A DNA stretch of 64,000 nucleotides from Liolophura sinensis (Eukaryota; Mollusca; Polyplacophora; Chitonida; Chitonidae), in the NCBI RefSeq assembly GCF_032854445.1, contig NC_088301.1, positions 36,009,187 to 36,073,186 on the forward strand, in the 5' to 3' direction. The notes under the pieces were generated by a model. That model saw only the letters and a list, made by a program, of their open reading frames with translations, searched no databases and was not told the origin of the DNA. Numbering within the stretch: the first letter of the stretch is position 1; each line of letters starts with the position of its first letter. Positions 1-64,000 of the stretch are shown here, in pieces. Both the position numbers and the translations under genes were made by a program.

Positions 1-197
1 AGAATACATTTAAGCAGCTGCATCAGAAACATTGTAAATACATTACTTTTGAGGTAGTTCGGTTAAGCACAACTGCATTATGACTCATTCCCTCTTGGCT
101 CAAGGTGTAATACGAGCCTGGGCTATGTCTATGGGTTTTATATACAGTAAGTCACTGCAGCAGTAATTACTTGTATGCTTTTTCTTTTTTAATCAGT

Positions 198-306
198 TTC
201 CCTTGGGCTCTGCTCGGTTTCAACCCACCATAATGCTGGCCGCCGTCATATAAGTGGAATATTCTTGAGTACGGCGTAAAACACCAATCAAATAAATGAA
301 TAAATC
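198..306 (+). repeat. 5'-truncated tRNA-derived SINE (3' body and tail)
   Basis: Carries the family's diagnostic 3' body (ccaccataatgctggc, then attcttgagtacggcgtaaa) and ends in an (AAAT)-type tail. The tRNA-like head is missing. It lies in an RNF220 intron. The family's full-length copies are at 8741-9009 and 49252-49517. Confidence 0.75.
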
Positions 307-662
307 TTTTTTAATCCAGGACCTGCATTAAATGCTTCTGTTTTACTTCAGGAAGGGAGTATGTGAGATGGTGCAAGGCCTTATCCAGGGCATTTTTTAA
401 ACCGTTATAAGATTTTGGTCGTCCTAAATGAAAAATTTCGTATTTTTGTGTGATTTGCATGTATAAAAATGGTGATACTGACAGATTTGAAAATCAAATG
501 GGTTCCCAAATTGGAGTGTTTTCCTTCTGCTATGATAGTAATTATATATGATAAATATTCTTAAGATTGTGTCTTAAGGTACCAGTTACGTATAAACACG
601 CAGTAGGAGAGTGCTTTTGTTACAAACTGCTCCTCTTGTTTTATCTTAACTGTTGTGTCTAG

Positions 663-3600
663 ATTTAGTGAAGCAGATATCATCCCATGTAGCTCTGATG
701 AACCAGCTGAGGATCGAGCCAGGCAGGCATTGCGTGGAGCAGTTCTAGAGTAAGTAACAGATACTGTATTATTGTGGATATCCGTTCTTTTTTTTTTTTC
801 ATTGGCATAAGGCATGGCGTTACTAATTTGTGTGCTTAGGTCTCTTCGGTCATCAACATGATGAAGGTTGCTCTTATGTGAGGAGAGGGGATCACTGGAT
901 ATATGCCATCTACAGTGATGTCAAAACTTGAGTCACTGGAAAGAGAGACTGATTAGTAGTATGGTGTTTCTGTTACTTGACTTTAAACTTTCAGTCATTT
1001 ATTTGCGCTTAAAAATTGGCAGACACATTATGATTAAACAGTTTAAGACTATACATGTACATGTAGATGCAGGTCAAGCTTCATTGTTTTAATCCACCAG
1101 TAGGCTCTAGACGGGCCATTTCACTATAACTTGACATTTGGGACATTGTAATCAAAGGTCCATGGTAGATCATGGTAGAGATTGAAACCTACCGTTCAAC
1201 TTGTCTACATAAGACATTGACAGAATCAAGATCAGATTTCATAGCTAGAGCTACGTATTAGTGCAGAATAGTACATGTAGGTCTACCCTGGAAACAGCCA
1301 GTTGTTCTTTTGAGCACTGAACTTTGATGATAACTTCTGTATGAAATACTGTTGTGTACTGCCTAAAATGCAGTTCAAATATTTGTATATGAGGAAAAAA
1401 AGATAAAATGTATGAAAGTAAACCTTGATAATGTGTATGTGACTTTCTCTGTATTCAGATTTGGTTCAACCCCTCCACCTAGTGCATCTCCCAGTTTAGG
1501 TGAGTCATACATGTGGTACATGTAGCAGACTGTGTTTTGACCTCAAAGATTTAATACTTATGTAGGTTTCATCTCCCATGTTGTGAAAAGTTAGCCCTGG
1601 TTTACTTTTATCATTGTTTTAAATGTAAAAGCTGCTACAATGTAACATTGCATGGATTCTGTGAAATGTAATACTAGTCAGACCATTTTCTCAGCCATAG
1701 TTATTTTCATCATTTGTCTATTCACTATTTGACAGCAATGGATCTAAGCAAATCTGCCAAGGATGGTTGTGAGAATGGTAAAGAGAATGGAGAGCTACCA
1801 TGTTCAGACCTGTAAGTGAAAATTTCATTTTTGTTGCCTGAAGAGTGAAAATAATGACTACACTGATCTTGCACCTTCAGGACATGGCTTAACTACATAG
1901 GCTGAATTAAAAGATTACAACTGTTTGTCATATGGTTAAGGCTTTCCTCACAAAACATTTTCAGTGGTGTTGATTGGAAAAAGAATCACAGCACAGAAGC
2001 ACTGTAAACTTGTATCTCTGTTTGATATTTGGTGTTCAGTCATTTTCCCTGTTTAGTTTCATGCCAGAATTATTATTTCTTAGAATAAAATTCATATAGC
2101 TACATATCAAGATAAATTTTAAGATAATTGCATCTTGTGATGATCTAAGGATTATTTTGAACAGATTAGAAGATGCCAGTATGTCAGGCAGCGCAGGGGA
2201 GATAATAAAGTCACTGAAGGCAAAACTGAAGGAGAGGGATCTGGTGAAGGGAGATAAATTCAAATGCCTCATTTGTATGGTGAGTACTTATTAGAGCTTA
2301 TTCAGCTACTGTATTTTTCTGTGCACATTGCTTGTCCTAAGTGAAATATTCTTGAGTACGGCATAAAACACCAGTCAAATGAATAAATAAATAAATCATT
2401 GCTTGTCTTTAAGAATAGCCTGAACATTAGTTATATTTTAAGATGTAATGATATTTCTAATGGAGCAGAGTTTTATTAGATTTGCTAAGAAGGTTTCCAT
2501 ATTGTCTTTCACTGGGCCCTTTTCCAGAGTTGATAAAATGTGAAATATAGATATCTATTAATGATTTCAGGAGGCATACTCCAAACCACTGGTGTCAACA
2601 CAGTGCTGGCATGTCCATTGTGAGGAGTGCTGGTTGAGAACCTTGGTGAGCTACATGTAGTTTATTTCATGCAAGCAGACACCTCAGGGTGATATAGAAA
2701 TGTGAATTTTGCTCGGCCCAGCTAGTGTGTTTTTTTTTTCTTTTCTTTTTGTGCGGCATCAGCGTAATAGGTTGGAGATTGGGGTCTGTTTGGAGTTTGA
2801 TTCATGTAGACTTCAATAAGAGTTTCTTGATATTGTATCTGACCATAAATTTCATCCATGACTAAGGCACTAATTTGCTCTGAATCATATCGCGGAAAGA
2901 AATTCTGTATTTTTTAGTGGGTTCAGCAAACTACAAAAATGAATTGTATTTGACTCCGAACTAAACCTCCTGGGCCTATATTTTCCAAAAAATGTCACTT
3001 AAGAGAATTATAATGGGAAATCAATCAATGGTCTAAACTGTTCGCACGACGAAATAACATGCAAATGATGCAGCCCAAATATTCCCACAATGTAACGTTT
3101 GCTGATGGGTTGCACATTAAACAATAGGACAGATTGAAAGTCAGTTAGAAGTCTAGTAAACCAAATACGATCTTCCTTTCTATCGACCATGTATTACAAA
3201 GTATCTGTAATTCCTTGCAATCTGCATGGCAGAATTTACATGGTAGGCTGCAAAATTACAACACAACCCCGTGTCGGACATTTTCACTGGAAATCTCCAG
3301 CCATCACACTACAAGAAGGGGGAGACGCAGTTAAAAAGTCAATTGTACGAATATAACGACTTGAGGGAGTCGATGATCAAAGGGTAACCACACATGAAAC
3401 TGAAAATTCCATTGTCCAAGCAAAGTCAGATATATGTCAGTAGACATCTGGAAGTCTCAACTAGATGACATTTAAACTGACAGCACAATTTTTTTACCGT
3501 CAGCAATGTGTCTCTTAAGCATTTCTATTGGTCATAAAAAGGTGTTTTGAGGGTTGTTTGGAAGGTAGAGTGACGTCCTACCAGTAAATGTTACAGCACC

Positions 3601-3921
3601 AAAAGAAAAACTTTATTACCTTTTATTTGCCTCTAAAAATGTAATTTTTTGGGCCAATATTTAGGTAAAGTACAGTACTTGTGAAAAAATGTTAACCCCT
3701 AAAAAATATCAGTGTGGGATCCTACAATAGCATTCTGAAAAATGCTGTTGAAATATGTAAACATATATGTAAACAAAACAAGGATGGACTTTTTTTTTTT
3801 TTTTTAGTCTTTTAATTGCTTTTATTAATTGTATGTCTATCTCTTTCAGGGTGCCAAGAAGTTGTGCCCACAGTGTAACATGATTACCTCCCCTTCTGAC
3901 TTACGACGACTCTACTTATAA
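663..3921 (+). CDS. RNF220: RNF220 E3 ubiquitin ligase, C-terminal six exons (5' part outside the window)
   Basis: Six exons with GT-AG borders read as one frame: 663-749, 1459-1499, 1736-1811, 2165-2279, 2571-2645 and 3850-3921 (stop TAA), about 155 residues. The first begins FSEADIIPCSSDEPAED, which resembles the conserved RNF220 segment before its linker. A helical stretch (EIIKSLKAKLKERDL) leads into a C-terminal RING finger: CLIC, then CWHVHCEEC, then CPQC, giving the C3HC4 zinc ligands. The protein ends LRRLYL, almost the vertebrate terminus. RNF220 is a ubiquitin ligase that in vertebrates acts in nuclear signalling (Sin3B, beta-catenin and Gli regulation); that role is inferred here from family. 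The RING is split over three exons. No broken splice sites or stops were seen. Identity is firm; upstream exons lie before base 1. Confidence 0.93.
2341..2397 (+). repeat. SINE tail fragment in RNF220 intron
   Basis: Only the last ~57 bp of the same SINE family remain, from gtgaaatattcttgagtacg to the AAAT tail. It lies in the RNF220 intron 2280-2570. Confidence 0.7.
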
Positions 3922-6640
3922 TGGACACTCTACAAATATGGAGTCACTTCAGAATTAGTGATGTAACTTTTCTGCGAAAATGGTTTAGAAGTGACAACCA
4001 GACACATGAAGCATACTAATGAGGATATACCAGGCACTTCATCTTCGTCTCTTGTAATGCCAAATTATTTTCTTCTGGAGAGACCCAGCTCATTGTCTTC
4101 ATTTTTTCTTAATCTCTGAACTTTTGTTAATTTTATTCTGTCAGTGCTTTTATTTACTGTGTACTTATCCATTTGGAACTTAAAAAGAAGTTCAAAAAAA
4201 CTAAATTTTGAGTCTAACATTCTATGTACAAGGTGAAACAGTCCTTAGTTCTGAGCACCACTGTGCATGTTCTAGCACCAGTTAACATTCATACAAACCA
4301 CCAGTGCTAAATGTATGGATTAACTATCACATTGTAAAATTAAGTATTTCTGTGTACCAACAGATGTGAACACATACGGAAAGAAGTTTGATGGTCAACA
4401 CATGTGATTTTACGTCCATTCTAAGCTAAACACAAATGAGATCAAGTTAAAGAAATATGTGGGATACCTGGGAGATATTTTAGCTGGAACATTTTCTTTA
4501 TTCTGTATTCTAACTTGGCATGCTACTGGTATATCTTCATATGGAATTTGAATGCAAAAAAAAGGTGTTCAGCTGTTGTTAGAGGTATTTTTTGCAGTGG
4601 TGATGCTGACTTTGGCCTTTCTCCCAGTAACTTCCTTTTTATCTGCACTTACACATGATAAATGACAGCATATGAAAAACACATATGCAGGTGGATATCT
4701 TTAAAGTTAAAAAAAACTCACCAGAATATTTGGTGCTGCCAATATAAGCAGGTCTTGGTGGAAGTATGTGAACATAATAGGTGAATGCAATGTTCATTTG
4801 ACATGATTCAAAATTTGTGAAATGTGAACCAATTTGCTATTTAAGGGCTAAAATCCATTTTAATGTACTTTGATGCCAAATTCTGTGGTTAAGTTTATCA
4901 AAAGGTAAATTTATTTTATTTTTGTTACTGGAAATCCAGAACAATGAACATAAAATACATAACAAAATGTAATGATATGTAATTGAATTTGTATAAAGTG
5001 AAAAAATATGACGTACTTATGTGCATAAGAGTGTACTGTATGTTACACTTTAGAGGACATTACTTCAAGTGTGAATTGTGATGTGTTGATTTGAGAGGAG
5101 TGATGGGAAGTTCAAAATTACAGATCTTTGCTGTGTTTATAAAAAGGACATTCATTTCCTTGGAAATGCAGAAACAATTATTTCTAAAGAATTTTTGATC
5201 ATGAGGATGTGTTCAGAACTGTTTTTTGTACACAGTAACAGGTGTTCCATCAGTATTTGTTTATAAATACTATATATATGAACATCTTCATCTGTGAGAG
5301 AAGATTTATTGCATTGTTTGTTAGAGATAATGATATATATACATGTATAATGTTCCTCCTGCAGTGAGTTGAAAACTATCTGCAGTTAACGAGTTTCTAA
5401 ACTCATACTTGTTAATGTTGCCTGGATGCAGTTTGGCATGGTTTCCAGGAATTGCTTGTGACATCTAACTGTTGTAATGTTTAATGCCGTGTACAATGTT
5501 AAGAGATGGTCAAGCACCCTGATTATTTGGCTTGTATACAGGTAAATGTACCTCACTTTATGCAGCGTCATGTGGACTGGAGCATAAAAATATTTCAACA
5601 GGTAGCCAATCAAGCACAAACAATAATATCATGGAGTGCACAACTGTCTGATTTTACATATCCAGATAGCTATAATGTCATGTAATACTAATTGTTTCTG
5701 TTTGAGAAATAGAAATGTAACGAAATGTAAAAATTCTTTTCTTAGCATCGTCTTCGACAAATAATCTCTTGTTTTCCACAAACACAACCTAGCTATGCCC
5801 AAAGAAATCAAAATCCCCAGCTGGGTATGAAAGTGTGTTCCCAGAAACGAGGTTGCTTATATTCTTCACATTTGTTGTGAAGTCGCTTTTTTCCCCCCCA
5901 AGGCAAAGGAACCATGGATTTAATTTCCAGAAAGGTCCAAAACATACACTGTACATATACATGCTTTGACATGCCACAATTGTAATGAGGCTAATGGAAT
6001 GATAATGGTGGTTAAAATATAATGTAGGGAACAATGTTTTCAAATGTAATTGTGTTGTATATGGTTTCTAACAAATTTCTTTCTCTGGTTGTGTCCAAAC
6101 TGTATAAAGGTTGTCTCATCAGTCTCTATCAAGCTGTTATGAGGTTGTTATCAAATATATATATGAACTGAGGTAGTGAGGAAAACTATACAGAAGCTTT
6201 AGGATGTCCTTGGGGTAAAAGTGTTTTGAGATATAAAGGAAATTTTTAATTACTTTCTTCTGATTTTCTCGAAGCATTTGAGTCCGTAGTAATATTGGAT
6301 AAGTACATGTATATATGTCATCTTTGCTGATAGATGTATTTCAACATACCGGTAACTATTTCAGCTAGGTGATTTTTTGACATGGGTTTCCATTATACCA
6401 AAATGTCTTTTGTGCATAGGAATAAGACAGATCTTACCCTGTTCTGAGACCGGCTGGTATGAAAATGCACAAGGTCAGAAGTTTATTACATGTGGGAAGA
6501 AATTATTTTTATTTATTTTTTTTTATTATTTTTTTTTATCCTGCTAAGTGATCATTTAGAGTTGAGTTACCGGTACTTGAGTGATGTTGTACATATTGGT
6601 GTTACACAACTAAAATAAACAAATTCAGAATTCTTGATCA
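3922..6640 (+). other. Putative RNF220 3'UTR
   Basis: About 2.7 kb of AT-rich sequence without a supported reading frame follows the RNF220 stop. A canonical AATAAA lies at 6614-6619, followed by a T/GT-rich stretch, and is the best poly(A) candidate I see. The end point is inferred; no transcript data are available. Confidence 0.45.
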
Positions 6641-6746
6641 GCTTTGTTGTATTTTTCTGTCTTGAATTTGCTGAACAGTTTTTGATAGTTATTATCTGAA
6701 GTTCGAAAGATCCAAATATAGACATTAGACTGTTGACTGCATCATG

Positions 6747-6893
6747 AGCTCATGTTGGCTTCATCTCCGGTCATACGTAGAAAGGTTTGCAAGCAATCTG
6801 CTGATGGTTTGTGGGTTTCCTCCGGGTTCTGTGCAGTTTCCTTCCACCATAATGCTGGCTGCCATTGTGTAAGTGAAATATTCTTGCATACGA
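6747..6893 (+). repeat. Diverged SINE fragment downstream of RNF220
   Basis: Matches the SINE body from the 'ctcatgctggcttc' segment through 'ccaccataatgctggctgcc' and 'aagtgaaatattcttg', but the tail is lost. More diverged than the other copies, so probably older. The short ORF across it is not a gene. Confidence 0.65.
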
Positions 6894-8123
6894 GATATAC
6901 CTCACCCATTTTTTTTCCACTTCAAAGAATGTAACATTTCCTGTAGTGCTTTGTTTTTTGGTTCATTACCAAGATTGCAGAGCATGAAAATCAGGTGTTA
7001 TCAACGTGAGCTATAAAAGAATCACGATATAAGCAACCTAAGAATCACATCGTTGAGCACTCTCAAACACTGAAGTCAAAAGTGAACAAACGTAAGCAGT
7101 GGGATATATACTGATTCATACAAAAAGCACTTTTTTTTTTTATTGGTGGTTCTACATTGGAACCTAAAGTGATGAACGTATTAATTTATGATAGATCTGA
7201 GTATTAATTTTCAATTTACTATATACATAATTGTACCATATCATTAAAACATGTAAATTTTTTAACTACTTTCATAGAACAGGCTTTTTTTCCAACTTCG
7301 GCTAAGGTGATGGGGCGTGAAAATTCTGTCCTACGCCAAATTCTTTTTGAAGAACTGCATGCCCTGTTAACAGAATGTTGGTTGGGATAAAATTTTCGCG
7401 GCCCATCACCCTTCCCTAAGATGAAACAATAATTCCAAACATGGCCGACGTTCATTTGAGTTGTCAAGAGACTGTTGAAAGATGGTTTACCAATGCTGGC
7501 TTTGACATATGACATTTCGGGAGTTTTAAGGAATCGATGAATAGCAAAAATAAGGTAGTGTTCAAGCCGGGTTTTTTGAGTGAAATTGTCCGCGCGGAAG
7601 TCTGTATGACCGAAGCTGGGCGTCCTGGTAGGGACGTCCAGCTTAGCTTAGGGCTAAGAATATATATATACATATATACCTTGAGGTGTATATATATACA
7701 GCCATATAGCCTGTAAGTAGGCTGGTATAGGCGTACATAATCTTTGACCCAGATTTTGACTGCAGACCTGCAAGTTATATCTTATTTACAAACGTCCTCC
7801 TTCCCCTAAAACGAGGTGAAATCAAATGACCAGTGGGTATTATGAATGAGAATGGACTCGCATGTCAGGCACAATCCGGTCAACAAAACGCTGACTGTAA
7901 CCGGAAACTTGTAGTCCGTGCGATAACAGAGGTCCCACAGTAGACGCCCCCACACAAGATGGTTTAACTGCAGCATTCGGCACATGGAAGGGTTGCGGGC
8001 ACGAAGGATGAAGGGGAAACAGATAAGGAGACTAAACATGTAACTGTTCCCTTGAAGGTTGGGCCTTAAACATAGGTCAAATTTCACTAGCAATGTGATA
8101 AATAAGTTTAAACTGACGGAGAA
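6894..8123. other. Intergenic region between RNF220 and MPV17L2
   Basis: No supported gene. Several short ORFs exist but have no recognisable domain or splice context. The MPV17L2 promoter presumably lies in the last few hundred bases; no convincing TATA box was identified. Confidence 0.4.
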
Positions 8124-11100
8124 ATGTTCGCTAGGGTGCGCTCCGCCACAAAGGTGCTTTTCAATAAGTATCTGATCGTTACAAACACTATAACTTGTGG
8201 CGGATTACTTGCGATCGGTGACGGAATCGTTCAGAATATTGAGCACATGGGGGAGAGCAAAGCTGAAAAGGTGGTGTCTGCAGGAAAGGAAGGAAAACCG
8301 GCAACATGGACTTACAACTGGCCCAGAACACGTAAGCAGAACTGACTGATCTCTTCCATGGCTGTTATTTGACGACAGTCACAGTGATTCGTTTTCTGGC
8401 TGAATTGACAAATTGCAGCTTTTACCTACGGTACCGGTAGCATGGGCGTCGGAAGGTGTCGGTACCGGGAGAGGAGTGCATAAGGGAACACATCTGCACT
8501 AGGCCTTTTGTTGGAAACCAGGGGCCCCAGGGTGGGTGAGGTGTTAGTGCACAAGGGGACACATCTACACTAGGCCTACTAGTTCAAGCTAGTAGGCACC
8601 TAGGTGGGAGGGGTGTTACAAGTGCATATAGGGGGACTGTAGGCCTACCGGTGGTAAGGGTGGGGCGTAGGGCGGCAAGTCTGGAAAGGGATAGGAGTGT
8701 AATCTTTGTTGGTAAAGTTATGTATGTATGCTTGGGAGGGAGGGAGGTGCCGTGGCTCATTTGGTTAACACGATTGCGCAGCGTAATGACCCAGGAACCT
8801 CTCTGTGAGTTCGCTGTGAGTTCAAGTCCAGCTCATGCTGGCTTCCTATCTGGCTGTGCGTGGGGAGGTCTGGCAGAAACTTGTGGATAGTCATGGGTTT
8901 TCCCCAGGCTCTGCCCGGTTGCCTCCCACCATAATGCTGGCTGCCGTCGTATAAGTGAAATATTCTTGAGTACAGTGTAAAACACCAATGAAATAATAAA
9001 TAAATAAATGTGTGATTGGGGTTTAAGATCATACTTTTAACAGTTTTTATAAATAGTTAAATGAAAACAAGGAGTCATTAGGTGTGTGTAGGGGCATACA
9101 CATACTGTGTCTTCTTGCAGCAGGGTGAGTCCATGCTGCTAAAGTGCTGCACAATCGAAGTATCATGGTGAAGGCAAAAGACAAACAGTATAATGTGTCA
9201 GTATAATGTGACTGGGTGGGGTGTCATGTCTGGTGTCTTCGGCAGTTACCAGATCAACCAGTCCTGTTTCCTTGCCCCAACTTCTCAGTTCTGAGAGCCA
9301 ACGAAACATTGCTCGACAAGTTCCATGTTCATAGTCTTTGGTATGACCCGACCTGGGCTTATTCCTAGATCTCTGGACTTTGATGCAGGCGCTCTAGCCA
9401 TTAGGCCACTGAAGCGGTCGTGGATTCGTTACAGACAACTTGACATGCACGAATATGGTGTAGATGTATAAGTCAAAACTGTCCAAAACTATTGTACCAG
9501 TGGAAAAGTATGCCGTTAAGCTAGCTAAATCAGTGCAGTCCTGCAATACAGACCTCAGCAGTAAGGCTGTATCCATCATGGCAATAGTTGCATTCAGAAT
9601 GACTGAGTTGAACACCATATTTGATAGTGTCATCGAGTGAATCGCTGGGGATGCATCACTGGTTGAAACGGGAATATCAGACGACCGCTTTCAACAACAA
9701 ATAAAGAATATTGATTTGATGTTATTCAGAAAAAATTTTTGAAATTTAAGCTTCCAAATCTTATTTAAGTAATGCAAATTTATGTGTTCTACTTTTATAT
9801 TCAGGTCGCATGTTTGCGATGGGTTTTATTCTTGGTCCCTTTAACCATGGTTGGTACTCGTTACTGGACAAGGTGGTGAAAGGGTCAGGTGTCAAGGTTG
9901 TCATTAAGAAGATAGCATGTGACCAGGCTGTTGCTGCACCATTTTTCTGTTCAGCCTTCTTCATGGGTAAGACATCTGTACTAATCTTCATCATAAGCAC
10001 ATTTGCATTAATATAATGAGTGAAATATCTTGTGTAGATTTTATTATTTGGTACAGACCAGCCTGCTCATTCTTATAGAGAGCCCCTCACTGGTGGAACA
10101 ACTAGCCCATAACCAATAAGAACACATTATGACAACCTTAAATTCTGCCAGTTCCAGTCTAATAAAGAAAAATAAATCATATCTTTGAATGAAAAGGAAT
10201 AAAAATTGGATGCATTTCACCTATAAAATTGACCACCACCGTATTCCATAACACATAGTGACAAAATCTTGATCATCTGAACAACAATGAACTTTGGAAA
10301 AAAAGGAAACGTTTTTTTTTTCGCAATAATAAAAAGAATGTGGCTTAATGGGCAAGTGCTGTTGCGGAAATACAATTCAAAGAATTTCCTATAGAAAGAT
10401 CGAGTGAAGTCCTGGGACAGTTTTGCCTAGATTTGAGGCCCGAAAACAGGGTGGGACCACACAAACCTTTATCCTTTGAATGTCTATGTCATTTCTACAT
10501 ATAGTTAAATCACAGTCCAGAAGCCTCTGTGTCCCAATACAAATCAATCAGTTTCGTCCCTGCCTGTTGATCACAACATTACCATGTTGGGCGTGAATGA
10601 GAGAAATTTGACCTGGGCAAAGACTGGGTGTTGAATGCAGAGATTTTCCCCTACAAACTATTGTTCCATCCGCATCGTTATCCAAATCGCCATCTTCTCT
10701 TCCAAAATCAAAATCGCCAGAATAACATCCATCACGATATTGTCATGTCGTCTTCTTGACCTCTCTAGGTAAGCAGTTGCCCTGGCCTGGTTAGCACCAG
10801 TTTTCCTCAGTTTAACATCTCAAAAATGCTCTTTATGGTGATAAATTCGTTAGATGACTACCTTCTGGAGTTGCGTAGGTAGATATTTGGCTTCATCCAT
10901 TAATATTTTTTTCTTGGCTTAATCTCGGAAAAATATCTGCTTCAGCCAAATATTTACCCACATACCACTGGAAGGTTGTCATATAATAAATAGAATATAA
11001 AGAGATGAAATCATCTTACAGAGCTGCTTGGAAATGAGCTCACCAGTCCTATAAATATGTGTTCACTTTCATCATTGATCATAACCTTTCAACAGGAATG

Positions 11101-12215
11101 GGTTTAATGGAGGGAAAATCTTTAGACGGTTGTATAGAGGAGGTTAAAGACAAATTTATAACAGTTTATATGGTAAGTATCACATAAAAATTGATCCTTT
11201 GATATTTTCATAGTGAATATCAATGCCGTAATAATTTTTTTATTTTTGTAATAACAAGAATAACTTTGATGTTACAATTTTTTTTTTGTAAAGTTGCTGC
11301 AAGACAGACAAATAATGGCAAGGACATTACCAAAAGAATAGGAAAACTCCAGTTTTGCATGAGATTCTTAAAATTCTGGCTTATATGCTGCAAACCACAA
11401 TACATACACCCCTTTGGTGTACAGACCTCACTCTCTTATTTTGATGTTAACGGACACTTCTCTGTCTCACTCCTTTTACTTCAGGTTGACTGGTGTGTTT
11501 GGCCACCTGCTCAGTTTATCAACTTTTATTTCCTGCCTACTCAGGCACGAGTGGTATACGTCTCAACCATAACACTGTGCTGGAATGCCTTCCTTTCCTG
11601 GATGAAACATAGAGTAAGTACTCTGTAGTCATTGAACTTATTTCATTTCTGATGAATTGTACATTTCGTAAGGGGCATAGGGAGCCATGTAAGAACATCG
11701 GATTGAAATCTGCACAAGGCATAATCTACCTGTGCACAGTGGGCCGATATTTTGCCCATTCCCAAATGGTCTGTTTCCCAAATTGCAATGACAAATGTCC
11801 CAGTGGGTTTCCAAAATACATGTACCCTAATTCTCATCGATCCTTTCGGTGCAATTTGTGCACTTTTGCATTTCAGGCCCATTAATGAAGCCCTGCGCGT
11901 GGTAATATACAAAGTTAGGGTCCATTAAACCACAGCATTCCAGTGTCAGCGAGGTTGCAATAATCACCATGTCATTGTAGCTGTACCTGTAAACTATAGT
12001 CAGAAACGTAGCATTATGATAAGAACAGAATAATGGTGTTAAGAATGGTTAAACCAAATCAAGCAAATTGAGTTGCTGGGTGTGGAAATAGTGATATTTA
12101 GAAATGATGTGAGTTTCTGATATTTAGAGTAATTACCACTTTATTCTTGTTCCAACAGGATCTTGTGCGTGCTGAACATCACCTTATAGACAGTGTTCCA
12201 GAATCAGTCCGTTAG
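8124..12215 (+). CDS. MPV17L2: MPV17L2, Mpv17-like protein 2 (complete, five exons)
   Basis: Exons 8124-8331, 9805-9966, 11096-11172, 11485-11613 and 12159-12215 join in frame (phases 1, 1, 0, 0) into 210 residues, close to the human protein (about 206). Landmarks are LFNKYLIVTNTITCGGLLAI at the N-terminus, a GRMFAMG-like start to exon 2 followed by GPFNHGWYSLLD, and DWCVWPPAQFINFYFLP in exon 4, the Mpv17/PMP22 family signature. The family has four hydrophobic segments and lies in membranes. MPV17L2 in mammals is an inner mitochondrial membrane protein needed for mitoribosome assembly and mitochondrial translation; that role is inferred. The ATG at 8124 is the first Met of the exon. Introns 1 and 2 carry SINE and tandem-repeat insertions that leave the splice sites intact. 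Confidence 0.95.
8470..8640 (+). repeat. Imperfect ~75-bp tandem repeat in MPV17L2 intron 1
   Basis: A G-rich unit containing 'aca catctRcactaggcct' appears at about 8480 and 8556, and a third partial unit near 8610 repeats 'gggtgttacaagtgcata'. Roughly 2.3 copies. Confidence 0.55.
8741..9009 (+). repeat. Full-length tRNA-derived SINE (reference copy)
   Basis: A complete non-autonomous retroposon. Its tRNA-like head has an A-box-like element at 8752-8764 (gtggctcatttgg) and a B box at 8820-8829 (gttcaagtcc), 55 bp apart, as expected for an internal RNA polymerase III promoter. A ~150-bp body follows, then the family's conserved 3' end (attcttgagtac) and an (AAAT)n tail. It sits in MPV17L2 intron 1 in the sense direction. 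Target duplications are not clear. Confidence 0.85.
9230..9420 (-). repeat. Second tRNA-derived SINE family, fragment
   Basis: Read on the minus strand, 9420 downwards gives a tRNA-like head (gtggcctaatggctagagcg, A-box-like) and then a short body ('cccaggtcgggtcatacc'). The body differs from the common SINE in this window. It lies in MPV17L2 intron 1. Boundaries are approximate. Confidence 0.45.
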
Positions 12216-13302
12216 TTGTCACGTACGGATGTAAATGTTTGGAAGATTCTGATGTGAAACTCTAAATTACCCTTCTTTACCATAACCCAGTAATATCATT
12301 GAATGTATTAAGTGATACTAAATGATATGTGTGCATTCATGTGGAACTCTACATCTAATGTATTATTTAAGAATTAAGAAATAATCTTTACCTCAAGATT
12401 CCTATATATGTAGGTGCAAATGTTTGGAAAAAAAGCATACCTGTGCCATGTATATAGAGAAGTATTAAATAAGTAATATTATTTCACTTCAAAGTGTCCA
12501 AATGTAGCACACCTGAAGAAGTACATGCACTCTTTGAAATGTGGTGTTTAAGCTCAGGGTTTGTACACAAATGCCATTTCGTATTTGATCATGGTTGCCG
12601 CTGGATATTATGCCTTTAGAGTGCTTTCATTTCTACTGTTACATCCGAAACAAATGTTTGAAGATCTCATTTATATGTTTGCGTTTAAACTTACTTAATT
12701 CTTAATTTGTGTAAGTTTGAAGGTTATTTGTTTTATCATTTCTGTGGTGCATCATAGTATGTAAACAGTAAATGAACAGATAACAGATATTGGAAGTTTT
12801 GTGTAGCCTTGCCATTTTAAACTAGGTATTATTGTTTTTATTGGTTTTAATGTCTGCTCTATGTTTGATCCATGAACATCAAACCTGTCTAAGATGCCTA
12901 AGGGATTATCAACTGTTATACGTTGTTTATATCTCGCTCTATGTATCGTTAGTGTACATGTGTAAAATATTGTTCTGTGACCAATCCTTAAAAACTGTTT
13001 TTCTTGTTTTACCTACATATAGACTGTTCTGCCTGACTGCCTGTTTTATTGACCTTATATTTGTTATATAAAATGTTGCTGCTCTTGGTTTCCAACAGAA
13101 TCATCATGTCAGTTGTTGTTGTTTTTTTTTTTGGTTATGTGACTACTTTTGATGAGGGTAAATTGTGTGAGTAATACAGTTTGCTTATATGCGGCAGACA
13201 TCATCAAAAACACAAATTACTCCCATTCAGAAGAAATATGTCACATTATCTCCACTAACTTTTCAGATTTAATTCACATTCAGATTTAATTTGTGTGTCA
13301 AT

Positions 13303-13330
13303 TTACCTATTGCTATTTGGCAATAGGTAA
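13303..13330. repeat. Perfect short hairpin
   Basis: ttacctattgc and its exact reverse complement gcaataggtaa flank a 6-nt loop. It lies ~1.1 kb after the MPV17L2 stop. No function is assigned. Confidence 0.5.
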
Positions 13331-14257
13331 TTTGGCATGGTTGAATTGAAGAATGTAATAATCAACTTGAATCAGGAGTTGAAAACCAGACAGCTGTGTT
13401 CAGATACAAAATGTGTTACAAAATCATCATTGAGATTACCATAGTACTTGTATTAGTAGTCATCTTCTTTATATCTGTGTATTTCCAGTGTAATATTAAC
13501 TTGTTTTCAGTTAAACAGTGAAAGTCTAGCAGTTTTATGATCATGTTGTTTAATAGCAATTTAAATTTTTATTAAAAATTTTATTCAGACGTGCCTATTT
13601 TAATGCTTTTAAAATGATCACTCACCTACAAGCACAGTACCCAGGCTTGTATTATAATACTGTATATACAGTATGTATGTCCATTTGTTTTCAGGGCATG
13701 AAATAGTTGCAGTGTATACAGGGTTGCGTTTAATTTTGTGTCTGAGAACAGAATAATAGTAGTAATAATAATGATGATAAAAGAATTTCAAATGCATTGT
13801 CATGAATTTCACTGTTATCCTGTTGTTACATGTTTTTGTTGTTGTTCAATATAGAGAGAAATATAACGCTGTTTTGGCATTCATGTAATGTCATGAGTAT
13901 ATGTTGTACCTTGTGGGCACTTCATTTATCCGGATTTATTTTTTCATGGTATTGGCGTTAATATATACTGTACTCAGGACGGCTTCACTTATGAAACATT
14001 GCCTTTATATAAGAAACCACGCCGAGCCCTGAGGCAGTCACCACCCATCGCCATCACACTCCTGATATATATATATATCTGTATAGTTCTGCAATGAATG
14101 CAAAATATATCCATCAGTTTGGAAGCAGTGTTCAATAATCAAGTCTCTTGCTTTCGTTTGGAATTTTCTTCTGCATGTTACAGTAAAGGTGCTCCGAAAT
14201 CTAACACAATAACCAAATTTAGCATCGTCTAGGGTCAATCAGATCTACTTTCAAAAA

Positions 14258-14400
14258 TCCAGGGGCCGGTTGTTCAAAAGTGTATTAAATGTTAAGGCAG
14301 GTGTAAAGCTTAATACCAGTCATGGCATAACATAAAACTAATGGTCCTTCAGTCCAGACTAACGTTAATACCGGGATTTGTAGTTGTAACATTGAAAATT
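14258..14400 (+). repeat. Single end of a foldback MITE
   Basis: Starts with 'ggggccggttgttcaaaag', typical of the terminal inverted repeat of a widespread class of invertebrate MITEs. I could not find the opposing end nearby, so it is truncated. Low confidence in extent. Confidence 0.3.
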
Positions 14401-15483
14401 AAATAATTTTCCAGTCGAGTTAAAACGCCATGTTATACAGAAAGGCCTCTGTCTCTAAACGCTGAATCACCATGGAGGAAATCTTGGTTGTGCTTGTGTG
14501 TGCTAGAAAAGATGGTCGAGGCATGTGATATATATTGTACACGTGTAATTTGGGATGCAAATTGATTATTGGTGTATACGATTTGACGGTACATGTAGAT
14601 GTGCAGGAATGGATTGGCGCTTTGCTTGTCGGTATGGCTGTCACTTCACCCCCCCCCCCAAAAAAAAAAAATCAAACCTTTTTGAGTGACAATGGAGCGT
14701 GACATTTATGACGCGTGTATCAGGCTGGTCCTGATCCTGAATAATTCCACCCGAACCTTTTATAGTGCTGGAATAGAGAGAGACATGAGAGTTTTGTAGT
14801 GTACCTCTTCACGCGTCAGTTGACTGAATGTTTATTTATGTGTCTGTTCTTGGCTATTGAAAGACTTTCTTGGAAAACAGAATAAAGGCATTGTCCTTCA
14901 CTGCTTTCTCCCATAATCGAATATTGATCTCTCTGACTACTCTGTCTGCGAGAGTCTATAGACATTATATAAAAGCAGCAAGGCTGAATGTTTCGAGTCC
15001 TGAGCCCTGTACCATTAGCAATCCGTTCGGTTTAGTCGATTGTTACTAAAATGGAAGCATGTATATGTTTAACAATTATGTTGCTACGGAAACGCGAGAT
15101 GGCTATTGGTGTATCCTCCTCCCCTCGGCCTCGATTTCAATCAACGTCACAAGTTCTTACTACAAAAACTAGTGTGTCAAAGTTATTCCATCAAACGCCT
15201 TCACTGTAACTTTCTTAAGTTTTACAATGAGTATAATCCTCGTGTAAGTAAATATGGACAGTGTCCAGAATATTTGGCCCCCAGCTTCGTGAATGTGTCT
15301 GGTTCCGCTTAACCCGGCACTAGGGACTGTATATTCATCGTGTTGAATTAGATCGCCACTTCGGATGTATGAACATTTTCCACCAAAGTGCGACTGCGAT
15401 GTATAGTTTATTATCCACAACTCATATGCTGTCATGCTATAGGATTTGAATGCTGATTTCCGCCATTCGCCCTGAAAAATTTT

Positions 15484-15580
15484 GCGCCTTTCCAACATCA
15501 TTGAAAACTGATGACTGCTTCTCTTTGCATGATTCCTTCTTGGAACGTCCATATTGGGAATACGAATGTCTGTTTCGACG
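15484..15580 (+). repeat. Dispersed repeat family R1, copy 1
   Basis: Contains 'cctttccaacatcattgaaa' and, 60 bp on, 'gaatacgaatgtctgt'. Both blocks recur in the same order at 59885-60060, and the first recurs at about 24180. This copy looks internally deleted relative to the 59.9 kb copy. Confidence 0.5.
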
Positions 15581-17623
15581 CATAGATAAGGCATAATTGT
15601 ACAGTATATATTTTTCTCTTTCGTATTTGACGACTGATTATAGTTTTGTTGTCCCCTCTTGACCATTTTTATGACACTTACACACAGCAGCAGGGAAATC
15701 CGAAAATACACTCTAAAAGATGAGTTTCCATACAAAGACTGCGTATGCCGATTTAGTTAACCCAGTAATTGCTTAGTTCACCCGTTAACTGTTTCCATCT
15801 ACTCAGGCTTTTAAGGTCCACAAACTGAATACACAACACATATGCGAAGAATGAACACTGAGTCATTTTTTGCCCGTTTGTATTTAATGGTGAACTTTAG
15901 ATCGTCTAAAATCTCAATATAATGAGAAAAGAAATCAATGAAACGCTTTGGACAAAGTGATTTAATTAAAGAACTAAAACAGTGAACTGTGTTTTAGACG
16001 CAAGAAAACAGCAAGCCAGGTGACAACGTGAGTATTGAATTGTCTTCTGTACCCCTTTTTACACAAAGTTGCAACATTTTCCTTGAAAAATCAACATGTA
16101 GGCAACGCGAGCTGAAATATCTATTGTAATACAGATAACTTGTTGATTTGCTCATGATATAGCAAAAGAGCTATAACATTTGTCAAGTCAAGTCTTGACG
16201 GCAAAACAAAATCTTTCTCATTAGACAAGTATTTTTTGTTTTCATGGCAAGCAACTGAAAGTTTCAACGACGTGATCGTAATAGGAGAAAAATTGTTTTA
16301 TGGAATGAATTTCATATCTGATGTGTATGTTTATGCTGAGATGGATTCCTATTTCAACTAAGGTTGTTTCGAAAAAATGTCTTGTTTCCATGTGAGCTGA
16401 CTAAAAATGCTGTTCGTATGATGAGAACCAAATATATATGAAGGCGCTACGTATCACGCAGGATTAACTGGAATGAATCAGATTAAACATTTCAACTGAG
16501 GCTGTTCGATCAAATTTCTTATTGTCACGTCAGTGAACGCAATAGAAATCATATTTGGTTACTTGTCTCATTTCATTTTTTTATCATTCTTGAATGAAAG
16601 CCTTTCTCGATAAAAGTTTTAGCAAAAAAGCTCTTGTTGTAGTACATATACAAAGACAGACTTTCGCTGGAATTGCAATTTATCATTTATCAAATAGCTC
16701 GACATGTAAAGTAAAGCACGTAATAGGCACCGGAATGTATATGTATCGTGCAAAATGTGAAGTGTAAACAACTACACTTTTATGCGTAAAATAATGTTAA
16801 AACTTGGATGCGGTTCCCAGGTTAAAAGAAGTTGAACCCCTTTTGAAATAGACAATTTAAAGTACCGCCTAAAAAGCAATTTCCAAATTTGATCTTCATG
16901 ATTTTCACAGTGAATAAATTGCAAATACAGGTTGTTGTTCTGCGGTAGAAGTTTTAGACCACATTGAACAAACGGAGTCTAAGTGACGTCACCTATTCTT
17001 ACATCTTTGATTGCTTTATTTATAGGTTCAACCTATATTATGAATATACATGGACATGTATAGTACCACATCTATATCTGTGTTTAATGTGAAAATAGAG
17101 AAGTCCAGCAGTAAAAAAAATCCGTGGTGTCACTGTGCTTTAGTCTTCAAACAGTCCACGTTAGAGCCGCGATATTGTTGCTTTTTTCTTCACTATAAAA
17201 AGCTATATATGTGTTTGGAATCTGGTTGAAGTGGCTTTTCAAATGATGCGTGTTTTAATTAAAAGTGGTCTTTTCCTGTAAGGAATTATAGAGCCCCACA
17301 TTGATATTTTGAGCTCAAAATCTTTCCCTCTATCCGGTTTCCTCCTCTTATCAGTCTGCATTACCAACCATATTGCATTCCGCATTAAACACTTATCCGA
17401 TAAACAACCCTTGTGTTTCAGTATGAATACAGTAAATAAAGAAATTTTTTTCCAGTGTTGGAATAAATATAATAAAAGTAATAATCTAAGACTACCTGGT
17501 AACTATGAACCTAAAGGACCATTCACCGCTCTAACCATATACTTCTAGCATCCCATCATGTCAACGGTGTCTTCAAATCTTATATATATATATGGGTGTG
17601 AATTCGTAATTCCTCATGATGCT

Positions 17624-19417
17624 CTAGAATTCCCCAATTTGAACTCTAAGATAATGTATACTCTCAGCTGGATTCCTTGCCCTGTTGAATTTGTTTTTTC
17701 CTGTACTCTTCTTAAACTTCTTGTGCTGAAAATCTTCATAGTCTTCTACGTCAAACATTGGTTTGCAAATTTTAAACCGAGCACCTTTTTCTAGTTTTTG
17801 CACTGATGTGTCGGATCGATTGTTCGCATGCTGATCCAGGACATTCGACGTCGGACCTTGCATCTTTGGAGACATGCTTTTCAGGTAGAGAGAAGGTTCA
17901 TCACTATTTGTTACATGGGAGTCCCATTTATGAACGCTGAAAGTATCATAGTCGCTTCCTGCAGAGGAATTTTTGGATGGCGACGTGCCCCTGGAAATTA
18001 ACTGCTGGGTTATGACACCGTTGGGACAAATGTCTTTTGAGTGGTTTGTGTGTCCATTTGATGTCAAACTATCCTGTTTATTTAAGCCACTAGGCAAGGT
18101 GCCTTTTCTCTCCGTTGCAATATTTCCACTTTTGTCCGACAGTTTTGTCTCCAGCAGTGTTGCTCTGTTGCTGTATAATAAACTTTCGGGCATTTTCTGT
18201 CGGTCTGCCACCGTAGTGCGACCTGTATTTTTTACCAAACGTTCATTGACGCTTTTGGGTCTTCCTAACGCCACCATTTGTTGTTGTTCGTCCCATCTCA
18301 ACAATGGAGAACCTCGCCATATTTTCTTTTGAAAAACTGGAACGCTCAGTTGAAGTAACTCTAACGATTTCGTAGATTCAACGTCTTTTCTTTCTTCCAG
18401 ATGGCATGGAGGCTCACTTTTAGTCATTGGTACCTTAGGCACGTCAGAACAAACCGGGTGAATGTTGATTCCAGAAACGTAGACGTCAGAAGCATTGCCA
18501 CCATGTGACGACGTCCGGCTAATTGCTAAACGCCAAGATTTTCTAAGAAGTATGTTGCCATGGGGATGAAAAATGCTGTTGTCTTGAGATGGATAGGTGG
18601 CTAGTTTCTTACCATCGATCACTGGTAGAGGTTTGGGTAAGTCTTTCCTTATTGGTGAAATAAGAGCTGGGTTTCCAGTCCTTTCTATATGACTATCTAT
18701 TGAACCGCCCGATCTTCCCGTAACGCTGATACCTGATTTGTCAAGGGCCGTGGATTGAGACCGCTTGTTAGTCCATCGCCGACATGTTGGTCTCTTCTTC
18801 ATGCGGTTAACTTGGGCTTGTTGGTGTGTCTCATCTGAAGAAATGACGGACTGAATGGACACTTGCATGGCGTCGCAATCCCCATCGCATTCTTGGTACG
18901 CTGTCCTAATGTAATCCGGTTTTCTTGTAAACATGTCACCCGTTGCGTTATCCAGATCTTTGGGGTATAACTGTTTCCTTACCACAATGCTTTGAAGGCC
19001 ATCTCTGAAGTGAGACCTTGGGATAGATACGGATTTTTCTCGCGCTAGGTTTAAACTGTCAGATGTATGATTCTGTGTCAGTTGGAAAAGAGAGCTCGCC
19101 TGGGAGTCCTCAGTAGGCTGTTTTTTCGGCAGGAATTGGTCAGGTTGTCGGTACAACACTGTGTTCGCTTTTACCTTTCCGTAATTTGCTTCATTTTCCT
19201 TGGATCGAGTCACAGGCCTCTCCAAAGAGTTGACTACTTCAAAAATCTTTCCGTTCAGTACGCTCTCATTTACCACAGTTTCTCTGTCCCCCAGCTTATG
19301 CGTTCCGACTGTGAGCTTTCCGCTACTGTGCTCCAGAACAATTCGGCCACGGTTGGTATCGTCAATTTCACGGGTGGTAAATCCAAACCGATGACCCCGC
19401 TTCTCCGCCAAAGCCAT
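17624..19417 (-). CDS. Intronless orphan gene, 597-aa predicted disordered protein
   Basis: A single uninterrupted reading frame of 597 codons, far longer than chance in this AT-rich DNA. The start is well defined: ATG at 19417 has a strong context (gcaccATGG) and an in-frame TGA 15 bases upstream. The product is basic and rich in Ser, Thr, Asn and Lys, with no signal peptide, membrane segment or domain that I recognise. Low-complexity regions suggest intrinsic disorder. The C-terminus is Lys-rich (HKKFKKSTGKNKFNRARN) and could bind nucleic acid or membrane phosphate, but that is a guess. No intron signals are needed. It resembles in style, though not clearly in sequence, the two other intronless orphans at 26.7 and 57.9 kb. 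It may be a fast-evolving lineage-specific gene or an old retrocopy. Confidence 0.6.
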   Translation of the reverse strand: MALAEKRGHRFGFTTREIDDTNRGRIVLEHSSGKLTVGTHKLGDRETVVNESVLNGKIFEVVNSLERPVTRSKENEANYGKVKANTVLYRQPDQFLPKKQPTEDSQASSLFQLTQNHTSDSLNLAREKSVSIPRSHFRDGLQSIVVRKQLYPKDLDNATGDMFTRKPDYIRTAYQECDGDCDAMQVSIQSVISSDETHQQAQVNRMKKRPTCRRWTNKRSQSTALDKSGISVTGRSGGSIDSHIERTGNPALISPIRKDLPKPLPVIDGKKLATYPSQDNSIFHPHGNILLRKSWRLAISRTSSHGGNASDVYVSGINIHPVCSDVPKVPMTKSEPPCHLEERKDVESTKSLELLQLSVPVFQKKIWRGSPLLRWDEQQQMVALGRPKSVNERLVKNTGRTTVADRQKMPESLLYSNRATLLETKLSDKSGNIATERKGTLPSGLNKQDSLTSNGHTNHSKDICPNGVITQQLISRGTSPSKNSSAGSDYDTFSVHKWDSHVTNSDEPSLYLKSMSPKMQGPTSNVLDQHANNRSDTSVQKLEKGARFKICKPMFDVEDYEDFQHKKFKKSTGKNKFNRARNPAESIHYLRVQIGEF

Positions 19418-22111
19418 GGTGCATGGACTTCAAATTGACCAAACACCTGGTGGTCATACATTCATGTGCATCTGCAGATTATACACTTGAGGTGCCAAGA
19501 ACATGCTGTTAAGCTCGAGGTGGCGTGGGACATCCTTTCATCGAATATTCATCTACAAGTATGCAAAAGCTAAATAAAATACTGGGACAATGACATACAC
19601 TTTCAATTAATCTAGTGATCTATTCTTTAAAATCTTCAGTGGTACTAATAGTACACAGTACTGAAGCAAAATGCATATCTACATGATTGTGTGTACCAGC
19701 AGTATACCAACTGTGTAACTTGTAACACATTCACGATGACATGTACAGATACATTTGCACATGACATTCTGGATGTGTAATTTTGTATACAGTCGTTTCA
19801 GAGTGTGTACATACGAGCATGAATGCTTGTACATGTATGAAAATTTAGTCTCTGTCGTCCTCAAAGCTATATGTAACAACAACTTTGGGCGTACTTATGT
19901 ACATGTATCTCCTTCAAAGCAGGAAAATATTCCTACATATATAGTCTCTTTCTTTTAACTCCTCGTCTGTATTCAGTTTTCTGTAAAATCAGTTATATTC
20001 GCTACCAAAACTGACCTTCATCAGTAATATATAACATAAATGTGCAGAGCTGAATATAGGGGACAAGTTAAAGAAACGGAGTGTAGAAGAATTAAAGGTA
20101 TCTTGATTGCAGGATATTTCTGACTGGCTCAAATTCGTGAGAATTTTAATGTAAGTATCACGGAATCATAAAAAGTGTAACACTATTTGACTCCATCTAC
20201 TGTATATACTATTATAATATTCGTCGCCACGACCGTTTAGAGCCGGTCACTTCAATTGTAAGAATATATAAAAACAAATTAAGACGTACTGCATGGAGAG
20301 AAAAACCACAAAAGCGACGAATTTGTGATGGCTGGCAAATGGCCACACGTAACCGGTGAAATACGGCCGCTTGTCAATTTACCTTAGTGAGGGCTTTATT
20401 CTAACTTTTCAAGTAAATGCATCAATAGTAGCAATTTACACGCCCCCTAGCAGCACGGCTTATGTAGAATTAGGTAGAAAAGGGGGTGCAATAATGTTAA
20501 ATTGCAATTTATCAGACGCCACTGGTCTAGAATGACCCAAAATGCTATGTGGTCATCGTATATGTCCAACGTTAAATGTAAGCGCGATTATCAATACTTG
20601 TATTTTGGCGTAGGTAACTTCCGGTGGAAGAACACTTACCTGTTTTTCTGTGAACATCAATACACCACGAGGAAAAGAATTAACAGAGTAATGGTATAAA
20701 ACAGTTGTCTTTGGCGCATGCTCAGTGACATCCGTTACGGTAGACATCCGTGATCATGGCTAGCCTGATTCACTGGTGTGACGTGCTGAGCTGATTCTAC
20801 GAACACATCAACCAAAGTTCTCTCTTACACCGCTATTATTCAATTCAGGAAATATTTCACTGATGGTAATGCTCCATTAAATCTCGGTGGCATATATGTA
20901 TATCTGTTCATATTTCCATTTTGGATTGGGAATTGTCAAGAATTAGTAGGCTCCTTTTCCATCTGCATTTATATTATTAGAGCAAATTAATACACACGTG
21001 TTACAGAAAAGCTGTATGGCTTGGTTCCGCTTTTTTCTTTACCGCCTTCTGACAGCATGTGTACATTTCATATGGCCCACTTTCTCCTTCACTACCCATG
21101 ACATGCGCTGGTTTGCATATAGATAATGAACCATTCATCTTATCACACACGTGAAACCCACGATGGGGCCATGCACTCCAAATAACACAAACTATAATGC
21201 CGCACGGTCCAAGTTTATATAATGGTTACTACAAGGCTCGGGGCTTGAGACTATCTAAATACATTATATTGTCAGCTTATTATATATACACAGGAGAGAA
21301 ATTATCGGTTCTCTCATAAATCATTTAGACATGGGTCACACATTACAGTGGCTTATGTCTACCTAATTTCAAAACTCGAGTGGGTAATAAGAGCATTCCC
21401 TGAGTTATTTAGCTAAATAACTGAACATTACTTACATGTGTGTCCCAAGCCAGAATATATGGTTGACCTTACATGGTTATGGATTAACCTTGTTTCGTCC
21501 AAAATTCATTTATTACTTATATCAAAAGAATAAATTAATCTTTGAAGTAGGATAGAAAGTGCAAATATGAATGAGGAAACTTCAGCGAATAGGTGCTTAC
21601 TTTATATGCAGTCGGTAACCATGTTTTATAGTAACATATCTTAAGAAGAACACTTTTATGATGCACAATTTCTTTCCAGATATTGTTGTTTGTTAGGCTA
21701 ATTTTACAAACTCTGAAAGAAGTGATAAATGAAATGAATTATAAGAGATTAAGTTTTGGTGGGAATTCAACTATTATGAATGTCACGTAAAATCAAAATC
21801 GTAATACAGCTGAGCCGGGCTTTAAATACAATCGGTCAGAAATATCCAGGGTTAATAATTAACAGGAATATACAAACTGCGGTATGAACATGATCACGGG
21901 TGAGATGAGTTTTGAACAGTGAAAGAACGAAATGCATTGTCTTTGACGAAAGCGTATAATAGAAGTACCTATATAGTATATAGGCCTAAATACAGTTAAA
22001 GTATTTCAGATCTGTTCAATATGTTGTATACAGCACAGTGTAAAGGTGTTATTTAGAGAATGAATACACTTGATTGTACGGACATAACAGTGGATGACAT
22101 GAATTTGACAT

Positions 22112-22214
22112 AAAGTGTATTCCCGGGTTTCTTCTCACCATAATACTGGCCGCCATGGAAGAAGTCAAATATTTTCGAAAGACACCAATGAAATAAATAA
22201 ATAAGTAAATAAAT
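22112..22214 (+). repeat. SINE 3' fragment
   Basis: Has 'caccataatactggccgcc' followed by a diverged end (the usual 'attcttgagtacggcg' is shortened) and a long AAAT/AAGT tail. 5'-truncated member of the common SINE family. Confidence 0.65.
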
Positions 22215-24164
22215 GTATTCATGACGGCCAAATCATTACAGTTCTGTGACTGTTACGAAAGCTGATCTCTGCAGGCCTGTTAAGTATTGAAATGAATGCA
22301 TATATACAAGACATTTAAGACAAACTTAATAACTAAATGTACTAACAATCAGATAAATAAATAAACGTATGTCATGTTTAGAATTCGAAGGTTTTTCGTG
22401 CGGTTGTAAATTAAAATCAAACAACCAAATATAACGAAATAGGCCTATAGAATTTTACACTGATTCCTATCTTACCATGCTTGGTGCTGAATTCAAGAAT
22501 CCCAAGAATCTCCTATCAAACCACCTTGGTCGTTTCACATCTGGACATTTTGCGCATGCAGTTGTTGTAGACTGATTCTGTTGACAGGTGCTACAGGGTC
22601 TACATAATAATATCAACAATGGCCGTTTTCCCCTATCTCGTTTAAAATGACTGACCTCATCTGCACGTATCTATAACAGAAAGTGTCACCTTTGTGTTTG
22701 TAAATTTATGGCAGGGAACAGTTAGGTCTATATAATAATCTAGCCAGCCTTTTCCCCGTTCAGCTGGGCGTATTAACTGTGATCTGTGCTAAGACTAGCT
22801 CATGTCTGACCTCCGCTATTGTAACAGGAGACGGTTGTATTGATAGGCCACTAAACCACTACCCCGATCCGCACAATACGGCGTATGAAACAAGCGACCT
22901 CTTATCAAAGACCGTGACATTAAATCTGAACAAGCAATAAACTTACACTGCTCGGATATACTGCAGTATAAGTTGTTTTCTCTAAAGCGGGTTTAAAGCT
23001 ACATATATACACCTATAATCTGATATATATTGGAATTATAGGTTGTTGAGGTGCCTTAACCTGTAGTCTATGGGGTAACTGTACTTGAAGGTGGAAAGCT
23101 TTATAACGGACAATTTTTGCTGCCACTATATGTATTTTCTATAGAAATCATCTATACCATCTCTAGATAGGTTTGCAGATCTTCTAATAAAATTAATTTG
23201 TACACAACCGGGTAAGTGTCCTCACAACTTGCACAGCTAACTACGTTTTGAAGAATAAATCGTGTGGTTCAAGCATGCATATTTCTATACATAATAACTT
23301 GAAAATTGTGCCGGCTCTATGTCTTTTAATGCCGGTTAAGGGTTTACGCCTAACCAGGATATAGGCCTACTACTGAAGAAATTTCAGTTTCTAACCCGAC
23401 TAATGATATCAACAACTTTGCAATAAAGTTACCAGTCTGTAGATACTTGGTACACGATTTTTTTACAGAAGGTCATTAAGTTATTGCTTTCCGGCTATAG
23501 GTAGCCAGGTAGCCATTTCAGCTCCTCTATACCTGGTTGGGGGAGTTTCATAGCCACAGCGGCAACCTGTGGTAAACCACACACCTTTTAACACCAAGCC
23601 CGATAAGTATGATAAGCCCTTTCTAAACCATGTCAGCAGTCCATACTGAGACAGAGAAATGCGTGACGGAATCACAAAATTTTCGTGACGGAATCACGAG
23701 TGTGATTTTTCAGAATTTTATGCATAAACATTAGTAAAATTCATCAAAAAAAATGAGAATATGTTTTCAGTCCTGTATATATTACGGGTCTACATGGTTG
23801 CAATGTAATGATATTTAAGTGTTGTGTGATATCCGTTTTCTTTGTCGTTACAAGACTTTCGTCGTTCTACTTGTCATATATTAAAGGGCAGATAACTCAT
23901 TTCAAATATTCTGTAGATATTATGTAAATATGTTAACCAGTCATGGGGAACATTTCTTTTCTAGTTCAGGTCTAATCTGTGTAATCTATTGACCTTTGCG
24001 AGGCATTTTTGGGGCAAACTGATTACATATTAATCGTGCATTGCCAGAGAACAATATTCAAGTCAGCTTTGACTCGAGTCGCCATTGCGCCAGAAAAAGA
24101 TCCCTGTTCAACTTATAAACTTGCATGGAACGCGATTTGGATACTGTTTTAATTTATTAGCCAA

Positions 24165-24310
24165 GGACATCCCTTGCTTGTTTTCATCATCACTGAAAAC
24201 TGCTGATTGTTTCTCTTCGTATAAATCCGTCCTAATAGCTTACTTTACTTTCTTTGGTCTAGGGTGGTTTGTGTTGAACGTTGCGATTATTGATCCAGAA
24301 CCCCAACGTT
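24165..24310 (+). repeat. Dispersed repeat family R1, copy 2
   Basis: Shares 'catcactgaaaactgctga' and then 'ttactttctttggtctaggg tggtttgtgttgaacg' with the block at 59885-60000 ('tatactttagttcattggtg gtttagtgttaaac'). The 123-codon ORF over this stretch is therefore probably repeat-derived, not a gene. Confidence 0.45.
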
Positions 24311-26713
24311 GGTTGTCAGATTGTAGACAAATGCCTTATGGTCATCTTTTTTTGTCTGGAAGTTCGTCTGTGGTATTTCCAATATGTCAGAGATCAGAGC
24401 TGGTTGATGAAATATGTCTATTTTTTTTAGTCTTTTATAAAATTCTAACACTCTAGCAGAAGTTTTTGTTCTCCAGCCAAACGTCAGTCTTAGGTGGGTT
24501 CCTTGTCGTCATGGCGTCGACGACCATATGAATGATTACAGGCAAAAAATCCATGGCATTCTCAACATACTGTTCATATTTGTATGCACGCTCTACTCGT
24601 TGTCTCATAAAGGTATACATTTTATAAAATTTGAATAAAAACAATGAAATTTTTCAACACAGTCAAATTGAAATGCTTATTGTAGTAAATTTCAGAAGCA
24701 ACAACGAGAATCGCTGCAGTTCACCGCAAGCTTACCAGTCAATGTATTTAAAATCAATACAATTAACACGTTTTGCACTTCACAAATGTCAACTTATATC
24801 GATCAATTTGGCATTTTGGTAAGTTACCATTATTCCTTATGTTATCACTTACAATCGTTATAAATCAATGATAAATTAGCTCCATATTTATGGTTCTTAT
24901 ACAGTATGGATTCTCCTTTATCAGAGCTCAGTTGATTCATAGCTGTCATGTCTGAAGATGTGTGAAAAAGGCCCGTGTGCGGATCTATTCTAGAAAGACG
25001 TGGTCACGGTCCTCATAAATAAGAGATTAAACGTAGTTCCCAAAAGAACTTTCAGCTTTACACACATGTGAACTTCAAATAATGCACTGATCTAGAATTT
25101 ATTAAGATTTCTTCCACATTGCAACAATTGTTTTCCGTGATATAGTGCTGTAGTAATTTTGCAGCCCTATACACTTATTTATGTTGTGTATAAGTAGAGT
25201 GATACTTAGTATTTAGGATTTAAAAAGAAATCTTACTGAAAGATCAAACCCTAAACTTACCTGAATTCAGAAGCTTGACAGCTGGTCTCTTTCGGAAGAA
25301 CAAATGCGGCTCTCTTTTTACCAGGTACCGTATCCATAACATCATTGGTTCGTTTCCCTTAGCCAATCACCAGATATATATGTGTGCAATTTGATAACGG
25401 AGTGATCACACATTTGGCGTGTCACTTATCCCTTCTCAATATTTACCTGTCAGTCACGGTGTGATAATGTATGCCTTTATAACCAATTTAATAACAAAGG
25501 TGCTAATAACAATTCGTACAAATATAGGCACAATAACCGGGGGAAAATTCTTCTTTTTATTACGGTTTCATTATCGTGCCGTTAATCATTATCGATGATT
25601 TTTTTTTCGGCTTTCTGGCTTGCTTGTTGATTGGTTGACTGATTGAGTTAATATTAGATTTTGAATCCTTGGTTAAGTATTCCTAAACAACCACTCAGGT
25701 TGTACGCTTAAACATGCACTATGCAGCGTTTAAAGGATACCCAATATGAATATCACGCTTTAAAAGTTCATAATATATACCTAGAACAACTACTCGACCT
25801 GATGTTAAGTAAAACTTTTTTACATTCGCACGTGGCATGATGAAGTGTGAGGTACAAATTAATGCCATAATTATTCACTAGAACTGTCATTTCCCTCGGA
25901 TAAAGGATTGTTTACCCTGACCCCCGGATGGTAGATAAGGCGCAACCTGACCACATGCTTGAATGGGTGTAAAATTATTGAACACCAGTAAACATCATCA
26001 GAGTCAACACGAGAAGTGATTTATCACAAGGCCTGGAGTGTATATGTCCCTGGTAACATTTCTTATCCCATAAGTACACATGCTATATTTATAGCCTTCA
26101 AAGTAAGCAATTACTAAATGGATCGTATTATACTGGTATATACCTAAAAATTTGTGATTTATCTTAAAGATTACCGGATAAAAAAGGCCGTCTGTGAACT
26201 AGTCTAAACGTCTGTCTATATATGTTCTATTGCCTTAATCCAGTCAGCCTGTCATATAAAGTTCGTGTAGACGTAGATGTCACGAGACCAGGATATGACT
26301 CAAGGTCAAGACGGATGAAATATTTGCCAATAAACGAAGTGTGTTCATAAGCCATTATACCGCTGCCAAGACGCATGATATATAGGTAAACATTCAACCC
26401 TGCCTCCCCTTTAAAGCCTTTAATTGGGTTTATAGTTAATCCAACTTTCACCCGCGTGGCGCTAACGCAGCATTACGGTCAAATGTCGTTATTGTGTGAA
26501 CTAATCTCGGATACATGTTATAAAACCATGTATTGGCCTATTAATTACTATGTTGTTTGTCTTCCACATTAATAACTGCAAGATACCTTATAGATTGAAA
26601 AAGGTGGATGTTTACACAGTGTGATACAGCCATGAAACACTTTTCTGGTATGTAAGACGTTGTTTATGAATTCATAGCTTTCCGATATACATTGCGTGTA
26701 TACCAAGGTCACG

Positions 26714-27646
26714 ATGGATCCATTATTTGGAATGGTGGCTGTCAGAGACTCGAGAGCTATGGACGCCGCTCGACAGAAAAACAGTGGTCATGAAAAGGAC
26801 CTTAAGCGTCGCATCGCCGGCTTGGAATACGAGTGTAATTCCAGCACTTCCAAAATCAATTCAAACGCTGACGAACTGTGTCAGTTGTTGCAGGACTCAA
26901 TGATGCCTGAGCGTCAGGTCGTTTTCCCACATGGACTGTCCAATAGCCAAAAGGAAACGTACAAGGCAATGAGACGCAGCAGTTTGCAAAGTATGACCCT
27001 GGAGCAGTTTGACGTTAGGCTAAAAGAAGTTCTGAAAAGGCGCGAACTAGAACGAAAAACGTCTCAGTCATTACCATCGGGAAGAAACATACAAAAACGA
27101 GGCCGAAAGCAGACGAGCACTGTGTCAAACGTTAATCCATCGACGGTGCCCTCAGAACCAAAGATAGTGCAGGAATCACAGTTTCCTGTCACGAGACGAC
27201 GTTCAAGTATATTGAAGGATGCGTTTCAAAGAACATTGTCGACACTCGATAAGAGTGAATCAGATGTTTTGAAACTACCGACGATTCCTACTTCCAGTGT
27301 TGAATTCGAAAAGGCCAGGCACAAAAATGGTCCAGTGGCATCCCTGTTACATAACAGCTGTGACCACAGCGTCAACAGCAGTCCATCACCGATTGGAAGA
27401 ATGCGTAGTGGTTTTCAGAAACTGTTGCTAGATAGCCCACTGCCTGACGACAGAAAGACTAACCAACGTCGACGGGCAACCATGCCTACAATATCCGGCT
27501 TGGAAACCTTCAGACAAAAGCATGGAAATGATCCCAATGATGGAGAAAACGCTCTTTCAAGATTGGAGAACATAATTGAATCCTGGCGCTTCTCTCCTGC
27601 AGTGAGACCTGCTTGTTCTTCTACCAACCAGACCCCGCGGCATTAG
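26714..27646 (+). CDS. Intronless orphan gene, 310-aa basic protein with a short helical N-terminus
   Basis: An uninterrupted 310-codon frame. The ATG at 26714 is chosen; the frame is open a little further upstream but without an ATG. Residues about 15-40 (AMDAARQKNSGHEKDLKRRI) are strongly helical and may form a short coiled coil. A second helical patch (LEQFDVRLKEVLKRRELERK) follows near residue 95. The rest is Ser/Arg-rich and probably disordered, with several RRxS-type sites typical of basophilic-kinase targets (RRRSSIL, RRRATM). No known domain recognised. It lies 0.57 kb upstream of ZAR1-like copy 1 on the same strand but is a separate unit. Function unknown; possibly lineage-specific. 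Confidence 0.6.
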   Translation: MDPLFGMVAVRDSRAMDAARQKNSGHEKDLKRRIAGLEYECNSSTSKINSNADELCQLLQDSMMPERQVVFPHGLSNSQKETYKAMRRSSLQSMTLEQFDVRLKEVLKRRELERKTSQSLPSGRNIQKRGRKQTSTVSNVNPSTVPSEPKIVQESQFPVTRRRSSILKDAFQRTLSTLDKSESDVLKLPTIPTSSVEFEKARHKNGPVASLLHNSCDHSVNSSPSPIGRMRSGFQKLLLDSPLPDDRKTNQRRRATMPTISGLETFRQKHGNDPNDGENALSRLENIIESWRFSPAVRPACSSTNQTPRH

Positions 27647-27817
27647 ACTTTGTATATAATAGTGTTTGGGTGTAAACGTTAGACTTACCTGTACGTGTGA
27701 TTGTTATATACCGAATTTTTACTTAAGTCCTACGGTGAAAAACCATCGGAAACGAATTTGTTATGAACACATGAATACCGTGAGAAGGTATATAACTATG
27801 TGTACATGTACACTATT

Positions 27818-27976
27818 AAATTCAACAGCAGTTGAAGTTCATTTTATATTCTAGACACGAAAGCATGAGGTTTTACGCAGTTAAATTCAATAACAGTTCA
27901 GGTTCATTTTATATTCTAGTCACGAAAGCATGAGGTTTTGCGCAATTCAATAGCAGTGTAGGTTCATAGTTCATAG
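27818..27976 (+). repeat. ~65-bp tandem duplication upstream of ZAR1-like copy 1
   Basis: A unit starting 'aaattcaacagcag' and containing 'cacgaaagcatgaggtttt' occurs at 27818 and 27883, with a partial third at 27944. It lies 240-400 bp before the copy 1 start codon, in the presumed promoter region. Confidence 0.6.
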
Positions 27977-28051
27977 TTTATTCTGTGCAGATCTTGAAAT
28001 TTTGAGGTATATTGCACAATAGTGCCAGCTTTCACTTTTGCTTTGAGATGG

Positions 28052-28074
28052 ATATATATATATATATATATATA
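28052..28074. repeat. (TA)n microsatellite
   Basis: An uninterrupted TA run of about 11 units, 140 bp upstream of the ZAR1-like copy 1 ATG. Confidence 0.9.
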
Positions 28075-28212
28075 CCTCAGGATATATTCAGAGTGTGTGT
28101 GTCAACAGAGAAAGAGCAGTTTTCTGCAAAGGTCTGTCTTGTCATATCTACTTACGATTGTCGGAAATCGGTTTCTTGGTCAATTTTAACAGCTGAATCC
28201 AGAACAAAAGTA

Positions 28213-28699
28213 ATGGGTTATGGAAGACGAAACACTGGAAATACCAGGAGATATGGATATTTCCGATGTTCGAAATGTAATGCTACTTGGGAGAGTGCCC
28301 ACGTATACCTGATACCAAATGGAGACATGGTAAGTTTTTAACACCTGTTAATCCCAGTGATTTATCAGAAGTAAGATCAAGCGACATAAAGGTAGGCTAT
28401 ACAAAAATCATCAGGTGTGACCATGCATGCAGTACTTTGATTTTGTGAATGATCGAGGTTCGGGACTTCTGCCAGTGTAGTTGTAAAAAGGTAAAATCTT
28501 CCTCTGTTTCATGTGTATGAAGACCAGCCAGTTCTTTGGCCAGGATTGTCGAAAATGTGGCCAGTCTTGCCAACCTTTCAGAGTGGAGAAACTCCGTTCA
28601 TCAAGACACGGCCCGTACGACCGCACGTCCGAAAGGCCGCATCCAAGAGACCTTTGTCACCGCTGTAAAACAGGCCGACTCTGCAAAAGTGGTTACTAA
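28213..28699 (+). CDS. ZAR1-like 3CxxC zinc-finger gene, copy 1 (one CxxC pair missing)
   Basis: Two exons, 28213-28329 and 28532-28699, join in phase 0 into about 94 residues (the acceptor is inferred from the paralogue; an alternative AG exists at 28543). Exon 1 encodes RRYGYFRCSKCNATWESAHV, matching the C-terminal domain of zygote arrest protein 1, which binds zinc and maternal mRNA 3'UTRs in oocytes. Exon 2 gives CRKCGQSCQPFRVEKLR, then PHPRDLCHRC and ends LCKSGY. Compared with copy 2 (33323-40029) the segment holding the third CxxC pair and CxC is absent and replaced by a short Arg-rich linker, so one zinc site is probably lost. Starts at a Met just before the domain, as in copy 2; longer N-terminal exons cannot be excluded. 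May be a functional short paralogue or a decaying one. Confidence 0.75.
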
Positions 28700-29656
28700 A
28701 AACGTCATGCATATAGCATGGCTTACAAATGCCAAGAGCGTTATTTCTGACATACACCAACAGAGCTAAAAATTGGAAATTATCAGCCAGCGTTTTGAAA
28801 AGCTGTAAATTTCTAAAATATTTGCCTAGCATATTTATCACATATACTTTCAATATATTCGATTTAGAGAACCAACAAATAAGTTTATACTGGGCATTGC
28901 TTCTATTTTGTAGTAGGCTATAGTCTAGCTGGATATAGACAAATACGATCGTTGGAAGCTATATATTGTACTTATGATAGTTTGTAAGTTTCTTGCTTTG
29001 GCTATTTTAGTTTATCAGTTGAAGCCCTCTAGCTAACACTAGAGTTACTCCTCTTACAGAATATGTGGCATGGGCTATTCTCAACTTTCGCGAAAGAACC
29101 ATGTGACCATGTCATAAAATTTTAGCAATTATTTGGAAGTATACTAGTACAGCCTATATAGGAAAGATGAGCGACTCCAACTAAAAGGCAGACTAGGGAC
29201 ACTCTTACGGCGCAATCCTTTCTAAAATGACTGCTATCGTCTAAGAGCAAAAAAACTTTTGTAAGACCATAAACAACAATCAGATAAATAAATTAAATTA
29301 AAAAGATACAAATAATTAGATCTGCATGGAGCTATATGGCTTTTCAAGCTATCTTCACACAGGATTTTTAGCAAGTGTTTCAGAACAAGTCTGTTTGATA
29401 GGCCCACTTTCTCCACGACAAGCCATTTATATCTATCAATTCTATGCTCTTTCGAAAGACCATATAGGTTTTTCTGAAACGTGAAAATCGAGAGGTAAAT
29501 CCATATATTAGATAATGAACTCTCCGCACGAGGAAATTACCTGGCCAAAGTGGAATTAAGTCTTCATAATTATTCACAAAACTTACACAGATACAGAGTG
29601 CCGATTACTTAGTCTCGCATTTCGAACGAAATAAAAGTTACTTCAGTCATACATGA

Positions 29657-29830
29657 GGCCGATTCCACAAAGACATTTCTGACTTAAGTCAAAATTTAAA
29701 ACGTTGTAACAAGGTTCAGTTTTCGGCAATGTAAGTTGAAATTTTGACATTTGTCATAAGATAATACTGATGGTGTGGTCCAACTTTTAACTGTTGACTT
29801 AAGTCAAAACTGGCTTTGTGGAATCGGTCC
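29657..29830. mobile_element. Short foldback MITE
   Basis: A 174-bp element with terminal inverted repeats: left 'ggccgattccacaaag' plus 'tgacttaagtca', right the reverse complement of nearly the same ('gaccgattccacaaag'). No coding capacity. Target duplication not evident. The superfamily cannot be assigned from the ends alone. Confidence 0.65.
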
Positions 29831-30201
29831 CTGGCGTCACGGTTGCCCACAAATAAACAATATCCATACTTAAACCAGATCTAAAACCCTATCAATGCAT
29901 TTGGTAAAAACTGGCTCGTATTCATCTTTTTCTGTGCATTCAGTCACAGTAAGTTTAAAACAAAAACAACATTTCCCAGCCTATGACAGTACAGTCGCTT
30001 ATGCGTTTGTACTTTGGGTTGAGAATGTAGCTAAACCCAACCATAACCATTTCGGATATGAAAGAACCTGGGCTGTGGAAAATGACATGTGCGCGAAGAC
30101 TACTTTGGTGAGCTATTCACAATTTTATCATATTGTTATATATTGTTAATGGTTGTATTCTAGGCTTATATTGTGAATTACACGCAAGCCATATGTAGGT
30201 A

Positions 30202-30773
30202 TGGAAGCTGATAGAGGACATCGACCTTTCTTATACCGGGCGAAGCAGCAAGGTAACGAGGTAACTATGCAGCGAGGGCAGAAGCGAGGCAGCGAGGTAG
30301 AGGAGCAAGGTGGCAAGGCGAGTCATTTCGTTGCCTCGCTACCTCGACCTTTCTCATACCAGGTGAGGCAGCGAGGTAACGAGACAGCGAGGGAGCAAGG
30401 TAGCAAGTTAGCGAAGAAAGGCAGCGAGTTAGCGAAGCGAGGTGAGTCATTTTGCTGCCTCGCTGCCTCTCGTCGCCACCTCGCTGCCTCATTTCGTTAC
30501 CTTGCTAGCTCGCTGCCTCAGTTCGCTGCCTCGCTGCCTCACGTCGCCTCCTCGCCCTTTGGAGGCAGCGAGGTAACGAGGCGACGTAGGGAGGCGAGGA
30601 AGCGAGATTATGTCAGTTTCTCTAGGTCGCTGTCTCGCATTCTTACCTCGCTGTCTCGCATCGTTACCTCACTGTCTCGCATCGCTACATCGCTACTTCG
30701 TTACTTCGATACCTCCCCTAGAATTAGAAAGGTAGAGGTAGCGCGGTAGCGAGATGTCCTCTATCGGCCTCCA
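30202..30773. mobile_element. TA-flanked foldback element made of GAGGCAGCGAGG-type repeats
   Basis: Bounded by 21-bp inverted repeats (tggaRgcYgatagaggacat c on both ends, two mismatches) and flanked on each side by TA (30200-30201, 30774-30775), as after Tc1/mariner-type insertion. The interior is almost wholly short degenerate units of GAGGYARCGAGG and the complement, arranged so that the left half is G-rich and the right half C-rich; the element can fold on itself. The 182-codon ORF inside is an artefact of the repeat. Confidence 0.75.
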
Positions 30774-31674
30774 TATGGAGGTAAAAAATCCCAGCTAAAA
30801 GCATTTCTAGGTTTGTTAGTTAGTTGTTACTTTTTCTCTTGTTTAACAATAAATGGAGTGCTCTTTCTAATTGTTGTCTTCACTTCATGATATCCAGTAC
30901 AGGCCTACATATATAGGCCTACTGTTGAAGACAAGACGATGCGGTCGAGTTGTGTAGTCTTAAATTGTGAATTGGGTACAAAATATAGAAGGACTCCGCA
31001 AATGTGGCCTTATAACCTGGGTTTATGTTATGGTAGACAGAATGTGTTTTTTCAGTTCCAGCCTGTGATAGCGGATCATCCAGATTCCACAGTCTTCAAA
31101 CCCGGCGAAAAAGTGCCGATCGAGCTGAGCTACTCTCCTTATATGATCCGTATAGCATCGGTCTGTCGTGAGAGATACCCAAATTTTAATGAGATTTTCT
31201 GCGGCGAGAAGCGGCGAGAAAAGTATATAACATGTTTTAAATTTCTTTCCTCTCGTTCCCAAAATATCACCCTTTGCGCAGGTCCTGAGGAAAGTGCGTT
31301 TGTGTCCAATCAAAAATCACTACAGTCTCACAACACGCGACAGCACCCTATTCAAATTTTTCGTTAAACCCTTTCCTAGAAGGTTCACGGATTGCATATT
31401 TCGTCAATATAAGGGATTAATCCATTCCTGATAAGGAATTAATCCGAAATTTGGAACGGATTAACCATTTGATCAACGAGATATACAATCCCTCAACCTT
31501 CAAGGAATGGGTTCAGCGAAAGATTTTTTTTAGCCAGCCTTATGACTTATTGTCGAAATATACGATGTGCATGTCGAGGACAAAGTGATTGAATTATCCA
31601 CTGTTCAAACAGTGCAATAACAATAAATTTTCATGTTTTACTTATCCAGTGTTTTACTTATCCAATATTAATAC

Positions 31675-31698
31675 ATATATATATATATATATATATAT
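31675..31698. repeat. (AT)n microsatellite
   Basis: About 12 AT units without interruption. Confidence 0.9.
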
Positions 31699-32497
31699 TC
31701 AGGAATCCTGTAGAAATGTTTTGCACAATGCTTTCCGTCTGTTTGATACAATTATGTGGACCGGTTTAAGCCAACAAAGATTCTATTCTGATAAACCAAC
31801 CTACATATACCTTGCCAGATACACTATTCCCAACATAAAGACACTCAGCTATGCTCGTAACTTCAGCGCACATACCTCACCATACTTCAGTTCGTTTTAT
31901 AAGACACCAAGCTATACACGTCACGCTGTACTCGGCTTTACTTCTGAGAAATGTCTGTAAACTTCGTATTTCCATTACCTGCAGGCATAATAGCGACCAA
32001 AGCATTGTTTGGAAATTGCGAGATCCTTACATTTCAAAATAGAATGTTTTCCCATAAAGGCTGTTAAACATCTGGAGATAGACTGATTTGGGTGATTGAT
32101 TAACCAAAATACTCCTTATACCGAATTCCATCATGAGGTATATATGGCCTAAACACATGTGTAGCCTGTACATTGTACATATATGACACAGTAGGTCACT
32201 GTGTATCTAATCTCTATCAATCAAATATATCTCATAAAGATTTAAAGATAAGTATCGGTACAAATGAACCGAATTAAAAACATAACTCGACATCGCCTAC
32301 AGGCCTACAGGCCTACAAGAAGAACATTGATTTCATATATTTGATTGACTAATATTTATTGAATAAATGATTTATTGATCGCCCTTTGAATTTATGCAGA
32401 CCTGTAAAGTGTTTGATCGATTGATTAATTGATTATTTATCATCCAGTCATGGTATCCATAAGTGATAACGGTCAAGGGCTTACAAGGCACGTGTTA

Positions 32498-33146
32498 AGC
32501 TGAGATTCCTTACATGCGGTAGCGGTATACGGTACGCGGTATGCGGTACGCGGCAAAAAATCGAAATAGTTCAAATAAGTTGCAATGATTCCATAGGTAC
32601 GGTCGCGGATCCGTTTTTTCATGCGGAAACGTATACGGCAAAATCAATCGCACCATGTAGCGATCGGTGCGGTATGCGTTTTCAAAACCGGACAGGGTAT
32701 CCCAAGAAATGACGTCACTGGTGGGGTGTTTCCCCGACACGTGGTCGGAACTTGTTTAAATTGTTCTCTGGTTAGACGAAAGTACTGTTGGAATTTTTCT
32801 CCATCCAGCTGCAATTCCGAGACCAAGTTATGGAAAGCTCCCTGCTGAGCTCTTTGCCGCAAAATACTGTGGACCCACCATCGGTGTTTTCTCTTTTTAC
32901 GCTTCTTTAGTTACAACAACTTATATGACATTGCTATTATGGCAAGGTCTGAATCTTGCTCTAAAGCCACACGTCGTGAAATGGAGGAATGCGACATGTT
33001 TGCTCTGATAAAAACGTACCATGAATGAAAGAAAACGCATAGGTTACCGCATAAATGGAATCAGAGAAAGCGCATACCGCATGCCGTATCCGCGTACCGC
33101 GTGCCGTATACCGCAAACCGCATACCGCGTATATGGAATCTCAGCT
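32498..33146 (-). mobile_element. Internally deleted PIF/Harbinger element with TTA target duplication
   Basis: A 649-bp element with long inverted repeats (left 'agctgagattcct', right its reverse complement) that continue into tandem GCGGTA-like units ('gcggtatacggtacgcgg'), flanked by TTA at 32495-32497 and 33147-33149. The 3-bp TWA duplication is the PIF/Harbinger hallmark. A minus-strand remnant at 32644-32862 (GEKFQQYFRLTREQFKQV) resembles the N-terminus of Harbinger transposases; the catalytic part is gone. So it is a MITE derived from an autonomous Harbinger. It ends 177 bp before the ATG of ZAR1-like copy 2 and could contribute to its promoter. Confidence 0.85.
32644..32862 (-). pseudogene. 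Harbinger transposase N-terminal remnant
   Basis: Residues QRAQQGAFHNLVSELQLDGE and GEKFQQYFRLTREQFKQV follow the pattern of the N-terminal region of Harbinger nucleases. No DDE residues remain, so it is non-functional and serves only to date and classify the element at 32498-33146. Confidence 0.6.
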
Positions 33147-33322
33147 TTACTTACTGTGCTATAAATTCATATCGTGGAAATCCTGCGACATGCATTGTTA
33201 CTTTCATTTTCGTTTTCACAAGTATATTTCTGATCAGAAGCTCTATCAACTGCGTTAGCGACTTATGTAAGCGGTATTAGCAGAATAATTGTCAGTGCGT
33301 CAGTACGCCTGTCTGTGACAAG

Positions 33323-36300
33323 ATGCCTAACTCATTACGAAGGTATGGATATTTCCACTGCCACACTTGCAACGGCAGATGGGAGAGCTCTCACGTTTAT
33401 CTGCTGAGTAAAGACAGTAAGGTAAGGAAGTTTAAATTTATGTAGTATCCTCAGTAGGCCTATATTCTTTGGGATATGAATATGATCATAAATAAACGTT
33501 TTACGACTTCAATTTTAAACATGAAATACTGTTCCACGTATTACATGTCTATTCATCAAAATGACATCTCCAAACCGCTTTGGTTTTCACTAAGAGTAAA
33601 TTTAAAGTTGACTTGTTTATTTACAGTTTTTTTACTTTATCACTTCAGCCCAGTGAGAAGGTTAGGTCAAATGTAGATACAGTATGATCTAATGTGAATC
33701 CTTGGGACAACTGTATATATATAAAATGTGGCACTGGTCAAATTCAGATCAGTAATGTGTCTCACCATGGCCTGACTGTAAACGCAATGGGTCTGTCCCA
33801 CCCTGGCCCGTCTGCATAGGCAGGGGTGTGTCCCACCCTGACCCGACTGCAGACGCATTGGTGTGTCCCACCCTGGCCCGACATTATGTGCTGACAATTC
33901 GCGACTTTCCAGTTCAGCGCCTCCTAGCGGATGGTCGTACACGGACGACTGTCATGGCCGCGTATGGGGTCATCGGGCCGTCTCTAAGTTTTTTCTGTTA
34001 TCAGGCCAGTTTCATTCCAAAGCCGCAAGAAAATCAAGGTAAAGTGAATTAACAGGACAAACTGTTTATAATGATTCACTGAATGGTTGTGAGAAGGGTA
34101 TAGGACTTGAAATAGTACTGTTTACACAAAATACAACCAGCTAGCTTAGCCTCAACAACAACAACACAATTTACAATGTTCTAACCTTCGCAGTACTTTG
34201 GCGTTTGTAAGATGGAAAGTCCCTCCCGAGAACTGCTTTGTAGTGTAATACGCCTTACTTTAATCCCGTAGAGACTTGTTTATGTATGCACATGTTGTAA
34301 GCTTTTAAAACATAATAGGCCTATCAGCTGTAATTTAGTTTATGGATAGGTAGACTTATTCATTTAAATGTGAATGAATACATGTATGATTATATTCATT
34401 TTTCAATGATATTCTAATTTTGTTTAAACAGTTCGCCTAGAGCCATGAATTGCAAGAGAAAGAAACAAACTGTGGCTGAAGATATCAGTGATGCAAAAAC
34501 CAGAAAGGAGGACACTCGCCTTTATTGTTTATGTAAACAATTAGATGATCCTGATAGAACAATGATCCAGTGTGATTTTTGTGACGAATGGTTCCATCCT
34601 GCCTGTGTTGATCTGGAAGAGGGTGAAGTTAATGATGTTGGAAGATGGTACTGCCCACCATGTACAGATGTTATGGCACAAAATCCATCACTGTCGCGTA
34701 AAGGTATAGAAAACGGGGTCATTTTACTTCTACTTACTTTTGGGCACATTAATATTATATTGACTGTTTATTGTAATGACTTAATTGATCTGACAGTGTT
34801 AATATGTTAGGCTATTTTCAGTCAGCTGTTACAATCATATTTGTAAAGTAACACGTCAGGACAGAAAAAGTTAACCCAGTCATGTGGTAATTTGTCAAAA
34901 CTGCGTTTCAGGTTTTCTTGGGTTTCAAGGGAGAGTAGCACCGAAAGAGGGATGGGGAGAAGAATTTTTGTTGGAGGACATCGATGAGTCTGTCATTCAA
35001 GTAGAAACCAAAAGACATCGTGTTGAAGGCTGGAACCTGTTTCGAGAAGGTCGTGTTACTGGACTGAGCAGCAATAAAAACAGAAATTATGTATATTTCC
35101 GTAGTCAGTGTCAGGCATCCATGAGACAGCTGTCCTATAATGTGTTTATCTGTTTCAAGGGCAGTCGAAGGCTTAAGTGGTCAACCTGTTCGTGCCCTGC
35201 TGGAATCGATGGCCAGGGTAAGCATCTTGTGGCAACTTTGTATTGTTTGATAGATCTGTACAGACTAGGGATAAACAAAATCCCAGATGCTAAGACATGC
35301 ACACAAAAACTTCAAATGTGGCATGTCCGAAAACCTGTGACAGACGAACCACTGCTTTTTTCTGACATAAACTTTGTTAAGCATGACCCAGAGAGACCAG
35401 TAAAAGGGGACCTTGGTTGTAGTGTGAAGCAACATAATCCTGTACCTGAGTTTGCAAGCACTGTGACACAGGTAAAAATTCAGAAACTTGTTAACTTATA
35501 TGATTCCAATTGTATTATGTTACCAGTCATAGACACCATCAGGACCAATCAATGTATTCCAGTGTTGCCTAAACAGCAAATGGATGGAAGCCTTCATTCT
35601 GAACTTTTTGAATTAATGAATGGAACAGAATATAACTTTAGTGTGGATGATTACACAACTAAATTGACTGCATCAGAGAAACAACACTACAGTTCCATTG
35701 TGGAAGTAAATATTGAAACATCTAGATGTATTGAAAAGAAAACTCGATTACAGAGTAAGAGTAAGTTTTGGTTTGACCAGCGCCAACATAGAATAACGGC
35801 ATCCAACTTTGGGACTTTCTGTAGACTAAAATCATGTACTAATCCAATAACAACTTTCAATAGAAAGCGGAAGTTTTTCACGTGCAGAAGTGTCCGCCAT
35901 GGTGTAGATTATGAGTCAGCTGCATTTGCCAAGTATAGTGAAGTCCAACCCTGTGAAAGTTGCTCAGCAGGTTTAATAATAAATCCCAAAATACCATATT
36001 TAGGTGTTAGTCCTGATAAAATTGTGCTTACCAACAGTGAATTGAAACTTGTAGAAGTTAAGTGCCCTTACAGTGTGTTTCAAAAGAAAGTCAAAATTTG
36101 TCAACAAATTAAGGAAAATAATTTCTACTTAAAATATGTTGACGGAGAGGTGAAACTGTCTGAGACTCATGATTATTTTTATCAAATTCAAGGTCAGCTT
36201 AATATTACTGGTGTAAATATTTGTGATATGGTGGTGTTTGTGCCTCCAGATGATATTGTTATTGTTTCCATTAAAAAAAGACAAACACTTTTTTGAAAAC

Positions 36301-39300
36301 AAAATGCTCCCAAAGCTATCTGATATTTATTTCCATCATTTGTTGCCTAGCTTTGTTGATCGCCTCCAATACACTCATTTGTAGAAATATTAAGCATTTT
36401 CAATTGTCATGTCAGAATTACATATTGTGGAGCAATGTTTTTCAAGAATGTCCAGTCATCATTTACTCTATTTACATGCACATGTGTATGACTGGAGAAA
36501 TATGCCTACATACCATAGATTCGTTAATCACATTTCCATTTGTTATTTTCCCATGATACTAATAATGAAGCATTTTCAATCAAATTGTAAGAGAGTTTGA
36601 AGGAACTTCATCTATTATATAGAGCAAGTGATGATACATGTATATGTCTCCTTTGAGTATGATGAGTTTCCTTAAATAAAAGTAAAGCCAAGTGAAACAA
36701 AATTTGTTCGCAGTGTCACATGATATGTAACAATTCCATCCCATGCCAATCCTGAATTGTTGTAATTCACTTCTTGAAGCCAGCCAATGTATTATGAAAT
36801 AATTTTTTTTTACTTATTATCAACTTACATTTAGTTGATTGATAATGCTGTACTTAAGAATTTTTTACTCATATGAGGGCTCGTGAAGTGTATGGTTGAA
36901 GAAAACCATAGTTTATTGGAGTAAACCATCGACCTTCGCCAAGTACCTGATAACCTACTGACTCGAAGCTGCAGTTAAAGCCCTTTGATGTTCGAGCAAA
37001 CGAGACGCAATTCTAATCTTTAAAACCAGTTTACTTTAGACAAAGTGCTAACTGATCTAAGTTACTAACCTTTAAATAATGTACCTGTAAAGTTTGACAA
37101 ATGGCCACACACAAGCCAAACTTTCTCTATCATTGGACACAAAGATATAGGAACAATGTTCCGAATGATCTCAAATTCCTTAACTTTTCTCACTGCTTGT
37201 TCTACATGAACTCGCACAGCTGCAACTCCCCTTGAGAATTTTAACTGTTCATCTGTGAACTGCTGTTGTCCATGCAGAAATGTTGGAATAATAAGAGAAG
37301 CCCCCCTTCTTTCAACATCTTCGCGAATGTCAAATCCCCGATCAACCATGAGGCTATCACCATCTTCCAGTAAGTCTAGGAGCCCACAGTGACGAATAAT
37401 CTTTTTGTCAGAACATCTCCCAGCATATAATGGCGAAATAAAAGTAAGTTGACCTACCGGAGAAATTGCAATGAGTCCCTTCGCAGTGTTGTGGTGTTTG
37501 TAAGATGAGAAAGTCTCTCTTTGACAGTCAGATGCAGATGGTTGTTCAATGAATAGTTCTGTACAGTCCACAATAGCACGAGTTGTTGAATAATGTTCTC
37601 TAAAGCATGCTGGCATGGTCTTTCGCACTTGTTTAGCTTTTGGCCAGATTGGTAATGATCGAAATCTATCTGCTAAAAAAATAATCCATGTGTTGACAAT
37701 TTTAGATACATGACCCTCAGATATGCTATACAGATCACCAATTAACCTTTCTTGTAGTCCTTTACGAAGACGCACTAGTGTTATGAAGAGCTCTTCCATT
37801 GGTGAGAGTGATCTAGATGGTCCACGTTTCTTTAATAAGTCATACGGTGTACCAGATGATGTGTTCTCTGTGCCCACATAATATAAAAAATTACATTCTG
37901 GCTGAAGAAACTGAAAAAAACATGATAAAGATATATAAGACTGAAATCCTGTATAGTACTTTATGTCACTGTCAGAATTGCAAAATCTGAGCAAAGTAAA
38001 CTTTTCTTCATAGCGCAGTGTCATCAGATTTAAATTGGTCTGTAAAACAGAGGCTTTATCAGGTGAGACGCTAGGTTCATAATCTTCTAAACTGTCATCC
38101 CCACTACTGCTGCTCTCCAAATATCTTCTCAAAGTTGTAGGATATATAGTATACATAGCCCCATCAGTGTATTGGCGGGAATAAGAATGCTCCTCCACAG
38201 AAAACTGTTGAAGACCTGTAGCTGCTTTGTTCTCCTTGTTCTCGGATGCTACTGAGGAAATCTGTTTCTTAATCTTTCTCCTAGAATGCTGAGTGGAGGT
38301 GCCTTTACACCAATGAAAAACTGTTGGAATGGCATCCTTCACAAGACGACGTCTTATGCCTTGGTGTTTTGGATAACAATCCTCTGTAAAATGTAAAGAG
38401 CACACACAAGTGTGTCTGTTTATGGCAAAATCTTTACCAATGTCTCTCCTCATGTTCACAATCCATTTTTTTACCAAATCTTTGTCCGAAGGGAAACTGT
38501 GAAATGACAAATGTTTACAGCTCTCAAGTCTAGTGTCACTTGAACACAAAGGCACACAGCAATGATGAGGCATTTTAGATTCTTTCTGGAAGCAAACAGA
38601 AGAATAAGTTGTCAGTATAAGTGTAGATCTAGCATCCCTTCGTCTCTTTTATACCATTCTTTATGTACAAGAACATGAATAAGGTTTATTAAGTCCAAAA
38701 TATTTCAAAAACATTGAATACCAATAGTAAACTATACATTTTAACAGGCCTATATTTAGCTGTGAACCTAAATGAACACCTAGATTGCACATGCATTCAA
38801 AACATGCTAAATGGATATATTTTTCTTAGAGCAATTTATGAACTAGTCAGAAATTACTACCTATGTATTTTATGCACTATGCATTACAAAGTAACCTTAA
38901 AATTTAAATTCAAAATTCCCCAACCAAGACTACATTGGTTAATGTAATTCTGAAATCAAGCAACACATTCATGAGATTTACGGAAGCAAACAGCTCCAGA
39001 TATGTTGGATTGATCATGAGCGACATGTGCCACAGTTCACGCAGACATTAGAATTGTTGTCAATCCTCTGCCCTCTGTAAATGCCTATGAGCTAAAGTTT
39101 TCACGGCAATCATGTCTGTTCGTGAAATAATCCCATTTTCCTAGTGTATAGGATTTATTACCTTATCAAGATGGTGGTAGACCCTGAAAGTGTTACTGCC
39201 ATAGTCCATGTTTGTCAAGGTCAATATAAGATTAAGTTAGATAATGTGTAAGAGCGTGAGGTTCGCCAGGGAAGACGAAATTACTGTAGACAGCGGTAAA

Positions 39301-40029
39301 AGTCGCTTACTGACAATCCGACACATTTGGGGATGTACTTTCTGTTAGTTTCACAGCTGTGTTGCTCGATCTCAGAGTGTTACATTCTGCATCTAAGAAA
39401 CATTTACTGAACATGAAAGTGTTGTTGTTGTTTCAACGAGTCCGCTGCATCTACGTTGTCGAAGTATTGTATTTTAACACTAAATATGAGTTTCATGCAA
39501 AACACACGTGAGTATATAGATACATGGTTATTTCTAATCCCTCACCTCAATCACGCAGATGTCATGAAAAGAAAAAGACGACAGCTTTTGTGGAAAACAG
39601 GCGAAACTGCTACATGACCCCATACGCGGCCATGACATTCCTCCGTGTGCGATTCACCCGCTAGGAGGCGCTGAACTGGAAAGGGGCGAATTCCACTCAG
39701 ACTGTAGTATAACGAATGCCAATGAAAGTTTTTAGTTTAAGTACTTAGCGACACAGACAACCGAAGGGATGTAACTTGTATAAGATCAAGACATGTTTAT
39801 TATGACGTTGATTGTCTCCCTTCGTTTCCTACAGGCTTGCTATGCACAAGATTGCAAGAAATGTGGGACAGCGTGCAAACCATATCGTTTAGAGAGACTC
39901 CGCTGTGCTATTTGCCACGAGATTGATTGCATCTGCAGCAACGACGAAAAGAAGGCGAGACACATTGACCCTAAAAAGCCTCACAGGAGCGATTTGTGTC
40001 ACAAATGTCAAAAGGGACAACCATGCTAA
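33323..40029 (+). CDS. ZAR1-like 3CxxC zinc-finger gene, copy 2 (complete domain, 6.4-kb intron)
   Basis: Exons 33323-33421 and 39835-40029 (stop TAA) join in phase 0 into 97 residues. The domain is complete: RRYGYFHCHTCNGRWESSHV; then CKKCGTACKPYRLERLRC; then CAICHEIDCICS; then HIDPKKPHRSDLCHKC. These follow vertebrate ZAR1/ZAR1L C-termini closely, including the (H)xDPKxPHRxDLC block. ZAR1 proteins are oocyte cytoplasmic mRNA-binding translation regulators; the same role here is inference. The protein lacks the long N-terminal region of vertebrate ZAR1 unless upstream exons exist; an in-frame TAG lies 15 codons before the ATG. The intron 33422-39834 has canonical borders (gtaagg, ttcctacag) but contains a complete 5.8-kb ISL2EU transposon. 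Copy 1 lies 5 kb upstream. Confidence 0.85.
33756..33890 (+). repeat. ~36-bp tandem repeat at the ISL2EU insertion site
   Basis: Units of the form 'gtgtgtcccaccctggcccg' plus 'actgcagacgcattg' repeat about 3.6 times with ~15% divergence. The array ends 8 bp before the transposon's left terminus. Confidence 0.7.
34445..36296 (+). CDS. PHD finger-SWIM-YqaJ exonuclease-like protein of the ISL2EU element
   Basis: Exons 34445-34703 and 34912-36296 join in phase 1 into 547 residues. Residues 26-73 are a PHD finger with the C4HC3 ligands C28, C30, C43, C46, H51, C54, C70 and C73. Residues about 175-192 form a SWIM-like motif (STCSCPAG...GKH) in which the usual third Cys is Gly (residue 189). Residues about 372-500 are a YqaJ/lambda-exonuclease-fold nuclease: FDQRQHRITASNFGTF, then YESAAF, then GVSPDKI (D455) and LVEVKCP (E468, K470), the PD-(D/E)xK core. 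YqaJ proteins resect DNA 5' to 3' for strand annealing; in ISL2EU the job is unproven. A 'gtttaaacag' acceptor just before the ATG may end a 5'UTR intron. Reading frame intact. Confidence 0.85.
37065..38573 (-). CDS. THAP-domain DDE transposase (ISL2EU, DDE_Tnp_4-like)
   Basis: A single open frame of 502 residues. The N-terminus (residues 1-85) is a THAP zinc finger, C2CH type: C5/C6 and C10, then CVCSLH (C58, H61), ending in a DAIPTVF motif like the THAP AVPTIF box; this domain would bind the transposon ends. A linker of ~150 residues follows. The catalytic domain has ELFITLVRLRKGL, VDCTELFIEQP (D336), LMVDRGFDI (D411) and VHVEQAVRKVKEF (E458), the acidic triad of the IS5/ISL2-Harbinger-related nuclease group (DDE_Tnp_4). 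No stop or frameshift. It converges with the YqaJ gene and a reverse-strand AATAAA lies near 36912. Presumably catalyses excision and integration of the element at 33899-39689. Confidence 0.9.
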   Translation of the reverse strand: MPHHCCVPLCSSDTRLESCKHLSFHSFPSDKDLVKKWIVNMRRDIGKDFAINRHTCVCSLHFTEDCYPKHQGIRRRLVKDAIPTVFHWCKGTSTQHSRRKIKKQISSVASENKENKAATGLQQFSVEEHSYSRQYTDGAMYTIYPTTLRRYLESSSSGDDSLEDYEPSVSPDKASVLQTNLNLMTLRYEEKFTLLRFCNSDSDIKYYTGFQSYISLSCFFQFLQPECNFLYYVGTENTSSGTPYDLLKKRGPSRSLSPMEELFITLVRLRKGLQERLIGDLYSISEGHVSKIVNTWIIFLADRFRSLPIWPKAKQVRKTMPACFREHYSTTRAIVDCTELFIEQPSASDCQRETFSSYKHHNTAKGLIAISPVGQLTFISPLYAGRCSDKKIIRHCGLLDLLEDGDSLMVDRGFDIREDVERRGASLIIPTFLHGQQQFTDEQLKFSRGVAAVRVHVEQAVRKVKEFEIIRNIVPISLCPMIEKVWLVCGHLSNFTGTLFKG

Positions 40030-40676
40030 GGAGATCACTGAATTCCCCTTTACTCCTGTCAAATGTATCGACTTTCTATTTGTGATACCACTTGAACATT
40101 ACAGCTTTAACACTCGTTATCTCGTTATTGTGATGGACTTCCGATAAAAACCCAGATATTTATACAATCACTCTACTGATAGATTTATTTCAGACTTTTT
40201 GTCAACTTGCAGAAATTTTCTTTTTGAAAATTTTTTTATTATATATGTTATTTTAACGCGAAGGCTTTGTCGCTTCATGTCTTAGCATGAAATAATTCAA
40301 AATATTTCATATGAAAAATTTGCTTCGGTTGTGTGCATATAGCTTGTTGTATAGAAGTTACCATTGCTCGGGTGTGGCCCAGATGATGTCGGACATCGCA
40401 AGCTTGATTAAACGAAGATGGTATGGCCAAGATGGGTCTATAATAACACGTATACGATAGCGCTAAGATTGACCAACCATATATTTACAAACACTGCATG
40501 GTTCGATGGACACATTCAAAGTAGCATCACAGATGCAGTTTAAATCTAAATATCCATTGTGAGCTCGACATTCTACATAAATGCCAAAACAGTGAAATCT
40601 GTTGAGTTCTGAAAATCTTTGAATGTGTTGTCGGCAGGCCTTTTGTTAAGAAAAAAACTTTATATAACATCATTAA
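40030..40676. other. Spacer between ZAR1-like copy 2 and the piggyBac element
   Basis: AT-rich; presumably the 3'UTR of ZAR1-like copy 2. No gene recognised. Confidence 0.4.
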
Positions 40677-42714
40677 CCCTTTGAACCCTGGCCATTATGA
40701 CAACATAGACCCCCCCCCCCCACCCTGAGCTCCCCGTTAATTAACAATGGGCTTTTCAGAACAAACCACACATCTGTTATTTGTAGTAGCATGAGGGGCT
40801 CTCTGAACTTCATGTTGCCCATAGTCAATGAGGCGGTTCTCAATGTCTTGGCGGGGTTGTGGTGTTGGATACGTACGAAAGTCGCCAACTAGATTATGAC
40901 ATAGCTTCTCAATGAACATGTGGAATGTAAGCTGCCTGTGGCCCTGAGGCATATGGGGGTGATAAAAACCTAATATTACATAGGCATTATATGCAGCCCA
41001 CATAAAGAACTTCATCATCAAACGCCGAGGCTATTTATAATGCCGTCGACTTTTATATAGTTTGGTCATTTGGTCGTTTTTGTCGATGCCCCCCATAAAC
41101 TGATTGTAGGCTTGAACTGCTTTGGGGCATTTTACTGGCACCTTTTTGTGTTCTGTGCCATCATACCTGTTCACATGTACTTCAGGTTCAGAAATAAATT
41201 TTGATGACACAAAATAAATTGGCTTTTTGTCACACCAAACTATTGCTCCAACAGTTCCGTTATACACAATTTCCGAATCCCCACAGTTCATGTCTTTTTT
41301 CCTTTTGATCAAAGATTTGGGGAAGTGTTTCTGGTTTGTCATAACAGTCCCGACAAGTTGTGTCCCCATATGTTCAACTAAATACTGGCACAGATTTACA
41401 CTGGTGTAATAACGATCTACATAAACACAGTAGTTTTGATCCCTGACTGGTTCTATAAGCCTTACAACTAAATTTCCAGTAACGCCGAGGTTGGGGATGC
41501 TTTCAGAATCATCTCTTCTACCTGTGTACACTTCGGCATTGGAAATGTAACCGTTTGTGCTGTCACACACCAGAAATGTTTTGATGCCCCACTTAATCGG
41601 TTTGTCCTTTGTATACTGTTTTATTGACAATGCGTTCTTTGTTGGCACCATGCCTTCGTCAAGTGAGAGGTTGCTATCAGGTTTGTAATAACGTTGGAAT
41701 CGTTCAAGAAGATATTTGAAAACCGGCCAGGACTTGTAAATTTTGTCTGATTTATCTAACTCTGGATCCTCTTCATCAACACAGTGTAACAGTGTCCAAA
41801 TTGCCAAAAATCTGTCCTGCGGAAACACTTGCGAGAAACCAGGTGTCACAGTTAGAAAATTGTCCTTCATTCGCCAATATTGTTCATAACGGTATTTATG
41901 GATCAGCATCTCCATGGCAACATGGCAACCAAAAAATGCTTTCATTTCAGTTACATTGACGGGTAAAATTCTGAGCATAATAATGCTTTGGTCTTTTTGT
42001 CTGTTGTCTGACTGCCCCTTTGTTTGTCTCATCGACTAGAAGTTGCCACAGTACGTCGAATAAAGACAAAAACTCACTTGGCAAGCTGTCAGCATTTATA
42101 GAATCTGGGATGTTTTTTACTCCTGTCGGTTCATTAGGCTGAAACTGTTTGTCCACAAAACCTGATACATTAGTCCATTTCATTTGGTTGTCATTCACTG
42201 AATTTCGAACATTTCGCCTCACCTGTCCCACAGGCACACGCGCGTTACCTGTACCACGTCTATCACCATCACCTGTCCCTCCAATTCCATCACTGTCTGC
42301 ATCTGAAGAATCGTTGTTCACAACGTTGTTGTTGTAACTACAACTGTCCGTGTCATTTTCCGATTCAAAATCACTTTCATGTCCGTAATCACTCTCATTT
42401 GGGTCACTTTCGCTATCGGACAACACCATCTGTAGCGCTTGCTCAGCAGTAACACGTGCGCGTCTCATATCCGCAAAAAAGCTCAAACTCGACAAAAAAC
42501 GTACAGTGTGTTGCCTATCTACGATAACACATCTGTTAGAACTTCCGCCACACATCGAGGCCAAAAGCTATATGTAAAATGCAAGCTGATTAGCTAAAAA
42601 CTCTGCCACAACTCATGTTTATTTATAGGCTTATGTCAAATGACGGTAAACCGGCCTTTTGGGGATAGACATTATAGAAGCATGCCGCAAAACCGGCCTC
42701 TCGGGTTCTATGGG
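40677..42714 (-). mobile_element. Degenerate piggyBac transposon with TTAA target duplication
   Basis: A 2.04-kb element flanked by TTAA at 40673-40676 and 42715-42718, the exclusive piggyBac target. Its ends start CCCTTTGAACCC and (reverse strand) CCCATAGAACCC, imperfect inverted repeats beginning with the family's CCC. It encodes a broken PGBD-like transposase on the minus strand. It sits 0.65 kb after ZAR1-like copy 2. Confidence 0.88.
40737..42564 (-). pseudogene. piggyBac (PGBD4-like) transposase, broken by a frameshift and a nonsense codon
   Basis: Three open segments cover a piggyBac transposase: an acidic N-terminal part (42564 down to 41947), the catalytic part (42032 to 41031) and the C-terminal part (41021 to 40737). 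The catalytic Asp residues are in recognisable places: DEGMVP, YVDRYYTS and MGGIDKNDQ. Two breaks are visible: a frameshift in the overlap of segments 1 and 2, around 41960-42000, and a TAG at 41031-41033 that separates segments 2 and 3 in the same frame. The C-terminal Cys-rich domain is also cut short after CVVC. Not functional as read; could be an immobile fossil or a non-autonomous copy. Confidence 0.88.
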
Positions 42715-42718
42715 TTAA

Positions 42719-44552
42719 GGTTCTAATATTGTAACATTGTATCAGTCGAGAAAAAACTTCCTTTTAATCACAACTTTTAAGGAGAAAACCCGTTCGCTTT
42801 CAACTGTAGTGTCAACAGGATATATAAGGTGCCTTTGTGGGGCAGTTTATCACGTCATGTTATGTACTGACGGTTTTACTGTAATGATTGGGGCATGGGT
42901 GGCAGTTCTAGCAGTGTAGAGGAACGATACTTTATAGGAGTTCATTCCTTTTATTCTCATATTACCCCTCTACGACTATATATCTACACATAAAGGACGA
43001 TTATAGACTGCACTTTCATGCCACAATGTTGTCACAGGAACCTTTTCTATATTGTTTTTCGTCAACAGAAACGAAAGGGCTTGGTTGCGTTAACCAAAAC
43101 AAAAACCAATACAAGATGGTTATAAAAAAAACATCCTGGGGGTTAAGCAAAACTATGATTTTGCGAAGGCTTTTGCTAAGCAAATTTTGGAGACCTCTAG
43201 ATTTTTTTCATCCTTCTATTATAATGAGGCTTTAGTCGTTCTGTCAGTTGTTTGTCGGTGAAATAGTGCCGGTATCGACTAGAAAGGACCGTTAAAAAAA
43301 GACTGCATCACACATTCATTCGTTATGAAAGAATAGCGATCTCTATAGATATACTTTAATACTTTAACATTCTTCCGTCCACATTTGGATCAATGTCCGC
43401 ATAAGATATTCTTCTTAGGTTATGCATAGAGAAAATTAACTTCCATCGCCCTTCGTGAAAATCCCTAAGGAGTTTTTTAATCATTTCTCGAATAATCTCC
43501 CTCATGCTCCTACATTGTAGATTTGAGAAATTCTTTTGCAACTTGATATGCTATAACAGGTAATAACATAAATTTATGCCACATTGTAAAAGTGTAATTA
43601 TATAATGTTTGGTACTGGCTCTTGTACAATATTTTAATCAAAAATGCTTAGTAACTTCCAAGCCAAAAATCAGTCTTTCTTGTCTAACAGTTCATAATAA
43701 GACATCTTGCTTAATCAACTAATATAGTAGGCATAAGTCTTCGCGTGAGCCTGTATACTTAATGCGTGTAAATTGTAAGTCCATATGGGAAGCATTTTCA
43801 ATTGGAGAGAAATAATTTTCTTTGAAACAAAAGGAAAGAAGTTAATTACAAGTTGGGTCCACAAAAGCCTTTTTAACTTGCTCAGTTAAGGTTATGCAAG
43901 GTCAACCAACACCGCGAGCCCCTTCAAAGGTTTGGGTGCGGAGATGTGGCAAATCAGTGGGAAACATGCAGGCACCGACCCGTATAGCAGTAATGTTAAC
44001 GCCATTTAAAATTGAATAAGGTCCCTTTGTTAGCGGGGTTCCATAAGTATCGTTTTAAACAACCCGACAAGCATGTGCCTGTCTCTGCTGGTAATAAGCC
44101 TATGTGTGTATTTATATGTCCTTGTGTCGATTAGCGGACAAGCTTGAGCAGTGTGCAGGTTTCAACGGTATGAACATTCCGTTGGATATATCGACCAGTC
44201 TAGGTAAACAAACACTGTTGGTGGTTTCAGTTCCGATCTCTGACCACGCGCCAACACGCTGTCACGCACGCCCTGTATATATATATAGGACTACGTACAA
44301 ACTTACGAGTTTGCAAGAGCAGTAACGACTGTTGGTAAGGGCTGCGTTGTTGTTTATCTTCTGTATTTTTTTTGTCGTCTGCTACGCACCTATATATATA
44401 TATATACATAACTGTATAGTTTGCGGCAGATTTCTGACCGAACAACTGGAAACTGGCTTGACCTGTGAACGATTGTTGTTGCTGTTACCATTATTGGATT
44501 GACCCCAATCTTCGTTATGGCCAATATCTAAAGAGAATAGCCACCAGCAGCC
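42719..44552. other. Interval upstream of the KY/dynein-stalk gene
   Basis: No gene supported on either strand. Presumably holds the promoter and 5'UTR of the gene starting at 44553. TA-rich tracts at about 44275 and 44390 are simple repeats. Confidence 0.4.
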
Positions 44553-47500
44553 ATGGGATCCGGAGCTTCCACTGCCGGTAGGGTACCACGGTCTCGGTCC
44601 TCGTCAAGGTCTGTGTCTTCAGCAGAGGGTATCCATCACAGGCGGGTAAGGCTTAACTTATAGACATGCCATAACGTTATCCCTTATTGTCTAATAGGCG
44701 TCCCCTCATAATGTAGCAATAACTAAGACACACTACTAATTTATCTCAATTTAAACATATTCAAAACGGCTACAAATGACATAACCGTATGGTTTGTATC
44801 TCGTGGAAAAATAAGCCGTGTTGTGCCATTGAAAACAGCATTTGCCTTATGCCTCAATGTGAGTTATTCATCCCCCACTAACTGTTTGTGACCAATCCAT
44901 CAGTTTAATCGCCAGATCGAAGAGCCACATTGTCCAACATCATGCAATGTATATCTAATTTAAGTATCCTCCACTATAAAATGGTCTACTTCCGATGTTC
45001 AAGAAGAACATGTTACTATAAGTAACCAGTTGGAAGAAATATTACTCAGATAATTGAGATAAATTTAATTAGCATTCCGAGCTAGCAGACTTTTTCTTAG
45101 ATTCTCGCATATGCTGACCTGCATGTAAAGTAGATGACGGTCATGCATTGACCAAATATGAGCATAAGCAACTATTACTTAAAATTGGACAGGTTTTTTA
45201 ATGTATTGAGTGCTACATGAGATCAACATCTTGGCCAATACCACATATGTCTATTTTCATGCGTATAATGGTTAACGTGAAATGTACAGTAATTTTGTAA
45301 TTAAGGCAATTCTACTTAAGCATAACAGAGGGTAATGTATGAAATCGAGTCCGAATTTAGTGTGTGAATGTTGATATTTATAGGTGTGTACTGTATTTTC
45401 TTTTAGCTCTGACTCAGACGATTAATACATCTGTGCTTAGCCTTATTGTTTCGGGGGTTGTTATTTGTCGGTGTTGTTGGCTTTTGAATAACCCCTATAT
45501 AATACCATTTAACAACTGCCACATAAAAAGGATGCATAATTTGTACACATTTCCTCTTCGTACACTAAAGCATATACCGTCAACGGGTTACAGCCAGCCT
45601 CGGATAGGTCCAACCGGTCCCTCCTCCCATACCTTTTTCACTCCCCCTACTTTGTACACCACAGCTGAACATGTTCGGTTTAATTTAAGACGAATAGCAC
45701 AGGCCATTCATGTAACCATGGTGGTGTTTGGACGCAAGGTTATGCCCTGTGTCCAACAAAAGTTCTTTATCACGGGCGTGTATTAGGAAAGCGACATTCC
45801 ACATCCAATAAACTAAGGTTGTTTATAACACACGGATGACACATTCTTCTTGCGGGGCGAAAACGCCCTGTTATTACTTGGCCGACGCAACTTTCATGAC
45901 TAACTACATAAAGGTATTTTCAAGGACATGCACCCACCGTCTGTTCAGCTTGAGAAACGAGTAACGGATTTGTTGTCAATAGGTGACAGTGCCTGTTTAT
46001 ATGTAATATCTTTAGTTTTATTGACCATGAGGGCAAAGTTGACAAATGTAACTTTCAGCTTTCAGCGTTACAATCTGATTAAAATACCATTCGCGCGCTG
46101 CATATACAGACTAAAGTGGTGTGCGTATTGACTTGTACATTTTATACCATCGCCGGTGTTTGTTAAATTACAACACAGGACATTCCAATTCATGCACCCT
46201 CAATTGTCTACGGACATATTACCAAGAATCTGTACGCTAAAGTGGTATGAGTAAAACATGAAATGACAAGCTACACGTATGCAGCTATACTCGGTAAAGC
46301 AGAACAAATGAGGAGGTATATATACTAACAACAATGTGACTCTATGCCAATATGTGTTCACCTTTGAATTTCTTGTAAAACTATCAGTTTGTTAACCATT
46401 ATTGTTCGCCACAAAAGAAAGAAAACAGGTAATTAGATGAGATACAAGAAAGAAAGAAAGAAAGAAAGAGATGCCTCATGAACGATTTAAATCGTATGTG
46501 TATGTGTAAATGACTTATATCAAATAAGACTAAATGGCATGTCCAATTGTTTCAGACATCACGAGCCTCTTCCGACGGATCCGACCAAATCAACAAACAT
46601 GCTCCGCCACCATTTCCTCCGAAGATGCAGAAAGATCAGATCTATGATCCTTCAAAATACATGGATGTGGACAAGCACGCCATGCACGTATGTCAAATAA
46701 AAGTCTAGTTATCGATTTACAGGCACCACTAGCTCCATAATTATAGAGACAGCCTTCAGTCACTGATTATAGGATTCGGTCACTTTATAGGCAATTATAA
46801 TGAACGTGATTTAGTCATTTCCAAAGGTCTTTGTTCAATAATCGTAATTGTATAGGAATTCACATGGTACTATACTATCCAAAAAAAGAAACGCATAGGT
46901 GTTTTGTTTCATTTTAAAATGAAATAAATACATTTTGTCTTCATTTCATGAGCAAAATGTGTTTTAATATTGTTAATAGTCACAGTTAGCACACATTTTA
47001 TTCCTCAAAACATTTCTTGGTTGAAAATGTTGAGTTTGGAGGCCGTTTTTGGAAGAAGTAAAAAATACAGCACCACACTGCATCACGTGCAGTCTTACAC
47101 GCCGAACTTACGCATGGAAAGCATGCAGTGTGTGACTATAAAACCGCAACTTCGGGCCGGAAATCGGCGTCTTTCAAGTGGTGTTTTCAAGCTGATTCAA
47201 CATGCCACGTCTTGACACTGTCACAAGAAATATTGCCATTGGACGACTTCAAGCTGGAGAGTCCCAATCGTCCATTCCTAGGCGTCTACACGTCAGCCAG
47301 AGCACGATTTCACGGCTTGCTGCCCGCTACAACAATACTGGGACAACAAATGACCGTCGGCGTTCAGGTCGACCACGTGTCACTACAGCAGCCCAAGATC
47401 GCTACATGAGGGTCCTCCATTTGCGTGACCGTTGTGCTACAGCTGAAAGCACAGCAGCCAGCATACCGGGACTGAGGAGGATATCAGGTCAGACAGTGCG

Positions 47501-50500
47501 GAACAGGCTGAGGGAACATGGACTGAGAGCCAGGAGGCCCTATGTTGGGATCGTGCTGCGTCCTCACCATCGCACAAATCGCCTCCGATGGTGTAACAAC
47601 GTGACTGCATGGAATCTACGCAACTGGCGACGCATTTGGTTCAGTGATGAGTCCAGATTCCTATTGCAGAGACGTGATGGTAGAAACCGGGTTTACAGAC
47701 GTGCTCACGAACGTTATGCCCCTAACTGCGTACGCCAAGTGGACAGATTTGGTGGAGGGAGTGTGATGATGTGGGCAGCAATATCGTATACTGGTCGTAC
47801 AAATCTTGTCCACGTTCAGGGAAATCTTACGGCCGTACGCTACCGAGACACCATCCTGCAGCCACACCTCTTACCTGTCATTGACGTTCAGCGGGAGTTG
47901 TTCCAGCAGGACAACGCCAGACCGCACACGGCACGTGTCACAAGGGACTTCCTCGCCAAAAACAATGTAAATGTGCTACCCTGGCCGTCCCGTTCCCCGG
48001 ATCATAACCCAATTGAGCATCTGTGGGATGAACTTGATCGACGTCTACGCCAACGTCAACCTCAACCCCAAACGCTTCAAGAGCAAGTTGCATGTTTGCA
48101 GGAGGAGTGGCAGAACATTCCCCAGGCCTCTATCCAGCGTCCCATCCGGTCCATGACAAGGCGTGTCAGAACTGTTATTCGTGCCCGTGGTGGTCACAAC
48201 AGATACTGACATTCCACTCAAGTGGGAGACTCATTGTGAGTGTCTTACCTCAAGTTGATGACCTTGTTGTCTAGATATGGACCCTTCCTTAATCTGTGTA
48301 AAAAAATATTTGCAGAATACCAATTCTTATTTAGTTATGCATAATTGAAAAGACTGCATCACCTCCGCAAAAAACCGGGTTATGCGTTTCTTTTTTTGGA
48401 TAGTATATACTATTTATCATTAATTTTCTCCACAAATGCCTGTAGATAATGGCCATGTTTATTTAGACGCTAAAAGCAACTGTTTCGTCATTGAACACAT
48501 TCCTGTTACATTTCAGAAGCACGTCGTGACGTTTATTCATAAAAAAATGAAGATATATGTTCATATATAGGAAACAAGGAAACAAGTCGGATGTTTACGT
48601 TGTAATGTTGTGGATATTTTCCATAATCAAACATAGTTCAGTAAACATTATACTGTGTTTATATTATAAGAGTAAAAAGCTGATTAACATGTAAAAACAT
48701 TTACCATAGCAAACATAACCCTAAATACACTTCCTGTCAATATTCTCTAAATAATGAAATAGGACCTCTTTGACTAGATTGTGGACTATTTGAGTAACTT
48801 GCCAGGTGGCGAAACGTTAAAGAAAACCACGCTTACAAAACATAATTGTAACTCCAACAACTATACTAGAAAGAATTCGAGGAATGTGTAAATTAACCAA
48901 TGCCATTTGCCAAAATAAGAAATTAGCTCTTTCTCTCTGATTTTCCAGATACCCAAATCAGTTCTGCGCGGAACCTTTTCCGATCTACTCGATGCAGTTA
49001 TACAAGGCCCTTGGACAGAAATGGCTAAACTCCGGGCCATATTTCGATGGCTCACATCAATCGACGCCTACAATCTTGTAATCAACGAAACTCCCCCCAC
49101 GTATTCCCCTCTGGAATATTTTAGAAAGATACAAGAAAACAAAGGCAATCACGCCCATCTTTTGTCTGGATTATGTCAGTAAGTCATGCGAAATGTAAAA
49201 TACAAACAATCATAGATGAACAAAGTGTAAGCAAGTTGTTTATAGATCGTGTTTATTTATTTGATTGTTGTTTTACGCCGTACTCAAGAATATTTCACTT
49301 ATATGACGGGGGCCAGCATTATGGGAGGAGGAAACCGGGCAGAGCCCGAGGGAAACCTACGACCATCCACAGGCTGCTGTCAGGCCTTCTTCAAACGTAT
49401 GGCCATAGAGAAAGTCAGCATGAGCTGGATTTGAGCTCAAAGCGATCGAATTGATGAAAGGACCTTGGGTCATTACGCCAGGGTGGCGTCCTAACCCCCT
49501 CGGCCACGGAGGCCCCCTAGATCAGATCTAAAATCCGAAAGTTAGTAGTTGTGTTCAATGACAGTCGTACTAATATTTTTTGATTTTTTGCAGTGGAACA
49601 CGGGTGTGGAAACTACACGTAGATTTATCATGTTTCGAGAGCAGTTTATGCGCAGAGATCCCAAATTAGTGTTTCGAATTTCAAAACAGAGCGCTGGTAT
49701 CTCACACTATAAATAGTACATTTACTTACTCATTTATCATGACGAAATAAGGACTACATTTAGATGATTTTTCAGACAACCTATTCATTTAATTTATTGT
49801 TCCTTTCAGAATGGCTGGAATACCATGTGTCATCATCAGCGGTATGAACAAAAGTGCAGCTTACCAAGTTGGAAAACCATTAGATCGGAAGTCCATGGGT
49901 GCCCAGTGGAACGCAGTATACGTGGAAGGAGAATGGAGGTTGATTGATTCCTTCTGGGCATGCTCGTGTGTGGTTGGAAAGAGAAGTGGCGAGTGGACTC
50001 TGATGGATGAGGACGGACAGGTTGTGGAAGCCAGCGAAGAGGAAGATGAAGGTTTTACTCAGCATAGGATCAACGAGTTTTACTTTCTTACTGATCCAGA
50101 AAAACTGATTTGGACTCATTTTCCCGATGACCCTAACTGGCAGTTGTTAAAAAGACCCATCTCGAAAGCTGAGTTTGAAGAGCATTTTTATGTGCGAGAG
50201 CGTTTCTACCACCTGGATATGGGCACCACACAAGAGAGTCAGATGAAGTGCATTCTCACAACTAAAAAGGGCCAGGCAGATATCCAGTTCTGCTTACCCC
50301 AGGTTAAGAGCAAAAATTTTAGGTTTAAATACATGTTGTATCTTTCCCGGGCAGCACTGAAAGAAAACAAGGCGAATTTTTTCTTGGACCGGTTTATATT
50401 CTTCGAACAGCGTTCTGATCTACTTCTCTTAGCACTGAGGTTTCCCATCAAAGGAACGTTCAAGTTGGATCTATTCGGGGTTGATACCGCGGACAGTGAT

Positions 50501-52364
50501 GTGTTTGATCTGGTATGTACCTACCTCATCCAGTGTCCAGAACCACAGGCGAACTGTTTTCCCTTACCAGACGTGCCACCTTTAGGATGGGGACCATTGT
50601 ATGTCACCTCTCAGGCTGGTCTTAAGCCAAAGACCCATCAGACGGGAGTGATTAACACAAAAGACGGTAACGTAGAAATCAAATTCGGCGTCGACCGAAA
50701 GGTGAAGGTTCACCAAGCTCTGCTTCACGCAGTCATTGACCAAGCCACTCTTAATAATTACTCAGTGACCAGAATGGAGAACGGTGAAGTGATTGTGAAT
50801 GTCAGGTTACCCATGGGCGGAGAATATGCGCTAAAGCTGTATGCCCAGGAAGAGGGCGAGGACGGAGAAGCGCCAAACGTATGTAATTACCTAATAAGAT
50901 GTGATAAAGACACGCTAAACAATATACCCTTTCCTAACGTGCCTACCGGGAGTCTGGGTAAACAGCACATGGGCGACAAACTCGGAGTAAAGGCACTCAG
51001 TCATCCAGTGGGTTGTGTTGAGACGAAGGACGGTCGACTGCCAATGACATTTGAAGCTCCAGAAAATGTGGAACTCATGTGTGAAATCCACAAGGTCAGC
51101 TCTGACGGAAATGTCATCAAAATGGCCGTCCAACCTAAAGTCCACAATGGTGTATGGTCCTTCGACGTGGATCTCCCAGTAACAGGAGAATACTCCCTCA
51201 ATATATTCGCTAAAACTGAAGGAGATGAGGACAGAATTTACAATGTCCACTCATATCTCATAAACTCCAAAGGTCGAAAAAATGCGGAACTGGACCTGGA
51301 AGAGGAGACAACAACCGCCTGTAACCCTGTACCCGTTGAGACTGTGGAGACCGCAGACAACGAACTCTGGATACCGGCACCAGAAGGCTATGAAAACGTT
51401 GTGGCTGCTCTCCACAGGAAAAATGCCAGTGACCCGCCAACTATCCATCAAATATCGTTCCTTAAACAAGATGACCAAGACTTCATCCGCGTCAAGCTGC
51501 CAGAGTACGGTGACTATGTTATGAACTTGTACAACTCGAAAGAAAATGGCAATGTTGAAAATATCGCCAAATATCAGATAAACAGAAAGCCGCCTGCAGA
51601 TCTTTTCCAAACTAATATTCAAACGATCATGGATGCAGTCGAAGGAGGCGAAGAGGATGATCCCGAAGGCAATACCATTAAAGCGGAATCTCCCGTTAGA
51701 GTTCCTTCGCCGATGTCATCCGTTTCAAGCAAAGGCAGTTCAGAGGACAATCTCGATGGTAACTATTTTCTAACGTTTTTTTAATTCACGGTTAAGGGTG
51801 AATAAGTCACACGTTCGATGATCTCGTCAGGTCTGTACTATTTGGCTATATTAATTATTTCAATTTTACCGTATTTCAAAGTTCATCATCATCTTGGTCA
51901 TGGGTTTTATAATGCGTCTGTTATAGTTGTAGCTGTGAATTTCTCGCCTAGGAATAATATACAGCATTTTGTTTCTAGTTGTTGTGTATGTTGTTAACTT
52001 ATTAATGCGATATGATGTAAAATGACATTTACATCTTGGGCTGCAAATATCTCGATTTCATGAGTTTTTCTGCACGTTGTCTGTGAAAAACGTGACAGAA
52101 TTTTTTAACATTTACTTTTTCGTAAATTATTTAGATTTTTCTCAAACACTTACTTTTAGACGCTAAAAAGAAGACAGCAAAAAAGCAGCTCGAGAATGCC
52201 ATGGAGACCAAAGACATTGGACGGTTGCGAAAAGCGTTGGCGGCCTGCACTGAGGCAAACGTCGGGGAAACGGAATTGTTAGAGAAAGCCAATCGACTGC
52301 TCCAAGTCCTGGAAGCCAAGAAAGGTTTGCTCCTTCAGATGTCTGTCTGTGTGTGCGTGCGTGC

Positions 52365-52408
<44 letters not shown>

Positions 52409-54154
52409 TGCTTGGATTGTCTTAGAATGAAATGGTCGATGGTTAATGAGAAGTACACTATCTTTGAACAATGTGCACTGTACTCTCTACACTGTATTCT
52501 CGCTAGTAGGCAATAAAGTTGTTGATATATCCCCTTTAACTCAATATTTAGTATCCCAACAAGTTATATACCAAAACTTCAATTAATCCAACTAAACAAT
52601 GAAATAGTATGACTGCTAGGTTTTCTCTCCTATTGTTCCTAAACAGTTTTAATGGAAGCTTCGGCGAAAAGGAATCTGAAGATGTTGGATGATGCCATTA
52701 GCAATGCAAAGAATGCCAACTTTGACCACATGTTGGATCTACAGATCGCCATGGCAAAGAAAACTACGTGATCAACTGGCGAGGATAGAGAAACTCAGGC
52801 ATCAAGTCCTGTCTATGGAACAGAAGACGATAGCAGAGATCAAGTCTTTTTCTAGTCCACCGGATGGTGTTTTCCAGACTATGCAGGCAGCCTTCCTGCT
52901 TTTGGGTCACACGAAGAAAGACGTCAAGGTGACCGTGGTTATGAATTTGTTTTTAAGGCAAAAAACTCTGCTAGTGGACTATGCTAGCTGGAGACCCGGC
53001 CTCTTTCCATCGTTTCCATATTACTATTTATTAAATGTAATGACAATATATCATTCTGAGGTGGCCAGTGATGTCTAATAAATTGCTGTAACTCAGTAAC
53101 TGAGGTAAATTAATAAAAAAAAATGGTTTTCACCTGTTACGTGTGACCAGCTGACAACTTTCTACTACCTGCTTACTGTCTTCGCTGTTCTTCTTTGACT
53201 CTTCATGGTGTAGTCTTTTATATCAATTAAACAGGTATCAGTTAGCTGTAAAATACCATTTCATTCGGTGTCAATTCAAAAAGGTAGTTATGTATAGGTG
53301 ATATTACTTGTGTGTACATTTTGAAATGTTAATCTATTAAACTAGAGGTAATTTAGCCAATTCTCTCATTCAAAGGCCATATTCTTTTTGTGTTAAGTAC
53401 TCTTGTCCTTTAGAAGGTATGTCTGCTGTTCTTATTACCTGTACAAAAATTAATGTAAGACTAGTTCCCCATTTATATTTATAACCTTCGCTCTACAGGA
53501 ATGGCCTATGGTAGTAGCACTTATGTCCAAGACTGGCAAAGAGTCCCTGATGCGAAAAGTGTCCATGTTTGAGCCACAAACAACTTATTTAGATTATGCC
53601 CGCAAAGCGAAAGAAACCGTCGCAGAATTTAGTTTGGAACGCATTCGGAACGTCAACTCAGGGGCTGCCACGTTTTATGTCTGGGTAAGTTACGGTCACT
53701 GATGATGTTAAATCTGCAAAGAAGCCCTGGTTGTCAGCATATTCACATTATTCATGTTAGCTGTTATATTGCTGCTTTGGCATTAATTCATCTTAATGAT
53801 CTTTGCCTTTGAAATACCGTAATAATCTAGAACCACCTACACTTATTAATTTGGAATGTCCATAATTTTCAGTTAGCATTTACAAGTTTTTACCATTAGC
53901 CTCAAATCAAAGAAGAAATATATGAAATACGCATAACCAGGAAGTACAGATATACAGATACAGACATTTTCGTCCAAAACATCCTGTGTAAGGGACAGAG
54001 ATCTGTGAATTGTAACGTATAAAGGTGTATCGTGCGGTCAAACCTTTGAAAAATTTATGACGTCCTTATACTTTCATTCAAACAGGTTACGGGAATGACA
54101 GAGGAGGTAGAGTCCACAGGAGGCGCAGGCATGTCTCCATCGAAAAGAAAATGA
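44553..54154 (+). CDS. KY/hillarin-type transglutaminase-like protein with a C-terminal dynein-stalk-like region (8 exons; frameshift in exon 6)
   Basis: Exons 44553-44645, 46556-46687, 48949-49178, 49810-51758, 52160-52324, 52647-52928, 53499-53684 and 54086-54154 give about 1034 residues once one extra base is allowed for. N-terminus MGSGAST fits N-myristoylation (Gly2, Ser6). Residues ~76-230 are a transglutaminase-like domain (MAKLRAIFRWLTSIDA; AQWNAVYVEGEWRLIDSFW), followed by about four ~115-residue KY-type Ig-like repeats ending near residue 760 (each closing like GEYxLxLYA). The catalytic Cys and His appear absent; Asp198 (LIDSFW) remains. Residues ~800-1015 are helical, ending in IAEIKSFSSPPDGV...AAFLLLG...EWP and TFYVWVTGM, like the dynein stalk head. 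In exon 6 an A4 run at 52760-52763 shifts the frame and creates TGA at 52769; the next exon's phase fits only if one base is removed. KY proteins are cytoskeletal scaffolds; the role here is inferred. Confidence 0.82.
46448..46469. repeat. (AAAG)n microsatellite
   Basis: About five AAAG units, 90 bp before exon 2 of the KY/dynein-stalk gene. Confidence 0.85.
46875..48403 (+). mobile_element. Intact Tc1-like transposon in intron 2 of the KY/dynein-stalk gene
   Basis: A 1529-bp element with 23-bp perfect inverted repeats starting ctatccaaaaaaagaaacgc, flanked by TA at 46873-46874 and 48404-48405. It encodes a full-length transposase with no defects and lies in the sense direction of the host gene. 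Perfect ends and an open gene suggest a recent arrival. Confidence 0.92.
47202..48209 (+). CDS. Tc1-like transposase, DD34E, apparently intact
   Basis: 335 codons, no intron. N-terminal paired-type helix-turn-helix DNA-binding region (residues ~1-110; SIPRRLHVSQSTISRLAARY and a GRPR hook RRRSGRPRV at 52-60). The catalytic triad is D149 (WFSDESRF), D237 (FQQDNARPHTA) and E272 (SPDHNPIEHLWDEL), with exactly 34 residues between the last two, the Tc1 signature DD34E. It catalyses cut-and-paste at TA dinucleotides. The length is typical of the family. The ATG at 47202 is the first in frame. Confidence 0.95.
   Translation: MPRLDTVTRNIAIGRLQAGESQSSIPRRLHVSQSTISRLAARYNNTGTTNDRRRSGRPRVTTAAQDRYMRVLHLRDRCATAESTAASIPGLRRISGQTVRNRLREHGLRARRPYVGIVLRPHHRTNRLRWCNNVTAWNLRNWRRIWFSDESRFLLQRRDGRNRVYRRAHERYAPNCVRQVDRFGGGSVMMWAAISYTGRTNLVHVQGNLTAVRYRDTILQPHLLPVIDVQRELFQQDNARPHTARVTRDFLAKNNVNVLPWPSRSPDHNPIEHLWDELDRRLRQRQPQPQTLQEQVACLQEEWQNIPQASIQRPIRSMTRRVRTVIRARGGHNRY
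49252..49517 (-). repeat. Full-length SINE in intron 3 of the KY/dynein-stalk gene (antisense)
   Basis: Reverse complement of the 8741-9009 family: tail 'tttatttatttgattg' at the left, 3' motif gccgtactcaagaatatttc, body, and tRNA-like head ending 'ggccacggaggcccc' at the right. Complete head and tail. Boundaries ±5 bp. Confidence 0.85.
52349..52402. repeat. (GCGT)n(GT)n microsatellite next to a splice donor
   Basis: About 54 bp of alternating GCGT then pure GT units starting 25 bp after the donor of exon 5 (52324/52325) of the KY/dynein-stalk gene. Confidence 0.92.
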
Positions 54155-56810
54155 TTAAATCTTCCGGTATAAAAAAGCTTAAGCTTTATTTTTACTTAAT
54201 AATGATCCGTCCACATGCATGCACTTTATTAATAAGAATGAGTTTTAATTGATTTTCTGTGATAATACGATGCTTATTTTGAAAATAGTTTACTATGTTA
54301 CAGATATAAATGTCTGATGTTATTGTTTTTTTAAAGATGATTTAGTAAATAAGTGATTCTTGAAATTTCCAACGGGAATGTCAACAAATTGTATGCAGTT
54401 AAGATATATTTGACGTCTACGTTTGAATGCAATCTTTGTACGCACGGTTCACAATTGTTCAGTTTAATTTTTGCAAAATTTACGAAATTAATAAACTGAG
54501 TTTTGAATATGCAACTGATATGATGTCACGCCATTCTTACTTGTACATTGTATCACAGGATGTGTTTCGGTTACAACATTACCACATATCAATAATGTTA
54601 GTCGGTACTTCGTTGTGGTTATGTTGTTAAGGTCTTCTCCAGTGAACAGAATGGAAAACTGAATTACCACAAGAGACATTGGTTCAATGAAATTTTCAAG
54701 GTCGCTGTTTGAATTTTTTTCGGAGCCATATTTGTAGGCAATTAACAGTGGACGGTACGCTAGCTCTGTTGTATTCTTAGTTAAAGCTGTCTTAAGACAA
54801 CTTCTTTTCCACTAATCTGACATGACAAACATAGAAAAAATTATCACTATAACTTGCCAAAGGTCGGTGGTGTAATCTAGGTATTCCGGTTTCCTCCGCT
54901 CATAACATATTGACCGCAATCCTATGTGAAAAATTCATCATTATAGCGTTAATCAACAGTAATATACGGCTTCCATGTAAAAGTCATGTTAAGAACCTTT
55001 CATGGAGGTAGCAGAAATTTGAAGAATCACCTTTTTCCATTATTTTTGTGACGTTGGTGATAATGAATTTCGCTGTAAATCGCTTGCTTTTCATCCATAT
55101 AACGTATGTCACGCTGGAAAGTTTCACAGCAATTTACCAAAAGTTGATGGTTTACTCCCCACACTCTGGTTTCCTCTAGCCATAAAGCTGGCCGTCATAT
55201 TTGTTAGAAATTAGACTACTTGAGACATAATTCTGTGACTAAATTCACTTACTGGTTGATTGATAGGTGCTGAAGAATGTTTCACTTACATAAAGGTGGT
55301 CAAGTTTTTGAGTGGAGGAAACCGGAGTGTCCGGCGTAAACCACCGACATTCCCCAGGTTGAGAGTTGGATTTGAACATGCGACCCCATTGGTAAATGGT
55401 CTGATGGACAGAGGGAACTATACGCTTTGATCATCTGAGCCCGAAAGACCCTTCTGTGATTTGACTGGCATACTAGCGAACATTTACTGGTTTCAGGTTT
55501 TAGTTGAAGCCTGTGGTCCTCATCACTCTAGCTCCCAACGAACCTATCAGGTGTTATACTTGAATGTCATTTGTAGAGACTTGGGATATACACATAAATT
55601 AATGAGTTCGAGAAAGAAATAGTTTGAAGCCAATTAAATGCATAGTCTACTCTAAAATGAAGTATATATCAGATGAAAGACTATTAAAAACTGTTCAGGA
55701 AAATAGTTGGGTTATTTTTATTTTATTTATTTATTTTTTTAGGATTTTTCTATTCGGGTCAAATTGAGTTAAAAGATCAAATTCTACGGTGATCTGTTGG
55801 GACCCGGAAGGTGTCATTTACGTCACATCTATACCATTTGCCTGAAACAATTCGCTCAAATGTCAAAACAGAGAATGCATTCACAGATCTAGCTGTACAT
55901 GTATTTTGAATGAAGAAAAGCAGCAGTCTATTCTGTGTTAGCAAAAACCTTCTGTGATATCACTGGTCCCGTTGTGGCCAGAAGAGGTCACCACAGAATT
56001 AAATATACAACTGCATCTTTCTAGATTAAACCAATTGTCAAAAAAAATAAATCCAACTATTTTCTTAGACAATTTTTATTGCTCTTCAGTCTGATACATA
56101 CTTCATTTACTTTGCCTTTAGCCGGATGAAATTTATTAAGGTATTGCAGCAACAAGTTGGCTTTCTTGGATCACGATAATGCATATTTTAAAAATCCTAT
56201 CCTTGGTAGTTGGACAGAATTACATGTATGATTGAAATATAACATTAAATGGCTTCGGTTTAGTCCAACAACTGGACAAAATATAATATCTGCAGTTGAC
56301 AACTTATACCCCTTATTCTTTGAATGAATAAGTCATCTTTGCTTGACGGAAAACATATGGGAACCCTGAGCATGAGGAAGTCAATACATTTCAGACATAA
56401 CTTGATAAAAGCACACATGTTCAACTGTCACCTCTTTCGAGTTTTCAAAATATATTTTTAAAACATTTGTTTATTTATTTTGTTGTTGTTTACTCTCATT
56501 CTAAAGAAACTTTTTACTTACACGGTGGCTGTCAGGGAGACTGAAGTGCCCACGATAAACTACCGAGCCTATTGGCGAACTTTCCCACTGTTAACTTACT
56601 TGGGGAAAAAAATGGTCTGCAACCTTAAACTGTGAAAACGGCCCATGGAGTTTGAAACAGTCCGATCAAGAAAAGGATTGAACCAATACGTGCCTGCGGC
56701 GAGGAGTCGATCTCCCTGTCTGTGGCCCATGTACCGCTCCCTTTTACGATTTTGTGATAAAATGCCTATATTGCCATTGTTGTCTATACATCACTAATGG
56801 ATGGAGACTG
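54155..56810. other. 3'UTR and repeat-rich interval
   Basis: No gene supported. It contains diverged antisense SINE-like fragments ('agtggaggaaaccggagtgt' at about 55312-55332 with a tRNA-like head toward 55440; a weaker relative at about 56510-56740). Confidence 0.4.
55250..55445 (-). repeat. Diverged antisense SINE-like element
   Basis: Reads 'gtggaggaaaccggagtgt' and 'ttggatttgaacatgcgacc' (antisense B-box-like) toward a tRNA-like head at the right, in the order expected of an antisense SINE. Differs in body from the common family here. Confidence 0.4.
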
Positions 56811-57177
56811 GTTTCCATGACCAAAAGATGTTGATCTGGGGGAACACGTTTTCACATGATCGCTTGTAATTATATTCATGTATTATCTCCAATATTATAC
56901 TGGTATATAGACCGTAAATAAGTCTCCTTGTTAACCTTCGCTAACAGCAATTTGACAGCAATTTACTCTATCCGGTTGGGCATCCAGTCCTTCAACAATC
57001 AGACATTAAGAAGTTAACTGCAGGGGTCGGTGAGAAACTGAGTACAAGCAGGAGTCAAACTGTCGGAGCTCACATGATTTAGAACAAGGGAATATTAGCA
57101 TAGCAGATTAAAACTGAAGCTTTTATTCATGCTATTAAAGCCTCTATATATTGTAAAACTTAAAATTCTATTATTTC
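56811..57177 (+). repeat. Long direct repeat, left copy
   Basis: A ~365-bp block that recurs at 59273-59632 in the same orientation at about 93% identity by eye. Starts gtttccatgaccaaaagatg and ends aaaattctattatttc. It is noncoding. The two copies bracket the orphan ORF at 57864-59054. Confidence 0.85.
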
Positions 57178-57435
57178 GCCGTTTAATAAAGACTACGCCC
57201 TCGGCAACCGTGGTCCCCCCTCACAGAGCGTGGAAGGCGTGGGGAACCCCAGATCTTCGCCTTTCCCATGTTCTGCTTGTTTTCTGGCACGAAGGATTAT
57301 CCATCTTAATTACGGTATAATATACAACCTACAGGTACATATAAAAAGTAACAAGACATCACAAAACTACAAAGTGAGGGATTGTTTAAAGACATACTAC
57401 ATGTACCACATACGACAATAAATTATTCATAGGAA

Positions 57436-57526
57436 CTCTGTACAAACACGCCGTCGTATAAGTGAAATATTCTTGAGTACGGCGTAAAATACCAATCAAA
57501 TAAATAAATAAATCTCTGTACAAACA
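57436..57526 (+). repeat. Short SINE insertion with 13-bp target duplication
   Basis: A 65-bp 5'-truncated SINE (57449-57513) is flanked by exact copies of ctctgtacaaaca at 57436-57448 and 57514-57526. This is the clearest target-site duplication of any SINE in the window and shows LINE-type target-primed retrotransposition. Confidence 0.93.
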
Positions 57527-57863
57527 GGTGCGTTACGCATTGATGGTAAAATCACCTGAAGAAAATGTAGCTTTTCCTAACGACAAAAAAATTATACATG
57601 ACACATAGCTTGCAAATGATATACTAAAAGGTGTGTAAAACAATTACACCCACAAATATAATAAAAAAAAGAAATGCTAAATGCGAATTAAACGAAATGT
57701 GAAGAAAATATAAATTAATATTTACTTGATATTTTAGTGGAAAAACTTCACAATGTCACAATAAAAGATTATTGAATGGCGTACACACTAATGTCTCGTT
57801 GTACAGGTGAAAATTTACTACCAGTTTCAAGCAAATATAATTCATCTGTATGTTCAAGTACTA

Positions 57864-59054
57864 TCAATATCTCCAAAGGGTTAATTTATCATCCTCGGTG
57901 CCATTTTGATTTCTGTATCGTCGTGCCGGCAAACGGAGATATCGACACTTCTTTAGGGCTTCCATACTGTCTATGTCCTTTGTCATACTCGTGTTGTAAT
58001 CATGTCTTGTGTCAGTCAGTCGCATTCTATACACCAAATTATGCATCTGGTTGATTTTCAGAGACGATTTTCGTCTAAAACTGCCATCTTCCTGAGTGCT
58101 TTCGTGTTTTTTTTCGCCTTTAACTTCGGACGCATCATTGTCGCTGTAAGCTTCAGTCGTATGATCAACTTCAGGCTCAAACAAAACATTGAATATTTTG
58201 TCAATAGTCGTGGGTCCATAATCGACAAATACATTGCTCTGTGTTGTCTTATTCCATGACGATTCTGAATGAACAGCACATTTGTATACAGATTTTAGTC
58301 GATCATCCTCTGGAGGAAAATTTCGAACGTTGTTTTCTTGTGATTCACACTTATGATCGGCATTTGTAGATTCTCCAGAAGGCACAGCAGAGGTCCCGAG
58401 TATTCTCATGCCTCCTTTTCTTTCCGTATCATGTCTTGTTGCTGTCCCATTTTCCACAGATATTCTCTTACCCACTGGTGGCGACGACGATACAGTGTGA
58501 GGAGAGTCTGATAAAATTCTGTCGCTTATCGACACCCTCTTTCCTCCAGACAAAGGCTTGTCGACGCACCCCTCTGTTGAGGTTTTGCTAGGAGTTTGCA
58601 GGCCTTTTGTAGAGTTTTTCTGCTTTAGCATTTCCACCCCATCCGTAGTGTTCTCCGCGTATGGTGTTGTCATCGATGATCGTCTCAGATCTGGGAGAGA
58701 CGCAGCTCGGCATCTCAGTATTTTTCTAGAACTTCCTGATGTAATCCGTGTTGCTTGATTTGACGAACCAGGATCACTTTTTCGTCTCTGGGACGGAACC
58801 GTCGTGGGAGGCCTTCCTCTATATGCACTGGTTTTCCCCATGTTTTCAACTCTGGAAATCAAATGGCAATAGCGTCTGCGAAATACTGCCTCTTGTCGCT
58901 GGACGCTATGAATGGCGTAATCTTTCTCCACATTGATCCTTAGCATGTCTTGAGCGAACTGCCGATTCGGAAGATCACGTTTCATGCATATTGCTGTAAC
59001 TGCCGGTAGTCTCACAAAACAAGTTTCCAGTCCAACGTTATGCATCTTGTCCAT
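57864..59054 (-). CDS. Intronless orphan gene, 396-aa basic protein
   Basis: A 396-codon frame on the minus strand, with ATG at 59054 and an in-frame TAA about 20 bases upstream. The N-terminal ~75 residues look structured and helical (RLPAVTAICMKRDLP; DYAIHSVQRQEAVFRRRYCH). The rest is Ser/Lys/Arg-rich and probably disordered, with RRxS-type basophilic-kinase sites (QRRKSD, FRRKSSL). No recognised domain. It lies between two ~360-bp direct repeats. Could be a fast-evolving lineage-specific gene; a coding exon with a 5'UTR intron (ccag just before the ATG) is also possible. Function unknown. Confidence 0.58.
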   Translation of the reverse strand: MDKMHNVGLETCFVRLPAVTAICMKRDLPNRQFAQDMLRINVEKDYAIHSVQRQEAVFRRRYCHLISRVENMGKTSAYRGRPPTTVPSQRRKSDPGSSNQATRITSGSSRKILRCRAASLPDLRRSSMTTPYAENTTDGVEMLKQKNSTKGLQTPSKTSTEGCVDKPLSGGKRVSISDRILSDSPHTVSSSPPVGKRISVENGTATRHDTERKGGMRILGTSAVPSGESTNADHKCESQENNVRNFPPEDDRLKSVYKCAVHSESSWNKTTQSNVFVDYGPTTIDKIFNVLFEPEVDHTTEAYSDNDASEVKGEKKHESTQEDGSFRRKSSLKINQMHNLVYRMRLTDTRHDYNTSMTKDIDSMEALKKCRYLRLPARRYRNQNGTEDDKLTLWRY

Positions 59055-59272
59055 TCTGGAACACCAATATTAACGGTTTTATGAAATAACACTGAAGATT
59101 TTCACTCAAAAACGTCTATTCTGATGGTTAAATCCGAACGATACAAAGTAATTGACGAAAAATAATTCCATACAGTACAACAGCGACGGTCCAGTTTTTC
59201 GTTGCACGTCCATACACTTCTATATGCATGTATGTCTAAGTAGTTCAAACTTTTTCCGGTCCAACTAATTAA

Positions 59273-59632
59273 GTTTCCATGACCAAAAGATGTTAATCTG
59301 GGGGAACACGTTTTCACATGATCGCTTGTAATTATATTCATGTATTATCTCCAATATTATACTGGTATATAGACCGTAGATAAGTCTCCTTGTTAACCTT
59401 CGCTAACTAACAGCAATTTACTCTATCCGGTTGGACGTCCAGTCCTTCAACAATCGGCCATTAAAAAGTTAACTGCAGGGGTCGATGAGAAACTGAGTAC
59501 AAGCAGGAGTCAAACTGTCGGAGCTCGCATGATTTAGAACAAGGGAATATTAGCATAGCAGATTAAGACTGGAGCTTTTATTCGTGTTGTTAAAGCCTCT
59601 ATATATAGTAAAACTTAAAATTCTATTATTTC
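59273..59632 (+). repeat. Long direct repeat, right copy
   Basis: Second copy of the 56811-57177 block, 2462 bp downstream, same orientation, with small indels (for example at 59405-59415). Followed by a short A-run (59633-59640). Confidence 0.85.
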
Positions 59633-59884
59633 AAAAAAAATCGCACAGAACACCCTACATACAGATAGACGGTATCTACGTGCACATTATATACGTAATC
59701 ACAGAATACAGCATGCACAAGAAAATACTTGTACAGTTGTTTTTACAAATGATAAAATTTCTGCTTTCCTATATTTATCGTGTTGAAAAGTTCCAATCAA
59801 AGCACAAATGAGATAAATATTTCATTAGTGCCCACTTATAGACGTTGAATGCTGATTTCACTTACTCGTCTAGAACGTACCTTG

Positions 59885-60060
59885 CGTCTTTCCAACATCA
59901 TCGAATACTGTTGACTGCTTTTCCTCGCATAATACCCTCATAATTTCATACTTTATATACTTTAGTTCATTGGTGGTTTAGTGTTAAACATCGTTTCTGG
60001 GAACTGGCCTGGAGGTTATTGGCCTGCAACGTCAATTTTGATAGACAGCTGGTATACGAA
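59885..60060 (+). repeat. Dispersed repeat family R1, copy 3
   Basis: Longest copy: 'cgtctttccaacatcatcga' through 'gtatacgaatgtctgtatcg'. Shares ordered blocks with 15484-15580 and 24165-24310. Adjacent to the antisense SINE at 60077. Confidence 0.5.
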
Positions 60061-60076
60061 TGTCTGTATCGACCCA

Positions 60077-60298
60077 TTTATTTGATTGGTGTTTTACGCC
60101 GAACTCAAGAATATTTCACTTATACGACGGCGGCCAGCATTATGGTGGGTGGAAACCGGTCACAGCCCGGGGGAAACCCACGACCATCCGCAGGTTGCTG
60201 GAAGACCTTCCCACTTACGGCCGGAGAGGTAGCTAGCATGAGCTGGACTGGAACTCACAGCGACCGCATTGGTGAGAGGCTCCTATGAGCCACCCATA
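60077..60298 (-). repeat. Antisense SINE, nearly complete
   Basis: Reverse complement of the common SINE: 'ttatttgattggtgttttac', gccgaactcaagaatatttc, then the body; the tRNA-like head ('atgagccaccc') is shortened. Confidence 0.8.
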
Positions 60299-60807
60299 GA
60301 TAGTCTTATCGTACGTGTAGGAAGTGGGAAGACCAAATCGAGCTGGTCTTTGGTTAGTTTAAATCCTTCTTTCATTGTTTTGTTATATTTATTGACTCGA
60401 CATAAGTGTTATGCAATACACTTCAATTAATCAAGTACATAGCCGCGAAGAAAGAATTGTGTGGTTTGCTCGTTTTCGATGAAAATCTGCAAAAATATGG
60501 ATATTTCCAGCATCGATACTTCGAATTAAGCCTCAGAGCTGTCATTTGGATAGCTTGATGTTGATAGCACGATGGTATCATCATCAGTGTGTAAATATAC
60601 GCCTTTTTACTTCAATTTTTTAACTATCCCCGCTAAAGGCGGCATCATGAATAGATATAAATGCGCTAAAGGCCTTTTGTAGATAACCTGTCATGGAATC
60701 CATAAAGAGCTAATTTGGTAAGCACCACAATATCCAACTAGGCGTAGTGGTTAAATCTTTGTGTTGCCTGAGTAATGTCATCATAATGACATGATTCCCT
60801 CAAACCT

Positions 60808-61530
60808 AACACTCCTCTGCAGACTACCTTTCGTTTTACGTCACTACCACCACTAATAAATTTTGTTCCGAAATATTGAACGAGGTCACTGGGATCACTG
60901 GGAATGTCAGAAAATACAATCCGTTTCAGTCTCTGTCTAACAATACTTAACACACACGCATTCTCTTTATCTTGAGTATGTATGCCTACAACATGATTCT
61001 AGCCATAACATAAAACAATTTTATTGATGAATGTTGATTAAATAATTCAGCGGGAGGGCACACGTGATGAGAATTAGTCAAAAGAAGCCTTCGTGCGTCT
61101 AAGACGCTCCTAAGGTCAAGCTTGCCTGGTGGTGGCAGTTGTGTAGAGCTAAAGGTAGAGAGCCACACATGCCCTGTAAGGAGTATCCTTCAAAAATGAG
61201 AGTATAGTGTCATACTCCTTACAGCGCATGCGTCGCTCTCTACCTTTCGCTTCACATCCCGCCGGTCTGTTTAATCAGCATTATTTCATACTTTTGTTAG
61301 AATCATGTTTTACATACTCAAGATAAAGAGAATGTATATGTATAAAACATTATTAGAGACGATGATTGAGACGGATTGTTTGTGTTTTCTGACATCACTT
61401 CCTGCCTCATCACCGTGACCTCAGTGACCTCCGCGTTGTTCAAGATTTCTGTACACAATGTGCTACTGGTGGCCGTGATGTAAAGCGAAAGGTAGAGAGA
61501 GGCGCATGCGTTGTAAGGAGTATGGTATGG
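60808..61530. repeat. ~720-bp foldback palindrome
   Basis: Two arms (about 60808-61070 and 61255-61530) are inverted copies at roughly 75-80% by eye: 'cattctctttatcttgagta' at 60959 pairs with its complement at about 61316-61335, and 'aaaggtagagag...aaggagtat' blocks occur inverted at 61151-61186 and 61212-61247, with a third copy at about 61495-61530. Centre near 61199. Probably a foldback DNA element or inverted duplication; no coding capacity is supported. Confidence 0.75.
61151..61247. repeat. Hairpin at the centre of the foldback
   Basis: 61151-61186 and 61212-61247 are reverse complements over 36 bp with about three mismatches, separated by 25 bp. A transcript from either strand would form a long stem. 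Confidence 0.8.
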
Positions 61531-62399
61531 TGTCAGAAACCTGGGGATCTGCATGAAAAACCTGTGACCTCCTGTCGCAGGAAACCAAGAATCTTGCCCC
61601 AGCTTCGTAAAGTTCGATGACCTAAAGTGATAAATTTTGTCTGAAAACGGAACTGTTTATTTCCAGGCAATCCTTAACCTGGGCAATAAAGACCATTAAA
61701 AAATTGGAGAAAAAGGAATATTGTACGTAATCATATTTAAGATACATCCATAAACTTACATCTTAAACAACCGTGCATAATCTGTCCCCCTTACGGTATA
61801 TTCCGCATGCGGTGTTCTATATATTTTCCCGACCGACAGGTCTTGCATATAATCACGCGATGGATGTAATCACATACGACTACTCTCTAATACATTTTTC
61901 GTCAGGCTATATTTGAAGGTGCTTTAATAAGATAAGGTGTTTCAAAAGAATTACAAATATTGCTATAAGGTTAGAGGAAATTCGGACCTTTTATTTTTTA
62001 ATCGAGTGAAGTGCCAAATGTCAAAAAGACTGTAGGGCTCAGTGTGGGGAGCCTATTAACACGAGCAATGAAAACCCTGCATTATGGGCCTTTAATTATA
62101 GTACTAATCTGAGTATAAGTTGAAATGATCCTTGTTGTTTGGTCGCCGACTTGTTTGAGCTGTTCATTTCTTCCTGTTTTATAATAAATTATCATCATCT
62201 TCTTCCGTGGAAATTTGTCGTTGGAGTACTTTCATTCCTAATGAGAACAAGTTGGCAAATTTCATGTGAAATATGGTAACACTGCATTAAGTTTCATTGT
62301 TCAAGGGAGATAATCCTTATTGATTCATCATATAAAAATCTACACGTAAAACTTACACTGGCTTGATCTCCAGTTGTACGTGGGAAGCTCTACAAGAAA

Positions 62400-62491
62400 C
62401 CTGCGGTTTTCCACCATAATGTTCACCGCCGTCGTATATGAGTGAAATATTCTTTAGTACGACAGAAAACACCAGTCAAATGAATAATTAA
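62400..62491 (+). repeat. SINE 3' fragment
   Basis: Contains 'ccaccataatgttcaccgcc', 'gtgaaatattctttagtacg' and 'acaccagtcaaatgaataa'. 5'-truncated member of the common SINE. Confidence 0.7.
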
Positions 62492-64000
62492 AAATATTGA
62501 AAAAGCTGTGTGTTTTCGCAAGAAGTTATTAGATGTCTACATGCGATCTTAAGAGTGTAAATATCTGCACGCGCTTAAAGGGATGCTGTAATTAATGTGG
62601 CTTTTGGCGCTCGAATGGAATGGTAGGCCTACTGAAAGTAACTTGCATTTAAATAATCAAGTGAAAGTGTGGGGGGATGTACGTCGGATGAGTGGGATAA
62701 TTCCATCTGTGAAAACTACCTTCTAAAGAATATTGTGCCAAACAATTAAAATGGTGGAAGAGTATGTCCCTCCCACCTCTCTGCCCAATTACTTAGCCTC
62801 AAACAGTCAGCAAAGAAAAAAAACGTGTACTTATTTAAACATGTTAAAAAATCTAACATGAATACACTATAATTTTTGTTATGGAATCTATCACTTTACT
62901 TTCCTCTGTATCGTTGACCAACATGTAGTTGTCACTGAAATCAAGACGCCTGGCACAGCAAACATGCACCTCGCACTATTTAGGTTTTAAAAGGCTTTCG
63001 GGCCGTTTGGCCGAGCCTAGAGATGCATGGCCATATTTCTGCATCACATAGTTACAAATATGTAATGTTTATTTTGAAAATATATTTATTTCTTTATTTC
63101 ATTGGGGTTTAATTCAGTTTTATGGATGAAGGGTTTGAACTTCTTTTACACATACTACAGTGATTGAAAGTGGCACTGTAGCCACTACAGAACGCGGTCC
63201 TCTACCATTATTTTGTGATGTGGTTTGCTATAGTAAATGTACATCCAATAGTAAATTATATTTCGTAACGTTTCTAGGCTTACTACGTTTAGGCCTATAT
63301 AGAATCACCATAGTTTTTTTTTTTTGTTTTTGTTTTTTTTCTGCTGCAACGCTGATATTTAATTATTTATTTGTTAGTCAACAGACTATAAAACTCCGAT
63401 AAATGGATGTGCACCATAGGTCAAATAGGCATAGATCTACACGCACATCTATATAGGCCTGGGTGTAGACAAATAAGATACAGTTACAAGACAACACAGC
63501 ATTAGACCCAACCAAATTAATGTTATTACGACACACAGTAAATCTAAATGGCATTACAGTTGAAATCCTGCATTTGATATTAATATTCATGTATAATAAT
63601 AGAATAAATTCATCTAATATAATAAAAACGTGAATATATTTTGAGGCTTATTAAGAAAAAGCAACATGAACATATGTACCGTATTCAGAGTAGGCTTGGT
63701 AAGCTGGGGTACTAGTCCCTGTATAATGTAAGGGCAAGGTACGCGCTGTGTAACGGCGCATTTTGATTGGTGGATACTGTCGGAAGTCGCATGGGCCAAA
63801 AAATGGAAGGAAACAGACGATGGGAAGTTTATATGAAAGAATAATTTAATACTCGGCGGCCTTGTACAGTCAGGAGTGCTTTAAAATTATTTTAAAGCAC
63901 AAAGATAGAATAATGGACGTTGTGGTCATTACATTAGTCTAAACAATTCTTTTGCCCAGTGAACAGACCTAGTGCTAGCTTAATTTCGCCATGGCAGCAC
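62492..64000. other. Gene-free right end of the window
   Basis: No gene, structural RNA or element boundary recognised on either strand. T-rich tracts near 63315-63345. Confidence 0.4.

Follow-up and report, generated by a model that had tools for sequence, protein, structure and literature searches.

A family of dynein stalk-head-like domains, several of them fused to KY-type proteins, in a chiton genome

The KY-type gene in the window

The window, by which we mean the whole stretch of 64,000 nucleotides analyzed here (C7:36009187-36073186 of a genome of 609 Mb from the chiton Liolophura sinensis), carries on its plus strand a gene of the KY/hillarin (kyphoscoliosis peptidase) type. The first part of its transglutaminase-like domain is encoded by an exon at 48949-49178 (...YFRKIQENKGNHAHLLSGLCQ), with splice sites read from the sequence, and the remainder by a large exon at 49810-51758, also bounded by splice sites, which continues into three Ig-like_KY stretches and an acidic linker. 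Joined together, these two exons matched Pfam Transglut_core (E=1.1e-8), and the large exon matched PF23265 Ig-like_KY in all three stretches (E=1.1e-71). The window protein therefore has both the transglutaminase-like core and the Ig-like_KY domains of KY/hillarin proteins, and differs from them in carrying a dynein-type head at its C-terminus.

This C-terminal part is encoded by four further plus-strand exons with AG/GT borders, all phase-compatible with the large KY exon. The exon at 52160-52324 encodes a first helical-hairpin repeat (LENAMETKDIGRLRKALAACTEANVGETELLEKANRLLQVLEAKK). The next, at 52647-52928, encodes a second helical repeat and helices H1-H2 of the stalk head (AEIKSFSSPPDGV...FLLLGH), as assigned by homology and AF2, and contains an internal one-base frameshift that is discussed below. 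Helices H3-H6 (EWPMVV...FYVW) lie in the exon at 53499-53684, which matches dynein by profile through the terminal Trp and is preceded by an intron at the same position as in the paralogues, while the last exon, at 54086-54154, adds 22 residues and a stop. The dynein-like motifs that a preliminary description had placed in this region are present, and the splice sites needed to join them to the KY exons are usable.

By eye, the transglutaminase-like domain shows GNHAH where the Cys motif is expected and GAQWN where NHAWN would stand, with Asp kept in LIDSFW; residue equivalence was likewise assigned by eye. On this reading the Cys-His-Asp triad of an active transglutaminase or peptidase is incomplete, a further difference from KY/hillarin proteins, and because Cys and His are missing by position, the domain in the window copy is likely a pseudoenzyme. 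Mammalian KY is not known to act on any endogenous substrate; a role in protein interaction and binding to filamin C have been described (PMC6078408). In oyster, KY shows co-expression with filamins, talin and Futsch, a microtubule protein (PMC3348941).

Several other open reading frames surround the KY exons. One at 44553-44660 (+), starting with MGSGASTAGRVPRSRSSSRSVSS (MGSGAS), might be a first, N-myristoylated exon of the KY gene; the putative membrane anchor of the preliminary description would depend on this candidate start. By eye, we also noted an open Tc1/mariner-like transposase reading frame of 337 codons at 47196-48209 (+), upstream of the KY exons and probably intronic, piggyBac-like transposase reading frames at 41031-42567 (-), a THAP and DDE-type transposase-like reading frame at 37065-38648 (-), and PHD finger-like followed by YqaJ-like exonuclease-like reading frames at 34418-36296 (+).

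Relation to dynein stalk heads and the gene family

For searches the two frame pieces of exon 52647-52928 were joined. In a single-sequence phmmer search of the PDB, the top match of the window domain was DNAH6 (E=2.2e-4 over residues 37-215), and the better matches were mostly dyneins. The preliminary description had proposed a search against the Pfam dynein stalk family (MT, PF12777); a match was seen there (E=0.0044), yet at 16.5 bits against a cut-off of 24 it falls short, and the homology is carried instead by a profile of nine sequences from this genome. All 60 PDB matches of the nine-domain profile were dynein heavy chains (best E=3.3e-11), as were all 45 matches of a head-only profile of 112 columns (best E=1.4e-9), and the reversed profile gave no PDB match at E up to 1. 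One PDB chain among these is labeled Radial spoke head protein 9 homolog; we counted it as a mislabeled dynein heavy chain because of its length of 4583 residues and its match at the stalk position of DNAH10. A hand-written consensus query also gave weak matches to the genome's own dynein loci (C614, C1:14.96M).

The nearest relatives by profile are the axonemal heavy chain 8glv_Fm, DNAH6 and DNAH2. With them the chiton heads share the H1-H6 order and the positions of E-I/V-K/R-x-x-x-x-PP, LLG, W and the terminal F..W (E from 1e-9 to 3e-11). Residue numbers used here are those of mouse dynein; the mouse sequence taken for the numbering agrees with eight residues cited in the papers. Core residues of the head are kept: E3304 is found in all nine copies and the first Pro of PP in eight of them, along with the LLG-type motif, the Trp and the final F..W. 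On the sequence evidence the homology of the window head to the dynein stalk head is settled, as the preliminary description had supposed. An AF2 model of the 58-residue first half of the head gave helix, PP break and helix at a pLDDT of 81, with no Foldseek match for this half-domain; the second half modeled alone reached a pLDDT of 49 and was uninformative. Pfam matches to TEDC1 and YbfN were sub-threshold noise, and a search of a viral collection found no relatives.

The genome holds nine such head domains (window, L028, L030, L032, L033, L035, L037, L039 and L042), each encoded by two exons with a common intron position, so that the family comprises at least nine copies, that is, the window gene and at least eight sister genes. 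In a tree they separate from four dyneins with support of 100/99. Of the nine, six (window, L030, L035, L037, L039 and L042) show KY homology upstream of the head, on the same strand and within about 6 kb, which makes the fusion a gene family. The joining of a stalk-head-like domain to a KY-type protein, first proposed for the window gene, is thus shown at the DNA level at six loci by sequence. L035 and L037 pair with each other in the KY tree and in the head tree alike, and so do L039 and L042, as expected if genes were duplicated in already fused form. At L028, L032 and L033, helical repeats comparable to those of the window precede the head, and no KY match was found in 16-18 kb of upstream DNA. 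The window head is closest to that of L028, which suggests repeated gain or loss of the KY partner, unless a KY part was overlooked at L028.

Many other KY genes are present in the genome, and no head was found with them; in searches with four protein queries the same nine loci were the only strong matches. At C10:14.75-15.89 Mb, KY-type (Ig-like_KY) genes form a large tandem cluster in which no dynein-type head was detected. At C8:20826500-20875100, three head genes (L033, L039 and L042), one of them without detected KY, lie inside 50 kb. About 9 kb upstream of the L028 head there is a sub-threshold EF-hand-like reading frame (L027 9395-9670, C7:32.625 Mb); this candidate suggests that the head may sit on further scaffolds too.

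The papers we searched contain no description of a KY and dynein-head architecture. In a mussel, an enrichment of the Pfam MT term in gill is accounted for by dyneins. Proteins of this kind may already be listed in UniProt or InterPro under a stalk-domain name that was assigned automatically.

Stalk helices, motor parts and microtubule-contact residues

Chiton heads differ from dynein in several respects beyond forming their own family in the tree. In the window protein the final Trp stands about 22 residues from the end, and in two paralogues similarly short candidate last exons, of 19 and 31 residues, lie downstream of L044 and L032; with tails this short there is no returning stalk helix CC2. 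We found no antiparallel CC1-CC2 coiled coil, and the paired helices of a full stalk are missing: the helices before the head are short hairpin-like repeats, and judged by its sequence the domain is a head with short helical repeats. Any similarity of these upstream helices to CC1 is conjectural. There is also no AAA+ ring, since exons 48949-54154 yield only Transglut_core, Ig-like_KY and the head, and the gene ends past the head. In dynein, a change of stalk registry shifts CC1 and H1 upon binding (PMC6629372). The absence of CC2 implies that a registry switch of the dynein type could not operate in the KY-head protein. The alignment additionally suggests that two loops, H2-H3 and H3-H4, carry insertions that dynein heads do not have.

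Microtubules are contacted by dynein through helices H1, H3 and H6, and the contact residues named include K3298, K3299, R3306, R3342 and R3382, among others (PMC6125590). The positions of K3299 and R3382, which make electrostatic contacts, are non-basic in all nine chiton heads, and that of R3306 is basic in seven; the basic H1/H6 contact residues are not retained as a set. Comparing these losses with the complete retention of E3304 indicates stronger conservation of the fold core than of the binding face. The family also has conserved residues of its own (TG..SLKRR, GAAxFYxW), and several members carry extra K/R around H3-H4 (TGKESLKRR), where the conserved KRR aligns to H4.

Possible roles and alternative readings

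We consider it probable that these proteins are cytoskeletal, non-motor linkers or docking modules of the KY/hillarin family. The N-terminal transglutaminase-like domain, lacking the catalytic Cys and His, and the three Ig-like domains after it would serve as a scaffold for protein binding, and the C-terminal short helical repeats with the divergent stalk head would form a docking tip. Lacking both an AAA+ ring and CC2, such a protein would have neither a sliding-coil switch nor force generation, and the head would only hold statically. The head may hold the microtubule or axoneme lattice through altered contacts, or it may have some other helical or cytoskeletal protein as its partner. Two observations weigh against this reading: all nine heads lack two of the electrostatic microtubule contacts, and the assembled window copy is frameshifted ahead of its head.

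What the head would hold divides this reading further. The head may by now serve protein-protein interaction and have given up its contact with tubulin, a reading to which we give somewhat less than an even chance. In line with such a change, all nine copies have lost contact residues, family-specific residues are conserved and CC2 is missing, but no alternative partner is known and the case is built by inference. Alternatively, the head may still bind microtubules or axonemal doublets directly, which would make the protein a crosslinker of microtubules to filamin and actin, close to what the preliminary description inferred. This is a special case of the linker reading, and a possible though doubtful one. 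The dynein-like order and core of H1-H6, the basic residue at the R3306 position in seven heads and the added K/R around H3-H4 could all serve direct binding; however, two of the named contact positions, K3299 and R3382, are non-basic throughout (PMC6125590), and the conserved KRR aligns to H4 rather than to any of the three contacting helices.

A separate question is whether the window copy itself is a decaying pseudogene with its head cut off. Within exon 52647-52928 the reading changes frame by one base between ...AMAKK and LRDQL.... At 52760-52763 (+), four A in a row, one base over frame, are followed by TGA at 52769-52771, so that the protein as assembled ends before the head, while the paralogous exons examined read openly across the matching site and L028 aligns there without a gap to the window sequence in its frame-shifted joining. 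Decay nevertheless seems unlikely to us, since every other exon is open and all splice sites are intact. A single surplus A in a run of A is a typical assembly error, which also counts against decay; the extra base could be such an error or a recent lesion. The Liolophura japonica assembly is HiFi-read-based (PMC11068029). Conclusions at the level of the family are unaffected by the frameshift. The heads of L028 and L037 have open frames. Finally, that the resemblance to dynein is a chance likeness of helical sequence is highly improbable: the single-sequence Pfam score under the curated cut-off speaks for it, but it is refuted by the dynein-only profile matches, the empty reversed control and the top rank of DNAH6 already in the phmmer search.

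A further possibility within the linker reading, which we hold less likely than not, is that animals possess a multi-gene family of stalk heads without motors, which through KY-type proteins would anchor microtubules or axonemes to scaffolds of filamin and actin. The common view is that the stalk head of dynein occurs only within dynein motors. The family, with at least nine copies free of a motor and KY scaffolds next to six of them, shows that the head is able to move as a module. It also provides a natural experiment separating the head residues needed for folding from those needed for gripping microtubules, and it is a candidate for connecting microtubules with the actin/filamin system, where KY works.
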